From Xanthomonas sp. (GTDB taxonomy: Bacteria > Pseudomonadota > Gammaproteobacteria > Xanthomonadales > Xanthomonadaceae): a stretch of 64,000 bases of DNA. Below the pieces are notes generated by a model, which saw only the letters and a list, made by a program, of their open reading frames with translations, did not search any database and was not told the DNA's origin. The stretch covers positions 1 through 64,000 of the forward strand of contig NZ_JAFIWC010000011.1 of NCBI RefSeq assembly GCF_017163755.1, given 5' to 3'. Shown here one piece after another: positions 1-64,000 of this stretch. Position 1 is the stretch's first letter, and each line of letters begins with the position of its first letter. Both the position numbers and the translations under genes were made by a program.

Positions 1-38
1 CACCTGTTTCCAGCCGGGCCGCCGTTAGCCGGTTGATC

Positions 39-305
39 CTACTCGGGAAAACGTGGGGATACCTCAGACTCTGACCCCTGTTCTCCGTGCGACCGGATAA
101 ACCAGCAGGTGTTCGGAATGGCATGAAAGTGGCGATGCTCCCGGCTAAGAATGTCTTGAGGCTCCGCTAAACCAAACGCACGAACATGCAGCTCTTTAGC
201 CCAGGCGACATTGGCATACCAGAGTGGGATAACATGCTTGATAAGATCGATGTGAGAGTCGGCCATGTGGCTTAACACCTCAGTAAGCGGCCTGCGCAGC
301 CGCAA
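39..305 (-). CDS. Hypothetical 88-aa ORF, possibly a fragment
   Basis: This is a short open frame with no recognised domain. Its last residues are read through an ACTCTGACCCC repeat end (68-78), and a GGGGTCAG end lies just beyond its 5' side (317-324). The frame is therefore bracketed by two repeat ends, and its natural C-terminus is probably missing or replaced. No convincing ribosome binding site is visible. It may be a gene remnant in the island rather than a functional gene. Confidence 0.25.
   Translation of the reverse strand: MRLRRPLTEVLSHMADSHIDLIKHVIPLWYANVAWAKELHVRAFGLAEPQDILSREHRHFHAIPNTCWFIRSHGEQGSESEVSPRFPE
68..78. repeat. End of an island palindromic repeat (GGGGTCAGAGT family)
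   Basis: ACTCTGACCCC is the exact right arm of the inverted repeat seen complete at 1355-1410. The matching left arm start GGGGTCAG occurs at 317-324, so two partial copies face outward around the 88-aa frame. Confidence 0.5.
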
Positions 306-394
306 TGTGAGGAAACGGGGTCAGGTTGATTTCTTAAGAACCCAATCCCCGTTCTTGTTCGCCAAGCAATCCAGCTTCCAGAAAGTTACTATCT

Positions 395-1228
395 TTACCT
401 CCCTTGCTTATCAATTTTCCGCATTACAACGTGTATTGTTGCGAGGTAGAAATAGAACATCCAGCTAAGCCAGATGCTAGCGTCATAGCCCGTCTTTTGC
501 TGATCGTTATGGTGCCTTATACCAAAGTTGTTTGCTATGTTGAATAAGTCACGCTCGTCTGAAGACGTCAACAAAGATTTTACCCTAGGTCTGAGATATT
601 CCAGCACATCAGCCAAGTCACGCACCGCTTGGCGACGATCATCTATGGTTGATCCATGCCGCCGATAGCGCAGTATCGCTGCCTTCAGTCGCTCTGCGAC
701 ATTTGCATCCTTAGCGGGAATGTCTGCGTCAAAAATCTGCTCAAACCCAGCCTCCGGCTTCTGTAGAACCTCTCCATTAGGAGACACCTCAAACGCTTTT
801 ACATAATGAGCGAGCACCGTATTAACCCTATTTCGATACTCTGCCTGCCCCTGCATTTTGTTAAAAGTGTTCCAATGCATTCCACAGTCGCCGTAACCGT
901 GATAATCGCCATCAATTGGTTTCGAAACGTGTTGGTATAAAAACTCAACCATATCGAAGAAGTCATCTTCCGTATAGATTTTTGCATTTTCATGCATGGG
1001 CCAAAGATGCTTTTTGCGAATGGTAAGAAGCATCTCCAACTCAATATCTTTGACGAGACCTTGAATGTCGCCCGCATCAACACACTCGTATCCAAAAGAC
1101 TCGTGGAAGTAGCCCTCATTGCGAAGCTGGTCGAAAACCCGAATAAAAAGACCGATAACATCCGGAAGGGGAAGACCGGATAGGTTGGGGTTAGTTCCTA
1201 TTCGCTGTGAGTAGTATGTATGCGACAT
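395..1228 (-). CDS. Uncharacterised accessory protein, 277 aa
   Basis: I recognise this as a widespread but uncharacterised family that starts with a Tyr-Tyr-Ser-x-Arg motif (here near residue 5) and ends with an NFGIRHHN...KTGYDASIWLSWM block followed by a hydrophobic helix. Starting at 1228 gives the usual family N-terminus; an in-frame ATG at 1267 would add 13 residues. Codon use is AT-richer than the flanking chromosome, which suggests transfer. The C-terminal RHHN lies in predicted helices and may be HEPN-like, but that is inference. It stands alone between two repeat copies. The function is unknown; a defence role is possible from context only. Confidence 0.7.
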   Translation of the reverse strand: MSHTYYSQRIGTNPNLSGLPLPDVIGLFIRVFDQLRNEGYFHESFGYECVDAGDIQGLVKDIELEMLLTIRKKHLWPMHENAKIYTEDDFFDMVEFLYQHVSKPIDGDYHGYGDCGMHWNTFNKMQGQAEYRNRVNTVLAHYVKAFEVSPNGEVLQKPEAGFEQIFDADIPAKDANVAERLKAAILRYRRHGSTIDDRRQAVRDLADVLEYLRPRVKSLLTSSDERDLFNIANNFGIRHHNDQQKTGYDASIWLSWMFYFYLATIHVVMRKIDKQGR

Positions 1229-1354
1229 GGTTGAGTTGGGAAGAATTTTGGCTTCGAAAAGCGGCATGTGCGAATAGGCGAGGCGGAATAGTTAAAGTGA
1301 CTGCCACGTAACCCTAAATCCGCCCAGCGATGTGATCGTTCAGCCACAAGAACT

Positions 1355-1410
1355 GGGGTCAGAGTGCGCTTTTTATAGTGCCGATCACAGGGAAAATCTA
1401 CTCTGACCCC
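1355..1410. repeat. Complete palindromic island repeat, 56 bp
   Basis: GGGGTCAGAGT at 1355-1365 and its perfect reverse complement ACTCTGACCCC at 1400-1410 enclose a core containing a GTGCCGATCACAG stretch that recurs, diverged, in other copies. This is the best-preserved member of a family with further copies near 68, 317, 3373, 3938 and 5417. It has the form of a non-autonomous mobile palindrome; no transposase for it lies in the window. The rest of 1268-1614 has no gene I can support, and base composition changes from AT-richer to GC-rich around 1450-1550, probably an old island boundary. Confidence 0.75.
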
Positions 1411-1614
1411 GTTTACCCTTTGAAGGGTAGGGAAATTCTGATATTTGGAGCATCTTGTGGACGGCGCCAGTAAACGTGACTCACCTCACCCTATCGGCCG
1501 GCATCAATACCTGACAGGGCCGCCTATCAGCCGAGGGCACTTGGTGCCGCGGGCTCGGCGATGTGCGGCCATTTAGCTGTAGTGCGATCCAGTAGAGGAC
1601 TGATGGCACCCAAC

Positions 1615-1875
1615 TCAGCTGGACCTTTCCGCCGGCACCTTTGTTGCGGCTGCAGACATTTCAAGCCGTTGCTCGCCCACCTGGTCGAGGATCCCGCGCG
1701 CGGCGCGGGCGGCATCGTAGATGGCGTCGCCCAGTGCAGGCAGGGTCTGCGCATCCAGGCAGGCACCTGCGCCGGTGGCGATCATGTCGCCGTGGGCCGC
1801 GATGGTGCGGACCAGGCGATCGAGCGTATCGAGCTGGTCGAGGGTGAGGCCGAAGACAACCGGATCGGGGGCCAT
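1615..1875 (-). CDS. Small helical protein downstream of symE, 86 aa
   Basis: This small protein is predicted to be all-helical and has no domain I can name. The start at 1875 (MAPDPVVFG) is chosen because GGGGAG lies about 8 nt upstream; an upstream in-frame start at 1914 lacks such a site. It lies about 190 bp downstream of the SymE-like gene on the same strand, so the two could be co-transcribed. It could be an accessory or antitoxin-like partner, but nothing in the sequence proves this. The last residues (after LEMSAA) look atypical and the C-terminus may have been altered at the junction with the AT-richer DNA. Confidence 0.55.
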   Translation of the reverse strand: MAPDPVVFGLTLDQLDTLDRLVRTIAAHGDMIATGAGACLDAQTLPALGDAIYDAARAARGILDQVGEQRLEMSAAATKVPAERSS

Positions 1876-2067
1876 GTCAGCGGTCTCCCCGCGCTGGATG
1901 GGGCGTGGCGGCACCCGGCGGGGAGACAGCGGGCAGGGCGCCCAGCGGACAGCGGATGAGGGACAGGGCCGGACACGGCATGACGAGACCTCCCGGGAGC
2001 GCCGAGGCAGGCGGCCGCCGAATCGCGGCCGGCCGGGCGCGTTGATGGCAGCAGGTGCGCGGGCGCG

Positions 2068-2415
2068 TCAGCCTTCGGCGGCCACGCTCACCACCAGTTC
2101 GCCGCGGCGCACACGCACGTGCACTTTCTGGCCGATGGCGAAGCCCAGTTCCTCCAGCCAGCGGCCGGACAGGCGCACCGCGGGCACGCTCGTGTCGTTG
2201 GCGCCGGGGCCGCTGCCAATGGTGCACTGCTGCGGCGGGCGCGGGCGGCGAGGGGCGCGCTGCTGGCGGGCAAGATCGGCTGCGTTGGCGGCGGCGACCT
2301 GCTCGGGCGTCAGCATGGGGCTGAGCGTAGGCTCCACGATGCGCCAGTTCGGGCAGTGCGAGTGACGCGATGCACGCTTGCGCGCGGTGGCGGGGCGGGA
2401 TGACGGTTGACGCAT
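2068..2415 (-). CDS. symE: SymE family toxin-like protein
   Basis: The C-terminal part (about residues 78-112, PAVRLSGRWLEELGF followed by G-x-K-V-x-V and a GELVV strand) matches the SymE toxin family, whose E. coli member has an AbrB-like fold, is SOS-induced, condenses nucleic acid and is repressed by the antisense RNA SymR. The N-terminal 75 residues are basic, low-complexity and probably disordered. AGGAGG 7 nt before the ATG at 2415 fixes the start. Its upstream leader is highly structured and contains a candidate antisense RNA with its own terminator, so post-transcriptional repression is likely. The 86-aa gene follows on the same strand. Toxicity is inferred from the family. Confidence 0.75.
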   Translation of the reverse strand: MRQPSSRPATARKRASRHSHCPNWRIVEPTLSPMLTPEQVAAANAADLARQQRAPRRPRPPQQCTIGSGPGANDTSVPAVRLSGRWLEELGFAIGQKVHVRVRRGELVVSVAAEG

Positions 2416-2478
2416 GGCGAAGCCCTCCTTGACGGCCAGAAACCCGCCGCCGACCGGCGACGGGATGTCGGGAGGTTA

Positions 2479-2496
2479 GAAACCGCTAACAGACGG
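2479..2496 (-). promoter_or_regulatory. Putative antisense target in the symE leader
   Basis: On the minus strand this segment reads CCGTCTGTTAGCGGTTTC. It is complementary, with small internal mismatches, to GAAACTCCTCTAACAGCGG (2628-2610, minus strand), which lies in the same leader upstream of a terminator. A C4-type arrangement would have the short upstream RNA pair here and occlude translation of the message. Other hairpins in between are CGACGC/GCGTCG (2538-2556) and CCCTTCGGGG. Confidence 0.5.
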
Positions 2497-2578
2497 CGGG
2501 CGTATTTCCCCGAAGGGTGTTGTATTAGCCGCCCTCCCGACGCAGGCATCGCGTCGGTTGCACCTGATGATCAGGCAC

Positions 2579-2608
2579 AAAAAACCCACCGGTTTGTCGG
2601 AGGTGGGT
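2579..2608 (-). terminator. Intrinsic terminator inside the symE leader
   Basis: Read on the minus strand, ACCCACC (2608-2602), an 11-nt loop, GGTGGGT and a run of six T residues (2584-2579) form a standard intrinsic terminator. It lies about 165 nt upstream of the symE start, so it would truncate leader transcripts before the gene: an attenuator, or the 3' end of a small RNA. Confidence 0.7.
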
Positions 2609-2640
2609 ACCGCTGTTAGAGGAGTTTCTACGCTCCTTGG
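2579..2640 (-). ncRNA. Candidate C4-like antisense leader RNA
   Basis: A short minus-strand transcript beginning upstream of about 2640 would carry GAAACTCCTCTAACAGCGG and end at the intrinsic terminator 2608-2579. Its first part is complementary to a segment about 120 nt further down the same leader (2479-2496), just before symE. This is the logic of the C4 antisense RNAs of P1/P4-type phages, which are cut or terminated from the leader they regulate. No promoter was identified with certainty, so the 5' end is a guess. Confidence 0.45.
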
Positions 2641-2772
2641 CTTAGAGATTGCTACTCGCTGCATGAAATGTCAACTAGCAAGATGAGAGCGCGAGGATCT
2701 GGCACACCCACTCTCGCTCGCAAGCGGTGTTTGACGTATATGATGCATAACCAAATGATGCGTTGATGCGAT

Positions 2773-3357
2773 ATGCCAAGGCAGCCTAAGCATTGGAACT
2801 ATTTTTTGGCAGTTGAGGCCGAACTTGTTACGTGCACACGTTACGTAGAGTTTTCTGAGAAGAATTTCTCGTGCTATTCAAATGAATTTGCAAAGATAAT
2901 ACTTCTTGCCGCTTCTGAGGTTGATTCAATTCATCGCGACATATGTGCAATCCTTGCGCCATCCGAGAAAGCCGGTACTATTTCCGAATACTACCCCATA
3001 CTTACTAAGAAATTTCCCGAATTATGCAGTTGTCAGGTTGAGATCTCTCGTTACATGATTAGGGTTCAACCATGGCGAGGTTGGACTGGTGCTCAAAGGC
3101 CACCTTGGTGGAGCAAGGGATATAATAAACTCAAGCATCAGAGACTTGCACATCTATCCAGCGCATCATTAGAGTCGGCGCTTAACGCAGTAGCCGCCCA
3201 ATTTCTTGCCTTACAGCTATTTCATTATGTCCACAACGCGGAGTGGGTAGAGGTAGATCTTTCATTGCGCAGTGCTCTTTTTGGACCTCCCACTATTGGT
3301 CTCGGTGGTACGTTCTGGGGTTATGGCGACCCCTTCAGCCACCTAATGAAACCATAG
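2773..3357 (+). CDS. HEPN-like uncharacterised protein, 194 aa
   Basis: The central WWSKGYNKLKHQR motif (about residues 117-129), followed by predicted helices, matches a widespread uncharacterised all-helical family carrying a W-x-x-YN-x-KH-x-R signature. Such proteins are often found in mobile DNA and resemble HEPN folds; a catalytic HEPN Rx4-6H is not obvious here. There is no signal peptide or membrane segment. The gene is AT-rich and single, with symE and its leader upstream on the opposite strand and a palindromic repeat 16 bp beyond its stop. No strong ribosome binding site is seen before the ATG. The function is unknown. Confidence 0.65.
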   Translation: MPRQPKHWNYFLAVEAELVTCTRYVEFSEKNFSCYSNEFAKIILLAASEVDSIHRDICAILAPSEKAGTISEYYPILTKKFPELCSCQVEISRYMIRVQPWRGWTGAQRPPWWSKGYNKLKHQRLAHLSSASLESALNAVAAQFLALQLFHYVHNAEWVEVDLSLRSALFGPPTIGLGGTFWGYGDPFSHLMKP

Positions 3358-3372
3358 CCATCAAGGCTTTCA

Positions 3373-3433
3373 GGGTAGGGCAGAGTGCATTCTCTATGGT
3401 GCCAGACAGAAAAGAAAATTGTACTCTGAACCC
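3373..3433. repeat. Diverged palindromic island repeat
   Basis: GGGTAGGGCAGAGTGCATT on the left and ACTCTGAACCC on the right (3423-3433) are degenerate arms of the GGGGTCAGAGT family, with a shared core (GGTGCCAGACAGAAAAG). It sits between the 3' ends of the 194-aa gene and the 63-aa gene and appears to interrupt a decayed attC site at 3462-3478. Confidence 0.6.
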
Positions 3434-3461
3434 TATTTCCCACTATTTTCCAGTTTTGGCT

Positions 3462-3478
3462 AGAATGAATTTTTGACG
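3462..3478 (-). other. Half attC-like site after the 63-aa gene
   Basis: On the minus strand AAAAATTCATTCTAGCC follows the TGA stop of the 63-aa gene and resembles the left half of an integron attC (ACAATTCATTCAAGCC). The other half is absent, apparently lost where the repeat at 3373-3433 sits. With the site at 3759-3815 it would make the 63-aa gene a gene cassette. Confidence 0.4.
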
Positions 3479-3480
3479 GC

Positions 3481-3672
3481 TCAGGCTGGGGTTCCGCCCT
3501 TAGTGACGCGTAGACACTCGGCGTAGAGGGAAAGCCAGTATGCCTGATCCTTTCGATCGAAGTCGATCCTGGAATGCGTAGCGATGAGTTGAGCGAGGTC
3601 AAGCGCCACCCGCTCCTTACAATCCGACTGGACACGGACGGGACCAGTGACACTCACGGTTTCGTTAGGCAT
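3481..3672 (-). CDS. Small conserved accessory protein, 63 aa (cassette gene)
   Basis: This is a small soluble protein of a family I have seen as an anonymous gene in accessory DNA (a VSVTGPVRVQSD N-terminus, then a KERVALDLAQLI helix and a YWLSLYAEC motif). AGGAG 8 nt before the ATG supports the start. An attC-like site precedes it (3759-3815) and half of another follows its stop, both in its own orientation, so it may be an integron cassette gene. Its function is unknown. Confidence 0.6.
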   Translation of the reverse strand: MPNETVSVTGPVRVQSDCKERVALDLAQLIATHSRIDFDRKDQAYWLSLYAECLRVTKGGTPA

Positions 3673-3758
3673 TCATTTCTCCTATTGGGTTGATTAAAAT
3701 AATAATTTCCATGAAACCACATTGAATGAGATGGAGCTGCTACATTGCTTGATAAGCC

Positions 3759-3815
3759 GTCTAGCGACTGAGTTAAGCCGAACCGCGAAGCGGGTTCGGT
3801 TAATGAATGGCGATG
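3759..3815 (-). other. attC-like integron recombination site
   Basis: On the minus strand the order is CATTCATTAACCGAACC, the loop-proximal CGCTTCGCG, GGTTCGGCTTAACTCAG and then GCTAGAC. This matches the architecture of attC sites of the aadA/Xanthomonas type (ATTCATTCAAGCCG ... CGGCTTAACTCAGGCGTTAGAC). The terminal R' core differs by one base from GTTAGAC, and the opposite R'' core is decayed. No integrase gene is present. Confidence 0.6.
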
Positions 3816-3937
3816 AGGACGATGCAAGCCTGCTCGTCGCCTACTGCGCGTGCAATCAGACACTATCGCGACAGCCAATAAGAACTGGTCGCTTAATTAC
3901 CTCCGTACTTTGTTTGTTGAGATAGAGCGAGATCCCG

Positions 3938-3982
3938 CGTCAGAGTGCACTTTTAGGATGCCGGGCACAGAAGAAGTGCGCC
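3938..3982. repeat. Partial palindromic island repeat
   Basis: GCGTCAGAGTGCACTTTTAG followed by GATGCCGGGCACAGAAGAAG is a recognisable left portion of the GGGGTCAGAGT family; the right arm has been lost. It lies immediately beyond the stop codon of the 465-aa ATPase gene. The remainder of 3673-3998 holds the attC-like site and no other gene I can support. Confidence 0.5.
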
Positions 3983-3998
3983 GTAGCCCTCGTTTGCT

Positions 3999-5396
3999 TT
4001 ACTGCCGCGGAAGGAATCCAGCAAGTTGTGCATGCCTTCTAAGTGTGGTCTTGATTGCATCGCTAATGGTTGATGGCATCGTGTTTGCCGACGAGAATGC
4101 CTTTAGCTCGACGATTACATTCGGGGGCGTAGGCTGTCGAGTAACAAAGACGTCTGCTCGAACCCGCGAGTGCGGCGATTCAACCATTCTTTCATGTTGT
4201 GCTTGCACGCTAATATCTCTGAGCGCTCGCGCAATACGTTGCCCAAGCTTGGTAGGCGAGCTAGTTACCGTTTCGTACCAGTCCTTAGCACGAGTCGCGC
4301 GTTGCGATTCGCGCTCGCGAAGCGGCGCATACCCATCAGGATTCCATTCGTCCCTCAGAATTGTAACGAAGTGTGTGTTGCCCAATCGCTCCAAGTACGT
4401 ACGATGCAGGCGGAAAGAATCGTTATCCAGTTCCTGGCAAAGGGGGTAGAGGTCAGCGGCTGCAATTGGCACCAGTCGCAAGTCGAAATACAGCCGAGCC
4501 CGATTTAAAGCTTGTAGTGGTAGCTGCTTCTTGTCTTCGTTGTTGAGATCTCTATACCACGCGTTCCAGTCCAGCTTGTAGCCTTGGCGCGCGTCTGTAA
4601 ATTGTTGGACTCGCTGGATACGAAGCCCGTCGCAGACCGGCCATAGCATTACGACCATGTATTGCGAAAGATCGTGCAAACTGGGGTTGAAGGCATAAAG
4701 CCGTTCGCCAGTGGTCGCAATCGCTTCGCCTAGGGAGTGGCCGGCGTGAGCAACTTCGATAAGGTCTGGAGTAAGGACTTCATAGTCAGCCAGGTCTCTA
4801 CCACCATTGTGAAAGCGGAACGTGTCTTCAATAATGGCCGGCCATTCTCCTTTTTCCGGTCCGGAAAGCGAGAAATCTCGCGAAACTAGAATGCGCTGAT
4901 TTCGATTGGTGGCGTCGGCTAAGTGAGACTGAAACTCACGACTGGTCGTGAGCCAAATGAAAAGCACCGGTGTCATGCGTAGCGTGCCTCGATCCAGCAG
5001 CGCCAAAGACTCGACGAACGCGGTCGGAATATTGCCTCGCTCAGCCACCGATTCTTCATGTTGATCGATAACCGCTATAAGCAACTGGTCAGGCCGGAGG
5101 CGTGAGCGTGCATCCGCAATTTCGTGTTCCAGAACAGTCCTGCTTTGGACGGCTGCACGGCTCAACTGCACAACTTTGGACTCAGGCAGATGGGTCTCAA
5201 GTTCCAAGGCTGCCGAACTCTTGCCCGCTCCGCTAATTCCATACAGGGGAAGAAATCGGATACCGCCCCCCATACGCATGCTTTGAAAAGAGCGCTGGAC
5301 TAGCGCGATAAGGTCAGCGTTTGGTCGGAGGCGACCTCTAAATGCTGGATCGAGGTCTTCATATCGAGAGGGAAGTCGTAATAAAGGATTATTCAT
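3999..5396 (-). CDS. P-loop ATPase with C-terminal nuclease-like motif, 465 aa
   Basis: Walker A is GISGAGKSS at residues 53-61, and a Walker B-like LLIAVIDQHEE lies at 105-115, so the N-terminal half is a P-loop NTPase. Near the C-terminus, RADVFV (D415) is followed 15 residues later by VELKA (E430, K432); the D-x14-E-x-K spacing in a strand context resembles the PD-(D/E)XK nuclease core. The middle (about 200-400) is not assigned. No signal peptide is seen. The gene stands alone in the AT-richer island, with a partial repeat just past its stop and another upstream of its start. ATPase plus nuclease in one accessory gene suggests nucleic-acid targeting such as phage defence, but only the ATPase is firmly supported. 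The nuclease fold ends soon after the motif, so a C-terminal truncation is possible. Confidence 0.65.
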   Translation of the reverse strand: MNNPLLRLPSRYEDLDPAFRGRLRPNADLIALVQRSFQSMRMGGGIRFLPLYGISGAGKSSAALELETHLPESKVVQLSRAAVQSRTVLEHEIADARSRLRPDQLLIAVIDQHEESVAERGNIPTAFVESLALLDRGTLRMTPVLFIWLTTSREFQSHLADATNRNQRILVSRDFSLSGPEKGEWPAIIEDTFRFHNGGRDLADYEVLTPDLIEVAHAGHSLGEAIATTGERLYAFNPSLHDLSQYMVVMLWPVCDGLRIQRVQQFTDARQGYKLDWNAWYRDLNNEDKKQLPLQALNRARLYFDLRLVPIAAADLYPLCQELDNDSFRLHRTYLERLGNTHFVTILRDEWNPDGYAPLRERESQRATRAKDWYETVTSSPTKLGQRIARALRDISVQAQHERMVESPHSRVRADVFVTRQPTPPNVIVELKAFSSANTMPSTISDAIKTTLRRHAQLAGFLPRQ

Positions 5397-5416
5397 GTGC
5401 CGACGGTGGTTTATTG

Positions 5417-5450
5417 TATGGTGCCAGAGTCAGAGAACCGCAATCTGACC
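5417..5450. repeat. Remnant of palindromic island repeat
   Basis: GTATGGTGCCAGAGTCAGAG and CAATCTGACC share the core (GGTGCC...CAGAG) and end (TCTGACC) of the GGGGTCAGAGT family in a rearranged, decayed form. It lies just upstream of the ATPase gene, so that gene has a copy on each side. Confidence 0.35.
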
Positions 5451-5544
5451 AGTTGCGCTTTACGCCATTAAGTCGTAGCTATGGAACTAGGACTTATGCC
5501 GACGGTATTGATTGTTGGTGCTCGGACTATGATAACTACCGCCC

Positions 5545-5697
5545 TTATGCGAAGAGCCGTGGCCCGACGGGTACTGACCCACCGTGGCTAGATGTGTGAT
5601 ATGCGCCGAACGCGCGTACCCGGGCATCCGCGGATGGGGCGGTCGGGAACAGGGCGAACCCAGCTATCGCCGCAATGATCGAAACTCTGGTGAACAT
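5545..5697 (-). CDS. Small secreted peptide, 50 aa
   Basis: The product starts MFTRVSIIAAIAGFALFP and continues to a plausible signal peptidase site after SADA, leaving a mature peptide of about 25 residues beginning RVRAFGAYH. AGGGGGA 4 nt before the ATG at 5697 supports this start over an upstream in-frame ATG at 5781. The ADARVR-plus-aromatic pattern resembles small exported proteins of unknown role. The last six residues look untidy, so the original C-terminus may have been disturbed by the island junction. Confidence 0.5.
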   Translation of the reverse strand: MFTRVSIIAAIAGFALFPTAPSADARVRAFGAYHTSSHGGSVPVGPRLFA

Positions 5698-5942
5698 CGA
5701 TTCCCCCTGAGAAATGTCGAGTTCTAGCTTTCCTGGCGCGTACTGAGGTGTGCGCCGCACACCGCAAGCACGCGCAACCATTCAAAAGGTCCGATGGGAG
5801 TCCCTTCTCCCAGATAGACGATTCTGTTGTAGCACGACGCAGTGCGGCGTGTGGAGACAAATGTAAATTCTGTCCCGAAGTCGCTTCCTTGTGACGACGC
5901 CTCCCGCTATAGAAGGGGTGCTGTTGGCTTATGCCCTGCTTA

Positions 5943-6839
5943 TCAAGGCAACTCCATCGTGTTATTGCGCTGCGTCACTTCGTCCACCTCACCCTCGCTG
6001 ACCACCCGCAACCGGCCTCCTTTTGTAGTGGCGTCCCCCGGGACTGCCAGCCGCACGTTCGCGATCCTAGGCGCCAAATCCCGCGGCGCCTCCAACGCAG
6101 CAAACGCCGCCCGCGCCAGTTCCCGGCCACGCGCGTCTTCCAGCACCACGAACCCCGCCGGCGCATCCGCATGGCCGAGGCTGTGCACGGTGACCTCGAT
6201 GGCATCCGCACTCACCCGCACATCGCCACGCCCAATCCCCAGGTCCGGCCGCTGCTCGACCGGCACCGCGGCAGGCGCGATCAGTTCGAACTCCATCACC
6301 ACCGTCTTGCCGGCCGGGAATTCCACGTCCACCGCCCCGCTCTTTTCGAACGCGAATTCGCGCATGGCGGGCTTGCCGTCGATGCGCCCGTCGCCGTCGT
6401 GATCGATGCCCGAGCGCATGCGCCATTGCCCGGCGGCGACGTTCCAGCCGGTCATCTGCGCCCGCTGCAGTTTGCTACCGATGTTGTGGGCGATGACGGT
6501 GAAGCGGTCCTGGCGCGGCTTGGGCAGCAGCAGGGCGACCTGCACGGCGCCTTCGGGGTTGGCGAAGCGCCAGCTGACGGTGTGGCCGGGGTAGGTCTGG
6601 TTGCGCTTGAGGGCCACGCCGCCCAGGCGGGCGCGCTGCAGGTTCACGGTGGGCGATTCGACGCGGTCGCTCCACCAGTGGCCTTCGGTGTTCATGTAGA
6701 AGCTCTGCAGTTTGTCGCGGGTCTCGGCGCGGTACAGCGCTTTCACTTCCAGGTAACGGGTATCGCCGCTGTCTTCCCAGGCCACGTGGTGGGCGAAGTC
6801 GGGGGCCGCGTCGGGCATGGCGGCGGCCTTGGCCAAGTA
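5943..6839 (-). pseudogene. Truncated copy of the 3' end of the LamG exoprotein gene
   Basis: This frame repeats the last ~295 codons of the large gene at 8460-12287 at very high identity (for example FAHHVAWE, LQSFYMNTEGHWWSDRVES and GRGDVRVSADAIEV occur in both), in the same orientation. It lacks everything upstream, so it has no start, signal peptide or LamG domain. Homology stops near 6839, next to a 12-bp inverted repeat. There is a two-codon insertion (LEVKALYR against LEALYR) and scattered substitutions, more at the 3' end, so the copies are not recent identical duplicates. The two cargo genes at 6929-8102 lie between the copies. It is almost certainly non-functional. Confidence 0.8.
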
Positions 6840-6871
6840 CGCGCTCCAGGCGCGCAGGCAGGCGGCTACGA

Positions 6872-6905
6872 CTGCACTTGGCGAGCTCGCGCCCGCCAAG
6901 TGCAG
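6872..6905. repeat. 12-bp inverted repeat at the duplication breakpoint
   Basis: CTGCACTTGGCG (6872-6883) and CGCCAAGTGCAG (6894-6905) are perfect reverse complements separated by 10 bp. The structure lies just where homology to the full-length exoprotein gene ends and before the cargo genes begin, so it may mark the recombination junction. It could also act as a hairpin after the 113-aa gene. Confidence 0.6.
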
Positions 6906-6928
6906 ATGCTTCCGGCTCGCCCCAAGCA

Positions 6929-7270
6929 TCACATGGGCAGGCAATTTGCACCCGTGCCACAGTTGCCGTATTTAGGATCCGGGAACCGCGTCCCTAATCG
7001 TTGAAACATGCCGCTGAGCTTTATGTATTGATATCTTCCGCACATGCGGCTGCCATTGCAAAGAGTCACTTCTCGCGGATTGCCTTTGCCATCGATCCAG
7101 CTATTGACGGATTGATTGACCGTGGTTCGGATAAAGATGCTCTCTTCGGGGCCGGAGAACGAGCCCAGCGAGCAATCGTCGCACCCCCTGAATATTCCGA
7201 CATGTTCACCCGCCAGCACCACCCCACCGATCAGCAACGTCAAAAGCAGTCCCACTTTCACCTTTTGCAT
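6929..7270 (-). CDS. Small exported cysteine-rich protein, 113 aa
   Basis: The sequence begins MQKVKVGLLLTLLIGGVVLA, a clear signal peptide, and the mature part has six cysteines (GCDDC, LCNGSRMC and NCGTGANC pairs), probably disulphide-bonded in the periplasm or outside the cell. AGGAG before the ATG at 7270 fixes the start; longer upstream reading is not supported. The gene starts 19 bp after the stop of the 270-aa gene on the same strand, so the two likely form an operon. It lies in the cargo between the two copies of the exoprotein 3' end. No family is recognised. Confidence 0.65.
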   Translation of the reverse strand: MQKVKVGLLLTLLIGGVVLAGEHVGIFRGCDDCSLGSFSGPEESIFIRTTVNQSVNSWIDGKGNPREVTLCNGSRMCGRYQYIKLSGMFQRLGTRFPDPKYGNCGTGANCLPM

Positions 7271-7289
7271 CGGACTCTCCTTGTGTTGA

Positions 7290-8102
7290 CTACATTGAAC
7301 CCGCCAAACGCCGCGCGCGCTCCAGCTGCTGAGCCGACAGTTGTTTTTGTTCCGCCTGCACCAGACTGGCTGCGCCGTTGCTTCGAGCCTTTTTCTGGTA
7401 TGCAAGCAGGTACGCATGGGCCACAACCGGATCTCTTACCCCGAAAATGTCCGAAGAATAGATATCGTAGGCGTTGTACAAAGCGTCCGCCCTGCCAGTC
7501 CGAGCGGCAGTCTCGGCAAAAAAGACCGCGTTTCGCTTGAATTCCCTAGAAGTATCGTCTCTTTTCAGGGCTGCTTCCGACGCAACAAAATCGGCGGCAA
7601 TGGCCCGATAATTGATCTGCGCATCCAGTATCCCCGCCCTGGCAGCATTGGAAACGAGGTCGTATCTAACTTCAGACGTATCGCCCAGGCCTGCGCAAGC
7701 CGCTGACGCGTCGTCGATTTCCTTGGCAGCTGACACTTTTTGAAGCTCGGACATGCCGTTCATGTCGCCATTGACGAGCTGATCTTCGGCAGCCTCTATG
7801 TTCCTGCAATTAAAGAGTGCTTCTGCGACGCCATACGCCAACGCAGGATCATCTTTGGCCTGGTGTCCGAGCGAGACCAGCTGTTCAGTCAGGGGGGTGC
7901 CGAGAGAAATTTTCTTGCCACCGCGATCCCCGTGGGGAGACGAGGGGGGAGGTGCGTTCCCGATAGTGCGCTCGCTCTGCGCGACCGCCGCCGATGGCGG
8001 CAATGTCGCTCCGGATTCATCCTTCTCGCGCCACATCGTCCAGGCGAAGATTATGGCCGCACCAATCAATGATATTGCGATCAAGAGCCTATAGGTTTTC
8101 AC
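7290..8102 (-). CDS. Membrane-anchored helical-repeat protein, 270 aa
   Basis: An N-terminal hydrophobic segment (about residues 5-25, LLIAISLIGAAIIFAW) anchors the protein in the inner membrane with the rest in the periplasm. After a low-complexity linker, residues 70-260 consist of short helical pairs (ALAYGVAEALFNC, AGILDAQINYRAI, TGRADALYNAYDI), reminiscent of Sel1/TPR solenoids. GTG at 8102 is preferred because AAGGAG lies 5 nt upstream; a GTG two codons earlier is too close to it. It is followed by the 113-aa exported protein. A pairing of these two, such as an exported protein with its periplasmic partner, is conceivable but unproven. Confidence 0.6.
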   Translation of the reverse strand: MKTYRLLIAISLIGAAIIFAWTMWREKDESGATLPPSAAVAQSERTIGNAPPPSSPHGDRGGKKISLGTPLTEQLVSLGHQAKDDPALAYGVAEALFNCRNIEAAEDQLVNGDMNGMSELQKVSAAKEIDDASAACAGLGDTSEVRYDLVSNAARAGILDAQINYRAIAADFVASEAALKRDDTSREFKRNAVFFAETAARTGRADALYNAYDIYSSDIFGVRDPVVAHAYLLAYQKKARSNGAASLVQAEQKQLSAQQLERARRLAGSM

Positions 8103-8459
8103 AAGCACTCCTTTACTTGCTACGTGCTGATACGCCGGTTACAGCTTGAACGAGGCGCTCCATGCGCCTGATAGTACAGAAAGGCTACCCAAGCGCAACG
8201 GCCTCGGGCGAGAAGGCGGCCCCGTTTTTTTTTCGTCGCTCAAGCCGGCAAAGCACGGGCTGAGTCAATGAGCGGCTTGAACGCGGTTTAGGCTCTAAGT
8301 CTCCCGGAACTTAAGCCTGTCGAAGGAAGCTGCGGCGCCACTGTCGCGATCCCGATCCATCCGACGAGCAGAAAGAGGCGAGCGCGCGCAGCGAACACGC
8401 TGGCGGCCAGATCCGCCAATCTGCATCGGACCGGCGCGCAAGGGCGCGCCGGCATCCGT
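8103..8459. other. Intergenic region upstream of the cargo operon
   Basis: No gene is supported here. The stretch should hold the promoter of the 270-aa gene. It contains a run of nine T residues on the plus strand near 8226-8235 and a strong hairpin at 8431-8452, described separately. Confidence 0.5.
8431..8452 (-). terminator. Hairpin after the LamG exoprotein gene
   Basis: CCGGCGCGC (8431-8439) and GCGCGCCGG (8444-8452) pair perfectly across a 4-nt loop, 8 bp beyond the stop codon of the minus-strand exoprotein gene. There is no T tract, so it may act as an mRNA 3'-end stabiliser or a weak terminator. Confidence 0.45.
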
Positions 8460-11400
8460 TCATGGCACAACGAGCTTGTTGTTGAGTTGCGTGACCTCCG
8501 CGACCTCCCCTTCCGTCGCCACCCGCAACCGCGCACCCTCGCCGCTAACGCCACCCGGCATCGCCAACCGCACCATCGCCGTCTTCGCCTCCATATCCCG
8601 CGGCGCCTCCAACGCAGGAAACGCCGCCCGCGCCAATTCCCGGCCACGCGCGTCTTCCAGCACCACGAACCCCGCCGGCGCATCCGCATGGCCGAGGCTG
8701 TGCACGGTGACCTCGATGGCATCGGCGCTCACCCGCACATCGCCACGCCCAATCCCCAAATCCGGCCGCTGCTCGACGGGCATCGCCGCAGGCGCGACCA
8801 GTTCGAACTCCATCACCACCGTCTTGCCGGCCGGGAATTCCACGTCCACCGCCCCACTCTTCTCGAACGCGAACTCGCGCGTGGCGGCCTTGTCGTCGAT
8901 GCGCCCGTCGCCATCGCGATCGATGCCCGAGCGCATGCGCCATTGCCCGGCCGCCACATTCCACCCGGTCATCTGCGCACGCTGCAGTTTGCCGTCGAGG
9001 TTGTGGCCGATGACGGTGAAGCGGTCCTGGCGCGGCTTGGGCAGCAGCAGGGCGACCTGCACGGCGCCTTCGGGGTCGGCGAAGCGCCAGCTGACGGTGT
9101 GGCCGGGGTAGGTCTGGTTGCGCTTGAGCGCCACGCCGCCCAGGCGGGCGCGCTGCAGGTTCACGGTGGGCGATTCGACGCGGTCGCTCCACCAGTGGCC
9201 TTCGGTGTTCATGTAGAAGCTCTGCAGCTTGTCGCGGGTCTCGGCGCGGTACAGCGCTTCCAGGTAGCGCGTGTCGCCGCTGGCTTCCCAGGCCACGTGG
9301 TGGGCGAAGTCGGGGGCCGCGTCGGGCTGGGCGGCGGCCTTGGCCAGGTCGGCGCCCCAGCTGTCGCGCTTGCCGAGCAGGTCGAGGAAATTTTCGTTGA
9401 GGATCGACAGTCCCGCCGGGCCGGCGTTGGCCACGCGGTAGTCGATGGGCTTGAGGTAGCGCGCCTCGCCGGTCCAGCGGTAGGCGGCCCAGAAGGTGTG
9501 CAGGGTGTCGGCGCCGCCGCTGCCTTCGAACAGTTCGCCGCCGCGGGTCTTGCCGGTTTTCCAGTTGATCTCGTTGGGCAGCGCCCACTGGCCCTTGGCA
9601 TTGGTGTAGGCGTGGGCGAGGTAGCCGTCGGCCAGGCCGGCGACGAGGCGGCGGCTGCTGGGGTCGGCGTTGTAGCCGCCCAGCAGCAGCGCCGGGTGCA
9701 GCACCGGGAACGAGTAGGGTTTCTGCCACTGCCAGTTCGGTTCGCGGTAGACCTTGCGCCCGCCGAACCAGTTGCTGGCGAACAGCAGGTGGCCGTGCGG
9801 GTTGACCTGGATGACGCTGTCGAAGGCCTTGACGGTTTCCATCAGCCGCTCGACGGTGAGCGGGTCGCCCCAGTTGAGGTAGAGCAGCGCGCTGTTGAGG
9901 TTGATGCCTTCCTCGTAGGCGTGCAGTTCGTCGGTCTCGATGGTGGACAGACCGCCGGCGAACATGCCGTTGCGGTAGTTGGCCTCGGACAGCGCGCGCA
10001 TCGAGGCGTTGAGCTTGTCCGGGTCCACGCCCATCAGCGCCACGCCAGGCCATTGCTGCACCAGGTCCGAGTCGTCGGAGATGCCGCCGCCGAAGTCGCC
10101 GTAGTCCACCTGGCGCTGGTCGATCCACCAGCGGATGTAGCGGCGCGTGGCCTTGAGGTCTTCCAGCTGCCAGAACGCCCAGCCGGGCACGCCCTTGGGC
10201 GGGGTGGGCAGTTCGACCGGCAACGCGCCCTGGTTGCCGTAGCTGATGTCGTTCCAGTATTCGCGGCCGAGCGCGTTGTCGGGGTCCACGCGCAGCAGGT
10301 CGGTGATGTCCGCGTCCAGGCGCTTGTACAGCAGCTGGCGCTTGGAGGTGGTGTGTTCCTCGACCAGGAAGCCCCAGTTGTCCTTGACCTGGTTGAAGCG
10401 GTCGGCGACGTGCTCGGCCCTGGCCTGCGCGCGCGGCTTGAACAGCAGCCGGACCTGCGCGCCGTCCAGCGCGCGCGCGTCGAAGCCGGGCGCGGCCGAG
10501 GCGATGCTGAGCATCAGGCTGTCGTCGGTGAGGATGCGGTCGCGCAGGTCCAGCCACAGCGTGCGCGCCTGGCCCGGTGCCACCGACACCGACACGTCGA
10601 GCATGTCGCGCGCCGGCCAGATCGGGTCCTTGATGCGGAGGTTGAGCGGGATCAGGCCGTCGTGGGTGGCCGGCAGGTCCAGCGCCGGCAGGTCGATGGC
10701 GATGCCGTCCAGGCCGTCGTGCATGTTCTCCCAGCCGTAGGACCAGCTGCGCATCAGCGGCTGGTCCGGCGGCGGATCGCCGAGGCTGGACGGGATCAGC
10801 ACGTGCACGACCGGCCGCGATGGCGTGGCGGGTGTTTCGTCGCCGCGCTTGCGTGCCGGCGCCTTGGCCGGCAGCGCGACCACGGTGCTGCGCTCGCCCG
10901 GCGTGTAGCGGCCGGCGATGTAGCCGCGCAAGGCGGCCAGGTTGGCGTAGTCCGGGGCGGTGTCGCTGCGCACGGTGTAGCTGAGCGTGGCGCTGGCTTG
11001 CGGCGGTGCGCCGGCGCTGACGTCGTAGGCCCAGATCTCCTGGATCGGGGTTTCCTGCGCGGTGTTGGCGAAGCGCAGGGTGCCGCCGCGGCGGCGCTCG
11101 AACTCATCGACGCTGCGCACGGTGCCTTGGCTGCGCTGGAACAGCGGCGCGGGCGTTTCGCCACCGGCCGCGTAGCTGGCCTGGCCGAACGCGGCGCCGC
11201 GGATCTCGATGCGGCTGAACGGCTCGTCGGGCAGCGCCAGGTCCAGCGCCTTGCCGCCTTCGACGTAGGTGTTCCAGTCCGGCAGCTGGAAGTAGTCGTC
11301 GCGCCCGGGCAGGCGCGAGCGGTTGTAGACGCCGGGCCAGGTGGTCTCGGCGATGCCGTCGGTGGCCTTCCACATCCACTGCTTGAGGTCCTTGGCGTCG

Positions 11401-12287
11401 GCGAACTCGACCTTGCGGATGCGCGTGGACGGCGCCTGCAGCGCCGGCGGCGCGCGGCCGTGGTCCCAGCCGTAGCGGTGCAGCCAGGCGTTGCGCGCGG
11501 CGTCTTCGCGCGGCAGTTCGGCCGTGCGCGGTTCCTGCTGACGCGCCAGGGCGGTGGCGCCGGCCGCGTCGAGCATGCGGTCGTAGATGCGGATTTCGTC
11601 GAAGTCGCTGCCGCGCAGGAAGTTGTAGCGGCTCTGCACCTGGTGCGGCGACATCACCCGCCCGGCCAGGCCGAACTGGTCCAGCGCGGCGTCGAAGTCG
11701 AGCGAGCCGCCATCGGCGCAGGCCTGCGCGCACTCGGCGCGCGCGGCTTCCTTGCCGTCCACGTACAGGCGCACGCCGCGGGTTTCGTCCCAGGCGAAGG
11801 CCAGGTGCGTCCAGTCGCTGGCCGCAGGATTCTTGTCGAGCTTGAACGACACGCGGGTGCGCGCCAGGTTGGCGTCGGTGACGAAGGCGTCGAAGCCGTG
11901 GCCGTTCCAGTCGATGCGCAGCCAGGCCATGTCCCAGCTGCTGTGGTCGGCGTAGCCGACGCGGAAGATCACGAACGGCGCTTCGCCCACGGGGTAGCGC
12001 GAACGCCAGAAGAACGACAGCGTGCCGCGCTGGGTGTACAGGTTGCCGGGGGCGTTCCAGGCGAGGACGCCGTCGTCGGCCCATTCGATGGCCTGGCCTT
12101 TGACGCCGGTGGGGACCAGCGCGACCTTGTCGCGGAAATTGGGTTTGGCGTCGCCTTGGGCGATGTCGGCGTCGAAGCCTTGGTCGGCGGAGACGCGGAA
12201 CAGGAGTTCGGGTGCTGCGGTGGGTGCGGGTGCGGCGACGGCCGGGAGTGCCAGGCAGGACAGCGCGCCCAGGCAGCGGACCATCAT
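8460..12287 (-). CDS. LamG-domain exoprotein, probably glycan-active, ~1275 aa
   Basis: After a signal peptide (CLGALSCLALPAVAA) the first third contains a LamG/concanavalin-like jelly-roll (about residues 45-220: SRYPVGEAPFVIFRVGYAD, LYVDGKEA, FDEIRIYDRML). The middle and C-terminal parts look like a helical barrel (FWAAYRWTGEARYLKP, ALLLGGYNADPSSRRL) followed by a beta-rich CARDB-like tail. This layout suits a secreted or periplasmic polysaccharide-binding or -degrading enzyme; no catalytic residues were assigned. The start at 12287 (ATG-ATG) is chosen because further upstream the frame only reads through intergenic REP palindromes. It shares orientation and locus with the TonB receptor, and KdgK is nearby, consistent with glycan utilisation. 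A truncated copy of its 3' end lies at 5943-6839. Confidence 0.75.
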   Translation of the reverse strand: MMVRCLGALSCLALPAVAAPAPTAAPELLFRVSADQGFDADIAQGDAKPNFRDKVALVPTGVKGQAIEWADDGVLAWNAPGNLYTQRGTLSFFWRSRYPVGEAPFVIFRVGYADHSSWDMAWLRIDWNGHGFDAFVTDANLARTRVSFKLDKNPAASDWTHLAFAWDETRGVRLYVDGKEAARAECAQACADGGSLDFDAALDQFGLAGRVMSPHQVQSRYNFLRGSDFDEIRIYDRMLDAAGATALARQQEPRTAELPREDAARNAWLHRYGWDHGRAPPALQAPSTRIRKVEFADAKDLKQWMWKATDGIAETTWPGVYNRSRLPGRDDYFQLPDWNTYVEGGKALDLALPDEPFSRIEIRGAAFGQASYAAGGETPAPLFQRSQGTVRSVDEFERRRGGTLRFANTAQETPIQEIWAYDVSAGAPPQASATLSYTVRSDTAPDYANLAALRGYIAGRYTPGERSTVVALPAKAPARKRGDETPATPSRPVVHVLIPSSLGDPPPDQPLMRSWSYGWENMHDGLDGIAIDLPALDLPATHDGLIPLNLRIKDPIWPARDMLDVSVSVAPGQARTLWLDLRDRILTDDSLMLSIASAAPGFDARALDGAQVRLLFKPRAQARAEHVADRFNQVKDNWGFLVEEHTTSKRQLLYKRLDADITDLLRVDPDNALGREYWNDISYGNQGALPVELPTPPKGVPGWAFWQLEDLKATRRYIRWWIDQRQVDYGDFGGGISDDSDLVQQWPGVALMGVDPDKLNASMRALSEANYRNGMFAGGLSTIETDELHAYEEGINLNSALLYLNWGDPLTVERLMETVKAFDSVIQVNPHGHLLFASNWFGGRKVYREPNWQWQKPYSFPVLHPALLLGGYNADPSSRRLVAGLADGYLAHAYTNAKGQWALPNEINWKTGKTRGGELFEGSGGADTLHTFWAAYRWTGEARYLKPIDYRVANAGPAGLSILNENFLDLLGKRDSWGADLAKAAAQPDAAPDFAHHVAWEASGDTRYLEALYRAETRDKLQSFYMNTEGHWWSDRVESPTVNLQRARLGGVALKRNQTYPGHTVSWRFADPEGAVQVALLLPKPRQDRFTVIGHNLDGKLQRAQMTGWNVAAGQWRMRSGIDRDGDGRIDDKAATREFAFEKSGAVDVEFPAGKTVVMEFELVAPAAMPVEQRPDLGIGRGDVRVSADAIEVTVHSLGHADAPAGFVVLEDARGRELARAAFPALEAPRDMEAKTAMVRLAMPGGVSGEGARLRVATEGEVAEVTQLNNKLVVP

Positions 12288-12381
12288 GCGCGTGCCGGTA
12301 CTGGGGCGTTTTCGTTGCGGGTGGAGACCTGTCCGCGTGGACCATTGCGCGTGCGGCGCAATATCGGCGGACTGTGGGTGC

Positions 12382-12472
12382 CTGTCGCGGCTGAAGCCGC
12401 TCCTACAGGGGGGTGTTTCGGCTGCGATGGGGTTTGTCGGTAGAGCCCGTCGCGACTGAAGTCGCTCCCACA
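12382..12472. repeat. Two REP-type palindromic units
   Basis: Units at 12382-12408 (TGTCGCGGCTGAAGCCGCTC core) and 12449-12472 (GTCGCGACTGAAGTCGCTCC core) are members of the abundant xanthomonad intergenic palindrome. Open frames across them translate to CRSGFSRD-like strings that are not protein. They occupy the gap 12288-12671 between the TonB receptor gene and the exoprotein gene. Confidence 0.8.
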
Positions 12473-12671
12473 CTGTGGTCATGGCGCCGATAGCGCGAGT
12501 GGCAGCGCGGGCGGCGCTGCGGCGGATTGCCTCTTCCATATCGCTCCTTTGCGATCGCCGTGTGCGCGTGCCGCCGCATGGCGATCCTCGCTACCCCCGA
12601 CCCGGCGAGTATGCAGGCAGCGGCGCACTGCCGGTGCCGCGCGCGAGGCGCGACACCGGTGGGCGCAGACT

Positions 12672-15473
12672 TCAGAACTTGTAGCGCATGCCGAGCAGGT
12701 ACTGGCGGCCGGTCTCGGTGTACTGCAGAGGCAGCTGGCCGGTGCGCGGCGAGGACACCCATTCGTCGGAAGCTTCGTTGGTGAGGTTGATGCCTTCCAG
12801 GCTCAGCTCCAGCTGCTTGCTGATCTTGTAGCGCAGCGATGCATCGATGATGGTGGTGCCGGTCATGCCGTGCACGCCATCCAAGTTGAATCCCGCTTCG
12901 GTGCCCGGCGCCTGGGTCAGGTAGTCGTCACGGTTGGTGGCCGACACACGCGCTGCGAAGGATTCGCCTTCGTAGAACAGCGTGGCGTTCCACGACGAAC
13001 GCGACAGCCCGAGCAGGTCGTTCTTCATCACCGGGGCGCCGCTGCTTGCCAGGTACTGGATCTGCGAATCGACCCAGGTGTAGTTGAGCTGCACGCCCAG
13101 GTTGGCCCACTTGCCCGGCAGGAAGGTAAATGGCTGTACGTAGTTTGCTTCCACACCCTTGAGCTCGCCGCCGGGCGTATTCAACGGGATGCTGAAAGTG
13201 AAATCGTCGTTGACGCCCGCTCCGGTGCCTTCCAGCAACGAGGCCGGCAGGCCGCTGCTTGAGTACGGACGTACCTCGCGCGCGGTCTGGATGAAGCTTT
13301 CGATGTCCTTGTAGAACAGGCCCACACCGAGCATCGCGCCTTCGTTGAAGTACCATTCCAGGCCGAGGTCGACGTTGGTGGCTTCGATCGGGTCCAGATC
13401 CGGATTACCGCCGGCCACGGTGCGCGCGCCCCCGGCCACGGCCACGGTCACGCCGGGCGTGAGGCTACCCAGGCCTGGACGCGACATCACCTTGGCCGCG
13501 CCCAGACGCAGCAGCAGGTCCGGGTTCAACTCGGCGACCAGGTTGAACGAGGGCAGCGTGTTGTTGTACTTGCGGCTCACGGTGGTCAGCGCAGGTACGT
13601 TGTTGATCAGCGCATAGCCGGTGGATTCCTGCTCGGTACGCACGTAGCGCACGCCGAAGTTGCCCGACAGCGGGATCGGTCCCAGGTCGGTGGAGAACTC
13701 ACCCATCAGCCATGCGCCGCGGTCTTTTTCTTCGACGCTGCGGCTGTTGTTGACCCGCGGGGCCACGGCGAAGATGCCGCTGTTGCTGTAGATGTCGAAC
13801 AGGTCGGCCACTGCATCCAGGTTGGGCACCACCCAATTGCCCGGGCTGCCGTTGATACCCTTGAGCCCGGCCTGTTCGGTCAGGTCCGCGGGCACGATGC
13901 GCGTGCCGTTGGCGAAGGTCGGCACGGCCCCCTCGTTGGCCCGGCGAAGTTCGACGGTACTGAAGGTGTAGTCCTTGGCCAGCACGCCACCCTTGAGGCG
14001 GAAGCCAGGGCTGATGTTCCAGTTGAAGTCGATCTGGCCGGTATCGAAGTCGTTGTCTACCGACTGCGGACGCAGACGAATTTCAGCCAGCTCCCAACCG
14101 GTGGGATCGGTCGGGTCGATGCCGTAGTTCAGCACCGGCGCGCGGCTGTTGTTGCGGTAGTCGTAGCTGTAGCCGTCGACGTCGTACTTGTCCATGATGA
14201 TGGTGGTCTGCACCGGGTTCTCGTGCGCGGAGCGCGAGGTGCCAATGCGGCCAGACACGGAGAAGGCATCGTTGAAACGATGTTCGACATCCAGGCTGAT
14301 CTGCCTGAACTCGGTATTCCATTCGTCGTGGCGGTTCTCGGTGCGGACGTCGACGTTGTCGAACTCGCCGTATACCAACGCATTGTTGCGAATCTCGCCA
14401 TTGCGCACGACCGTGGCCGGCTTGCCATCGCGCTCGGGGCGGCGCGGAACGCCGGTATCGCGACTGCGGCTGAACGAGATCGCCTCGATGTAGTGCTCGT
14501 CGCGCTCGGCATCGATCTTGGAGTACAGCGCATCCAGCGACACGGTGGTACGGTCGGTGGGCTTCCATTGCAACGAGCCGGTGACACCCAGGCGCTGCTG
14601 GTCGTGTTCCAACTGGACATAGCGCGGAAAACGCGGGTGGTAGACGTCGGCCGAACGCGCTGCGGCGAATGGCGAAGTCGCGCTGAAACCGCCGTTGCTC
14701 GGGCCATTGGCCCAGCGGCCGCTGTTGGAGCCTTCTTCCAGCACTTGGCGTTCGGTATAGGCCACCGAGAATAGTGCACCAAACGTATTGTCGGCCCAGG
14801 TATTGGAGATCAATGTGGCCACGCGCGGGCTGGCCTTTTCGGCCATCGCGTTGTAGCTGGCCTGGCCGCTGGCGGCAAAGGTGAAGCCGTTGTAATCGAA
14901 CGGACGCGCGGTACGCAGGTCGACGGTGGCGCCCAGCGAGCCCTCTTCCACATCGGCCGATGCCGTCTTGCGGGCGATCAGCTGCGAGAACAGGTCCGAG
15001 GCGAATACGTTGAAGTCGAAGCCGCGGCCGCGGTTGGTACCGCCGCTCTGGTCGCCGGCACCCACGGTGGTGAGCGCCTCCATGCCATTGATGCGCACGC
15101 GGGTGAACTCCGGTCCCAGACCACGCACGGTGATAGCACGACCTTCGCCGGCATCACGGGTGATCACCACGCCGGGAATGCGCTGCAGCGACTCGGCCAG
15201 GTTGAGGTCGGGGAACTTGCCGATGTCCTCGGCGACGATGGCGTCCACCACGCCGGCTTCGCCGCGCTTGATGTCCAGCGCCTTCTCGACGCTGGCGCGG
15301 TACCCGGTGACGGTGATGGTGTCCAGGTCGACCGCCGGGTCCGACGAGGCGGCGGGCGCGGCCTGGGGCGCGGCGGCGTCCTGGGCGAAAGCGGTGCCGG
15401 CCTGCAGGGCCAGGGCGATCGAGAGCGCGAGCAAGGTAACCGGTGTCTTCCGGCTAGCGGTACGAGATTGCAT
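12672..15473 (-). CDS. TonB-dependent receptor, Xanthomonas/Caulobacter type
   Basis: This 933-aa outer-membrane receptor has a signal peptide ending TAFAQ, a TonB-box-like DTITVTGYR (about residues 50-58), a plug domain (AESLQRIPGVVITRDAGEGR, VRGLGPEFTRVRINGMEAL) and a 22-strand barrel ending in the outer-membrane signature YLLGMRYKF with terminal Phe. These features match the TIGR01782-type receptors used for carbohydrates in xanthomonads. GGAGG 5 nt before the ATG at 15473 sets the start. It needs the TonB-ExbB-ExbD complex encoded at 57-59 kb. The exoprotein gene follows on the same strand and KDG kinase is divergent, so a glycan containing uronic acids is a reasonable guess as substrate source; the ligand cannot be read from sequence. 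Confidence 0.9.
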   Translation of the reverse strand: MQSRTASRKTPVTLLALSIALALQAGTAFAQDAAAPQAAPAASSDPAVDLDTITVTGYRASVEKALDIKRGEAGVVDAIVAEDIGKFPDLNLAESLQRIPGVVITRDAGEGRAITVRGLGPEFTRVRINGMEALTTVGAGDQSGGTNRGRGFDFNVFASDLFSQLIARKTASADVEEGSLGATVDLRTARPFDYNGFTFAASGQASYNAMAEKASPRVATLISNTWADNTFGALFSVAYTERQVLEEGSNSGRWANGPSNGGFSATSPFAAARSADVYHPRFPRYVQLEHDQQRLGVTGSLQWKPTDRTTVSLDALYSKIDAERDEHYIEAISFSRSRDTGVPRRPERDGKPATVVRNGEIRNNALVYGEFDNVDVRTENRHDEWNTEFRQISLDVEHRFNDAFSVSGRIGTSRSAHENPVQTTIIMDKYDVDGYSYDYRNNSRAPVLNYGIDPTDPTGWELAEIRLRPQSVDNDFDTGQIDFNWNISPGFRLKGGVLAKDYTFSTVELRRANEGAVPTFANGTRIVPADLTEQAGLKGINGSPGNWVVPNLDAVADLFDIYSNSGIFAVAPRVNNSRSVEEKDRGAWLMGEFSTDLGPIPLSGNFGVRYVRTEQESTGYALINNVPALTTVSRKYNNTLPSFNLVAELNPDLLLRLGAAKVMSRPGLGSLTPGVTVAVAGGARTVAGGNPDLDPIEATNVDLGLEWYFNEGAMLGVGLFYKDIESFIQTAREVRPYSSSGLPASLLEGTGAGVNDDFTFSIPLNTPGGELKGVEANYVQPFTFLPGKWANLGVQLNYTWVDSQIQYLASSGAPVMKNDLLGLSRSSWNATLFYEGESFAARVSATNRDDYLTQAPGTEAGFNLDGVHGMTGTTIIDASLRYKISKQLELSLEGINLTNEASDEWVSSPRTGQLPLQYTETGRQYLLGMRYKF

Positions 15474-15774
15474 GTCCTCCCCTCCCAAGGGTTACATGAA
15501 CTGCGTTGTTTCGGTGGGTGTTGCCGCGGATGACACCGCTGGTCAAAAACGACGTTAACAGCTGTGAAACGTTGCGGCATCTTGCAGCGCAGCACGAAGA
15601 GGCGGTAAATCCCGGGTTTCGCGCAGGGCGCGCCGCGGGACCGGTGCGGCCGCCGCTTGCCGGCCGCCGTTGGCCCCGGGCTAGAATGACACCGATGGTC
15701 ACGATATCCGGATGTCGCGGCCGCGCCGCTTGGCGTCATCCTTCCCTCCTCCCCAGCGACGGAAACCCCGTGTC
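15474..15774. promoter_or_regulatory. Divergent promoter region of TonB receptor and kdgK
   Basis: About 300 bp separate the two divergent starts, so the promoters and any operator for both genes must lie here. An AACGACGTTAAC stretch around 15548-15560 has dyad character, but I cannot assign a regulator to it. No gene is supported. Confidence 0.4.
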
Positions 15775-16797
15775 ATGAGCTCATCGCGCATCGTCTGTTT
15801 CGGAGAACTGCTGCTGCGCCTGGGCGCGCCGGGGCGCGAGCGGCTGCTGCAATCGCCGCGACTGGACGTGCACATCGGCGGCGCCGAAGCCAACGTGGGC
15901 GTATCGCTGGCGCATTTCGGCCACGCCGTGGCGATGGTCAGCGTGGTGGCGGACAACCCGCTGGGCGAGGCGGCGGCCGGCGAATTGCGCCGGCACGGCG
16001 TGGACACCGGTGCGGTGCGTGCCGTGCCGGGGCGCATGGGCCTGTATTTCCTCAGCACCGGCGCCGGGCACCGGCCCAGCGAGGTCACCTACGACCGCGC
16101 CGGCTCGGCGTTCGCGCTGACCGGCGCGGACGCCTACGACTGGCCGGCGCTGCTGCGCGGCGCGCAGTGGCTGCACCTGTCCGGGGTGACCCCGGCGCTG
16201 GGCGAACGCGGCGCGGCCGCCGCGCTGGCGGCCGCGCGCACGGCACGCGAACTCGGCGTGCGCGTGTCCTTCGACGGCAACTACCGGCCCAAGCTGTGGG
16301 ACGCGTGGCAGGGCGATGCGCCGGGCATCCTGCGCCAGCTGCTGGCGCAGGCGGACGTGCTGTTCGCCGACTACCGCGACCTGGCCGTGGTGCTCGGCCA
16401 CGACTACCCACAGGACAGCGCGCAGGCGCGGGTGCAGGCCGGCGCGCGCGATGCCTTCGCCGCGTTCCCGCAGCTGCAGGCGATGGCCTGCACCCAGCGC
16501 GTGGCGCACAGCGTGGACCACCACAGCCTGGGCGCGATGCTGCTGCGCCGCGACGGCAGCGTGGCGCAGGCGCCGGCCGAGGAACTGACCGGCATCGTCG
16601 ACCGCATCGGCGGCGGCGACGCCTTCGCTGCCGGCGTGCTGCACGGCCTGATCGCCGGCTGGGACGACGCGGCCACGATCCGCTTCGGCCTGGCCGCCGG
16701 CTGCCTCAAGCACTCGATCCCCGGCGACTTCAACCCGCTGGGCGTGGCCGACGTGCAGGCCTGCGTGGGGACGGGGCGGTTCGATGTGAAGCGGTGA
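15775..16797 (+). CDS. kdgK: 2-dehydro-3-deoxygluconokinase (PfkB family)
   Basis: This 340-aa ribokinase-family sugar kinase phosphorylates 2-keto-3-deoxygluconate to KDPG with ATP, the last step before the Entner-Doudoroff aldolase in uronate catabolism. The N-terminal substrate motif GGAEAN is at 35-40, DGNYRPKLW at 168-176, and the anion-hole/catalytic GGGDAFAAG at 279-287 with base D282. DGNYRPKLW and overall length favour KdgK over fructokinase. The start at 15775 gives the usual MSSSRIVCFGE N-terminus. It is divergent from the TonB receptor gene, which supports a role in glycan breakdown. Confidence 0.85.
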   Translation: MSSSRIVCFGELLLRLGAPGRERLLQSPRLDVHIGGAEANVGVSLAHFGHAVAMVSVVADNPLGEAAAGELRRHGVDTGAVRAVPGRMGLYFLSTGAGHRPSEVTYDRAGSAFALTGADAYDWPALLRGAQWLHLSGVTPALGERGAAAALAAARTARELGVRVSFDGNYRPKLWDAWQGDAPGILRQLLAQADVLFADYRDLAVVLGHDYPQDSAQARVQAGARDAFAAFPQLQAMACTQRVAHSVDHHSLGAMLLRRDGSVAQAPAEELTGIVDRIGGGDAFAAGVLHGLIAGWDDAATIRFGLAAGCLKHSIPGDFNPLGVADVQACVGTGRFDVKR

Positions 16798-16890
16798 GGG
16801 GCCGGGATTGGGGATTCGGGATTGGAGATTCGTGGGGGCGCTGGTTGCGGCGTTTTTGTGGGCGGCCTGGCGTTGCCGGCGATTCGGGTT

Positions 16891-17263
16891 CCTGTCGCGG
16901 CTGAAGCCGCTCCTACAGCAAAGCGCGCGTACTGCCTTGTAGGAGCGGCTTCAGCCGCGACAGGTAGACAGGAGATGGGAGGGAAAAACTGGACCGCAGT
17001 GCCTTGGCAGCGGCTTTTTTCCACTGCGTCGCGACTGAAGTCGCTCCCACAAGAAGCTCCGGCAGCCGCATGTACAGCCCGCCCCGTCCATGTGGGAGCG
17101 ACTTCAGTCGCGACGCAGGACACTCACCGAAAAACGGCTCGTGTCGGGCGCTGGCCATCTCCAATCCGATTCGCGCCGCAGGCGTTCATCGCTCCTGTCG
17201 CGGCTGAAGCCGCTCCTACAGGGAGATGCGCGCGCTTGTAGGAGCGGCTTCAGCCGCGACAGG
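16891..17263. repeat. Cluster of six REP-type palindromic units
   Basis: Units lie at about 16891-16918, 16938-16964, 17028-17051, 17091-17114, 17194-17222 and 17236-17263. They alternate in orientation and form three inverted pairs. Two subtypes occur: GGCTGAAGCC-centred ending CTCCTACA, and GACTGAAGTC-centred ending CTCCCAC; each inverted pair is of one subtype. They fill the intergenic space 16798-17325 between convergent kdgK and fabV, where such elements commonly sit. No gene is supported here. Confidence 0.85.
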
Positions 17264-17325
17264 CGCCCAACGAAAAACGGCCGGCGTCAGGCGCCGGCCG
17301 CATCTCCAACCCCAATCCCGGCTTC

Positions 17326-18531
17326 CTACAGCTCGATGCAATCGAACTGCACGTCCGGATCGACCTCGGCGTCGTAGTCCACGTCGGCGCGCTCGAAGCC
17401 GAACAGCTTGAGGAACTCGTGCTTGTAGCCGGCGTAGTCGGTGAGCTGGAACAGGTTCTCGGTGGTCACCTGCGGCCACAGCGCCTTGCACGCGTCCTGC
17501 ACGTCGGCGCGCAGTTCCCAGTCGTCCAGGCGTAGCCGGTTCTGCTCGTCGGTGGCCGGCGCCTGGCCGTCTTCGCGGTACAGGCGCTCGCGGAACAGGC
17601 GGTCGAGCTGGTCGATGGTGCCTTCGTGCAGGCCCTTTTCCTTCATGATCTTGTAGACCATGGAGATGTACAGCGGCATCACCGGGATCGCTGCGCTGGC
17701 CTGGGTCACCACCGACTTGAGCACCGCCACGTTGGCGCCGCCGCCGTGCTCGCGCAGGCGCGCGTCCAGGCGCTGCGCGGTGTCGTCCAGGTCCACCTTG
17801 GCCTTGCCCAGCGCGCCGTGCCAGTAGATCGGCCAGGTGATCTCGGTGCCGATGTAGCTGAAGGCCACGCTGCGCGCGCCCGGCGCCAGCACGCCGGCCG
17901 CGGCCAGCGCCTCGATCCACAGTTCCCAGTCCTGGCCGCCCATCACGGTGACGGTATCGGCGATCTCCTGCTCGGTGGCCGGCTCGATCGAGGCCTGGAT
18001 GATGGCGTCCTTGTTGGTGTCGATCGCGGTGGCGGTGTAGGTCTGCCCGATCGGCTTGAGCGCCGAGCGCTTCACTTCGCCGCTGCCCGGCAGCTTGCGT
18101 ACCGGCGAGGCCAGCGAATACACCACCAGGTCGACCTGGCCGCCCATCTCCTGCTTGATCAGCTCGATCACCTTGGCGCGCGCCTCGTCGGAGAACGCGT
18201 CGCCGTTGATCGACTTGCTGTACAGGCCCTGCGCCTTGGCGAACTTGTCGAAGGCCGCCGAGTTGTACCAGCCGGCGGTGCCGGGCTTCTTGTCGCTGCC
18301 CGGCTTTTCGAAGAACACGCCCAGCGTGTCGGCGCCGAAGCCGAACGCGGCGGTGATGCGCGAGGCCAGGCCGTAGCCGCTGGAGGCGCCGATCACCAGC
18401 ACCTTCTTCGGCCCGTCGCTGCGCACGCCGCGCGCCCGCGTGGCCTCGATCTGCTCGAGCACGTTGCGCTCGCAGCCGAGCGGATGCGTGGTGGTGCAGA
18501 TGAAACCGCGGACTTTCGGATGGATGATCAA
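17326..18531 (-). CDS. fabV: Trans-2-enoyl-ACP/CoA reductase FabV
   Basis: This 401-aa protein reduces the 2,3-double bond of enoyl-ACP with NADH, the last step of each fatty-acid elongation cycle. The FabV hallmarks are a long SDR-like fold with cofactor motif GASSGYGLA (48-56) and the widened catalytic pair Y236-x8-K245 ([10 protein letters not shown]), instead of the Y-x6-K of FabI. Length and the [17 protein letters not shown] start are typical. FabV enzymes are intrinsically tolerant of triclosan in the species studied. The gene is transcribed alone, convergent to kdgK and separated from it by REP units. Confidence 0.95.
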
Positions 18532-18846
18532 CGTGTATTCCTCGTCGGCAAGGTGCCCGCGGCATCTTAAAGGCTGCGGCGCGGTTGATGAAGCGGCGCG
18601 GCCTGCACACGCACACGTATGGAAGCGCCTCGTGCGCCGAGGCCGGTCCCGCCGGCACCCGGGCGCCCCCCGCTCTGTCTACGTCCCGGCCCGCGAAGCT
18701 GGATGCAATCGACGAAACCGCGCGCGGCTATGGAACATCATCGTCCGTCGTCGACGCGCGCCTGGCGACAGCAGGGGGGCCTGCCGGACACCGTGTCCGT
18801 CATCCTGCGGGCACATGGCCCGTGCGGCGCGGACCGAGGCCCATCG
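18532..18846. promoter_or_regulatory. Divergent region between fabV and the STAND regulator
   Basis: The region should hold both promoters. Open reading on the plus strand continues upstream of 18847, with possible starts at 18619 and 18730, but the predicted residues there are low-complexity and unlike the domain that follows, so most of it is probably non-coding. Confidence 0.35.
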
Positions 18847-21800
18847 ATGTCGCAGCGTAGCGAGCGGGTGACCCAGCTCGGCTCCGTGCCGCGGTTCCGT
18901 CTCGGGCCGCTGCTGGTGGAGCCGGAGCGGCTGGTGCTGATCGACGCGGGCGCGGAGATCGCACTGGAACCGCGGATGATGGAGGTGCTGGTCGCGCTGG
19001 CCGAACGCGCCGGCGAGGTGGTCAGCGCCGAGCAGCTGCTGATCGAGGTCTGGCACGGCAGCTTCTACGGCGACAACCCGGTGCACAAGACCATCGCTCA
19101 ACTGCGCCGGCGCCTGTCCGACGACAGCCGCCAGCCGCGCTACATCGAGACCATCCGCAAGCGCGGCTACCGGTTGCTGCCGAAGGTCAGCTTTCCCGAC
19201 GACTACCGCGGCGCGCTGCCCGGCGCGCGGCACTGGGGGCACGGCAATCCCTACGTCGGCCTGCAACCGTTCGATCCGGCGCATGCCGAGGTGTTCTTCG
19301 GCCGCAGCCATGCCATCGCCCAGATCATGGGCTCGCTGCGCGCGCAGTTGCAGAGCCGGCGCGGGCTGGTGCTGGTGTCCGGGGCCAGCGGCTGCGGCAA
19401 GACCTCGCTGCTGCGCGCCGGCGTGGTGCCGCTGTTGTGCCAGCCGGGCGGGCTGGACGGGCTGGAAGCGCTGGCGGTGGCCTACTGCAACCTGGCCGTG
19501 TGCCATGGCGGCGACGTGCTGGGGACGCTCGCGCAAGCGCTGGCGCAGTGGACGCCCGGCACGCGCGCGGTGTTTTCCGCGGCGCAGATGGCTTCGTTGC
19601 CGGCCTGGCTGCAGCATCCGCCGCCGTTGCACGCGGCCATCGCCGAAGCCCTGCTGCGTTGCCCGGCGGCGCGCGCCAGCGCACCGGCCGAGCGCCATCT
19701 GCTGCTGGTGATCGACCATGCCGAAACCATGGTGGCCTCGCCGGACATCGGCGAGGCCGACCGCGCCGCGCTGGACGCGGCACTGCGCGCGCTGTGCACC
19801 GCGCCCCAGGTGGCCGTGCTGTTGCTGACCCGCAGCGACTTCTACCCGCGGCTGATCGAATCGCTGCCCGGGGTTTCCGAGCTCAAGCGCGGCGACGGCC
19901 ACGTCGATCTGCTGGCGCCGCGCGCCGGCGAGATCGGCCAGATCATCCGCATTCCGGCGGCCATGGCCGGGCTGCGGTTCCAGGAGGACCGCGACAGCGC
20001 CAGCCGCCTGGACGACGTGCTGCGCGACGCCACCGCGCGCCAACCCGACGCGCTGCCGTTGCTGCAGCACACGCTGCATGCGCTGCACGAGCGCCGCACC
20101 GCCGAAGGCATGCTCACCTTCGCCGCCTACCATGCGCTCGGCGGCCTGGAGGGCGCATTGGCGCACCATGCCGAACAGGTCTTCCGCGCCTTGCCGGAAC
20201 CGGCGCAGGCATCGCTGGGCGGCGTGCTGGCGCGGCTGTGCGTGATCCATCCGGACAGCGCCGCGGTGACCTCGCGCCGCGTGCTGTGGTCGGCGCTGCA
20301 GGCCGAGCCGGCGGCGCGCGCCATGGCCGAGGCCTTCGTGCAGGCGCGCTTGTTCGTCAGCGAGCTGGCCGCCGGCGGGCCCGGCTTCGCCGTCGCCCAC
20401 GAAGCGTTGCTGCGGCAGTGGCCGCGCGCGGCCGAATGGATCCACGAGAACCGGCGGCTGCTGCAGGCGCGCAACCGCCTGCGGCAGGCCGCGCAGCGCT
20501 GGGCCGCCGAAGGCCGGCGCGGCGATCACCTGCTCAACAGCGGACGGCCGCTGAGCGAGGCGCGCGAGGCGGCCAAGCGCCTGGCGCACGATCTCGACGC
20601 CACCGACCACGCCTTCCTGCGCGCCAGCGAACGCCAGCGCCGCCGGCGCCGCTGGCTGTACGCGAGCGCCGGCGGCATGCTCGCGGTGCTGGCGAGCGCC
20701 TCGATGCTGCTCGGCTGGCAGGCGCGGCAGGCGCAGCGGGCCGCCGAGCAGCGCCGCGACGAAGCGCAGCAACTGGTCGGCTACCTGCTCGGCGATCTGG
20801 CCGAGCAATTGCGCACCACCGGCAACCTGAAGCTGCTCGACAGCGTCGGCAGCCGCGCGCTGGCCTATCTGGAGCGGCTGCCCAGCGCCGGCATGCGGCC
20901 GGCCGAGCTGCTCAACCACGCGCGCGCGCTGCGCACCACCGGCGAGGTCCTCGCCAACCAGGGCGACCTGGCGCAGGCGCAGGCCGCGTTCGCGCGCTCG
21001 GCCGCCGCCGCCGCCCAGGCGCGCCGCGACGCGCCGGCATCGCTGGACGCGCTGGCCGAGACCGGGATGACCGCCTACTGGTTGGGCTACCTGGCCTACC
21101 AGCACAAACGCCCGTCGCAGGCACGCCGGCATTGGTCGGCGTACCTGTCGATCTCCGAACAGCTGGCGCGCCGCGCGCCGCACGAGCCGCGTTGGAAACT
21201 CGAAGTCTCCTACGCGCTCAACAACCTCGGCAGCCTGGCACGCAGCGAAGGCAGGCACGATGCGGCGATCGCGCTGTTCGCGCGCTCGGTCGCGCTGAAG
21301 CGGCAGGTCCTGGCGCTGGCGCCCGGCAACGCCGCGGTGCGCTACGAACTGATCGACAGCCTGTCGTGGCTGAGTTCGGCGCAGGAATCCCACGGCGCGC
21401 TGGAGGCCGCCGAACACGGCTACCGCGACCAGATCGCGATGCTGCGCGCGTTGGTGCAGCGCGAACCGGATGCCGACGCGTGGCGCAGGCGTTGGGCCAC
21501 CTCGCTGCTGCGCACGTCCAACCTGGCGCTGGCGCGCGGCGACCTGGGCATCGCCGATGCCGACGCGCAACTCAGCACCGCGATGCTGTCGGCACTGGTG
21601 GACAAGCAGCCGGACAACCGCGCCTGGCGCCGCGATCTGGCGCACGCCCAGGCCCAGGCCGGGTGGGTGGCGGCATTGCGCGGACAGCGCGCGCCGGCGG
21701 CGCAGCAGCTTCTGCAGGCACGGCGCACGCTGGCGCCGTTGCTGCAGGCGCAGCCGCTGCCGGAATGGCGATGGCTGGACGCGGTCATCGAGCTGCGCAT

Positions 21801-22194
21801 CGCGCAGAACCAGCCGTTGCCCGAGCGCGAGGAGCGGGAACGCAGCGCGCGCATCGTGGCCCACCTGGAAGCCCTGCACCGCGCCATGCCGGATGACCTG
21901 CTCGGCCTGGCGGCGCTGGCGCATGCGCGTATCTGGCGCGGCGAACGCCTGGCCGCCGCCGGCGCCCCGGCCGATGCCCGCGCCGAATGGCAGCGCGCGG
22001 TGCAGTTGCTCGGCGCGCGCGCCGACGGCTCGCGCGACAAGACGCTGCTCGATCCATGGATTCGCGCGCAGGTCCACCTGGGCCGGCGCCAGGCCGTGTC
22101 GCAAGCGCTCGGATGGCTGTACCAGGCGGGCTACCGCCATCCGGGCTTCGTCGCTCTGTATGCCCCGCCACCCAAGGAGAAGACCCCGTCATGA
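18847..22194 (+). CDS. Winged-helix / nSTAND ATPase / TPR signalling regulator
   Basis: Four parts are visible in ~1115 residues: an OmpR/CadC-type winged helix (about 16-115, ending YIETIRKRGYRLLP); a STAND-type NTPase beginning NPYVGLQPFDP with Walker A GASGCGKTS (179-187) and Walker B LLLVIDHAE (~285-293); a hydrophobic segment near 602-625 (LYASAGGMLAVLASASMLLG) after a basic RRRRR patch; and TPR-like repeats to the end. The layout suggests a membrane-embedded sensor with DNA-binding and ATPase parts in the cytoplasm and TPRs in the periplasm. The start is uncertain (18847 chosen; 18730 possible). The stop overlaps the next gene by ATGA, so translation is coupled. It is probably a ligand- or stress-triggered activator of neighbouring genes. 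Confidence 0.8.
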   Translation: MSQRSERVTQLGSVPRFRLGPLLVEPERLVLIDAGAEIALEPRMMEVLVALAERAGEVVSAEQLLIEVWHGSFYGDNPVHKTIAQLRRRLSDDSRQPRYIETIRKRGYRLLPKVSFPDDYRGALPGARHWGHGNPYVGLQPFDPAHAEVFFGRSHAIAQIMGSLRAQLQSRRGLVLVSGASGCGKTSLLRAGVVPLLCQPGGLDGLEALAVAYCNLAVCHGGDVLGTLAQALAQWTPGTRAVFSAAQMASLPAWLQHPPPLHAAIAEALLRCPAARASAPAERHLLLVIDHAETMVASPDIGEADRAALDAALRALCTAPQVAVLLLTRSDFYPRLIESLPGVSELKRGDGHVDLLAPRAGEIGQIIRIPAAMAGLRFQEDRDSASRLDDVLRDATARQPDALPLLQHTLHALHERRTAEGMLTFAAYHALGGLEGALAHHAEQVFRALPEPAQASLGGVLARLCVIHPDSAAVTSRRVLWSALQAEPAARAMAEAFVQARLFVSELAAGGPGFAVAHEALLRQWPRAAEWIHENRRLLQARNRLRQAAQRWAAEGRRGDHLLNSGRPLSEAREAAKRLAHDLDATDHAFLRASERQRRRRRWLYASAGGMLAVLASASMLLGWQARQAQRAAEQRRDEAQQLVGYLLGDLAEQLRTTGNLKLLDSVGSRALAYLERLPSAGMRPAELLNHARALRTTGEVLANQGDLAQAQAAFARSAAAAAQARRDAPASLDALAETGMTAYWLGYLAYQHKRPSQARRHWSAYLSISEQLARRAPHEPRWKLEVSYALNNLGSLARSEGRHDAAIALFARSVALKRQVLALAPGNAAVRYELIDSLSWLSSAQESHGALEAAEHGYRDQIAMLRALVQREPDADAWRRRWATSLLRTSNLALARGDLGIADADAQLSTAMLSALVDKQPDNRAWRRDLAHAQAQAGWVAALRGQRAPAAQQLLQARRTLAPLLQAQPLPEWRWLDAVIELRIAQNQPLPEREERERSARIVAHLEALHRAMPDDLLGLAALAHARIWRGERLAAAGAPADARAEWQRAVQLLGARADGSRDKTLLDPWIRAQVHLGRRQAVSQALGWLYQAGYRHPGFVALYAPPPKEKTPS

Positions 22195-22571
22195 CGGCAA
22201 TAGTGGAAATCACCCTCACCGCGGCGCACGTGGTCTTCGGCGGCAACGCCGGACGCGGGCGCTACTTCTACAGCTTCTCGCCGGACGTGATCACCGTCGG
22301 CCAGGGGCAGACCCCGGTCACCCTGGTCTACCGCCTGGACAAGGAGGTATCGCGGCACTTCACGATCAGGGCCGTGCTCAATTCCGATGCGCGCGGGCAG
22401 ATCCAGAGCACCACGATCGCCGAGGACGGGCGCAGTGCCGAGGTGTTCAACCTCAACACCGTGCAGACGCTGATCTTCTTCTCGGTGCTGGTGTACGACG
22501 ACAAGCGCGAGCAGCTGTTCAGTTGCGACCCGCAGGTCGGCAACGATCCGGAGATCACGCCGCTGCCCTAG
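22191..22571 (+). CDS. Uncharacterised 126-aa protein coupled to the STAND regulator
   Basis: The ATG overlaps the stop of the regulator gene (ATGA), so the two are translated together and probably act together. The protein is predicted to be beta-rich (VEITLTAAHVVFGG, PVTLVYRLDK, TLIFFSVLVYDDK) without a signal peptide and ends with CDPQVGNDPEITPLP. This DPQ...NDP ending resembles small proteins named DP-EP family, a purely descriptive name with no known function; the match is from memory and tentative. It could be an effector, a ligand-binding partner, or a regulated structural protein. Confidence 0.6.
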   Translation: MTAIVEITLTAAHVVFGGNAGRGRYFYSFSPDVITVGQGQTPVTLVYRLDKEVSRHFTIRAVLNSDARGQIQSTTIAEDGRSAEVFNLNTVQTLIFFSVLVYDDKREQLFSCDPQVGNDPEITPLP

Positions 22572-22585
22572 CCGCCCGGCGGGCA

Positions 22586-22618
22586 CCGTCCGTGGCGGGC
22601 CGCGCCCGCCACGGACGG
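22586..22618. terminator. Perfect 15-bp stem between convergent genes
   Basis: CCGTCCGTGGCGGGC (22586-22600) and its exact reverse complement (22604-22618) flank a 3-nt loop. It lies midway between the 3' ends of the 126-aa gene and the lipoprotein gene and is symmetrical, so it may end transcription from both sides, though it has no T tract. Confidence 0.6.
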
Positions 22619-22622
22619 ACGC

Positions 22623-23150
22623 TCAGCCCACGATCTTCTCGCATTCGCTCAAGGTGCTCTTCGCGTTCTTCAACGCGAGCGCGTGCCCGGGCTGGCCATC
22701 GCCGATCTTCTTGAGCAGCGTGGCCATCGCGCCCTTGCCTTTTTGCCCCCAGCCCTTGTAGGCCGGGCTGCGCTTGAAGGCCTCCAGGTTCGTGACCGTG
22801 CTGCCGAATGCGCCGTTGATCAGCGTGCGCCGGTTCACGCAGTTCTGCCATGCCGCCAGGCGCAGGCGGTTGGCGTCGATGCCCGCCGCCCTCTGGCACG
22901 CCAACGCGTCGCAGGCGGTCGCGCCGTGCAGGCCCGCATTGTTGTCCACGCAGGTCTGGCGCTTGCCGTCGTACGGGATCAGCTGACAGCCTTCCAGCGC
23001 CGCGCGCGCGATCACATCGTTCTCGGAGACGTCCGAGTCCTTCAGCAGCGCCTGCGGCGGCGCCGATGGCGCCGGACGCGGGGCGGGGGCGCTGCACCCT
23101 GCAAACAACATCAACAGCGCCAGCAAGGCGAAGTTACGCAACAGTGTCAT
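22623..23150 (-). CDS. Putative lipoprotein, 175 aa
   Basis: The N-terminus MTLLRNFALLALLMLFAGC is a type II signal peptide with lipobox LFAG|C at Cys19, then a proline/alanine linker. The mature part has six further cysteines, probably disulphides in the periplasm, and is mostly helical (LRLAAWQNCVNRR, GAMATLLKKIGDG). No family is recognised. It is convergent with the STAND-regulator operon and divergent from the 457-aa gene. Whether it belongs to that cluster is unknown. Confidence 0.65.
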   Translation of the reverse strand: MTLLRNFALLALLMLFAGCSAPAPRPAPSAPPQALLKDSDVSENDVIARAALEGCQLIPYDGKRQTCVDNNAGLHGATACDALACQRAAGIDANRLRLAAWQNCVNRRTLINGAFGSTVTNLEAFKRSPAYKGWGQKGKGAMATLLKKIGDGQPGHALALKNAKSTLSECEKIVG

Positions 23151-23511
23151 GGCCGTATTCCTGTCAAGGGGCCGGAGCGCGCGATGCGGTCTCCGGGCGG
23201 CACGAGGGGCCGCCGCGACACCCTGCCGGCAGGCCGCCGCGCGGGCCTGACGGCCAGCTTACGGTTGCCGCCGGCGCGGGCCGGCACCCGCGCGGCACGC
23301 CGGCACGGATACCGCCAATGCCACCGGAGCCGAGCAAAAATCCCATTCCGGCCATGCACTTGCGCTCCGGCAGGTTGCGGTAAGGCGGCAGCAGGCGCGG
23401 CGCAGCACGGTGGCGCGGTCCGGACCCTGTGCCGACCGGACGCCGCCGCCGCAATGCCGGCGGCCCCAGGCACCTGCCGCGGCGGCTGCTGCGGTCAACC
23501 GAGACGCACCC
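23151..23511. promoter_or_regulatory. Divergent intergenic region
   Basis: About 360 bp of GC-rich DNA lie between the lipoprotein and the 457-aa gene starts. No gene, repeat or clear operator is visible; it is the likely promoter region for both and a place to look for binding by the nearby winged-helix regulator. Confidence 0.35.
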
Positions 23512-24885
23512 ATGCTCACCCGTACCGACAACGCTCCCGACACCCTGACCACCGAGGAACACGATTCCCCGGTGTCGCTGTTCCGCCAGACCGCGGTGCA
23601 ACGCCGCCAGTCCGACATCGCCGCGCTGCAGGCCGTGGACTACGACCAGAAGCCCTGGGGCCTGCTGTACCGCGCGCTGACCGAAGCCATCGGGGCCAGC
23701 CCGGAGACCTTCCAGATGGTCTATCCGTTCACCACCTGGGCCTGGCCAGTGCAGCAGCCGGGCTTCATCGGCACCGCGCAGTACGACTTCTGCTCGACCT
23801 CGCCGCAATGGAGCGCGGTCGGCGCCTACGTCTCCAGCGGCGACCGGTTCAACCAGGCCTACCAGGAATTCCTCAACGTGATCCCGGCGGCCACCGACGA
23901 CGCCACGTTGCGCCAGCAGATCAAGCAGGCCGACGACGCGCTGACCACCGCCAGCAATGGCTACACCATCGCCTACAACCAGGCCCGTTCGGTCTACCAG
24001 GACGACGTCACCGACAACGATCCGACCTTCACCAAATGGCTGGGTTCGCCGGCCGGCGCCGGTTGGCAGACCAAGATCAGCAGCACGCAGGTCAAGATGG
24101 ACCAGGCGCAGGTCACCTACAACGCCCTGGTCGCGCAGGCCAATACCCCGGGCCTGGGCGATGCGCAGAAGCAGATGAACAACCACGACTTCTACGCCAA
24201 GCTCAACGATCCGGCGCTGTCCAAGTTTCCGCTGGTCCCGAACTGGGCGGTGGCGCAGAACGCCAGCGACTGGATCGACGCGGTGCAGTCCGGCCAGGGC
24301 CCGGCCGGCGCCACCATGGGCTTCAACAATCGCGATGCGGCCTACGACTACAGCAAGACCTGGGCCGGCGGCTCGGCCAAGATCCGCCAGTTCTTCTGGG
24401 AGGTGCGCGTGGCCGGCAAGTGGCAGCGCATCGACGAGTTCGAGACCGACAACGAGCTCAACGTCTCGGTGGAGTTCGAGGCGCTGGACCAGATCCAGAT
24501 CCAGCCCAGCGACTGGTACAACGGCCCGTTCGTGCGCAGCAAGCGCAACGGCCCGTTCGTGAAGGGCTACAGCGCGTTCGGCGACGACGGCACCCAGGCC
24601 GTGTTCGGCGAGAAGGGCTTCTTCGGCCTGCTCAAGACCGGCATGTACGTGGGCTACAAGCCGACCTTCACCATCACCACCAGCAAGGCGGCCTTCACCA
24701 AGTTCTCCGAGAAGTTCAGCGCCTCGACCGGACTGCGCATCGGCCCGTTCACCTTCGAGGCCGAGGGCGGCATCGAGAAGGCCGGGTGGGACCTGAGCGA
24801 GTCCGGGCGCAGTTTCACCGGCACCACCACCTCCGACCAGCCGCTGATCATCGGCATCGCGATCTCCAAGCTGCCGCCCGAGTAA
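23512..24885 (+). CDS. Uncharacterised 457-aa protein
   Basis: I do not recognise a domain. The start at 23512 (MLTRTDNAPDTLTTEE) follows from where protein-like sequence begins. The N-terminal half is helical and rich in aromatic residues (PFTTWAWPVQQPGF, SDWIDAVQSG), with a coiled stretch at ~130-200. The C-terminal 200 residues are beta-rich with alternating Phe/Gly/Lys pattern (FGEKGFFGLLKTGMYVGYK, FTFEAEGGIEKAGWDLSES). There is no signal peptide or membrane anchor. Such a helix-then-beta layout occurs in pore-forming proteins but also elsewhere, so no function is claimed. It lies close to the STAND regulator operon and may be under its control. Confidence 0.6.
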   Translation: MLTRTDNAPDTLTTEEHDSPVSLFRQTAVQRRQSDIAALQAVDYDQKPWGLLYRALTEAIGASPETFQMVYPFTTWAWPVQQPGFIGTAQYDFCSTSPQWSAVGAYVSSGDRFNQAYQEFLNVIPAATDDATLRQQIKQADDALTTASNGYTIAYNQARSVYQDDVTDNDPTFTKWLGSPAGAGWQTKISSTQVKMDQAQVTYNALVAQANTPGLGDAQKQMNNHDFYAKLNDPALSKFPLVPNWAVAQNASDWIDAVQSGQGPAGATMGFNNRDAAYDYSKTWAGGSAKIRQFFWEVRVAGKWQRIDEFETDNELNVSVEFEALDQIQIQPSDWYNGPFVRSKRNGPFVKGYSAFGDDGTQAVFGEKGFFGLLKTGMYVGYKPTFTITTSKAAFTKFSEKFSASTGLRIGPFTFEAEGGIEKAGWDLSESGRSFTGTTTSDQPLIIGIAISKLPPE

Positions 24886-24900
24886 CCGCCCGGGCAGCGG

Positions 24901-24938
24901 GCGCTCCTGCGGTGCATTGCACCGCCCCGCAGGAGCGC
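24901..24938 (+). terminator. Nested hairpin after the 457-aa gene
   Basis: GCGCTCCTGCGG (24901-24912) pairs with CCGCAGGAGCGC (24927-24938), and the loop contains a second small palindrome GGTGCATTGCACC. It begins 15 bp after the stop codon. There is no T tract. The rest of the gap to 25261 shows no gene I can support. Confidence 0.5.
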
Positions 24939-25261
24939 ATGCGGGCGACGGCGTTGCACGTGGTCGCGGCGCGCGGCCGCGATCGATGCGGCCGCACGCC
25001 GGAACTGCGCGGCGGGCGTCGATGGCCGTTGGCGCTTCCCGACCCGGGTGTTTGCGGCGGCGTGGCGTGCGGCCCATGATCCGGATGCCGGCAAATCGAT
25101 GCGCGAAAACCGCGTTGGCGTTCCGGCCGCGACGGTCGGCTCCTGCGCTTGTGTTCCAGCGCCCTGCCGGATAGCCGCGGAGCATGGCATGCGTGCCGCG
25201 ATGGCAACATCGATCGAATCGCCTGAGCCGCGCGGTCGGCGACGCGATGGCAGGCGCGACC

Positions 25262-25894
25262 TCAGATGATCCGCAGCGTGATCGCCTTGAGCACCGCGCG
25301 GGTGCGGTCGCGGGTGCCGAGCTTGTCCAGGATCGTGGAGACGTAGTTCTTCACCGTGCCGTCGGCCAGGAACAGGCTGCGCGCGATCTCCTTGTTCGAA
25401 TAGCCGCCGGCGAGCAGGCGCAGGATCGCCACCTCGCGGGCGTTGAAGGTGTCGCGCGGCGCATCCTCGTCGCGGAAGCGGAAGCGCGCGCGCACCGGAT
25501 CGGTGCTGACCGGCTGCAGCAGGGTCTGGCCGGCCGCCACGCGCTCGATCGCCTCGCGCAGGTCTTCCGGCGCGGCGTCCTTGAGCAGGAAGCCCTGCGC
25601 GCCAGCGTCGGTGGCGCGCAGCAGCAGGTCGGCGTCGTCGAAGGTGGTCAGCAGCAGCACCGGGGTGCGGTCGCCGCGTTCGCGCAGGCGCTGCAATGCC
25701 TGGATGCCGTCCATGCCGGGCATGCGGATGTCGCTGAGCACCACGTCCACGGCGGTATCGGCCAGCGCGGCCAGCAGCGCCTCGCCGTCGTCGGCCTCGC
25801 AGGCCACGGCGATCCCCTGGGTCTGCAGCAGCGCGCGCAGGCCGGCGCGGACCAGGACCTGGTCGTCGGCCAGGGCGACGCGGATGGCGCTCAT
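25262..25894 (-). CDS. NarL/LuxR-family response regulator
   Basis: This 210-aa response regulator has a receiver domain (acidic pair D10-D11, phospho-acceptor D55 in LSDIRMPG, and the conserved Thr and Lys in LLLTTFDD and FLLKDA) and a C-terminal LuxR-type helix-turn-helix (EVAILRLLAGGYSNKEIA, ADGTVKNYVSTILDKL). It would be phosphorylated by the adjacent kinase and bind DNA as a dimer. Its ATG overlaps the kinase stop (ATGA), so the pair is translationally coupled. The order and types resemble DesK/DesR- and LiaS/LiaR-type systems, but the target genes are not evident; the divergent methyltransferase is one candidate. Confidence 0.9.
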   Translation of the reverse strand: MSAIRVALADDQVLVRAGLRALLQTQGIAVACEADDGEALLAALADTAVDVVLSDIRMPGMDGIQALQRLRERGDRTPVLLLTTFDDADLLLRATDAGAQGFLLKDAAPEDLREAIERVAAGQTLLQPVSTDPVRARFRFRDEDAPRDTFNAREVAILRLLAGGYSNKEIARSLFLADGTVKNYVSTILDKLGTRDRTRAVLKAITLRII

Positions 25895-26988
25895 GCCGGC
25901 AGCCGCGCGATCAGGTGCATGCCGCCCAGCGGCGTGTGGCCCAGCTCCAGTCCGCCGTGCAGCGCGGCCAGGCGTTCGCGCATGCCGGCGATGCCGTTGC
26001 CCTCGCGGATGCGCTCGCCGCGGCGGCCGTCGTCCTCGATGTCCACGCGCAGCTGCGCGTCCTCGCAGCGCAAGCGCACCGTCACCGCGTCGGCGTCGGC
26101 ATGCCGCGCGGCATTGGTCAGCGCCTCCTGCACCAGCCGCAGCAGCGCCTCGGCGACCTGCGCATCGGCGATGCGCACGTCCGCGTCGATCTGCAGCCGC
26201 AGCGCCGGCCGCGGGAACGGCGCGGCCAGCGCGCGCAGCGCGGTCTCCAGGTCCAGGCCATGGTCGTCGCGCATCGACTGGACCACGTTGCGGATGTCGC
26301 CGAGCAGTTCGGCCGACAGCCGCTCGGCCTGGACGATCTCCTCGCGCCCGCCCAGCTGCGGATCGGCCAGCAGCAGGCGCAGGTTGATCCGCATCGCGGT
26401 GAGCTTGTGCCCGGCCACGTCGTGCAGTTCGCGCGCCAGGCGCAGGCGCTCGGCGTCGCGCGCGCTGTCGGCGAGCAGGGCGCGGGTGGCGAGCAGGTCG
26501 GCGTTGACCCGCGTCAGCGCGTCGCGGGCGCGTTCGGCACGCTTGGCGTAGGACGCGGTCAGCGCGGCGAAGGCCTGGAAGCCGCCGTAGACCGCCACGA
26601 CCAGCAGCGGCCGCGCGCTGCCGGCGTGGCGCAGCAACAGGTACATGCCCAGGTTCACCGCCAACGCCAGGGCCAGCACCCGGCCCGGCGCCCACACCAT
26701 CGCCACCTGCGCGACCAGCACCACCAGCAGCACCGGCGCGGTGCCCGCACGCGGCTCCAGCCAGATCAGCGCCAGCGCCGCGGCCGCCTGGGCCAGGATC
26801 GCCGGGTTGCGCCACGCCGCCGGCAGCAGGTCGTCGAGCAGCAGCAACGGGCAGAACACCGCCAGCGCGATCCAGCGCGCGGCCGCGTGCGGCGAGGGCT
26901 CGAAGCCGAACGACAGCGCCACCGCGCCGACCGTCAGCAGTCCGGCCAGGTTCATCGGTCGCAGCAGGTCGCGCAGGAATCGGTTCAT
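25891..26988 (-). CDS. Membrane sensor histidine kinase (HisKA_3 type)
   Basis: The 365-aa kinase has five or six hydrophobic helices in residues 10-150 with hardly any extracytoplasmic loop, so it probably senses within the membrane. The HisKA_3 dimerisation domain carries the phospho-acceptor His189 in RELHDVAGHK, followed by the ATPase lid motifs (EALTNAARHADA, DDGRRGERIREGNGIAGM). An ATG at 26988 is preferred to a TTG at 27024. It is coupled to the response regulator downstream. Intramembrane sensing by a DesK-like kinase is inferred from the topology. Confidence 0.88.
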   Translation of the reverse strand: MNRFLRDLLRPMNLAGLLTVGAVALSFGFEPSPHAAARWIALAVFCPLLLLDDLLPAAWRNPAILAQAAAALALIWLEPRAGTAPVLLVVLVAQVAMVWAPGRVLALALAVNLGMYLLLRHAGSARPLLVVAVYGGFQAFAALTASYAKRAERARDALTRVNADLLATRALLADSARDAERLRLARELHDVAGHKLTAMRINLRLLLADPQLGGREEIVQAERLSAELLGDIRNVVQSMRDDHGLDLETALRALAAPFPRPALRLQIDADVRIADAQVAEALLRLVQEALTNAARHADADAVTVRLRCEDAQLRVDIEDDGRRGERIREGNGIAGMRERLAALHGGLELGHTPLGGMHLIARLPA

Positions 26989-27196
26989 GGCCAGGATGCT
27001 GACCGTGTCATGCGCCAACGGCAATGGGGCGGACGCAGGAAGTGACTTCCGGCAGGTAGCGCCGCTCGCGTCGTCGCGACGCCGTGCGCATGCGATGCGC
27101 GGGCCCCGGCTGCGCGGCGTCGGGCGCCGCCGTCACCGGCCGACATCGCGGCCCGCAGTACCGTTGTCTGCGCTGCGCCGATGTGGAGAACCCGCG

Positions 27197-27766
27197 ATGC
27201 GATCGTCCGATGTGCTGTTCATGCTGCTGGGACTGGGCTGGGGCGCCTACGAGGCGCTGCTCAGCTACCGGCGCCGCGCCAGCGACGGCGGCGCGCAGGA
27301 CCAGGGCACGCTGAAGCTGCTGTGGCGCGTGCTCTACGCCGCGGTCGTGGTGGCGGTGCTGCTGGCGTTCACCGGCATGTGGCGTTTCCCGCCGCAGTGG
27401 CAGGAGCCGTTGCGCTGGACCGGCTGCGCGCTGATCGCCGGCGGGCTGGCGCTGCGGCTGTGGGCGATCCGGGTGCTGGACCGCTGGTTCACCGTGCACG
27501 TGACCATCCAGGCCGACCACCGGCTGATCCGCCACGGGCCGTATCGCCGGTTGCGCCACCCGTCCTACACCGGCGCGCTGCTGGCGTTCTACGGGCTGGC
27601 GATCGGATTGGGCAACGGCCTGTCGCTGCTGGCGATCGTGCCGACGGTGACATGGGCGTTCCTGCGCCGCATCCGGGTCGAGGAGGCGCTGCTGATCCGC
27701 GCCTTTCCCACCGAGTATCCGCACTACGCCGCGCGCAGCTGGCGGTTGCTGCCGTTCGTGTGGTGA
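27197..27766 (+). CDS. Isoprenylcysteine methyltransferase-family membrane protein
   Basis: The 189-aa protein has four to five hydrophobic segments and the ICMT/PEMT C-terminal signature: HGPYRRLRHPSYTGALL (about 123-139) followed by RIRVEEALLIRAFPTEYPHY. In this superfamily the RHPxY and E-E-x2-L motifs bind S-adenosylmethionine at the membrane. Bacterial members have diverse or unknown acceptors, so the substrate is not assigned. GGAG 8 nt before the ATG sets the start. It is divergent from the two-component operon. Confidence 0.8.
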   Translation: MRSSDVLFMLLGLGWGAYEALLSYRRRASDGGAQDQGTLKLLWRVLYAAVVVAVLLAFTGMWRFPPQWQEPLRWTGCALIAGGLALRLWAIRVLDRWFTVHVTIQADHRLIRHGPYRRLRHPSYTGALLAFYGLAIGLGNGLSLLAIVPTVTWAFLRRIRVEEALLIRAFPTEYPHYAARSWRLLPFVW

Positions 27767-27898
27767 CGCGCACCGATTCGCCGCTTCGCGGCTCCGGCGA
27801 CGTGCCTGCAGCGCGGCGGCCTGCGTAGCCCGATCCGGTACCGACACCGCCAGCGCTACACCGGGACACCCGCCTCGACCACGCTACTGCGTCGGCAC

Positions 27899-28130
27899 GC
27901 CCTACCCGCCCGGCAGCGCCTGGCGCAGCGCGTTGATGCCGTGCCACGGGTTCCTGCGCAATCGCGATGTGCCTTGCGGCGCGCGTTCGAGCGGGTACGC
28001 GCCCGGCCCGGCGATGCGGGCCAGCGCGTTCCCAGCGCGACGGCACCGCCACCGTGGCCTGCCGGCGCGCGCGCAGCGACCACGCGCACACGCCGGTGTT
28101 GCCGCGCCTGTTGCGCAGCGCGTCGACGAA
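27899..28130 (-). pseudogene. Decayed copy of the ligD 3' end
   Basis: The 232 bp here match 30563-30793, the last ~75 codons of ligD plus a few bases past its stop, in the same orientation. Translation reads FVDALRNRRGNTGVCAWSL, close to FVDWLRNGRGNTSVCSWSL of LigD, then falls out of frame through small indels. Homology ends abruptly at about 28130. The three genes at 28172-30385 lie between this copy and intact ligD, so it marks the far edge of an insertion or duplication. The remaining bases of the gap 27767-28171 show nothing else. Confidence 0.8.
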
Positions 28131-28171
28131 AGAATGGACGTGCATCGGAACTATGGATGTGGCGGGCGAAC

Positions 28172-29080
28172 TCAGGTGTTGTGCGGGCATAGCACCCGCT
28201 CCCACCGATCGCCATCGAACGCGAGTATGTCGTCGACACCGAAGGAGTAGAGCCGCCCATCGCCGGCATCGAGCTTATGGGTGCCGGGAGCGGGGACGAT
28301 GCCCGTGTCGATGTCGACGACGTCTTGTCCGTCGTATCGAACGAGGCCATGCGCGTGGGAAATGTACAGCTGCCCGTTGTACAGCGCCATGTCCCAGAAA
28401 TTCATGGCCCTGCCGGTATCGATCGCACGCCATCCATTGCGGTTGCCGACCAGCAACAGACCGTCGTTGCCGCATGCGTAGACCTCATCGCCGCTCTTGC
28501 ACCGAACGCACGACAGCGGGCGATCGGCCGGGGAATCCAGCGTGCTCCAGCGCGACCCGTCGTAGTGCAGGATGAGGCCCTTTTCGCCCACCGCGTAGAT
28601 GTCGTTGTGCGACAGGCCGTCCAGGCTCTCCAGGGTGGGAGAGCCCACTTTCGCCCCAGGCGGGCTCATGTTCGCCCAGGCCCCGTTCGCGTAACGATAG
28701 ACCTGGGACGACTGGCCGCAGATATACAGCTCGTTCTCGATTTCCCGTATGCACAGCAGCTCGCCAAGCCGGTCGGTTTCGATGCGATGGTCTTCGAACT
28801 TTCCGCGGATGTTGGCCAGGGTGAAGTCCGCCGCGCCAGACGTCACATGCCGCAGGTTGCCGTTTCGCCCCAGCATCCACAGGCTGTTGTCGCTGCGCCG
28901 GAAGCAGAGCGCCCCGATGACGTCGTCGTCCACGTCGTTGTAGACCCAGTTTCCGTCGAAGCAAAAGGCGACCCTGGACATCCGCTCGTCCGGCAGGGAG
29001 TTGTACTGTGCAGGAACGACGACGGTGCCCGCCTTTACGACCAGGCCACAGGTGAAAGACAGGGAGTCTTCGTTGCTCAT
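28172..29080 (-). CDS. Beta-propeller-like protein, 302 aa
   Basis: Repeats of about 45 residues with a W/Y-G...I-x-x-Y-D-G pattern recur (SLWMLGRNGNLRHV, ELYICGQSSQVYRYANGAW, DIYAVGEKGLILHYDGSRW, EVYACGNDGLLLVGNRNGW, QLYISHAHGLVRYDG), typical of a kelch/BNR-like beta-propeller with about six blades. There is no signal peptide. The ATG at 29080 (MSNEDSLSF) is used; an upstream frame extension looks like non-coding sequence. It is part of the cargo between the two ligD 3' ends, next to the HxlR regulator. The binding partner is unknown. Confidence 0.65.
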   Translation of the reverse strand: MSNEDSLSFTCGLVVKAGTVVVPAQYNSLPDERMSRVAFCFDGNWVYNDVDDDVIGALCFRRSDNSLWMLGRNGNLRHVTSGAADFTLANIRGKFEDHRIETDRLGELLCIREIENELYICGQSSQVYRYANGAWANMSPPGAKVGSPTLESLDGLSHNDIYAVGEKGLILHYDGSRWSTLDSPADRPLSCVRCKSGDEVYACGNDGLLLVGNRNGWRAIDTGRAMNFWDMALYNGQLYISHAHGLVRYDGQDVVDIDTGIVPAPGTHKLDAGDGRLYSFGVDDILAFDGDRWERVLCPHNT

Positions 29081-29195
29081 GATGGCTTCTCGAATCAAGG
29101 GGGCCGGGTGCTTCGGCTTTCTACTGGCAGGTAACGGATCGACAAGCGGCGCCAATGCGCGCGCCTGCATCCGCCCATCGGACGCCAGAGGTCGT

Positions 29196-29555
29196 CTATC
29201 CGGTCTTTGCCTTGCCCCGCGCCACGCCGTCCACGCGCTCTCGGTTTTCGTCGCCCCAAGCGCACAGGGGCATGAGCGCCTTGGCCAGCGTCTTGCCGAA
29301 CTCGGTCATTTCGTAATCGACCCGCGGCGGTACCTCATGGTAGTCGCGGCGCACGATGATGCCGTCCTCGGCCAGTTCGCGAACCTGCTGGATCAGGACC
29401 TTTTCGCTGATGCCGGCGACCAGGCGCTTCAGTTCCCCGAACCGGCGCGGCCCGTTGTTCAGATGGAACAGCACGAGCGGCTTCCACTTGCCGCCGACAA
29501 CTGCCAGGGCGACCTCGAGCCCACAGCCAAACGTCCGGTTTTCCATTAGGGCCAT
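29196..29555 (-). CDS. HxlR-family transcriptional regulator
   Basis: The ~119-aa winged-helix regulator has the HxlR hallmarks CGLEVALAVVGGKWKPLVLFHL, RRFGELKRLVAGISEKVLIQQVRELAEDGII and DYHEVPPRVDYEMTEFG. The conserved Cys near residue 11 in FGCGLE often acts as a redox or electrophile sensor in this family (HypR/YodB-like). The ATG at 29555 has AAGG 8 nt upstream; ATGs at 29561 and 29546 are alternatives. It is divergent from an SDR gene with a perfect dyad between them, the standard arrangement in which an HxlR protein controls a neighbouring oxidoreductase. Confidence 0.88.
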   Translation of the reverse strand: MALMENRTFGCGLEVALAVVGGKWKPLVLFHLNNGPRRFGELKRLVAGISEKVLIQQVRELAEDGIIVRRDYHEVPPRVDYEMTEFGKTLAKALMPLCAWGDENRERVDGVARGKAKTG

Positions 29556-29568
29556 GCACATACCTTTA

Positions 29569-29586
29569 GGTAGGTACTAGCCTACC
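29569..29586. promoter_or_regulatory. Probable HxlR operator
   Basis: GGTAGGTACTAGCCTACC has perfect 6-bp arms GGTAGG/CCTACC around TACTAG. It lies between the divergent HxlR regulator and SDR genes, immediately upstream of the regulator start, and is the best candidate operator for both. Confidence 0.65.
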
Positions 29587-29635
29587 AGAATGTGCCCGCC
29601 CACAATAGATCTTCGAACTCGACAGGAGACCCCAG

Positions 29636-30385
29636 ATGGGCAGGCTCGACGGAAAAGTGGCGGTGATCACCGGTGCGAACAGCGGCATCGGCCTGGCGAC
29701 GGCGAAGCGTTTCGCGCAGGAAGGGGCGCGCGTCTTCATGAGCGGCCGGCGTCAAAAGGAACTCGACGCGGCCGTGGCCGAGGTCGGCGGGAACGCGCGT
29801 GGCATCCAGGGCGACGTGTCCATCCTCGCCGACCTGGACCGCCTCTTCGCCATCGTGAAAGACGAAGCCGGCACGATCGATGTCCTGTTCGCCAACGCGG
29901 GCGGCGGCGAATTCGCCGCGCTGGGCGAGATCACCGAAGAGCATTTCGACACCATCTTCGCGACCAATGTGAAGGGTACGCTGTTCACGGTGCAGAAGGC
30001 GCTCCCGCTGCTCAAGGACGGAGCCTCGGTCATCCTCACCGGCTCGACCACCGAGGTCACCGGCACCCCGGCGTTCAGCGTCTACAGCGCGAGCAAGGCG
30101 GCCGTCCGCAACTTCGCGCGGAGCTGGATCCTGGATCTGGCGCCACGCAGGATCCGCGTCAACGTGCTGGTGCCGGGCGCCACCTCCACCCCGGGATGGC
30201 ATGGCCTTGCCACCTCGGAGGAGGCGAACAAGGAAATGCTGCGGTTCGTGCAGGCCACGACCCCGCTCGGCCGCCTCGGCGACCCCGCCGAGACGGCGGG
30301 TGCGGCGCTGTTCCTGGCTTCGGACGACAGCAGCTACGTCACCGGAAGCGAACTGTTCGTGGATGGCGGGGCCGCGCAGATCTAG
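29636..30385 (+). CDS. Short-chain dehydrogenase/reductase
   Basis: This 249-aa classical SDR has the NAD(P) motif TGANSGIG (12-19), NAG at 87-89, the catalytic tetrad N111, S137, Y150 and K154 (YSASK), and the usual C-terminal VTGSELFVDGG. The Arg at GRRQKE after the second strand suggests NADPH preference. AGGAG ahead of the ATG supports the start. Divergent from an HxlR regulator, it probably reduces a reactive carbonyl or quinone-like compound; the substrate is unknown. A GC-rich dyad (AGGCGCGCC/GGCGCGCCT, about 30389-30428) follows the stop. Confidence 0.88.
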   Translation: MGRLDGKVAVITGANSGIGLATAKRFAQEGARVFMSGRRQKELDAAVAEVGGNARGIQGDVSILADLDRLFAIVKDEAGTIDVLFANAGGGEFAALGEITEEHFDTIFATNVKGTLFTVQKALPLLKDGASVILTGSTTEVTGTPAFSVYSASKAAVRNFARSWILDLAPRRIRVNVLVPGATSTPGWHGLATSEEANKEMLRFVQATTPLGRLGDPAETAGAALFLASDDSSYVTGSELFVDGGAAQI

Positions 30386-30565
30386 GCGAGGCGCGCCGCG
30401 AATGGCGCGCTGCGCGCGAAGGCGCGCCTCGAACTGCTTCAATCCGCAGGCGACGGCCGGCGCCTGCTATCGCGGCATCGGCGGTCTTCACTCGATACCG
30501 TTCGTGCGGACAGCACGCTGAGAGCCCAGTCGCTGGCGTTGCCGCGGCCACGCCGTGACCGCGCC

Positions 30566-33217
30566 CTACCCGCCCGGCAATGCCTGGCGCAGCGTGTCGA
30601 TGCCGTCCCACGGGTCCTTGCGCAGCCGCGCTGCGCGTTGCAGCGCGCGTTCGAGCGTGTACTCGCCCGGCCCGGCGATCTGGGCCAGCTCGTCCCAGCG
30701 CAGCGGCATCGCCACCGTGGCCTGCGGGCGCGCGCGCAGCGACCACGAGCACACGCTGGTGTTGCCGCGTCCGTTGCGCAGCCAGTCGACGAAGATCTTG
30801 CCCTCGCGCTGTGCCTTGCTCATCGTCGCCAGGTAGCGTTGCGGCGCGTGCGCCACCAGCGCCTGGGCGAAGCCTTCGCAGAACGCGCGCACCGCATCCC
30901 AGTCCGGCCCGGGCACGATCGGCGCGACCACGTGCAGGCCCTTGCCGCCGGACAACCGCACGAAGCTCTCCAGCCCGGCCTGGCGCAACCGCGCGCGGAT
31001 CTCGCGCGCCGCGTCCTGCACCTGCGCCCAGTCCACGCCCTCGCCCGGGTCCAGGTCGAACACCAGCCGGTCGGGCTGTTCCGGGGCGCCGATGCGCGAG
31101 CCCCACGGATGCAGTTCCAGGGTGTTCATCTGCACCAGCTCCAGCAGCCCGGCGACGTCCTCGACATAGACGTAGTCCTCGCGCCCGCTCTTCTGCTGCA
31201 GCGGTATGGCGTGCACGTGCGCGCCGAGGCCGCGGCCCTGGTGCTTCTGGAAGAAGCACTCGCCCTCCACGCCATCCGGGCAGCGCAGCAGCGACAGCGG
31301 CCGTCCGGCGATCTCCGGCAGCACCCAGCGCGCGACCTGCCGGTAGTAGTCGGCGACCTGGCCCTTGGTGACGCCGGCCTGCGGGTACACCACGCGTTCG
31401 GGATGGGTGATGGTCACCGCGTCGGCGGCGGCGGCCGGCGCCGGGCGGTCCGGGCGCGCGGCCTTGGCAGCGGCACGCGGTTTCGGCGCCGCGCGCGAGG
31501 CGCGCTTGGCCTTCGTCGCGCTGGCGGTCGGCCTGGGCGTGGGCGCGGCCGGCGCCGGTGCCGTCGCGGCCGCGGCCGGCACCAGTTCCTGCAGCGGCTT
31601 GTCGTCGCGCAGCCGCTTGAACGCGGCCTGGCGCAGCAGTCCTTCCTTGGCCCAGCCGCGGAACGCGACCTCCGCCACCAGCTTCGGCTCGATCCAGCGC
31701 ACGCTGCGCGCGGCGAACGGCACGTGCGCCGGCAGGCTCAGCGCCGCGCGCGCGGCTTCCAGCGGGCGCATGTGCTCGAGCAGCTGCGCCAGCATCGCCT
31801 GGTCGAACCCGGTGCCGACCCGGCCCACGTAGCGCCAGCCGCCGCCGGCCTGCGGCTGCGCCAGCAGCAGCGAGCCGAAGCCGGTGCGCGCGCCCTTGGG
31901 CCCGGTATAGCCGACCACCACGAAGTCGTCGGTGTTCTCATGCTTGATCTTGGCCCAGGCCGGCGCGCGCGTGGGCGTGTAGGGCGCATCGATGCGCTTG
32001 CTGACGATGCCCTCGAACCCCTTCTCGCCGCTGGCCGCGAACACCTCCGGACCGCGGCCGAGCACATGGTCGCTGTAGGCGACGATGCCGGGCGTATCGC
32101 CGACCAGCGCCTTGAGCAGCTGCTTGCGCTCCAGCAGCGGCGCCTGCGAGATGTCCACGCCGGCGACGCCGGGCAGGTCGAATACCACGTAGCGCAGCGG
32201 CTGCGGGGCGCTGCCGTCGATCGCCTTCTGCAAGGCGGTGAAGTCGCTGCGCCCTTGGCGGTCGAGCACCACCAGCTCGCCGTCCAGGCGCGCGTCGGTC
32301 ACCGGCAGCGCCTGCACCGCGCGGGTCACGTCGGGGAAGGTCTCGGTCCAGTTCACCCCGCTGCGCGAGCGCAGCGTGGCGGTGCCGTCCACCAGGTCGG
32401 CGAGCAGGCGGTAGCCGTCCCACTTGATCTCGTGCAGCCACTGCTCGCCGCTCGGCGCGGCCTCGCGGCTGGCGGTCAGCTGCGGCTGGAACCCGGCCGG
32501 ATACGGCCGGTCCACCGCGCCCGGCAGCGCCAGCGCGCGCTGGCGCCATGCCGCGTCGGCGTCGCGCCGCTTGCGTGGCGGACGCGCAGGCGTGGAGCTG
32601 CCGCGGCGCGCGACCTTGCGCGCCGCCGGCGCCGCGCTCGCGGCGGCGGCCCTGGCGCGGGGTGGCGTACGCCTGGCCGGCGCCGCGGCGGCCGCGCCCC
32701 GGACCAGGTCGTCGGCCTCCCGGTCGGCGGCGTGCGCGTCGTCGCGCTTGATCAGCAGCCACTGCCGCTGCTTGCCGCGCATCGCGGTGCGCACCAGCGT
32801 CCACGCGCCGTGGAGGCGTTCGCCGTGCAGCGCGAACTCCAGCTTGCCGGCGTCCAGCGCCTGCAGCGGGTCGCCGGCGCAGTCCCAGGTGCCATGGTCG
32901 AACACCTCGACATGGCCGGCGCCGTAGTGGCCTTGCGGGATGTCGCCGGCGAAGCCGGCATAGGACAGCGGATGGTCTTCCACCTCCACCGCCAGGCGTT
33001 TCTCGCCGGCACGCAGCGACGGCCCCTTCGGCACCGCCCAGCTCTTCAGCACGCCGTCGGCCTCCAGGCGGAAGTCGTAGTGGCGCGAACTGGCGTGGTG
33101 CAGCTGCACCACGAAGATCGGGCGCCGCGACGGGCCTGCCGTGGCGGCCTCGTCGCCGGCCGGCTCCGGGGTGCCGTCGTCGAAGCGGCGCTTGCGGACA
33201 TAGTCGCGCAACGACAT
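30566..33217 (-). CDS. ligD: ATP-dependent DNA ligase LigD (PE-ligase-polymerase)
   Basis: This 883-aa multidomain repair ligase of bacterial non-homologous end joining has a 3'-phosphoesterase (about 1-155, with HHASSRHYDFRLE and DFRLE/HYG motifs), an ATP-dependent ligase (about 235-540, nucleotidyl-lysine ~264 in HEIKWDGYR, then EKGFEGIVSKR and a C-terminal OB-fold), an Ala/Pro/Lys-rich disordered linker (~545-600), and a polymerase/primase domain (~600-883, ITHPERVVYPQAG, KGLHVVAPI, FVDWLRN). The domain order is that of Pseudomonas LigD. Its partner Ku is not in this window. The last 75 codons are duplicated in decayed form at 27899-28130. Confidence 0.95.
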   Translation of the reverse strand: MSLRDYVRKRRFDDGTPEPAGDEAATAGPSRRPIFVVQLHHASSRHYDFRLEADGVLKSWAVPKGPSLRAGEKRLAVEVEDHPLSYAGFAGDIPQGHYGAGHVEVFDHGTWDCAGDPLQALDAGKLEFALHGERLHGAWTLVRTAMRGKQRQWLLIKRDDAHAADREADDLVRGAAAAAPARRTPPRARAAAASAAPAARKVARRGSSTPARPPRKRRDADAAWRQRALALPGAVDRPYPAGFQPQLTASREAAPSGEQWLHEIKWDGYRLLADLVDGTATLRSRSGVNWTETFPDVTRAVQALPVTDARLDGELVVLDRQGRSDFTALQKAIDGSAPQPLRYVVFDLPGVAGVDISQAPLLERKQLLKALVGDTPGIVAYSDHVLGRGPEVFAASGEKGFEGIVSKRIDAPYTPTRAPAWAKIKHENTDDFVVVGYTGPKGARTGFGSLLLAQPQAGGGWRYVGRVGTGFDQAMLAQLLEHMRPLEAARAALSLPAHVPFAARSVRWIEPKLVAEVAFRGWAKEGLLRQAAFKRLRDDKPLQELVPAAAATAPAPAAPTPRPTASATKAKRASRAAPKPRAAAKAARPDRPAPAAAADAVTITHPERVVYPQAGVTKGQVADYYRQVARWVLPEIAGRPLSLLRCPDGVEGECFFQKHQGRGLGAHVHAIPLQQKSGREDYVYVEDVAGLLELVQMNTLELHPWGSRIGAPEQPDRLVFDLDPGEGVDWAQVQDAAREIRARLRQAGLESFVRLSGGKGLHVVAPIVPGPDWDAVRAFCEGFAQALVAHAPQRYLATMSKAQREGKIFVDWLRNGRGNTSVCSWSLRARPQATVAMPLRWDELAQIAGPGEYTLERALQRAARLRKDPWDGIDTLRQALPGG

Positions 33218-33285
33218 GCCCTACTCCGCCGCGCGCCGTGCCGGCGCCTCGCCGGGCAGTCGCTGCACTCGCAGAACGCCGGCCA

Positions 33286-33681
33286 TCAGTGCGCCGCCTG
33301 CGGCACCGCCGACGCCGGCAGGTGGTCGAGCGCCTGCCAGGCGTCTTCGATCACCCCGCGCGCCTGGCGCCACTCCAGCCGCGACTCGCCGCGCATCTGC
33401 TCCCAGTGCGCGGCCATCTCGCCCTCGGTATCAGCGACCGGGCCGCGCGGCCAGCCGCCGGCGTGGGTGGTCAGCGCGAACGCGTACGCCGGACACAGGT
33501 CGCGCCACGGCAGGCCGTGGCGGGCGCGGCGCTGGCGATAGTCGGCCAGGCTGTACTGGCGGTAGTCCAGCGCATCGTGGGGCCGTGGCTCGGCGTCGTG
33601 CCGGCGGCGGCGGCGCGGCGGCAGCGGGTCCAGGTGGGCGTTGAACAGCAGCGGATCGGGACGGCGGGCGCTGGGGCACAT
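33286..33681 (-). CDS. Hypothetical protein upstream of ligD, 131 aa
   Basis: A basic N-terminal region (RPDPLLFNAHLDPLPPRRRRR) is followed by a compact Trp/Tyr-rich part (LDYRQYSLADYRQRR, GLPWRDLCPAYAF, WEQMRGESRLEWRQAR). There is no signal peptide, membrane helix or recognised domain. It lies 68 bp upstream of ligD on the same strand and may be co-transcribed with it. CGGAG precedes the ATG at 33681. The function is unknown; a DNA-repair link is only suggested by position. Confidence 0.55.
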   Translation of the reverse strand: MCPSARRPDPLLFNAHLDPLPPRRRRRHDAEPRPHDALDYRQYSLADYRQRRARHGLPWRDLCPAYAFALTTHAGGWPRGPVADTEGEMAAHWEQMRGESRLEWRQARGVIEDAWQALDHLPASAVPQAAH

Positions 33682-33764
33682 GGCACGGCTCCGGGCGGCT
33701 TGCGGGGGCAGGGCCGCCAGCAGTAGCGCCGGTCGCGTTAGCCATCGGTGACAAACGCGTCTAG

Positions 33765-34118
<354 letters not shown>

Positions 34119-34151
34119 GCGGCGGCCGGCCGTTGTGCTGGTGCCGCCGTC

Positions 34152-34334
34152 TGTAGGAGCGGCTTCAGCCGCGACAGGTAGCCGAAACATCCCGGTCGCG
34201 GTTGAAGCCGCTCCTACAAAGGCGACACTGCGAGTCTCCAGGAAACCGTGGCGACCGCCGCAACTGTGTGGGAGCGGCTTCAGTCGCGACCGGCCTCATA
34301 GGTAAAGCCCGTCGCGACTGAAGTCGCTCCCACA
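34152..34334. repeat. Cluster of four REP-type palindromic units
   Basis: Units at about 34152-34178, 34194-34218, 34267-34292 and 34310-34334 alternate in orientation as two inverted pairs. The first pair carries GGCTTCAGCC-type cores; the second carries GTCGCGAC-type ends, with one hybrid unit (GGAGCGGCTTCAGTCGCGAC). They lie in the gap 34119-34412 between a plus-strand gene and the 3' end of the DUF779 gene. Confidence 0.85.
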
Positions 34335-34412
34335 AGAAGCGTTCATACCCGTGCCATCCGACGAATCGCCCCCGAACTCGGCAGCGCGTGCATGTGCTGC
34401 CACCGTCTGCCG

Positions 34413-34808
34413 CTACACCTTCCCCGCCGCCTGCAACGCCAGGTACTCGGCGTCGCCGAACAGCCGCGAGCGCACCAGGAAGCGCACGCCCTCGCCGTTC
34501 TCCAGCGAGAACATGCCGCCGCGGCCGGGCACCACGTCGATGATCAGCTGGGTGTGCTTCCAGTACTCGAACTGCGGGGCGCTGATGTAGAACGGCGCGC
34601 CGCCGATCTCGCCCAGCTGCACGTCGCGGTCGCCGACGATGAAGTCGTCCTGCGGATAGCACATCGGCGAGGAGCCGTCGCAGCAACCGCCGGACTGGTG
34701 GAACAGCAGCGGCCCGTGCCGCGCGCGCAGCCGCTCGATCAGCTGCAGCGCCGGCAGCGTCGCCAGCACCTGCAGCGGCACGCCGGACACGGGCGCGGCC
34801 GCGTCCAT
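34413..34808 (-). CDS. DUF779 protein associated with aldehyde dehydrogenase
   Basis: This 131-aa protein matches the DUF779 family, small proteins encoded beside acetaldehyde dehydrogenases. The conserved HQSGGCCDGSSPMCY motif (about residues 37-51) with its cluster of three cysteines could bind metal; FEYWKHTQLIIDVVPGRGG is also typical. The start codon overlaps the adhP stop (TGATG), so it is the last gene of that unit. Its biochemical role is unknown; a chaperone-like or metal-related role for the dehydrogenases is speculation. Confidence 0.85.
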   Translation of the reverse strand: MDAAAPVSGVPLQVLATLPALQLIERLRARHGPLLFHQSGGCCDGSSPMCYPQDDFIVGDRDVQLGEIGGAPFYISAPQFEYWKHTQLIIDVVPGRGGMFSLENGEGVRFLVRSRLFGDAEYLALQAAGKV

Positions 34809-35836
34809 CAGGCCGCCATGTCCAGCACGATGCGGCCTTCGATGGTGCCGGCGTGCATGCGCGCGAACACGTCGTTGATGTTGTCCAGCGTGTCGGTGGC
34901 CACGGTCGCGGCGACCTTGCCCTGCGCGGCGAAATCCAGCGATTCCTGCAGGTCCAGGCGGGTGCCGACGATGGAACCGCGCACGGTGACGCCGTTGAGC
35001 ACCATGCCGAAGATGTCCAGCGGGAACTGGCCCGGCGGCAGGCCGTTGAGCGACACCGTGCCGCCGCGGCGGACCATGCCGATGGCCTGCTCGAACGCCT
35101 TCGGCGACACCGCGGTGACCAGCGCGCCGTGCGCGCCGCCGATCTCCTTCTTCAGGTAGGCCACCGGGTCGGTGGTGCGCGCGTTCACCGTCACCGTGGC
35201 GCCCAGGCGCCTGGCCAGCGCCAGCTTGCCCTCGTCCACGTCCACCGCGGCCACGTTCAGGCCCATCGCCTTGGCGTACTGCACCGCCATGTGCCCGAGC
35301 CCGCCGATGCCGGAGATCACCACCCAGTTGCCGGGCTTGGTGTCGGTGACCTTCAGGCCCTTGTACACGGTGACGCCGGCGCACAGGATCGGCGCGATCT
35401 CGACGAAGCCGATGTTCTTCGGCAGGTGGCCGACGTAGTCGGCGTTGGCCAGCGCGTATTCGGCGAAGCCGCCGTTGACCGAGTAGCCGGAGTTCTGCTG
35501 CGCCTCGCACAGCGTCTCCCAGCCGCCCAGGCAATGCTCGCAATGGCCGCAGGCCGAGTACAGCCACGGGATGCCGACCCGGTCGCCTTCCCTGACGTGG
35601 TCGACCCCGGCGCCGACCGCGACCACGTGGCCCACGCCCTCGTGGCCGGGAATGAACGGCGGATTCGGCTTCACCGGCCAGTCGCCCTCGGCCGCGTGCA
35701 GGTCGGTGTGGCACACGCCGCAGGCCTCGATCTTGACCAGGATGTCGCCGGCCTGCGGCCTCGGCACCTCCACTTCCTCGATCGTCAGCGGTTTGCCGAA
35801 TTCGCGCACCACGGCGGCTTTCATCGTCTTGTTCAT
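34808..35836 (-). CDS. adhP: Zinc alcohol dehydrogenase AdhP
   Basis: This 342-aa medium-chain dehydrogenase oxidises ethanol to acetaldehyde with NAD+. Catalytic zinc ligands are C42 and H65 ([17 protein letters not shown]); the structural zinc cysteines are C96, C99, C102 and C110; and the nucleotide fold shows [15 protein letters not shown] before the ATG at 35836 excludes an upstream in-frame ATG. It is followed by the DUF779 gene with an overlap, and the aldehyde dehydrogenase that would take its product lies upstream on the same strand. An FNR-like box lies about 63 bp upstream. Confidence 0.93.
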
Positions 35837-35892
35837 CGAACACTCCTGGAGAACGGGTGACAGCACCATCGCTGATCCGGCGGTGGCGCGCT

Positions 35893-35906
35893 TTGATCCA
35901 GATCAG
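35893..35906. promoter_or_regulatory. FNR/Anr-like box upstream of adhP
   Basis: TTGATCCAGATCAG matches the FNR/Anr consensus TTGAT-N4-ATCAA with one mismatch. Its centre is about 63 bp before the adhP start codon, a workable position for an activator if transcription begins near 35858. It would link alcohol dehydrogenase expression to low oxygen. Confidence 0.5.
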
Positions 35907-35960
35907 AAACCGGTCGCGGACCGGCGCATGCCATGGCCGGCCGCGCGCGGCGCGCGGGCG

Positions 35961-35997
35961 TAGGCGCACGGCATCGCCATGCGCCACCGTGCGCCTA
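35961..35997. terminator. Inverted repeat after the aldehyde dehydrogenase gene
   Basis: TAGGCGCACGG (35961-35971) and CCGTGCGCCTA (35987-35997) are perfect 11-bp arms around a 15-nt loop, in the space between exaC and adhP. With no T tract it may be a weak terminator or a processing hairpin that separates the two genes' expression. Confidence 0.45.
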
Positions 35998-36074
35998 TGC
36001 CGCGGCGCCCGGCGTGAGCATGGGCGTGCCCGCGGCGCCGCGAGCGGAACCGCCAGCCCCGCTGCAGCGGTGAC

Positions 36075-37604
<1,530 letters not shown>

Positions 37605-37658
37605 CGGTGTCTCCTGGCGAAAAGGTGTCGCGGACGAGCGTCCGGGTAGCCGATGGGC

Positions 37659-37673
37659 GCAGGTCGCGTGCCA
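37659..37673 (-). promoter_or_regulatory. Sigma-54 promoter of the aldehyde dehydrogenase gene
   Basis: On the minus strand TGGCACG-N4-CTGC matches the -24/-12 consensus TGGCACG-N4-TTGC with one mismatch and correct spacing. It lies 55 bp before the start codon and about 150 bp downstream of the dyad at 37814-37832, as expected for an enhancer-driven RpoN promoter. Confidence 0.65.
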
Positions 37674-37813
37674 GGTTTTCGGTGCTGCGCTGCGTCAAGC
37701 GGTCGCACCCCGCTGCGCCGGCATGTGCTGCCGCTTCCTGTTGCGCAGCAACATGGACAGCGATTGCGCCGCGGGCGGTGATGTGGTGTTTATCGGAACA
37801 CTCGCACGAACAG

Positions 37814-37832
37814 GTGTCGCAATTTGCGACAC
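37814..37832. promoter_or_regulatory. Probable upstream activator site (19-bp dyad)
   Basis: GTGTCGCAATTTGCGACAC is a perfect 19-bp palindrome just upstream of the activator start and ~150 bp from the sigma-54 promoter. TGTCGC/GCGACA dyads are typical activator sites for AcoR-like regulators. A second weaker dyad, GTGTT-N6-AACAC, lies at 37786-37801. Confidence 0.7.
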
Positions 37833-37844
37833 AGGAGCACGGCC

Positions 37845-39758
37845 GTGACCCAACTGCCCTCGCAACACCGCCTAGGCCAGGCGCGCCGGGCGTTCTTCGA
37901 ACGCGGCGGCGCGCCGGTCGGACAGGTGCCCGATGCGATCCTGCATTCGTGGCAGCGCTGCCAGCGCCTGGGCCTGGCCGCGCAGGCCACGCCGCCGATC
38001 GAGCCGGTCAGCGCGCCGCGCCTGCGCGAACTGCGCGACGGGCACGAACGCCTGTGGCGGCTGGCGCGCGCCGAACTGGAAGGCCTGGCCGCCGACGTCG
38101 CCGCCACCGGCAGCATCGTGCTGCTGACCGACGAGGCCGGCTGGATCCTGGATGCCGAAGGCAGCCCGCGCTTCCTGGACAAGGCCGGGCGCGTGGCGCT
38201 GATGCCCGGCGCGTGCTGGAGCGAGACCCTGGTCGGCACCAACGCGATCGGCACCGCCATCGTCGAGAGCCGCTCGATTGAAGTGCGCGGCGGCGAGCAT
38301 TACTTCGCCCCGCACCAGATCCTCAGCTGCGCCGCCGCGCCGATCTTCGATCCCTACGGCCAGCTGGCCGGGGTGCTCGACATCTCCGGCGACGCCGGCG
38401 TGCCGCACGTGCATGCGCTGGCGCTGGCGCGGATGGCGGTGGCCAACATCGAGCACCGCTATTTCGACGACGGCATTCCCGGCTGCGAACTGCTGCGCCT
38501 GCACCACGATCCGGCGCTGCTGGGCACCGCGCGCGAGGGCCTGCTCGCATTCCGAAACGGCAAGCTGGTCGCCGCCAACCAGGCCGGACTGCGGCTGTTC
38601 GGCCTGGACCGCTGCGAACTCGGCCGCGCCCCGTACGAGGCGCTGTTCGAGGAGCCCTTGTCGCGGCTGCGCCAGGACGGCAGCGTGTTCGACCTGCAGG
38701 GCCGCGCGCTGCACGGCCGCATCGACGAAGCCCGCGACGACCGCCCGCGGCGGCGCCCGGCGCGCCCGCCGATCACCGTGTCGGCCGCGGTGCGGCACGC
38801 GCACGCCGACGCGCCGCTGTTCGATGCGGCGATGGAGCAGGCGCTGGAACGCGCGCGCCGCGTGCTCGACGCGCAGTTGCCGGTGCTGGTGCAGGGCGAG
38901 ACCGGCACCGGCAAGGAAGTGTTCGCGCGCGAACTGCACCGGCGCAGCGCGCGCGCCGGCAAGCCGTTCGTCGCGGTGAACTGCGCCGCGCTGCCCGAGG
39001 GCCTGATCGAGGCCGAACTGTTCGGCTACGAGGACGGCGCCTTCACCGGCGCACGCAGGCACGGCAATCCCGGCCTGCTGCGCCAGGCCGACGGCGGCGT
39101 GCTGTTCCTCGACGAGATCGGCGACATGCCGCTGGCGCTGCAGCCGCGCCTGCTGCGCGTGCTGCAGGAACGCGAACTGCTGCCGCTGGGCGGCGGCAAG
39201 CCGGTCAAGCTGGATTTCGCGCTGATCTGCGCCACCCACCGCGACCTGGACGCGGCGATGGCCGAGCAGCGCTTCCGCCCGGACCTGTACTACCGCATCG
39301 CCCACCACGGCGTGCTGATCCCGTCGCTGCGCGAGCACGGCGACCGCCGCGCGCTGGTGCAGGAACTGTGGGCGAGGGTGGGGCAGGGGCGCCGGCTCAC
39401 CGACGCCGCGCTCGCCGCGCTGGCGGACTACCCATGGCCCGGCAACCTGCGCCAGCTCGGCGCCTGCCTGCGCACGCTGGTGGCGCTGAGCGAGCGCGAC
39501 GCGCAGGTGGATACCGACGCGCTGCCGGCGTACCTGCCGGGCGCGCGCGGGCTGCGCGCGGGACCGGCCGCGCATGCCGGACATGCGCCAGTGCCTGCCG
39601 AAGCGCTGCCGCAGGCCACCGACCTGGACAGCCTGACCCTGGGCGCGATGCGCCGCGCCGTGGACGCCTGCGGCGGCAACGTCGCCCGCGCCGCGCGCCA
39701 GCTCGGCGTCAGCCGCAGCACGCTGTATCGCAAGCTGGGGCTGGGCAAAAAAGGCTGA
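37845..39758 (+). CDS. Sigma-54-dependent activator, AcoR-like
   Basis: The 637-aa enhancer-binding protein has a GAF-type sensor domain in its first ~320 residues, an AAA+ domain with Walker A GETGTGKE (351-358) and the sigma-54-contacting loop GAFTGA (398-403), and a C-terminal Fis-type helix-turn-helix (NVARAARQLGVSRSTLYRKLG). The start is GTG at 37845 because AGGAG lies 7 nt upstream. AcoR-type proteins activate acetoin or ethanol/acetaldehyde oxidation genes; its divergent position beside the aldehyde dehydrogenase and the dyad between them support that here. Confidence 0.9.
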   Translation: MTQLPSQHRLGQARRAFFERGGAPVGQVPDAILHSWQRCQRLGLAAQATPPIEPVSAPRLRELRDGHERLWRLARAELEGLAADVAATGSIVLLTDEAGWILDAEGSPRFLDKAGRVALMPGACWSETLVGTNAIGTAIVESRSIEVRGGEHYFAPHQILSCAAAPIFDPYGQLAGVLDISGDAGVPHVHALALARMAVANIEHRYFDDGIPGCELLRLHHDPALLGTAREGLLAFRNGKLVAANQAGLRLFGLDRCELGRAPYEALFEEPLSRLRQDGSVFDLQGRALHGRIDEARDDRPRRRPARPPITVSAAVRHAHADAPLFDAAMEQALERARRVLDAQLPVLVQGETGTGKEVFARELHRRSARAGKPFVAVNCAALPEGLIEAELFGYEDGAFTGARRHGNPGLLRQADGGVLFLDEIGDMPLALQPRLLRVLQERELLPLGGGKPVKLDFALICATHRDLDAAMAEQRFRPDLYYRIAHHGVLIPSLREHGDRRALVQELWARVGQGRRLTDAALAALADYPWPGNLRQLGACLRTLVALSERDAQVDTDALPAYLPGARGLRAGPAAHAGHAPVPAEALPQATDLDSLTLGAMRRAVDACGGNVARAARQLGVSRSTLYRKLGLGKKG

Positions 39759-39785
39759 GGCGTCGCTGCGCCTCGAAGCGTTTTT
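39757..39785 (+). terminator. Probable intrinsic terminator after the activator gene
   Basis: GAGGCG (39757-39762) and CGCCTC (39769-39774) form a short stem, followed six bases later by TTTTT (39781-39785). It overlaps the stop codon of the activator gene. Confidence 0.45.
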
Positions 39786-40037
39786 CGCACCCTCGCGGCA
39801 GGCTTGTCAGGGCAATCGGTTCCGGTGCTCGGAGCTGGGATGTCGGCAACGACTCGAGGGGGGCACGGCTACCGATGGCGACAGCACCCAGCCGTCGCGG
39901 CGGATCAGCCAACGTCGCCTGGCGTCGCTCCCAAGCGATTCGGCCGCCTTTGCGTCGGGCTCGTGTGGCGAGCCGCCGGCTCGTACCCCGCTCGCTCGGT
40001 GGCAGCAGCGCAGCGCAGCGATCCCGATGCGACGACG

Positions 40038-40268
40038 TCAGGCGGCGATGCGGTACAGCCAGAACGCACCGGCGCCCAGCACCAACCAGACCAGCAGGCC
40101 GACGATCGCCGCGGCGGTCTCGCCTGGTTCGCGGTGCGGCCGCAGCGCCTTGAGCACGAGGTGGCCGCTGCCCTGGATCGCGATTTCGAACACGAGCTCG
40201 ACCACCACGCGGCCGAACCAGCGCAGCGCGCCGCCCAACGTGGCTTCGACGATCTCTCCGAGGGGCAT
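40038..40268 (-). CDS. Small inner-membrane protein, 76 aa
   Basis: Residues 15-45 form an amphipathic/hydrophobic stretch (ALRWFGRVVVELVFEIAI) and residues 52-74 a clear membrane helix (AAIVGLLVWLVLGAGAFWLY). AAGGA upstream supports the ATG at 40268; an earlier in-frame ATG at 40325 is not supported. It is a conserved-looking anonymous small membrane protein. The DNA between the activator gene and this one, and up to the next gene, shows nothing else. Confidence 0.6.
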   Translation of the reverse strand: MPLGEIVEATLGGALRWFGRVVVELVFEIAIQGSGHLVLKALRPHREPGETAAAIVGLLVWLVLGAGAFWLYRIAA

Positions 40269-40510
40269 GAAGGTTCTTCCTTGGGGCGGCGCCGGAATGT
40301 AGCAGGCGCTGCCGGCTTCGCCCAACGCGATAACAGGCGCGGGCGGGCAAGGGGAGAACGAAGTTCAACCCAACTGGTTGCCGCTGGCCAAGCGAACTGT
40401 TGTGCAGCGCGGATCGACGTCGCCTCCGCGTCCTGATGGCCGTGGCGCCGCGACCGCGGCGCGCTGCTTCTTGTCCGGCTATCTGGAGTGCCCCGACGCA
40501 CGCATGGCGC

Positions 40511-40963
40511 TCAGGGCAGCAAGCGGACCTTCTTCACGAACCGCAGCCGATCGTCCGGCCCCGGTCCGGCGATACGCTCGCCGTTGGCTTCGGTGGCGTA
40601 CTCGACCACGACGCGCCTGCCGATCATCGCCTTCTTCAGCACGATCACGTCGGTCTGCTCGCTTTGGGCCTCGAACCAGTCGCCGCATCGGCTCACGCAA
40701 TACGCGTCCACGTCCTGGCCGGAAGCCGGGCGCACGACGATCCGCATGTCGTCCGTGCCGCCGCCGCCGACCAGCGTGCCGGTGACCGCGTCGGCCCATG
40801 CGCTGCCCGGCGCCCATGTGGCCGCCAGCAGCAGGAGCGGCAGCACCGTCCGCGCCAGGGATGCGCGTGTCGGCGACGCACGCCGCCGGCCGCATTGCGC
40901 GCCGCGCGCTGCGCACCGGCGCGGCGCATGCGGCGACGGCGCGCGGCCGTGCGCCACGCTCAC
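40511..40963 (-). CDS. Small exported protein coupled to a TonB receptor
   Basis: The frame has a signal-peptide-like segment (SLARTVLPLLLLAATWAPG, probable cleavage after SAWA) and a mature part of about 105 residues, beta-rich, with two cysteines in YCVSRCGDWF. A GTG at 40963 overlaps the stop of the upstream TonB receptor gene (GTGA), which suggests translational coupling, but the N-terminal 28 residues before the signal segment are Arg-rich and a start inside them is possible. It may be a periplasmic accessory to the receptor. No family is recognised. Confidence 0.55.
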   Translation of the reverse strand: MSVAHGRAPSPHAPRRCAARGAQCGRRRASPTRASLARTVLPLLLLAATWAPGSAWADAVTGTLVGGGGTDDMRIVVRPASGQDVDAYCVSRCGDWFEAQSEQTDVIVLKKAMIGRRVVVEYATEANGERIAGPGPDDRLRFVKKVRLLP

Positions 40964-43086
40964 CGCGCGAAATCCCACTGCAATCCGACCGTATAGCTGC
41001 GGTCCGGTCCCGGCTCGTAGTAGCGGCCGTTGCCGTCGTTGACGATCACCGAGCCGATGTAGTCGTGGTCCAGCGCGTTGTCGATGCGGGCGAAGGTGCG
41101 CAGCGCGCCGTGCGCGGTGGTCCAGCGGCGCGAGGCTTCCAGGTTCAGCAGCGCATAGCCGGGCGCTTTCTCCGTGGCCAGGTCGTTGGCCACGGTATCG
41201 CCGGCGGCCACGCCTTCCAGCGCGAACTGCCAGGCGCGCGGCTGCCATTGCCAGCGCGCGAAGAACAGCTGCCGCGGCACGCCCGGCAGCCGCGATCCGG
41301 CCGCGACCACCGCGCTGGGCGTGGCGCAGCCGCTGCTGGCGCAGGTGAGGTAGGCCTGGCGCACGGTGGCGTCGAGCCAGGTGTAGGCCAGCTGCAACTG
41401 CGCGGTCTCGCCCAGCGGCAGCAGGTAGCTGGCCTCGGCGCCCTGGCGGCGGGTGCGGCCGATATTGCGGTAGGTGCTGCGGCCGTTGGTGTTGCTGGCC
41501 ACCGCCAGTTCGTCGTCGGTGCTGGCGCGGAACAGCGCCGCTTCCCACGACGCGCCGGCCTGGTCGCGCCATTTGGCGCCGATCTCCAGGTTCTCGCTCC
41601 TGGCCGCGTCCAGGTTCAACGCCAGCCCGGCGCCGCCGTCGTTGCGGTAGCCCAGTTCGTTGAAGGTGGGCGTCTCGAAGCCGCGCCCGGCCGATGCGTA
41701 CAGGCGCAGCGCGTCGCTGGCGCGGAACACCACCCCGGCCACCGGCGTGGTCGCCGAATAGTCGGTGCGGCCGCTGTCGTCGGGATTGCGCCCGGCCACG
41801 TACGCGTCCTCGGAACGGAACCGCACCTGGCTGTGGCGCAGCCCGGCCAGCACCGACCAGCGCTCGCCGAACTGCCACCACGCCTGGGCGAACTGGTCCA
41901 CGTTCTCCACCCGGTCCTGCTGGTCGCGGCGCAACGCGCCCTTGACCCCGAGCGTGCCGCCGGCGAAGTTCTCGTAACCGGTGCGGTGCTGCTTCTGGCG
42001 GTCGGCGTTGGCGCCGACGGTCAGTTCCAGCGGGCGCCCGGCCAGTTGCCCGTGCCAGGCCCAGCGCGCGTCCACGCCGCCGTAGTCGCCGTCCAGGTCG
42101 ATCACCCCGCCGGCGTGCAGCGGATTGGCCTGCACCGCCACCGGTACCGACAGGAACTGCTCCACGTCGCGATGGCCGCCATAGGCCATCAGGCGGAGGG
42201 TCTGCTGCCCCACGTCCTGGGTGAAGATCGCCCCGGCCTGCGACTGCCGCGCCGACTTGCGCGTGTTGAACTGGGCCGCCGCCGACGTGGCCTGCTGCGG
42301 ATCGGCGGCGAACTGGGCGCGGGTCAGGCCCAGCGGATCCTGCGCGTGCGGGGCGTCCAGGTGGTTCAGTACCAGGTCCAGGCGCCGCCCGGGGGCCAGG
42401 TCGAAGCCGAACTTGGCGTTCACCGACTCGCGCCGCGCGCGGCTGTGGTCGCGGTAGCCATCGGTGCGGAAATGGGTGGCGGCCACGTTGTAGTGGACGC
42501 TGCCTTCCTGGCCCTGCAGCTGCGCGCCGACGCTGTAGCTGCCGTTGCTGCCGACGGTGGTGCGCAGCCGCCACGGGTCGCCGGGTTCGCCGTCGGCGCT
42601 CCACAGCTGCACCACGCCGCCGGAGGAATTGCCGTACAGCGCCGAGAACGGGCCGCGCAGCACCTCGATGCGCTCGGCGCCGAGCAGGTTGAAGTGCGAC
42701 AGCTGGCCCTGGCCATCGGGCATGGTCGCCGGGATGCCGTCCAGCAACAGGCGCACGCCGCGCACGCCGAACGCCGAGCGCGCGCCGAAGCCGCGGATCG
42801 ACAGCTGCGTGTCCTGCGCGTAGTTCTGCCGGTCGCGCGCCAGCAGCCCGGGAACGCCGGCGACCGCTTCGGACACCTGCACCCCGGTGCGGGCGCTGTC
42901 GCCGAGCTGCACCCGGGTCAGCGAGGCCGGCAGGTCGAAATCGTCCACGCCGCTCACGCGCGCGGCCTGGACCTGGACCGCGGGCAGGGTGGCGGGATCG
43001 GCAGCGGCCTCGGCCGCGCGGACGACGGGGGCCAGGCCCAGGGCGAACAGGCCGCAGAGCAGGGCGAGGGGATGGCGATTGGGCAT
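40960..43086 (-). CDS. TonB-dependent siderophore/metal-type receptor
   Basis: This 708-aa outer-membrane receptor has a signal peptide (LALLCGLFALGLAPVVRA), plug motifs (GLLARDRQNYAQDTQLSIR, FGVRGVRLLLDGIPATMPDG, IEVLRGPFSALYGNSSGGVV) and a barrel ending SYTVGLQWDFAR. Plug motifs resemble FecA/PupB and ferric-siderophore receptors more than the carbohydrate type at 12.7-15.5 kb. The start at 43086 gives a proper signal peptide; the upstream in-frame ATG at 43146 does not. A small exported protein follows, coupled by overlap. The ligand is not assigned and no Fur box was identified with confidence. Confidence 0.88.
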   Translation of the reverse strand: MPNRHPLALLCGLFALGLAPVVRAAEAAADPATLPAVQVQAARVSGVDDFDLPASLTRVQLGDSARTGVQVSEAVAGVPGLLARDRQNYAQDTQLSIRGFGARSAFGVRGVRLLLDGIPATMPDGQGQLSHFNLLGAERIEVLRGPFSALYGNSSGGVVQLWSADGEPGDPWRLRTTVGSNGSYSVGAQLQGQEGSVHYNVAATHFRTDGYRDHSRARRESVNAKFGFDLAPGRRLDLVLNHLDAPHAQDPLGLTRAQFAADPQQATSAAAQFNTRKSARQSQAGAIFTQDVGQQTLRLMAYGGHRDVEQFLSVPVAVQANPLHAGGVIDLDGDYGGVDARWAWHGQLAGRPLELTVGANADRQKQHRTGYENFAGGTLGVKGALRRDQQDRVENVDQFAQAWWQFGERWSVLAGLRHSQVRFRSEDAYVAGRNPDDSGRTDYSATTPVAGVVFRASDALRLYASAGRGFETPTFNELGYRNDGGAGLALNLDAARSENLEIGAKWRDQAGASWEAALFRASTDDELAVASNTNGRSTYRNIGRTRRQGAEASYLLPLGETAQLQLAYTWLDATVRQAYLTCASSGCATPSAVVAAGSRLPGVPRQLFFARWQWQPRAWQFALEGVAAGDTVANDLATEKAPGYALLNLEASRRWTTAHGALRTFARIDNALDHDYIGSVIVNDGNGRYYEPGPDRSYTVGLQWDFAR

Positions 43087-43237
43087 GCGCGCATCATCGC
43101 GCAACTGCCGCGCCACCGCACTGCCCGGTACGGAAAGCCGTGCCACGCAAGGCGCTTGGCTTTGTTACGATGGGGCGTTTGACCCCGCCGGCGAACCTGC
43201 GTCCGGCCCCCCACCTTCGTCAACAACGAGTACCGCC

Positions 43238-44440
43238 GTGTCCTTCTTTGCAAACGTGGAACAGGTTCCAGGCGATCCGATCCTGGGCCTGACCGAGGCC
43301 TACAACGCCGACACCCGCCCGACCAAGGTCAACCTGGGCGTGGGCATCTACTACGACGAAAACGGCCGCATCCCGCTGCTGCGCGCCGTCTACCAGATCG
43401 AGCAGCAGCTGGCGCAGGACGCCAAGCCGCGCGGCTACCTGCCGATCGACGGCCTGGCCGCGTACGACCTGGCCACGCAGAAACTGCTGTTCGGCGCCGA
43501 CTCGCCGCTGCTGGCCGCCGGCCGCGTCGCCACCTCGCAGACCATCGGCGGCAGCGGCGCGCTGCGCGTGGGCGCGGACCTGCTGAAGAAGCTGCTGTCC
43601 ACCTCGACCATCGCGATCAGCAACCCGAGCTGGGAGAACCACCGCGCGGTGTTCTCGGCCGCCGGCTTCGACGTGGTGGACTACACCTATTTCGACCCGG
43701 CCACGCACGGCCTGGACTTCGACGGCATGCTCGCCGACCTGAACAAGCTCGAGCCGGGCACCGTGGTGCTGCTGCACGCCTGCTGCCACAACCCGACCGG
43801 CGCCGACCTGACCCAGGAACAGTGGCGCACCGTCGCCGCGCTGCTGAAGGAACGCAACCTGTTCCCGTTCGTCGACATCGCCTACCAGGGCTTCGACAAG
43901 GGCATCGACGAGGACGCCTACGCGGTGCGCCTGCTGGCCGAGGCCGGCGTGGACGCCTACGTCGTCGCCAGTTCCTACTCCAAGTCGTTCTCGCTGTACG
44001 GCGAGCGCGTGGGCGCGCTGTCGGTGGTGTCGGCCACCGCGGCCGAGACCAAGGCGGTGCAGTCGCAGGTCAAGCGCATCATCCGCACCATTTACTCCAG
44101 CCCGTCCACGCACGGCGCGGCGCTGGTCGCCGGCGTGCTGGGCAGCCCCGAGCTGCGCGCGATGTGGGAGCAGGAGCTGACCGAGATGCGCGAGCGCATC
44201 CACGCGCTGCGCGCCGGCCTGGTGCAGAAGCTGGCCGACCTGGGCGCGCCGGAGTTCGGCTTCATCCAGCAGCAGGCGGGCATGTTCTCGTACTCGGGCC
44301 TGAGCAAGCCGCAGGTCGATCGCCTGCGCGACGAGTTCGGCATCTACGCCGTCGGCACCGGCCGCATCTGCGTGGCCGCGCTGAGCCGCAACAATCTGGA
44401 CTACGTGGCCAGCGCGGTGGCGACGGTAGCCAAGGGCTGA
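43238..44440 (+). CDS. tyrB: Aromatic amino acid aminotransferase
   Basis: This 400-aa class I PLP aminotransferase of the AspC/TyrB type transfers amino groups between 2-oxoglutarate and aromatic (or aspartate) keto acids. The PLP-lysine is K249 in SYSKSFSLYGERVG, with NPTG at 185-188, the pyridine-binding D213, and a C-terminal Arg in GRICVAALS for the substrate carboxylate. A GTG start at 43238 gives the usual SFFANVEQVPGDPILGL N-terminus. It is monocistronic with a strong terminator. Aromatic against aspartate preference cannot be fixed by eye; tyrB is the customary assignment in xanthomonads. Confidence 0.88.
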   Translation: MSFFANVEQVPGDPILGLTEAYNADTRPTKVNLGVGIYYDENGRIPLLRAVYQIEQQLAQDAKPRGYLPIDGLAAYDLATQKLLFGADSPLLAAGRVATSQTIGGSGALRVGADLLKKLLSTSTIAISNPSWENHRAVFSAAGFDVVDYTYFDPATHGLDFDGMLADLNKLEPGTVVLLHACCHNPTGADLTQEQWRTVAALLKERNLFPFVDIAYQGFDKGIDEDAYAVRLLAEAGVDAYVVASSYSKSFSLYGERVGALSVVSATAAETKAVQSQVKRIIRTIYSSPSTHGAALVAGVLGSPELRAMWEQELTEMRERIHALRAGLVQKLADLGAPEFGFIQQQAGMFSYSGLSKPQVDRLRDEFGIYAVGTGRICVAALSRNNLDYVASAVATVAKG

Positions 44441-44473
44441 GCCGCCCGAGGCCGCGTCAGGGCGCCAACGCAG

Positions 44474-44506
44474 AACCCCGGTGTCGTGACGACGCCGGGG
44501 TTTTTT
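44474..44506 (+). terminator. Intrinsic terminator of tyrB
   Basis: AACCCCGG and CCGGGGTT arms enclose a TGTCGTGACGACG region that itself can pair, followed by TTTTTT at 44501-44506. It lies 34 bp after the tyrB stop: a textbook Rho-independent terminator. Confidence 0.9.
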
Positions 44507-44847
44507 ATTGCATGCGTTGGCCATGCCTGCCGGTCGTTCCGGCGCTGCCCGACCGCCCGCTGCGCGCCGGGCGGCTCGGCCAGCGGACGCAGCTTGTCCA
44601 TCCTGTCGGCGCACGACCGCCACGCCCAGCGGCAGATATGCGCCGCGTGCCGCGGAAGGACTTCAACCCGGCCTTGCCGACCTGACGTCGTGCGAACCCG
44701 GCTCGCCGATGAATGTCGCCGTTGTACCGACGAGCGCGTCATCCGGCCATGGCTGTACGCAGGCGATGTCCCTTGAGACCCGCGCATGACCGCGCAACGT
44801 CCCGATGCGACAATGGCGCCCCCTCCCACGCAAGGCAACCGCTGCGC
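44507..44847. other. Intergenic region upstream of fbp
   Basis: These ~340 bp hold the fbp promoter but no gene, repeat or operator I can support. Short open frames here lack ribosome binding sites and protein-like composition. Confidence 0.4.
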
Positions 44848-45864
44848 ATGACGCGAACCTCGCTTACCCGTTTCCTGATCGAAGAGCAGCACGCCGGCCG
44901 CATCGGCCCGGAACTGCGCCAGCTCATCACGATCGTGTCCCGCGCGTGCAAGCGCATCTCCATCGCGGTCAGCAAGGGCGCGCTGGGCGGCGTGCTCGGC
45001 GACGCCGGCACCGGCAACGTGCAGGGCGAGGCGCAGAAGAAGCTGGACGTGCTCAGCAACGACATCCTGCTCGAAGCCAACGCCTGGGGCGGCCACCTGG
45101 CCGCGTGCGCGTCCGAGGAAATGGACCACAGCCAGCCGGTGCCCGACCAGTACCCCAGCGGCGACTTCCTGCTGCTGTTCGATCCGCTGGACGGCAGCTC
45201 CAACATCGACGTCAACGTCTCCGTCGGCACCATCTTCTCGGTGCTGCGCGCGCCGGCCGGCACGCAGAAGCCGGGCGACGAACACTTCCTGCAGCCGGGC
45301 ACCCGCCAGGTCGCCGCCGGCTACTGCATCTACGGCCCGAGCACGATGCTGGTGCTGACCCTGGGCCACGGCACCCACGCCTTCACCCTCGAGCGCGAGG
45401 AGGGCAGCTTCCTGCTGACCCAGGCCGACATGCGCATTCCCGAGGACACCGCCGAGTTCGCGATCAACATGTCCAACCAGCGCCACTGGGAAGCGCCGAT
45501 GCAGCGCTACGTGGCCGACCTGCTCGCCGGCAGCGAAGGCGCGCGCGGCAAGGACTTCAACATGCGCTGGATCGCCAGCATGGTCGCCGACGTGCACCGC
45601 ATCCTCACCCGCGGCGGCATCTTCATCTATCCGTGGGACAAGAAGGACCCGGGCAAGGCCGGCAAGCTGCGCCTGATGTACGAAGCCAACCCGATGGGCC
45701 TGCTGGTGGAACAGGCCGGCGGCGCCGCCAGCACCGGCCGCGAACGCATCCTCGACATCCAGCCCGACCAGCTGCACCAGCGCGTGCCGGTGTTCCTCGG
45801 CTCGAAGAACGAAGTGGCGCAGGCGGTGCGGTATCACGTGGACTACGACGAGGCGAACGGCTGA
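44848..45864 (+). CDS. fbp: Fructose-1,6-bisphosphatase class I
   Basis: This 338-aa enzyme removes the 1-phosphate of fructose-1,6-bisphosphate, the committed gluconeogenic step. The metal/substrate motif [13 protein letters not shown] begins at residue 111, with ACASEEMD (86-93) providing the metal-binding glutamates and a C-terminal [15 protein letters not shown]. Length matches the class I family. The start at 44848 gives the usual [10 protein letters not shown]-terminus. It is transcribed alone. Confidence 0.96.
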
Positions 45865-46290
45865 GTTTCTGCACGCTTTTTCGACGAGCGAGCGTCTTCC
45901 GTGCACCCGCCTTCGGGCGGGTGTAATCGTTACACCTTAGGGTAAGCTTCTTCTCGAACGGGTTTGGCTTCTCAAGGTGCTTGTTGATTCAACTATCGAT
46001 GGGAATTGAAGAACCTGCGGTCGTCGGGAAGGATGGCGTTATGCCACGTTGGGCGGTCCATGGTAATTGGCTAATGTGGCAGCTCAAAAAGATGTGTACT
46101 TGCTCGGAAGCTTGCAATGGAACTGAACTCAACCGCTCTTCTCGCAGTGTACTGCTTAGCGGTTAACCTGGAATGCTCACGGCGGTAGTGCGGGTAAAAA
46201 TTTGTTGCGTGCTCCCTGGACGATATGCATTGACTGCGCGGCGAGTCAGGGCGCTGCGTGCGGGCGAGGAGCCGGCGGTGGATGCTGCAA
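45865..46290. other. Intergenic region before the cassette array
   Basis: A hairpin CACCCGCC-TTCG-GGCGGGTG at 45904-45923 follows fbp and may terminate it. From about 45930 the DNA becomes AT-richer, which fits imported cassette DNA. Short open frames such as 45981-46166 look non-coding. It may contain a decayed cassette upstream of the attC at 46295. Confidence 0.45.
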
Positions 46291-46294
46291 TGTT

Positions 46295-46352
46295 GCCTGA
46301 CAATTCATTCAAGCCGTACCCGCTTCGCGGCTCGGCTTAATTCAGACGTAGG
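46295..46352 (+). other. attC integron recombination site
   Basis: The order is GCCTGAC (R''), AATTCATTCAAGCCG (L''), a loop with CGCTTCGCGG, CGGCTTAATTCAGACG (L') and GTAGGC (R'). This is nearly the attC of aadA-type and xanthomonad cassettes (AATTCATTCAAGCCG ... CGGCTTAATTCAGGCGTTAGGC), with a single-base loss in R' and one change in R''. The next gene starts 8 bp after it, as in cassettes. Confidence 0.8.
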
Positions 46353-46359
46353 CCCATGA

Positions 46360-46701
46360 ATGGTCGCTTGGTTCGCTCTTCTAGCGGGATGCATTCTGCC
46401 TCTCATCATTCCTCTCTTCTTTGACAGGTCACGGGAGGAAAGAGGGCGACTTGCGGGCATGCTTTTCGGTGGATATGTGGCCCTCCATGGTGTAGTTGGC
46501 GCGGCCTTGATCATCTACCTCGCAATCGTTCATGGAACCGTTGGTATTGGCAGGCATGGGCCAAAAGCATGGTTCGCCTTCTCGGAAGAGCCTATTGCTG
46601 CAATGCTGGTCCTCCTCGTCACGCTCGCCTGCACCGGAGTATTCATGACCTTCGGCTGGTTCTTGTTCAAAGGCTCGCGAGATCGCAAACTCGAGCCCTA
46701 A
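46360..46701 (+). CDS. Integron-cassette membrane protein, 113 aa
   Basis: Three hydrophobic segments are visible (about 3-20 FALLAGCILPLIIPLFF, 35-55 YVALHGVVGAALIIYLA, 80-103 AMLVLLVTLACTGVFMTF), with short charged loops, so it is an inner-membrane protein. It begins 8 bp after an attC and its TAA stop lies inside the R'' core of the next attC, both typical of a gene cassette. Base composition is AT-richer than the chromosome. No family is recognised; cassettes often have weak promoters and this one has no obvious promoter of its own. Confidence 0.65.
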   Translation: MVAWFALLAGCILPLIIPLFFDRSREERGRLAGMLFGGYVALHGVVGAALIIYLAIVHGTVGIGRHGPKAWFAFSEEPIAAMLVLLVTLACTGVFMTFGWFLFKGSRDRKLEP

Positions 46702-46803
46702 TAGTTCTTCGAGCCGAATCCGTTCGAGAGTGGCTTGATTCAAGTGTTTGAGTACATGTCCTTCTTCCTGTGTCGTCTTCAACTTAACTCAGGATTAGAA
46801 GCC
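46696..46803 (+). other. Second attC-like site, ~108 bp
   Basis: The left half CCCTAATAGTTCTTCGAGCCG and GTGGCTTGATTCAAGTG resemble L''/L' arms, and the right end CTTAACTCAGGATTAGAAGCC matches the common attC ending TTAACTCAGGCGTTAGAAGCC. The stop codon of the preceding gene lies in the left core and the ATG of the next gene directly follows the right core. The site is decayed internally. Confidence 0.6.
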
Positions 46804-46804
46804 T

Positions 46805-47209
46805 ATGAAAGATCGCAAATCGCTTGAAGAGCTGACAAGGCAGTGGATCAGCCTATGGACATGTCCGGTGGACTGGGCGCTGTTCGAGGCACTGCACGCC
46901 GACGACTTTCAGGACTTGGCGGCGGCAGGACGACCTGCGACGAAGGCCGGTTTCGCGGCCGGCCTGAAGGCCATGACGGAAGCGTTCCCTGACCTCGAAA
47001 CGGTAGTGGACGACCTTGTGGTCGATGTTGAACGGCGGACGGTGGCGGTGCGGTGGACCAGCCGGGGTACCAACGCACGATCGTTCCTGGGCGTGGGCCC
47101 CACGGGTAAGCTGACCGAACTGCGTGGCATAGAGATCGTCGAGGTTCGCGATGGCAGGATCATTCGGCGCTGGGGCGAGTGGGACACGAGTGCTCACACC
47201 GGCACCTGA
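46805..47209 (+). CDS. SnoaL/NTF2-like protein, 134 aa (cassette gene)
   Basis: The fold of the SnoaL-like polyketide-cyclase family is recognisable from FEALHADDFQDLAAAGRPATKAGF, FPDLETVVDDLVVDVERRTVAVRW and LRGIEIVEVRDGRIIRRW. Members include ester cyclases, isomerases and many uncharacterised proteins; the pocket residues do not reveal a substrate. It begins two bases after an attC end, and its TGA stop lies in the R''-like core of the following half site. NTF2-like proteins are frequent integron cassette cargo. Confidence 0.75.
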   Translation: MKDRKSLEELTRQWISLWTCPVDWALFEALHADDFQDLAAAGRPATKAGFAAGLKAMTEAFPDLETVVDDLVVDVERRTVAVRWTSRGTNARSFLGVGPTGKLTELRGIEIVEVRDGRIIRRWGEWDTSAHTGT

Positions 47210-47225
47210 CGGTTCATTCGAGCCG
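47206..47225 (+). other. Half attC-like site
   Basis: CTGACGGTTCATTCGAGCCG resembles the left half of an attC (CTAACGGTTCATTCAAGCCG) and includes the TGA stop of the SnoaL-like gene. The right half is not recognisable. It would mark the end of the recognisable cassette array. Confidence 0.5.
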
Positions 47226-47288
47226 ATGCCGATGCGTGCGTGGTGTAGCTTAGGCAGCGGCCTCCGGACTTCAGTGGGATCGAGACAT

Positions 47289-47816
47289 ATGGACCGTTGC
47301 ATCCTGGCTATCGTCGTCCTGGGCTTCATGCTGGTGGCGGGCTCCATCTTTGCGCAGGACGCCGCAAAAGAGCCAGTCCCATCCCCGGCGTTGCCCGACG
47401 TCCCATTGCCACCTGAGCTGGACCGGGTGCTTCGCGACTACGAGCGCGCATGGCGCGCGGGCGATGCGGCGGCGCTCGCCGCGCTTTTTGCGGAGGATGG
47501 ATTCGTGCTGCAAAGCAATCGCCCCCCCGTCCGCGGCCGCCCGGCCATCCGGGCCGCCTATGCGGGCGAAGGGGGCGGTCCATTGCGGCTACGCGCACTC
47601 GCCTTTTCCAGCACGGACACGACCGGCTACATCATCGGTGCGTACGGCTACGGCAATACGCCCGGCGACGCGGGCAAGTTCACCCTTACTTTGCGTCGCA
47701 CTCCCGGCGGACCCTGGCTGATCTTTTCCGACATGGACAACTTGAACGCAGCGCCGAAGCAGAAGAGCGCAGCGCCCACGTCTTCGCCAGCCGGGTCCCC
47801 GGCGGCAACGCGCTGA
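47289..47816 (+). CDS. Exported SgcJ/EcaC-like (NTF2-fold) protein
   Basis: A signal peptide (LAIVVLGFMLVAGSIFAQ) precedes an NTF2-like domain: VLRDYERAWRAGDAAALAAL, FAEDGFVLQSNRPPVRGR, IRAAYAGEGGGP, then a beta-sheet ending WLIFSDMDNLN. This matches the DUF4440/SgcJ-EcaC group of probable calcium/calmodulin-kinase-association-like domains, whose bacterial role is unknown. The C-terminal 20 residues are disordered. The ATG at 47289 begins the signal peptide. It follows the SnoaL-like cassette gene, which has the same fold class. Confidence 0.75.
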   Translation: MDRCILAIVVLGFMLVAGSIFAQDAAKEPVPSPALPDVPLPPELDRVLRDYERAWRAGDAAALAALFAEDGFVLQSNRPPVRGRPAIRAAYAGEGGGPLRLRALAFSSTDTTGYIIGAYGYGNTPGDAGKFTLTLRRTPGGPWLIFSDMDNLNAAPKQKSAAPTSSPAGSPAATR

Positions 47817-48102
47817 TGCTGCAGCAAGGGACGTTCGTTCAAGCGATGGATTCGGGCCGAGCCCGCGACAGCGCGCGGCCCTGTGTTGCCACCGGTACTG
47901 CGCGTGGAAGACCCGGTTGCTTGCGCGTTCCGCCGCTGCCTGCCTGGCACTTCGTAGGTGGGTTCGCCACGTCGTTGCCACCTGTTTCGGTTTCTGCATG
48001 ATCGCGGCAGGGTGCCGGTCCGGTGCGCCACGGGATGGGCTGGGGCCTGACGACGTTCGAGCCGACGCCGCTTGGCGGTCCGGCGAAACCCGCCGCCAGC
48101 GC

Positions 48103-48420
48103 ATGGCATTTCGGCGACGTTCTTCGGAAAGCGGCGGGCTTCTTGCCGCACTGCTCGCGTTCTCCGCACCGGCCTGGGCGACGCGCCAATGCCCGCCCGA
48201 GTTCGGTCCGAAGGATCCGCTCGTCGACATGCTCGGCTGGCTGGTCGTCGCCGTGGGCATCGTGGTCGGCGTGCTGCTTTTCGCCTGGCTCGTCAGGCGA
48301 TCGCGGGGCATGCGCTGGGCGTTGCGTTGCGCCGTTGTCGTTCTCGGGGTTGCCGGCATGCTTGTGGTGTGGGTCGGTGGCCTGGCGCTGGCGTTCGCGT
48401 CCTTCTTCCTCCAGTGCTAG
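48103..48420 (+). CDS. Small membrane protein, 105 aa
   Basis: From the ATG at 48103 the product has a signal-like segment (GGLLAALLAFSAPAWA), a short extracytoplasmic stretch (RQCPPEFGPKDP), then two membrane helices (LVVAVGIVVGVLLFAWLV, AVVVLGVAGMLVVWVGGLAL). Open reading extends to 47917 but that part is not protein-like. It is one of three consecutive small membrane proteins without recognised families. Confidence 0.5.
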   Translation: MAFRRRSSESGGLLAALLAFSAPAWATRQCPPEFGPKDPLVDMLGWLVVAVGIVVGVLLFAWLVRRSRGMRWALRCAVVVLGVAGMLVVWVGGLALAFASFFLQC

Positions 48421-48493
48421 GACGTTGCCCTGGCGGGTGCTCCAATCCGGTTCCATCCATGACGAACCCTGACCGACAGCAAGCTTCCACCCA

Positions 48494-48808
48494 ATGCTCG
48501 AGCCACGCACCCTCAAGATCCTGATGGGCCTGTTGCTGGGCTACGGTCTGCTGGTCATTCCCTGCTTCCTCTGGCCACCTTACGCCGAGTCGCCAGCGGG
48601 ACTGCTCCTGGTCGTTCCTGGCCTGTCGATCTACGTGTTCGACCAGGCCGGCGTTCCCGGCCTGCTCGAGCACGAGGGCATGTGCGGCTGGGGCTGGTGC
48701 GCGCCATCCGTGCGCGGCTGGGTTTTTCTGGTCGTGTTCTGGCTGGCGCTCGCGTGGCTCGCGGCGTGTGGCATCGCCTCATTGGGCAACCGGTTCGCGG
48801 CGCGCTAA
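48494..48808 (+). CDS. Small membrane protein, 104 aa
   Basis: Hydrophobic segments are LLLGYGLLVIPCFLW (about 12-27), AGLLLVVPGLSIYVF (35-50) and VFLVVFWLALAWLAACGI (76-93), so three helices are likely. The loop between the second and third contains CGWGWC, a possible disulphide or metal pair. No ribosome binding site is obvious. The function is unknown. Confidence 0.55.
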   Translation: MLEPRTLKILMGLLLGYGLLVIPCFLWPPYAESPAGLLLVVPGLSIYVFDQAGVPGLLEHEGMCGWGWCAPSVRGWVFLVVFWLALAWLAACGIASLGNRFAAR

Positions 48809-48920
48809 GCTCGGTGCGTGGGCGACGCCGTTCGCGCCGATCGAACCGATGCCGCTCCGCATGCCGGCATGGTCCAAGCGTTGGTCCGTCCGAAGGAACC
48901 GAGGAGAAAAACGGAACGCT

Positions 48921-49193
48921 ATGAACCAGATGGTCTTTCTCATGTTCTTCTTCGCGACCGGGCCGATCGCGCTGATGCCGAGCGTCATTTCCCTGTTCAC
49001 CCGGCACAAGTCGCGCCGGTTGATCGTGGCGGTCAACCTGGCGCTGTGGGTCCTGATCTTCTTTGCCGCCAGGAGCTTCACCATCGGCACGTCCAGCAAG
49101 TTCCAGTTGCCGACGCTGCTGGCGTTGGCCGCCTGGCTGGTCCTGCTCGGCTACTCGGTGCGTGGCGGCGCGTCGTCCCCCGGAAAGCGCTAG
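48921..49193 (+). CDS. Small membrane protein resembling superinfection-immunity proteins
   Basis: The 90-aa product has helices at 3-25 (MVFLMFFFATGPIALMPSVI) and 35-50 (LIVAVNLALWVLIFFAA), then 65-80. The pattern PSVISLFTRHKSRRLIVAVNL resembles the T4 Imm-type superinfection immunity family (P-S-I...R-x-H-K/R...N-L), though shorter in conserved features; the resemblance is tentative. GGAG lies about 14 nt before the ATG at 48921. It directly precedes the GNAT-MazF fusion gene. Confidence 0.5.
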   Translation: MNQMVFLMFFFATGPIALMPSVISLFTRHKSRRLIVAVNLALWVLIFFAARSFTIGTSSKFQLPTLLALAAWLVLLGYSVRGGASSPGKR

Positions 49194-49235
49194 CCAAGCC
49201 GGCTCGGCTGGCGCCGCTGCGCAGGCATTGGACCC

Positions 49236-50063
49236 ATGAAGCATTCCATCCAGCCGCTGCAACCGAATGCGAGCGTGCAGGCGCTGCTGGAAGCGAACCG
49301 CCTGCCCGTTTCCGATCTCCAAGACGGTTCCGAGGTGGTGCTGTTCGGCTGCGTGTCGGGTGCGCAAACGCTCGGCGTGGTCGGATTGGAACTGTATGGG
49401 CCCGTCGCATTGCTGAGGTCGCTGGCCGTGGCCGACGCCACGCGCGGCAACGGACTCGGCGAGGCTCTGGTGGCGCATGCCGAGCGCCATGCCGCCGCTC
49501 AGGGCGTCCGTGCCGTCTACCTGCTCACCACCACGGCGTCGGCGTTCTTCGAGCGTCGCGGCTACCGTCCGCTGGCGCGCGACCAGGCGCCGGCCGCAAT
49601 CGCCGGCACCGCCCAGTTTTCCGGGCTGTGCCCTGCGTCGTCTGCGTTCATGGTCAAGTCGCCGCCGGGCGCCGCGGACGCCCAGCCGGAGACGCTGCCG
49701 AATCGGGGCGTCCGCCGCGGCGATATCTATTGGCTCGCCCCCGACGGACCGCATGGGTCGGTTCCGTCCATCCGGCATCCGCACGTCGTCGTCCAGGACG
49801 ACCTGTTCAATGCGTCGAGAGTGGCCACCATCGTGGTGTGCGGTATCACCTCCAACCTCACGCGCGCCTCCGAGCCCGGCACGGTGCTTCTCGACGCGGG
49901 AGAGGGTGGGCTCGCGCGACGTAGCGTCGTGCTGGCATCGCAGATTTGCTCGGTCGACAGAGCGCAGTTCGGCGACTGCGTCGGCACGCTCTCGCAGCGG
50001 CGGGTCGAGCAGATCCTGTCGAGCCTGCGGTTCCTGCAGCGCGCGTTCATCGCCGGTCGCTAG
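49236..50063 (+). CDS. GNAT acetyltransferase - MazF/PemK fusion, 275 aa
   Basis: Two domains share one uninterrupted frame. Residues 1-~140 are a GNAT acetyltransferase with acetyl-CoA motif SLAVADATRGNGLGEAL (62-78) and FFERRGYRPL (104-113), most like ArsN2-type enzymes. After a linker, residues 158-270 match MazF/PemK mRNA interferases: RRGDIYWLAPDGPHGS (160-175), RHPHVVVQDDLFN (180-192), ITSNLTRA (204-211) and RRSVVLASQICSVDRAQFG (228-246). The consensus R-P after the first loop is R-H-P here. No antitoxin gene is adjacent; the GNAT domain or another factor may restrain the toxin domain. It starts 43 bp after a small membrane protein. Domain calls are strong; joint function is unknown. 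Confidence 0.85.
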   Translation: MKHSIQPLQPNASVQALLEANRLPVSDLQDGSEVVLFGCVSGAQTLGVVGLELYGPVALLRSLAVADATRGNGLGEALVAHAERHAAAQGVRAVYLLTTTASAFFERRGYRPLARDQAPAAIAGTAQFSGLCPASSAFMVKSPPGAADAQPETLPNRGVRRGDIYWLAPDGPHGSVPSIRHPHVVVQDDLFNASRVATIVVCGITSNLTRASEPGTVLLDAGEGGLARRSVVLASQICSVDRAQFGDCVGTLSQRRVEQILSSLRFLQRAFIAGR

Positions 50064-50243
50064 CCGGCGTTTCACCGGCGGCCGCGCGTAGTGCGAGACC
50101 TGGAGCGCACCGGACGCGGCCGGCAGATGCGCAACGCCGGGTGGAGGATAGTGCGCGGATCGCCGCAGGCGCGTTGCCGAGCGCGGTTGTCCATGCCAGC
50201 CACAACGGCTGCGACTGCGCGGGATCGCTGGTAAGGTCGCGGC

Positions 50244-50945
50244 ATGCCCGATCACGATTTCATCGAAGTCTTCGACAACGCGCTCGCGCGCGAGGAGTGC
50301 GCGGCCATCGTGCGGCGCCTGCGCGGGAGCGAGCAGCTGCAGCCCGGTCAGGTCGGCAGCGGCGTGTTCCCCGAGCTCAAGCGCAGCCGCGACCTGCGCA
50401 TCAGCGGGCTGGACGCCTGGCGCGATGTGGAACAGCGCCTGCAGCAGGCGGTGTTCTCCGGCGTGCTCGGCTACCTGCGCAAGTATCCGCAGGCCTTGTT
50501 GTCGCCGCTGATGCTGCAGGTGCCCGGGCCCGACGGCCAGCCGCATCGGCTCGGCGCCGAGGATTTCTCGCTGCTCGACGACGCGGCGCTGTCCAACCTG
50601 GCGCGCACCTGCCTGCGCCCGGGCGCGATCAACCTGCAGTGGTACGACGCCGGCCAGGGCGGCTACCCGTACTGGCATTGCGAACTGTATCCGCGCGATC
50701 CCGGCGCCGAAACGCTGCACCGGCACCTGCTGTGGACGCTGTATCTCAACGACGACTTCGATGCCGGCGAGACCGAGTTCCTGTTCCAGCAGCGCAAGAT
50801 CGCCCCACTTGCCGGCAGCCTGCTGATCGCGCCGACCGCCTTCACCCACACCCACCGCGGCAACCGTCCACAGGGCGGCGACAAGTTCATCGCCACCAGC
50901 TGGGTGCTGTTCCAGACGGCGCAGCAGCTCTACGGCGCCGGCTGA
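50244..50945 (+). CDS. 2-oxoglutarate/Fe(II) oxygenase, prolyl-hydroxylase-like
   Basis: The 233-aa protein has the double-stranded beta-helix fold of prolyl 4-hydroxylase-like oxygenases. Probable iron ligands are H145 and E147 (YWHCELYPRD) and H204 (FTHTHRGNRP), with K214 in place of Arg as the 2-oxoglutarate-binding residue; LLWTLYLNDDFDAGETEF is typical of the fold. An E in the second position instead of D is unusual. There is no signal peptide. Its 3' end overlaps the convergent LysR gene by 16 bp. The substrate is unknown. Confidence 0.8.
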   Translation: MPDHDFIEVFDNALAREECAAIVRRLRGSEQLQPGQVGSGVFPELKRSRDLRISGLDAWRDVEQRLQQAVFSGVLGYLRKYPQALLSPLMLQVPGPDGQPHRLGAEDFSLLDDAALSNLARTCLRPGAINLQWYDAGQGGYPYWHCELYPRDPGAETLHRHLLWTLYLNDDFDAGETEFLFQQRKIAPLAGSLLIAPTAFTHTHRGNRPQGGDKFIATSWVLFQTAQQLYGAG

Positions 50946-51895
50946 GCGGACGCCCGGGTCAGTCGCGGCGCCGCGCGGCGCTGCCGCAGTGCTGCGACCA
51001 GGCCCTGCAGCAGCGCAGCCACGTGCTGTACGCCGACATCGCCATGGCGGCGCCGGTGCCAGGCCAGATGCAGGGGAAAGCCTTCCATCGGCAACGGTGG
51101 ATCGAATGCGACGAAGCGCCGGTCGCGCTGCGGCGGCAGGCACAGGCTGGGCAGCAGCGCAATCAGGTCCGATCGCTCCAGCATCGACACCGCCATCGTG
51201 AAGCTGGGCACCACCATCCCCACCCGACGCGCCCTGCCGATGCGCTGCAACGCCTCGTCCAGCGGCCCACGCGAGGCGCCGCGTGCCGAAACCAGCAAAT
51301 GCGGGTACGCCAACCATCGCTCCAGGTCGAAGCCGCGCGCGGCCGGATGCCCGCGCCGCATCAGTACCCGGTAACGCTCATCGAACAGGGGGACACGTTG
51401 GAAGTCCACGTCCGCCTGCGGCAGCACCGACAGCGCCAGGTCGATCTCGCCGGCGGCCAGCGCGTGCCACGCCGCATCGGCGCTGCGCCACGGGTGCAGG
51501 ACCAGGTCGATGCCCGGCGCGCTCGCCTGCAGCCGCTGCAGCAGCGGTGGTCCCAGCAAACCCGCCGGAGGATCCGCCATCGCAATGTGTACAGGTTGGC
51601 GCAGCGTGCGCAGGTCGGCCGACTGCGCAGGGCTGAGCAGGCGTCGGGCGCCGTCGAGCAGTTCGCGTAGCGGCCCGCGCAAGGCCTCGGCGCGCGGGGT
51701 CAGGCGCATGCCGCCGCGCGCGCGTTCCAGCAGCCGGTCGCCGAACAGCGCACGGCAGCGTTCCAGCGCATTGGACGCGGCCGGTTGCGACAGCCCCAGC
51801 CGTTGCGCCGCCCGCGATACATGCGCTTCGTCCAGCAGTGCGTCGAGCACCACCAGCAGGTTCATATCGACCGAGCGCATATTCCTCAGATCCAT
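50930..51895 (-). CDS. LysR-family transcriptional regulator
   Basis: The 321-aa regulator has an N-terminal winged helix (DMNLLVVLDALLDEAHVSRAAQRLGLSQPAASNALERCRAL; quoted in parts: AAQRLGLSQPAASNAL is the recognition region) and a two-lobed effector domain (VHIAMADPPAG, GEIDLALSVLP). It resembles the NodD/LinR-like branch. It is divergent from an oxidoreductase gene, with a dyad TCCAAC-N13-GTTGGA between them, so it probably controls that gene and itself. Starts at 51895 or 51880 are both possible. Confidence 0.9.
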   Translation of the reverse strand: MDLRNMRSVDMNLLVVLDALLDEAHVSRAAQRLGLSQPAASNALERCRALFGDRLLERARGGMRLTPRAEALRGPLRELLDGARRLLSPAQSADLRTLRQPVHIAMADPPAGLLGPPLLQRLQASAPGIDLVLHPWRSADAAWHALAAGEIDLALSVLPQADVDFQRVPLFDERYRVLMRRGHPAARGFDLERWLAYPHLLVSARGASRGPLDEALQRIGRARRVGMVVPSFTMAVSMLERSDLIALLPSLCLPPQRDRRFVAFDPPLPMEGFPLHLAWHRRRHGDVGVQHVAALLQGLVAALRQRRAAPRLTRASAQPAP

Positions 51896-51897
51896 GA

Positions 51898-51922
51898 TCC
51901 AACATAGCAAATATCCGTTGGA
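51898..51922. promoter_or_regulatory. Probable LysR operator
   Basis: TCCAAC (51898-51903) and GTTGGA (51917-51922) are perfect arms 13 bp apart, containing a T-N11-A type motif. The site lies between the divergent LysR and oxidoreductase starts, right at the regulator's start as expected for autoregulation. Confidence 0.5.
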
Positions 51923-51972
51923 CGGATGAGGGCGGGGCGGCCAGGCTTCCCTGGTCCGCCGAGGAGCGCTCC

Positions 51973-52527
51973 ATGAATACCTTGATCTTGTTGTTCCACC
52001 CCGATCTGTCCACCTCGCACGCCAACGCGGCAATGGCCCGGGCCGCTGTCGCGATATCCGGTTGCGCGGTGGTGGACATGTACGCTCGCCATCCCGATGG
52101 CCGCTTCGATCTGGACCACGAAGTGGCGCAGTTGCTGCGCGCCGATCGCGTCGTGCTGCAGTTTCCGGTGCAGTGGTACTCCACGCCGCCGCTACTCAAG
52201 GCGTGGCAGGACGAAGTGCTGACGCGCATGTTCTATATCCGCTACGAAGAAGAAGGCCGCCGGCTGCAGGGCACGCCGCTGCTGCTGGGCGTCACTGCCG
52301 GCAACACGCCGGAAGCCTATACGCCGAGCGGAATCAACCTGTTCCCCTTGCCGGAACTGCTGCGCCCGCTGCACGCCACCGCCCATCGCTGCGCACTGTC
52401 GTGGTCGGATCCGTTCATCGCCTACCGCGCGACGGACCTGGATGCCGCCGCCGCGCAGCGCATCGCCGACGACTACGCCGCGCACCTGCGCCGGTGGATC
52501 GGCGCTACTGCCTCCGGCACGGCCTGA
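51973..52527 (+). CDS. Flavodoxin-fold NAD(P)H oxidoreductase
   Basis: This 184-aa protein is of the KefF/YwrO/quinone-reductase family: LILLFHPDLSTSHAN (3-17) is the FMN-phosphate loop, and LQFPVQWYSTPPLLKAW together with LGVTAGNTPEAY complete the flavin site. Such enzymes reduce quinones by two electrons, and some regulate potassium efflux. GAGGAG before the ATG fixes the start. Divergent from a LysR regulator, it probably responds to quinones or electrophiles. Confidence 0.88.
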   Translation: MNTLILLFHPDLSTSHANAAMARAAVAISGCAVVDMYARHPDGRFDLDHEVAQLLRADRVVLQFPVQWYSTPPLLKAWQDEVLTRMFYIRYEEEGRRLQGTPLLLGVTAGNTPEAYTPSGINLFPLPELLRPLHATAHRCALSWSDPFIAYRATDLDAAAAQRIADDYAAHLRRWIGATASGTA

Positions 52528-52534
52528 CCGCAGT

Positions 52535-53626
52535 TCAGAACAACTCGCCCTGCGGCGAAGCCGCGCGCGGCGGCACCGGCCTGACGAAGCGGCTGCAGTC
52601 CAGTTCCGGGGGACGCCGCTGCGCGTAGCCCAGCCGCTTGTGCGCCAGCGCGAAGCGCCGCGTCAGCAGGTCGGCATAGACGCCTTCGCCGCGCATGCGC
52701 TTGCCGAAGGTGCTGTCGTAGTCCTTGCCGCCGCGCAGCTGCTGCACGGTGCTCATCACGTGCGCGGCGCGGTCGGGGTGGTGCGCCTGCAGCCAGTCGC
52801 GGAACAGCGGCGCCACCTCGTGCGGCAGGCGCAGCAGCACGTAGCCGGCCGAATCGGCGCCGGCATCGCGCGCCGCCTCCAGCACCGCCTCCAGTTCGTG
52901 GTCGTTGATCCACGGGATCACCGGCGCCACCATCACGCCCACCGGGACCCCGGCCTCGTGCAGCGTGCGCATCGCGCGCAGCCGCGCGTGCGGCGCCGAG
53001 GCGCGCGGTTCCAGCCGCGCCGACAGCCGCGGGTCCAGCGAGGTCACCGAGAAGTGCACGCTGACCAGGTTCTCGCGCGCCAGCGGCGCGAGCAGGTCCA
53101 GGTCGCGCTCGACCAGCGCGTTCTTGGTGATCAGCGTGAACGGATGGCGCGCGTCCCACAGCACTTCGATCAGCCGGCGGGTCAGCTGCAGCTTGCGCTC
53201 GATCGGCTGGTAGGCATCGGTGTTGATGCCCAGCGCGATCGGGCTGGGCACGTAGCCGGGCTTGCCCAGTTCGCGGCGCAGCAGCTCCGGCGCGTTGGTC
53301 TTGGCGAACAGCCGGGTCTCGAAGTCCAGCCCCGGCGACAGGTTCAGGTAGGCGTGGCTGGGCCGGGCGAAGCAGTAGCTGCAGCCGTGCTCGCAGCCGC
53401 GGTACGGATTGACCGACTGCGAGAAGCCCACGTCGGGCGACTGGTTGCGGCTGATGATGCTGCGCGCGATTTCCTCGCGCACCTCGGTGCGAAGCCGCGG
53501 GGCGGCGAATTCCTCGCCGTCCTCCGGCTGCCAGCCATCGTCCACCGCTTCGCTGACGGTGCGTTCGAAGCGCCCGGGCAGGTGGCTGCCGGCGCCGCGG
53601 CCCTTGATCGGCGTACTCATCGGCAT
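52535..53626 (-). CDS. PA0069-family radical SAM protein
   Basis: The 363-aa protein has the radical-SAM cluster motif C78-x3-C82-x2-C85 (GCEHGCSYCFARPSHAY), ALGINTDAYQPIE and LLAPLARENLVSVHFSVTSLD typical of the PA0069/SplB-like family. The reaction is unknown for this family; SplB itself repairs spore photoproduct. The end TDYDS...RPPELDCSRFVRP fits the usual C-terminus. ATGs at 53626 and 53620 are both possible. It is convergent with the oxidoreductase gene and divergent from cls. Confidence 0.88.
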   Translation of the reverse strand: MPMSTPIKGRGAGSHLPGRFERTVSEAVDDGWQPEDGEEFAAPRLRTEVREEIARSIISRNQSPDVGFSQSVNPYRGCEHGCSYCFARPSHAYLNLSPGLDFETRLFAKTNAPELLRRELGKPGYVPSPIALGINTDAYQPIERKLQLTRRLIEVLWDARHPFTLITKNALVERDLDLLAPLARENLVSVHFSVTSLDPRLSARLEPRASAPHARLRAMRTLHEAGVPVGVMVAPVIPWINDHELEAVLEAARDAGADSAGYVLLRLPHEVAPLFRDWLQAHHPDRAAHVMSTVQQLRGGKDYDSTFGKRMRGEGVYADLLTRRFALAHKRLGYAQRRPPELDCSRFVRPVPPRAASPQGELF

Positions 53627-53756
53627 AGGCTACGCCGCCGCGGTCTCAGCCGCAGCGACGGGTGCGGCGGCCGCGCTGAACCTTTCACCGCCGGCGCTTG
53701 CGCCGCGGCGGCGAACGCGCTTAGCGCTGTCACCCCGCTGCCCGTAGAATCCGCCG

Positions 53757-55229
53757 ATGTTCGTATTCGCGACCCTGCAGAACACCTGGGACTGGCTGAC
53801 CGGCATCCCGCATTTCGGCGCGTACATGACCGCCGCCTACCTGCTGTACATCCTGTGGCTGAGCGCCTGGATCGTGCTGCAGAAGCGCGAGCCGGCGGCG
53901 ACGCTGAGCTGGGTGCTGTCGCTGGCGGCGCTGCCGTACATCGGCTTCGTCATCTACTACCTGCTCGGGCCGCAGAAGGTGAAGCGGCAGCGCCTGCGCC
54001 GCGGCCGATCGCGCTCGGGCATGGAGCACTACAGCAGCGTCTGCCCGCCCGATGCCGACTGCACCGAACTGGCCAAGATCGCCCAGGCCACCACCGGCCT
54101 GCCGCCGAGTTCGGCGACGCAGGCGCGCTGGCTGGTGGACGGAGCGGCGACCTACGACGCGATCGTCGAGGACATCGCCGCCGCGCGGCACCACGTGCAC
54201 CTGGAGTACTACATCTTCAACCCGGACCGCACCGGCACGCGGATCCGCGACGCACTGGTCGAGCGCGCGCGCGCTGGCGTCCGGGTGCGCCTGCTGCTCG
54301 ACGCGGTCGGCTCCTCGCAGGTGCCCCGGCGGTTCCTGCGGCCGCTGCTGGAGGCCGGCGGCGAGGTGGCGTGGTTCCATCCGGCGCAGCTGCTGCGCCC
54401 GTTCAAGTTCAAGCGGCCGTGGGTGAACCTGCGCACCCACCGCAAGATCGTGGTGGTCGACGGCCGCGTCGGCTTCACCGGCGGCATCAACGTCACCGAC
54501 GAGGAGAACGAGCGGCTGCGCGCAGACGCCTACCGCGACCTGCACATCCGCATCGAGGGCCACGTGGTGCGCAGCCTGCAGCTGGTGTTCGTCGAGGACT
54601 GGCTGTACGCCACCGGCCAGGGCCGCGAGACCTTCGACATGGCGCAGATCTGGCCGCACGACATGCCCGGCCGCGCCGACGGCACGATCGACGCGCAGGT
54701 GCTGGCCTCCGGCCCGGACTCGTCGTGGGAGAGCATCCACCGCATGCACGTGGCGGCGATCCACGAGGCCAGGCAGCGGGTATGGCTGATCACCCCGTAT
54801 TTCGTGCCCGGCGAAGCGGGGCGCATGGCGCTGACCTCGGCCGCGCTGGGCGGGCTGGACGTGCGCCTGCTGGTGCCCAAGCGCAGCGATTCGCGGCTGG
54901 TCACGCTGGCGGCCAGATCGTACTTCGACGAGCTGCTCCAGGCCGGGGTGAAGATCTACGAGTACGGCCCGCGCATGCTGCACATCAAGGCGCTGATCAC
55001 CGACGAGGACCTGTGCATCGTCGGCAGCGCCAACTTCGACAACCGCAGTTTCCGCCTGAATTTCGAGGTCTCGGCGATGTTCCGCGACCGCGGCCTGACC
55101 GGCGAGCTGGCCACGCTGATGGCCGGCGAGATGGCCGAGGCGGTGCGCGTGCGCGACGACCGCAAGCGCTCGCTGTGGCGCTATCGCCTGCCGGAAGCGA
55201 TGGCGCGGCTGACCTCGCCGCTGCTGTAG
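53757..55229 (+). CDS. cls: Cardiolipin synthase
   Basis: This 490-aa phospholipase D-family enzyme condenses two phosphatidylglycerols to cardiolipin at the inner membrane. There are two N-terminal membrane helices (TAAYLLYILWLSAWIVL, WVLSLAALPYIGFVIYYLLG) and two HKD motifs: HRKIVVVDGRVGFTGG (from ~228) and HIKALITDEDLCIVGSAN (from ~408). Length and topology match ClsA-type enzymes. The start at 53757 places the first helix near the N-terminus. It is transcribed alone. Confidence 0.93.
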   Translation: MFVFATLQNTWDWLTGIPHFGAYMTAAYLLYILWLSAWIVLQKREPAATLSWVLSLAALPYIGFVIYYLLGPQKVKRQRLRRGRSRSGMEHYSSVCPPDADCTELAKIAQATTGLPPSSATQARWLVDGAATYDAIVEDIAAARHHVHLEYYIFNPDRTGTRIRDALVERARAGVRVRLLLDAVGSSQVPRRFLRPLLEAGGEVAWFHPAQLLRPFKFKRPWVNLRTHRKIVVVDGRVGFTGGINVTDEENERLRADAYRDLHIRIEGHVVRSLQLVFVEDWLYATGQGRETFDMAQIWPHDMPGRADGTIDAQVLASGPDSSWESIHRMHVAAIHEARQRVWLITPYFVPGEAGRMALTSAALGGLDVRLLVPKRSDSRLVTLAARSYFDELLQAGVKIYEYGPRMLHIKALITDEDLCIVGSANFDNRSFRLNFEVSAMFRDRGLTGELATLMAGEMAEAVRVRDDRKRSLWRYRLPEAMARLTSPLL

Positions 55230-55363
55230 GCAGCGCTACGCGCCCCAACCGGGTCTCCCCGGCGCCCGACGGCGATGCGAAGGCGGGGCCGCCGCCGGCT
55301 TCCTGCGCCCTAGCGCATCGCCTGGTGCTGCGCTGGCTGCCACGCCGTCAGCGGATGCCTTTC

Positions 55364-55514
55364 CCTTCTCCCATCGGGAGAAGGTGGCGCGTAGCGCCGG
55401 ATGAGGGTGCGACGGAGCGGAGCGAGCTGCCGGGGAGGGCTTTGGGGATGGGCGCTGGGCGATGTCCAGTGCGGTCGTACCCTCACCCCAACCCCTCTCC
55501 CGGTGGGAGAGGGG
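55364..55514. repeat. Pair of facing G-rich palindromic repeats
   Basis: The left unit is CCTTCTCCC-ATC-GGGAGAAGG (55364-55384) followed by TGGCGCGTAGCGCC and GATGAGGGTGCG; the right unit ends CCCCTCTCCC-GGT-GGGAGAGGGG (55492-55514) and is preceded by TACCCTCACCCC. They are the same element type in opposite orientation, common between genes in xanthomonads. They fill most of the gap 55230-55722, which holds no gene I can support. Confidence 0.75.
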
Positions 55515-55722
55515 CTTCAGGCTCTTACAGCCCGATCGCCGCAGCGGCGACGCTGCAATCGACGGCGCGCGGTCGATGACCCAGCTGCGCGGCACGCCCC
55601 AGCACTCGGCTGCCGACCTCAGCGGCCGCAGGCGCGCGCGCAGGGCGCCGCCCGGGCCGGTTCGCCGTGGAACCGGCGGCCCCGGCAGCGCTACACTGCG
55701 GCGATTCCTGGGGAGATCGTCC

Positions 55723-55995
55723 ATGTACTGGCTCTTTCTGCCGCTCGCGCTGGGCGCCTTCGTTCTGGCATTCACCACGCCGCACATGTCGCTGCTGGTG
55801 CTGGCCCTGCTCGCCGCGCTGGTGTTCCTGCTGGCCTGGGCGCGCGGCTGGTACGTGGCCAAGATCGGCGATGCGCCGCAGCGCGACGCGGCACCGCTGA
55901 TCGACCCGGCGGAACTGCGCCGCCTGCGCGAACAGGCCGCCGCGCGGCGCCAGGCGAGCGAGACCGCGCCGGGCGACGACGCGATCTCGTCCTGA
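55723..55995 (+). CDS. Small membrane protein upstream of pdxJ, 90 aa
   Basis: Two adjacent membrane helices (about 3-20 [16 protein letters not shown] and 24-42 [17 protein letters not shown]) are followed by a charged cytoplasmic tail ([17 protein letters not shown]). GGGGAG about 7 nt upstream supports the ATG at 55723. It lies 13 bp before pdxJ on the same strand and is probably co-transcribed. The function is unknown. Confidence 0.7.
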
Positions 55996-56008
55996 CGCAG
56001 CGCGCCCG

Positions 56009-56761
56009 ATGACCCGGCTCAGCGTCAACGTCAACAAGATCGCCGTGCTGCGCAATTCGCGCGGCGGCGACCTGCCCAGCGTGCTCGATGCGGCGCGCGC
56101 GTGCCTGCAGGCCGGCGCGCACGGCATCACCGTGCACCCGCGCCCGGACCGGCGCCACATCCACGCCGAGGACGTGCTCGCGCTGGCCGCGCTGACCGGC
56201 GAACACGGCGTGGAGTTCAACATCGAAGGCAACCCGTTCGCGCCGCCGCGGCCCGGCTATCCGGGCCTGATCCCGCTGTGCGCGCAGGTGCGTCCGGCGC
56301 AGGCCACGCTGGTGCCCGACGGCGACGGCCAGCTGACCTCCGACCACGGCTTCGACTTCGCCCGCGACGGCGAGCGCCTGCGTCCGCTGGTCGCCGAACT
56401 AAAGGCGTTGGGCTGCCGGGTCAGCCTGTTCGTCGACGCCGGCAATCCGGACCTGGCGCGCGCGGCCGAACTCGGCGCCGACCGGGTCGAGCTATACACC
56501 GGGCCGTATGCGGAAGCCTTCGACCGCGGCGCTGCCGCGGCCCCGGCAGCCTTCGCCGACGCCGCGCGCCGCGCCCGCGCCGCCGGCCTCGGGGTCAATG
56601 CCGGCCACGATCTGTCGCAGGCCAACCTGCCCGCGTTCCTGGACGCGGTCCCGCAGGTGCTGGAGGTCTCGATCGGCCACGCGCTGATCGGCGAGGCGCT
56701 GTACGCCGGCCTCGACGCCACGGTCCGGGCCTATCTGGCGATCCTTGCCGCGGCCAGGTAG
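56009..56761 (+). CDS. pdxJ: Pyridoxine 5'-phosphate synthase
   Basis: This 250-aa TIM-barrel enzyme joins 3-amino-2-oxopropyl phosphate and deoxyxylulose 5-phosphate in vitamin B6 synthesis. The family motifs are present: [16 protein letters not shown] (4-19), [12 protein letters not shown] (40-51), [28 protein letters not shown] and the phosphate loop [11 protein letters not shown]43 and E69-region residues are the expected catalytic ones. It is convergent with exbD2. In xanthomonads pdxJ is known to lie beside the ton operon. Confidence 0.96.
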
Positions 56762-56888
56762 GCGGGTAATTAGGTAGGGCATCCGCTTGGACGATCCGGG
56801 CGTGCGCCGCGGCAGCAGCGACAGGAAGATACTTCCGGAACCGGATCGGAACCACGCTCGGCTCTGCCGTCGCGCGCGACGCCGGAGC

Positions 56889-56918
56889 AAAAAAAACGCC
56901 ACCGTTTCCGGTGGCGTT
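56889..56918 (-). terminator. Intrinsic terminator of the tonB-exbBD operon
   Basis: Read on the minus strand, AACGCCACCG and CGGTGGCGTT arms around a 4-nt loop are followed by a run of T residues (56896-56889). It lies 38 bp after the exbD2 stop and would end the operon. It could also slow transcripts from pdxJ, but on the plus strand it lacks a T tract. Confidence 0.88.
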
Positions 56919-56955
56919 CGCAGTCGCGTCATGACTGAGGTATTGCGGTATCGCG

Positions 56956-57366
56956 TTATTGCACGAAGCCGATCTTCTTCATGTCCGAATTCTTGGCGGC
57001 GGCCAGCACCTTGGCCATCACTTCGTATTCGGAATCCGGATTGGCATCGATGCGCAGTTCCGGCTGGTTGCTCGGATCGCGCTGTACTTCGTTTTCCATC
57101 ATCTGCTGAAGCGCGGTCACCGCCACCGGGCTGTTGTTCCAGAAGATCTGGTTCGACGCATCGATGCGCAGATCGATCGGCGGCGGCGGTTCGCGCAACT
57201 GCGGCGGCGGGTTGATCACCCGCTGCGGCAGATCCACGTCGATCGGATAGGTCATGATCGGCGCGGTCACGATGAAGATGATCAGCAGCACCAGCATCAC
57301 GTCGACCAGCGGCGTGACGTTGATGTCGGCCATGGGACCACGGCCACCACCTGAACTGAAGGCCAT
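56956..57366 (-). CDS. exbD2: ExbD2, TonB-system proton-channel subunit
   Basis: The 136-aa protein has one membrane helix (about 19-38, [18 protein letters not shown]) with the essential Asp in LVDVML (D22) that carries protons, and a periplasmic domain. It is a paralogue of the preceding exbD1, with a different periplasmic sequence ([19 protein letters not shown]). In Xanthomonas campestris exbD2 has been reported to be dispensable for iron uptake but needed for pathogenicity-related functions. It starts 3 bp after exbD1 ends and is last in the operon. Confidence 0.94.
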
Positions 57367-57369
57367 GGC

Positions 57370-57795
57370 TCAGTTCCCCTTCTCTTTGGTCGCAACGAAA
57401 CCGACGTCCAGCATGCCCTGACTCTGCGCGATCTTGGTGATCTCGTTGATCGTGCGCATCTTGGTCGTGCGGTCGCCGCGCAGGTTGAGCGGCGGCTGCG
57501 GGGTCTGCTGGGCCGCGGTAGAAAAGCGCGATTCCAGGGCTTCCTTGGAAATCGGCTGATCGTTCCAGTAGAGCGACCCGTCTTCCTTGACCGCCAGCGT
57601 GATCGGAGCGGTGCGCTTTTCCGCTTCCTCCGGATCCTGCTTGAGGTTGGCTTCGGGCAGTTCCACCTTGACCTTGTGGGACATCAGGGGCGCCGTGATG
57701 ATGAAGATGATCAGCAGCACCAACATCACGTCCACGAGGGGCGTGACGTTGATGTCGGCCATGGGGCCGCCGCTGTTACCACTACTGAAAGCCAT
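57370..57795 (-). CDS. exbD1: ExbD1, TonB-system proton-channel subunit
   Basis: The 141-aa protein begins [19 protein letters not shown], nearly identical to ExbD2 at the N-terminus, with the helix [15 protein letters not shown] and essential Asp22. The periplasmic part (KVKVELPEANLKQDPEEAE) is diverged from ExbD2. It forms the energising complex with ExbB and transfers force to TonB. It starts 41 bp after exbB. Confidence 0.95.
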   Translation of the reverse strand: MAFSSGNSGGPMADINVTPLVDVMLVLLIIFIITAPLMSHKVKVELPEANLKQDPEEAEKRTAPITLAVKEDGSLYWNDQPISKEALESRFSTAAQQTPQPPLNLRGDRTTKMRTINEITKIAQSQGMLDVGFVATKEKGN

Positions 57796-57836
57796 AACGG
57801 GCTCCGTTAATCGTTGCGTGGACTACTCGGACCGGA

Positions 57837-58601
57837 TCAGCGAACGCGCGAGCCGGTGGCGAAGAAGTCGTGCAGGTCGTGGGCGAACGTATCGAACTTG
57901 GCGATCGCGGTGCTGTTGACCTTGCTGAAGAAGTTGAAGGCGAACACGGCCGGGATCGCGACGAACAGGCCGATCGCGGTCATGATCAGCGCTTCGCCGA
58001 CCGGGCCGGCGACGGCGTCGATCGAGGCCGAACCGGTGGCACCGATCTTGATCAGCGCGCCGTAGATGCCCCAGACCGTACCGAGCAGACCGACGAACGG
58101 CGCGGTCGCACCGACGGTGGCCAGCAGGGTCATGCCCGACTGCAGCTTGGTGCTTTCGCGGGTCACGGCCTGACGCAGCGCGCGATCGACGAACTCCGAA
58201 CGGCTCAGGGTCTCGCCCAGGCCGGTGCCGGTGCCGGCTTCTGCACGCTGGTGGTGCGCAGCGGCCTGCGCGGCGTCGAGGGCGATCTTCGAGAACGGCT
58301 CGCTCGCCGGCTGCTCTTCCATCGCACGGATGGCGTCCTGCGCGTTCGGCGTATCCCAGAACAGGCTGGTGACGCGGTCGGCCTGGCTCTTCAGACGGGT
58401 GGCGCGGAAGATGTTGATGACGGTCCAGTACCAGGACAGCGCCGACATGATGATAAGGGTGATGAGCACCACCCAGGAGACGGCGAAGTCACCCGGATTG
58501 GAGGTCATCTCGGTGATCAGGTGCTCGAAGCCCATCTGCGACAGGGCGTTCGATGCGTTGTTGCCCCCCGCAGCAGCGGCGATGAAAATTTCCTGCAGCA
58601 T
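57837..58601 (-). CDS. exbB: ExbB, TonB-system motor subunit
   Basis: The 254-aa protein is of the MotA/TolQ/ExbB family with three membrane helices: about 30-55 (WVVLITLIIMSALSWYWTV), 150-170 (LLATVGATAPFVGLLGTVWG) and 195-220 (GEALIMTAIGLFVAIPAVFAF). The conserved GLLGTVWGI and E-A-L-I-x-T-A-I-G motifs are present. It forms the pentameric channel around the ExbD helices. AAAGGT precedes the ATG. Confidence 0.96.
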   Translation of the reverse strand: MLQEIFIAAAAGGNNASNALSQMGFEHLITEMTSNPGDFAVSWVVLITLIIMSALSWYWTVINIFRATRLKSQADRVTSLFWDTPNAQDAIRAMEEQPASEPFSKIALDAAQAAAHHQRAEAGTGTGLGETLSRSEFVDRALRQAVTRESTKLQSGMTLLATVGATAPFVGLLGTVWGIYGALIKIGATGSASIDAVAGPVGEALIMTAIGLFVAIPAVFAFNFFSKVNSTAIAKFDTFAHDLHDFFATGSRVR

Positions 58602-58697
58602 GACGCTTACCTTTGTTGTGTGTGGTGGTGAGGGTGGTGCAAAGAGTAGACAGAGCGGGCGGTCCGGCGGGTGCGCCGGTACCGACCCACCTTTGCA

Positions 58698-59372
58698 TCA
58701 GTTCAGCGCGAAGTTGACGGGGACGCGTACGCGGCCGGCAGTCTTCTGTCCATTTACGACAGCGGAATTGAACCGCCACTTGCGCGCTGCTTCCATGGCT
58801 GCGCGGTCCAGGTCGCGGTTGCGGCTGGATTTCTCGACGGAAACGTTGGTGACGTTACCGTTGGGATCGACATCGATGATCAGGATCACCTCGCCTTCCA
58901 CGCCCGCCCGGAATGCGGCCGGCGGGTACTTCGGCGGGTTCATGGCCTTCGACGAGATGTCCACGCTGGCGCCGATGTCGCTGGGCGCAGCCGGCGGGGC
59001 CGGCGGCGACGGCGGGGTGGCGATGTCGCTGGGACGCGGTTCCGGCACGTCGATCACCGGCGCTTCCGGCGGCGGCGGCAACGGCGTCGGCTTCGGCGGC
59101 GCCAGGTTCTTGACCGGCGGCGGCGGCGTTTCCGGCGGCTTCGGCGGCGGCGGCGGCGGCGGCGGGGGCGGCGGTGGGGCGTCGACCAGAGTCACGACGA
59201 TGTTGCGTTCCTTTTCCGCAGGCGCTTTCGGCGCCACGGCAGGAATCAGCAACAGCATCAGCGCCGCCAGATGCAGTGCAATTACGAAGGCAATACCGAT
59301 GATGCGCGGCCAGCTTAGGCCGGAAGCTTCATCCGTGTCGTAATGCCGATGAATGACCAGTTGTTCCGTCAT
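58698..59372 (-). CDS. tonB: TonB energy transducer
   Basis: This ~224-aa protein has an N-terminal membrane helix (about 24-46, IIGIAFVIALHLAALMLLLIP), containing the conserved His of the helix, then a long proline-rich periplasmic stretch (~62-115, with twelve consecutive prolines) and the C-terminal domain (YPPAAFRAGVEGEVILIIDV, RKWRFNSAVVNG) that binds TonB boxes. The start at 59372 (MTEQLVIHRH) is the customary one; an ATG 5 codons upstream is possible. It is first in tonB-exbB-exbD1-exbD2 and serves the two receptors in this window and others. Confidence 0.95.
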   Translation of the reverse strand: MTEQLVIHRHYDTDEASGLSWPRIIGIAFVIALHLAALMLLLIPAVAPKAPAEKERNIVVTLVDAPPPPPPPPPPPPKPPETPPPPVKNLAPPKPTPLPPPPEAPVIDVPEPRPSDIATPPSPPAPPAAPSDIGASVDISSKAMNPPKYPPAAFRAGVEGEVILIIDVDPNGNVTNVSVEKSSRNRDLDRAAMEAARKWRFNSAVVNGQKTAGRVRVPVNFALN

Positions 59373-59522
59373 GCGCCAATGACTCATTAGGGGGGGCCGG
59401 GATTCGCGATGAATCTGAATCCCAGTTCACGCGGTGTCACACCGCAGGAACCTCCAAGCTTATACCAATCCCGGCGACCTGCACTACTTTAAGCACTGGT
59501 TTTCGGGGGCTTTTTTCGCGGT

Positions 59523-60725
59523 TTACTTCAGGTTGACGATTTTTTTCGCGTCTTCCGGCTTCTTGACGCCCTTGGCCAGGGCCTGCTGCGCCGCCTGCTT
59601 GGCCTCCGGGATGCGTCCTTCCGAATGCAGCACCTTGGCCAGGTTCAAGTAGGTCTCCCCGTCCTTGGACAGCGGCGCGGCCTTCTGCCAGTTCTCGATC
59701 GCCTGCGGGACCTGGTCGGTGTAGTAGTACGACTGCGCCAGCGCCAGGTAGGTCTGGTAGTCGGGCTTGAGGATGCCCTTCTGCAGGCCCTCGTTGATCA
59801 CCGCGATGACGTCCTTTTCCTTGTTGTCGGTGTTGGCGTAGATCGAGTACAGCTGCTTGTATTCCTTTTCGTCGGTCAGCTGGCCGGAAGCGCGCAGCTT
59901 GTCCATCACCGCGGCGGCCTTGTCCATCTGGTCGGCCTGCATGTACATGCTGGCCAGGTTGATCTGCGCCTTCTTGTCGTTCGGGGTCTTGGCCGCCAAT
60001 GCCTCGGCCGCCTTGACCGCTTCGCCGGTCTGGCCGGCCTCGGCGTAGGACGCCATCAGCAGCTGGTTCCAGCTGTCCTTCGGCTCCGGCGAGGCGGCGA
60101 TGGCCTGCTGCAGCACCGGGATCGCCTCCTGGTAGCGCTCGGTCTGGTACAGCGCCTGCCCCTTCAGGATCAGGTCCTCGGCGCGCGTGGACTTGGACTC
60201 GGCCAGGAACTTGTCGAGCGTGGCCAGGCCTTCGGCGGTCTGGTCGTCCTGCAGCTGCAGCTGCGCCAGCATCAGCATCGACTGGAAGTGGCCGTTGTTG
60301 TCCAGGCCGTTCAACTGGATCGCCTGCTGCAGGTACTGCTTGGCGGCGGCGTTGTCGTCGAGGTTGTAGGCGGCCTGCGAGGCCAGCTGCGCGGCGATCG
60401 CCTTGTCGTACTCGTTGGCCGAGCCGTTGGCCAGTACCTCGTCGGCCTGCGCGCGCACCGCGGCGTAGTCCTCGCCCTTGTTATAGGTGTCGATGAGCTT
60501 CTGCAGCTTGCTGCCCAGCTTCGACGACGGCTTGCCGGTCGGCTCCTTGCGGGTGGCGTTGGGGAACATCACTTCGGCCTTGTCGCCGCCCTTGGACTTG
60601 CGCGACTGGCGCTGCTCGGCGCGCTCGGAGCCGGACTGCGCCACGGCGTCGGCGACCACCGCGCCGCCGAGGGCGGTGGCGATCACCAGAGACAACAGCG
60701 CGTGCTTGTGGGTACTGAATTTCAT
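59523..60725 (-). CDS. Exported TPR-repeat protein, 400 aa
   Basis: A signal peptide (LLSLVIATALGGAVVADAVAQ) is followed by a charged linker and about eight TPR-like repeats from residue 85 to the end (for example AAKQYLQQAIQLNGLDNNGH, YQEAIPVLQQAIAASPEP, YYTDQVPQAIENWQKAAPL). It is probably periplasmic and acts as a protein-protein scaffold. It lies upstream of tonB on the same strand but with 150 bp between, so it may have its own unit. No specific role is known. Confidence 0.8.
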   Translation of the reverse strand: MKFSTHKHALLSLVIATALGGAVVADAVAQSGSERAEQRQSRKSKGGDKAEVMFPNATRKEPTGKPSSKLGSKLQKLIDTYNKGEDYAAVRAQADEVLANGSANEYDKAIAAQLASQAAYNLDDNAAAKQYLQQAIQLNGLDNNGHFQSMLMLAQLQLQDDQTAEGLATLDKFLAESKSTRAEDLILKGQALYQTERYQEAIPVLQQAIAASPEPKDSWNQLLMASYAEAGQTGEAVKAAEALAAKTPNDKKAQINLASMYMQADQMDKAAAVMDKLRASGQLTDEKEYKQLYSIYANTDNKEKDVIAVINEGLQKGILKPDYQTYLALAQSYYYTDQVPQAIENWQKAAPLSKDGETYLNLAKVLHSEGRIPEAKQAAQQALAKGVKKPEDAKKIVNLK

Positions 60726-60868
60726 GGATCACCTCGGTGGAACCGCCCGGAGCGGCACGGAAAGACGTAAGCGGCCATCCAGGCCGAGCCAGCAAAACTA
60801 ACAGAAACCTGTACGCCGTGAAAACGGTTTAGGCCGCTTCGGCGCTTCGGCGCCGGGCGAGCCTTGGC

Positions 60869-61675
60869 TCACCCGCACTTGGGGACCCGGCCGGCGCTGC
60901 GCGCCTGCGCGTACACCGGCTGCAGCGCGGCGACGTCGCGCTGCAGTTCGCCGATGCGGGCGCTGGGGTCCGGATGGGTGGACAGCCACTGCGGCGGGCG
61001 CTGGCCGCCGGCGGCCATCATGTTCTTCCACAGGTCCACCGCCTGCGCGGGATTGAAGCCGGCCTGCGCCATCAGCCGCTGGCCGACCACGTCCGCCTCG
61101 CTTTCCTGGGTGCGCGAACCGGGCAGCAGGAACGCCGCCTGCGCGGTCATCCCGCCGACCTGGCCGACGGTGTCGGCGGCGGCGCTGCCGTAGCGCGCGC
61201 CGGCCAGCGCGCCGAGCAGGCTCAGCCCGGTCTGGGCGCCCATCTGCCGGGTGATGCGTTCTTCGTGGTGGCGCGAGATCACGTGGCCGATCTCGTGGCC
61301 GAGCACGGCCGCCAGCTGGTCCTGGTTCTTGGCCACGCGGAAGATGCCGCTGTTGACGCCGACCTTGCCGCCGGGCAGGGCGAAGGCGTTGGGCTCGTCG
61401 TCGGCGAACAGCGCGGTTTCCCAGCCGGTGCTGCGCCACTGCGGCGGCAGCTGCGCCACCAGCGCATTGACCACGCAGCGCACATAGGCGTTCTGCTGCG
61501 GATTCTTGTCGATCGGCTCCTTCGCCTTGGATTCGGCGAACGCCTGCGCGCCCAACTGGTCCAGCTGCTGCTGGGAGACGCCGCCCACCACCTGCCTGCG
61601 GCCGGTCGGCGAGGTCGTGGTCGCACACGCAGCCACCAGCACCGCGATCGATGCGCCCAATAACACGCTTCTCAT
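60869..61675 (-). CDS. M48-family periplasmic metalloprotease lipoprotein
   Basis: The 268-aa protein has a lipoprotein signal with lipobox LVAAC (Cys17), the zinc motif HEIGH (127-131) and a downstream glutamate in SEADVVGQRLM (third zinc ligand), as in the LoiP/YggG and BepA group of envelope quality-control proteases. Residues after 200 (WLSTHPDPSARIGEL) are typical of the family end. The start at 61675 follows AAGGGGAC; an in-frame ATG at 61756 is too early. It probably degrades misassembled outer-membrane proteins. Confidence 0.9.
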   Translation of the reverse strand: MRSVLLGASIAVLVAACATTTSPTGRRQVVGGVSQQQLDQLGAQAFAESKAKEPIDKNPQQNAYVRCVVNALVAQLPPQWRSTGWETALFADDEPNAFALPGGKVGVNSGIFRVAKNQDQLAAVLGHEIGHVISRHHEERITRQMGAQTGLSLLGALAGARYGSAAADTVGQVGGMTAQAAFLLPGSRTQESEADVVGQRLMAQAGFNPAQAVDLWKNMMAAGGQRPPQWLSTHPDPSARIGELQRDVAALQPVYAQARSAGRVPKCG

Positions 61676-61742
61676 ACTTGTCCCCTTATGACACGTCTCA
61701 CAGTGTGTCCGGTGACGTCTTAACTTTTCGTCAAACAAAGCT

Positions 61743-62576
61743 TCAAGTTGCGCCAAACCAGTACAAGGCGGCCACCGCGATGGCGTTGTTCAGGCCATGG
61801 GCGGCGATCGGCGCCCACAAGGTGCCGGTGCGCCGGTACAGCCAGGCGAACGCGGCGCCCATGCTGCCGTAGACCAGCCACAGCTGCGCGATCTCGGCCG
61901 GGCCGTTGCCGCTGGTGCCGGGCAGTTCGTGGACCAGCGCGAAGGCGGCGCTGCTGAGCAGCAGGCCCAGGCCGGGACGGCCGGCGGCCCACAGGCGCCC
62001 GAACAGCACGCGGCGGAACAGCAGTTCCTCGTACGCCGGGGCGATCAGCACCGCGAACACGAACAGGAACACCGGCATCTGCGCCATCGCCTCGCGCATC
62101 AGCGGCAGGTTGGTCGGCACCGGCTTGATCCCGAACTGCGCGCACACCGCGCTGATCAGGCTGCTGCCGACGAACACCGCCGCGGCCACCAGCAACGTCC
62201 ACGCCCACGTCGCCGGGCGCCCCGCGGCCTGCCACGATCCGCGGCGCTCGGCGGCGCTGGCCGGGCGGCGCAGGAAATACAGCAGCAGCGCCGCGGCCGA
62301 GGTGCTGAACAGCGCGATCAACAGCTGCGCCAGCGCGCCCGGCTGCCCGACCTGCGCCATCAGCCCGCTCGGGGTCAGCCCCTGTTCGCGCGCCTGCATC
62401 GCCAGCTGGAAGCCGCGCAGCACGCTCCAGGCCACGCCGCACAGCACGCTGACCACCACCAGCACCACGGCGGCCAGCACCAGGTCCAGCGCGAAACCGG
62501 GAAGCGGCCGCCGCCACCAGGCCTGCGGGGCGAGCGGCGGCGGAACGGGAGAAGTGTGCGACGGCAGCGAGGTCAT
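61743..62576 (-). CDS. CPBP-family intramembrane protease
   Basis: The 277-aa multi-spanning protein has the CPBP (CAAX protease/bacteriocin-processing) motifs: EELLFRR (183-189), FALVHEL with H216, and HGLNNAIAV (260-268). These residues form the intramembrane active site. It is located directly beside gyrB, as in other xanthomonads. Substrates are unknown; related proteins process signal peptides, bacteriocins or lipoproteins. Confidence 0.88.
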   Translation of the reverse strand: MTSLPSHTSPVPPPLAPQAWWRRPLPGFALDLVLAAVVLVVVSVLCGVAWSVLRGFQLAMQAREQGLTPSGLMAQVGQPGALAQLLIALFSTSAAALLLYFLRRPASAAERRGSWQAAGRPATWAWTLLVAAAVFVGSSLISAVCAQFGIKPVPTNLPLMREAMAQMPVFLFVFAVLIAPAYEELLFRRVLFGRLWAAGRPGLGLLLSSAAFALVHELPGTSGNGPAEIAQLWLVYGSMGAAFAWLYRRTGTLWAPIAAHGLNNAIAVAALYWFGAT

Positions 62577-62651
62577 CGCGATCCTGGGCGAGAGCAGGCT
62601 AGGGAAGGGTGGCGCCGCCCTGGCGCGAGCGCAGGGCGGGCGATACCGCGG

Positions 62652-64000
<1,349 letters not shown>

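Follow-up and report, generated by a model that had tools for sequence, protein, structure and literature searches.

Results

A single gene joins an ArsN2-type acetyltransferase to a complete MazF domain

The window, i.e., the whole stretch of 64,000 nucleotides of Xanthomonas sp. DNA that was analyzed, carries a fusion gene at positions 49236..50063 of the forward strand, on which all features given below lie unless stated otherwise. No stop or frame change interrupts this span, which reads from ATG to stop and encodes 275 residues. Residues 12–141 (49269..49658) form a GNAT domain of the arsenic-resistance type ArsN2 that scored 149.7 bits with the NCBIfam model NF040501, above the equivalog cut-off of 125; Pfam GNAT families matched residues 31–118. 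The motif RGNGLG, placed from the sequence at residues 70–75 (49443..49460), is the acetyl-CoA binding motif. A linker of residues 142–158 (49659..49709) leads to the second domain at residues 160–265 (49713..50030), which matched the Pfam family PemK_toxin (PF02452) with an E-value of 5.7e-20, over profile positions 1–106 of 109 and with 72 bits against a cut-off of 23.1. This match, its fold and its identity to a Myxococcus xanthus protein define it as a MazF-mx-like RNase domain. It contains RGDIYW at residue 161, ITSN at 204 and SVVLASQICSVD at 230, and is the sole PF02452 match of its own genome.

An earlier note on this DNA had described a GNAT domain and a complete MazF domain in one frame. 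The single 275-residue ORF with its Pfam and NCBIfam matches bears this out, and the motif positions given in the note were right to within a few residues. A frameshift at this locus, named in the note as one of the outcomes that would speak against its reading, did not occur, as the ORF is unbroken. Codon-position GC was 0.73/0.51/0.82 in residues 1–141 and 0.69/0.50/0.85 in residues 159–275; such even values on both sides of the junction are typical of a single genuine gene. The uninterrupted frame and the even codon usage thus rule out a frameshift or split-gene artefact, and the fusion is real and complete. An artefact of assembly or sequencing that joined two separate genes would be in line with the single genome concerned, a draft of 75 contigs, and with the single member sequence of the exact fusion in the protein database. 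However, the junction is located well within a contig, 150 kb in length, and has conserved flanks on either side, and the even codon composition as well as linker residues found also in a metagenomic protein argue against it, which makes an artefact scarcely credible.

This metagenomic protein, P0002, is an 86% identical ArsN2 that has linker residues in common with the fusion and stops where the MazF domain begins. Because P0002 carries the same linker residues and ends at the junction, the linker is probably an old ArsN2 tail. An in-frame ATG at codon 139 may give rise to a putative MazF-only product of 137 residues (window positions 49650–50063), close in size to the 131–139 residues of many solo relatives; internal initiation at this codon would yield a separate RNase from the same gene.

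AlphaFold modeling (alignment A4) gave a mean pLDDT of 89.4 and a pTM of 0.56, with residues 147–153 below a pLDDT of 50. From these values, two folded domains are predicted with confidence whereas their relative placement is not, and the linker is predicted to be loose and flexible. The best PDB matches of the model in Foldseek were MazF-mt3 structures, some of them RNA-bound, with a target-normalized TM-score of 0.90 for 5hkc; the RNA-bound Bacillus subtilis MazF 4mdx matched with a target-normalized TM-score of 0.83. Together with the PF02452 score, the TM-score of 0.90 identifies a complete SH3-like barrel of the MazF/PemK type. The structure prediction that the earlier note had asked for hence returned a MazF fold for the C-terminal part, and the opposite outcome, a C-terminal part without the MazF barrel, did not occur.

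The GNAT half matched N-acetylglutamate synthase 2r8v in Foldseek. This agrees with a published account in which arsN2 groups with N-acetylglutamate synthases more closely than with phosphinothricin acetyltransferases (PMC6465285). The domain therefore resembles ArsN2, i.e., clade 2 of the ArsN acetyltransferases, in its score above the equivalog cut-off and in its relation to N-acetylglutamate synthases by fold and in print. It differs in its RNase tail and in its setting: the ArsN genes described in PMC6465285 sit in ars operons, whereas the fusion gene is flanked by a small ORF on one side and by a 2OG oxygenase-family gene on the other, and no ars family was found among ten further neighbors scanned.

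The fusion gene occupies a site of gene turnover

Upstream of the fusion gene lies a small membrane-type ORF (48921..49193), downstream a 2OG-Fe(II) oxygenase-family gene (50244..50945), which was assigned from Pfam and synteny and forms a conserved flank. We surveyed 20 genomes of the genus, the own genome included, and examined the locus in 16 of the 19 others, with G002, G009 and G016 left out. A fructose-bisphosphatase gene upstream and the 2OG oxygenase-family gene downstream are conserved as flanks in most of the 20 genomes. Both flanks and the small ORF were matched in 15 of the 16 loci, the sixteenth matching in the upstream flank only, and the span of the fusion gene had no BLASTN match in any of these 16 loci. 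The gap between small ORF and oxygenase gene measures at most 114 bases in four loci (L160–L163), contains other genes or a gene piece in ten, and consists of 345 bases without a listed frame in L172. The interval 49194–50243 thus marks a position of gene turnover in the genus: in L160–L174 it is short or differently filled, and what it holds there resembles, as judged by eye, an NAD(P)H/FMN reductase, a nucleoside deoxyribosyltransferase or a gene of unknown kind.

The earlier note had placed the gene after a cassette array, and we could trace such an array. It starts with an attC-type site at 46295..46360 that scored 98 in the scan (background 18 ± 4), continues with decayed attC-like sites at 46681..48150 (scores 56, 38 and 39 in the scan segments starting at 46681, 47201 and 48041), with a borderline score of 32 in the segment starting at 48841. 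The site at 46295–46360 aligns with 20 sites of the genus, which include one of the own genome, and dozens of matching sites occur in genus genomes; we take this repeat to be the integron attC of the genus. A second attC-like site (score 72) lies on the reverse strand at about 3721–3870, some 1.2 kb from a match to sRNA-Xcc1 (2459–2541, reverse strand), which points to Xanthomonas or a closely related genus. No integron integrase scored above cut-off in the own genome. For the fusion gene itself, the status of an integron gene cassette was not supported, as a cassette would carry an attC at its 3′ end and no score of 26 or more was obtained in the scan segments starting from 48881 to 50250.

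Two further proposals of the earlier note found no backing. The small membrane protein, there likened to superinfection-immunity proteins, had no Pfam, NCBIfam or PADLOC match, and a defense role is unsupported since the locus had no PADLOC match; we therefore dropped the defense system as a candidate. A phage or plasmid gene was likewise rejected: two scans of viral contigs returned no relatives, and none of the 202 matching plasmid records covered more than 80% of the query, the 25 listed ones matching mainly the ArsN2 half.

The MazF half belongs to a MazF-mx-like subfamily with histidine in place of the catalytic arginine

In a HMMER alignment to Bacillus cereus MazF (7bxy), Thr205 (49848..49850) falls on the catalytic Thr48, and the position of the catalytic Arg25 is taken by His181 (49776..49778). 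A His-Pro-His motif stands where ordinary MazF has Arg-Pro. Mutation of Arg25 or Thr48 is reported to cripple B. cereus MazF, and some MazFs carry Lys for Arg or Ser for Thr (PMC7354611). In our alignment A7, which comprises the window protein and 45 long or fused relatives, histidine occupies the Arg25 position in 46 of 46 rows.

To survey the subfamily, we assembled 102 MazF-mx-like loci, i.e., 80 (the best 80 of 120) from a contig scan and 22 from whole-protein searches. Counts of histidine at these loci are partly circular, since the 80 scanned loci came from patterns including "HP" and our scripts sought the same motif. The best 80 of the 120 scanned loci were mostly from Myxococcota and included M. 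xanthus AM003, whose gene (L102) encodes a protein of 122 residues; in an alignment of 114 residues, this protein is 60% identical to the MazF domain of the window. This gene also has histidine at the Arg25 position, and no other PF02452 match occurs in that genome. According to a review, M. xanthus has a solitary mazF gene and no mazE (PMC4803016), and MazF-mx is reported to cut GU^UGC (PMC5408214). Because the AM003 gene is the only PF02452 match there and the M. xanthus mazF is solitary in print, we infer that it is MazF-mx; if so, histidine at the Arg25 position does not abolish cutting. Among the large Myxococcota genomes, many (e.g., G849–G867 and G889–G911) have exactly one PF02452 match of any subtype at E 1e-8, a pattern that suggests a conserved single-copy MazF.

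Phylogenetic analysis separated Arg-type from HPH-type domains by a 100/100 branch, with an Arg-type outgroup of three sequences only. The MazF half has an HPHVVVQDD-type motif, clusters with the M. xanthus protein apart from the Arg-type, and keeps the conserved residues of the subfamily. Sequence comparison hence identifies it as a member of the MazF-mx-like subfamily and not as a MazEF toxin whose partner has been lost. It is like MazF-mx in its 60% identical RNase domain, in the same HPH motif with its histidine and in belonging to a subfamily without a conserved adjoining antitoxin; it differs in that MazF-mx is a single-domain protein, whereas the domain described here is fused to ArsN2.

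MazF-mx-like genes lack a conserved adjoining antitoxin

Among the scanned neighbors of the fusion gene, Pfam and NCBIfam revealed no antitoxin family. To assess the subfamily as a whole, we clustered by BLASTP the same-strand ORFs of 38–160 residues that adjoin the MazF domain on its upstream or downstream side. The test set were 97 MazF-mx-like loci, i.e., the 102 less the duplicates L031, L032, L098, L123 and L133; the control set were 29 Arg-type loci out of 34 control loci, from which four His-type loci and one with an unclear residue had been left out. At the MazF-mx-like loci, the largest groups of common small neighbors span 4 of 97 (downstream) and 3 of 97 (upstream), followed by groups of two. 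In contrast, 23 of the 29 Arg-type loci have a common upstream neighbor, which by eye is of RHH type in 13 and of AbrB type in ten. Hence, with the Arg-type loci as positive control, no conserved antitoxin was found in the genes adjoining the MazF domain at the 97 MazF-mx-like loci. This test covers adjoining genes, and a distant antitoxin, as claimed for MrpC, lies outside its reach. A search of 138 small neighboring ORFs with Pfam antitoxin families gave no match, but as it also missed a positive control, L015, that looks RHH-like by eye, we give this search no weight.

Two of the shared neighbors may be mentioned. In the same taxonomic family, the near relatives L042, L043, L046 and L048, from Lysobacter-type genomes, share a gene for about 143 residues that directly follows the MazF-mx-like gene and by eye is not antitoxin-looking. 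The three-locus upstream neighbor is DUF2200; a gene of this type directly precedes the MazF-mx-like gene in L119 and L124 (and in L031, L032 and L027), i.e., in Pseudoxanthomonas and a near relative.

MazEF and PemIK type II pairs thus share the fold with the MazF half but have an antitoxin gene beside the toxin, which is seen neither at this locus nor across the subfamily, and they have the catalytic arginine that is histidine here. The earlier note had contrasted the usual pairing of MazF toxins with the missing antitoxin gene at this locus. That none is recognized at the locus stands, but the reasoning was the wrong way round, since the unfused relatives also do without a conserved one. 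For the same reason the GNAT half need not stand in for an antitoxin, and an orphaned MazEF toxin is ruled out as a candidate.

The exact fusion is confined to one of the sampled genomes

The earlier note had proposed to look for the same domain pair in other genomes, and this search came back empty among 395 sampled genomes of the taxonomic family and 369 of the class. In the family sample, 109 genomes matched either half at E ≤1e-12, and in the class sample, 17 matched at E ≤1e-20; in both, the two halves were found in one gene in the own genome only. The nearest unfused halves of the family sample are an ArsN2 (L023, 72% identical) and a MazF (L024, 67%). A conserved ArsN2-MazF domain pair was therefore rejected, as the other listed matches of both samples are halves. 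Most likely, the fusion was made once, within the lineage of this species, at the gene-turnover site beside the cassette array.

Because the exact fusion is found in one genome only, it may have arisen recently by accident and lack a function. In this main rival explanation the accident was neutral, two genes having been joined by gene turnover next to the cassette array; the RNase half is inactive or decaying, and the protein is in effect an acetyltransferase with a tail. Its occurrence in 1 of 395 family genomes, the gene-turnover site, the replaced catalytic arginine and the ArsN2 tail of P0002, which reaches the junction and stops there, would all be in agreement with such an accident. Against it, the MazF half retains the conserved residues of its subfamily and has a branch length of 0.22, compared with a tree median of 0.23, and this ordinary branch length and intact motif lean against decay as far as can be read from sequence. 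Moreover, histidine for arginine is common to the subfamily, the M. xanthus protein included, and the latter is reported to be active if it is MazF-mx. We hence consider the neutral accident rather unlikely, even though it is the most serious competitor.

Related MazF domains are joined to many different partners

We searched for longer proteins with the MazF part of a 435-residue relative, admitting proteins of about 239–761 residues at E ≤1e-10. Including the window protein, 41 long relatives were found, and 29 of them (28 of 40 without the window protein) have a second precomputed Pfam family. By Pfam label, 14 partner kinds were obtained, i.e., GNAT, TetR, YqeY, polyketide cyclase, rifampin ADP-ribosyltransferase, PepSY, FMN reductase/flavodoxin, cupin, SnoaL, PhzF, glyoxalase, DUF309, class V aminotransferase and MmeI spacer, the last one in a suspect protein. 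PadR and RHH from other searches bring the number to 16 by Pfam label, one of them suspect. The chimera-like protein P0167 was counted only in the Pfam tally of the 41 long relatives. The fusions of relatives are known at the protein level, and many come from short metagenome contigs.

In 20 fusions scanned in detail, the MazF profile was nearly complete throughout and most partners were full or nearly full, e.g., rifampin ADP-ribosyltransferase (1–99 of 99), PhzF (2–278 of 281), TetR_C (3–145 of 146) and glyoxalase (2–120 of 121). YqeY in P0036 and AAA in P0152 were below cut-off, and GNAT in P0166 and PepSY in P0142 were partial. Since the MazF part comes first in P0133, P0148, P0158, P0160 and P0161, partners occur at either end. 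The GNAT partners themselves differ: that of the window protein is ArsN2, that of P0011 is Sat3-like (197 bits, cut-off 360), and the others are unassigned or weak. In P0139, a rifampin ADP-ribosyltransferase above the NCBIfam equivalog cut-off is joined to a MazF-mx-like domain.

In a tree of 75 MazF domains, with 36 of its 72 inner forks drawn open, seven changes are required to account for the seven GNAT fusions, and at least four of these changes are forced by well-supported branches. The window domain falls into a five-member group (96/90) in which three members have long N-terminal parts of three kinds, namely ArsN2, a Sat3-like GNAT and a region without Pfam match in P0012. The sister domains P0149 and P0159 (99/83) carry SnoaL and GNAT, respectively. 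Conversely, 31 of the 102 surveyed loci (97 without duplicates) have a long upstream frame, and at E 0.001 none of these contained a second Pfam family; the remaining loci have no room upstream for a second domain. With many partner kinds in the long relatives but none in the 31 scanned loci, fusion appears to be rare per gene yet varied, in counts that cover the MazF-mx-like subfamily alone. As the partner domains of related fusions are diverse, sequence data speak against a GNAT-specific mechanism common to the family.

This bears on the proposal of the earlier note that the GNAT half is a built-in restraint. Such an antitoxin in cis would cover the RNA groove or part the MazF dimer until a ligand or protease frees it. 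Precedents exist in print: in EzeT the antitoxin is part of the toxin's own chain, and further toxins have been described within multi-domain proteins (PMC4803016, PMC4826407). EzeT and elongated toxins such as PhoH2, a PIN-PhoH protein, resemble the fusion in having a toxin domain within a longer protein (PMC4826407), but the partner in EzeT is its own antitoxin whereas here it is a complete metabolic-type enzyme. The open-licence literature, as far as it was available, contained on MazF fusions only a mention in general terms of PemK domains in multi-domain proteins (PMC4826407).

Some relatives of the window protein have an RHH-like N-terminal domain, which likewise would suit a restraint. 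We found this domain before a MazF-mx-like one in L138:1592–2125 (Anaerolineae), P0123 and P0131, where it matched RHH_3 at E 1.8e-4 in P0123, RHH_1 at E 0.022 and thus below cut-off in L138, and RHH_1 as a precomputed match in P0131. RHH is the usual antitoxin fold, and these chains are possible natural toxin-antitoxin fusions. On the other side, unfused relatives do without a conserved neighboring antitoxin, the partners are unrelated to each other and mostly to antitoxins too and stand on either side of MazF, and the model has no confident contact between the halves (pTM 0.56). A restraint by the GNAT half therefore seems improbable to us.

A gated RNase, in which acetyl-CoA or the ArsN2 substrate on the GNAT half switches RNA cutting on or off, is more improbable still. 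The acetyl-CoA motif is intact, and the partners in related fusions often belong to families such as TetR, PadR, cupin, glyoxalase and GNAT, all of which bind small molecules; however, the linker, disordered in the model, would be a poor transmitter. Both restraint by GNAT and coupling to acetyl-CoA are possible but unsupported.

Discussion

We propose that the protein is an ArsN2 linked to a MazF-mx-like domain, i.e., a tethered two-enzyme protein whose RNase half would cut RNA at a short sequence without an antitoxin, and we give this reading a probability of roughly 55%. Its sequence-derived basis has been shown, namely a single frame, two whole domains, a subfamily without conserved adjoining antitoxin and the joining of the same subfamily to partners elsewhere; the folds and the loose linker are predicted from the model. 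Several points stand against it: His181 is located at the residue whose mutation cripples other MazFs (PMC7354611), the exact fusion occurs in one genome, and fusions are rare at the surveyed loci.

As a mechanism, the MazF half would mediate dimerization, as it does in MazF proteins, with His181 and Thr205 as the likely active site. For the ArsN2 half, the substrate of acetylation would be a small amino compound. The RNase would be weak, or expressed tightly enough, to be harmless during normal growth, and the fusion would mainly serve to tether the halves and to express them together, and not to let either half control its partner. A pair of co-expressed enzymes on one chain is the simplest working model. 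The sequence data agree with an RNase domain that is sufficient by itself, tolerates unrelated partners and on occasion becomes fixed together with them.

A broader reading takes the MazF-mx-type domain as an antitoxin-free RNase module that has been bolted repeatedly, at either end, to unrelated small-molecule enzymes and regulators to give partner-addressed or partner-gated RNases, with ArsN2-MazF as one such hybrid. We put it forward tentatively and hold it to be doubtful. If it were true, an enzyme that modifies antimetabolites would bring along a translation brake of its own.

The literature disagrees on whether MazF-mx acts together with an antitoxin or without one; MrpC was initially described as its antitoxin, then as an enhancer (PMC4803016). 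Our survey turns this one-species dispute into a subfamily-wide test, with 97 loci that have no conserved adjoining antitoxin gene and with histidine at the acid/base position, for which the many natural fusions offer ready-made controls. Should the fused RNase prove active, MazF would be tolerated without an adjacent antidote and would have been attached by evolution to other enzymes.
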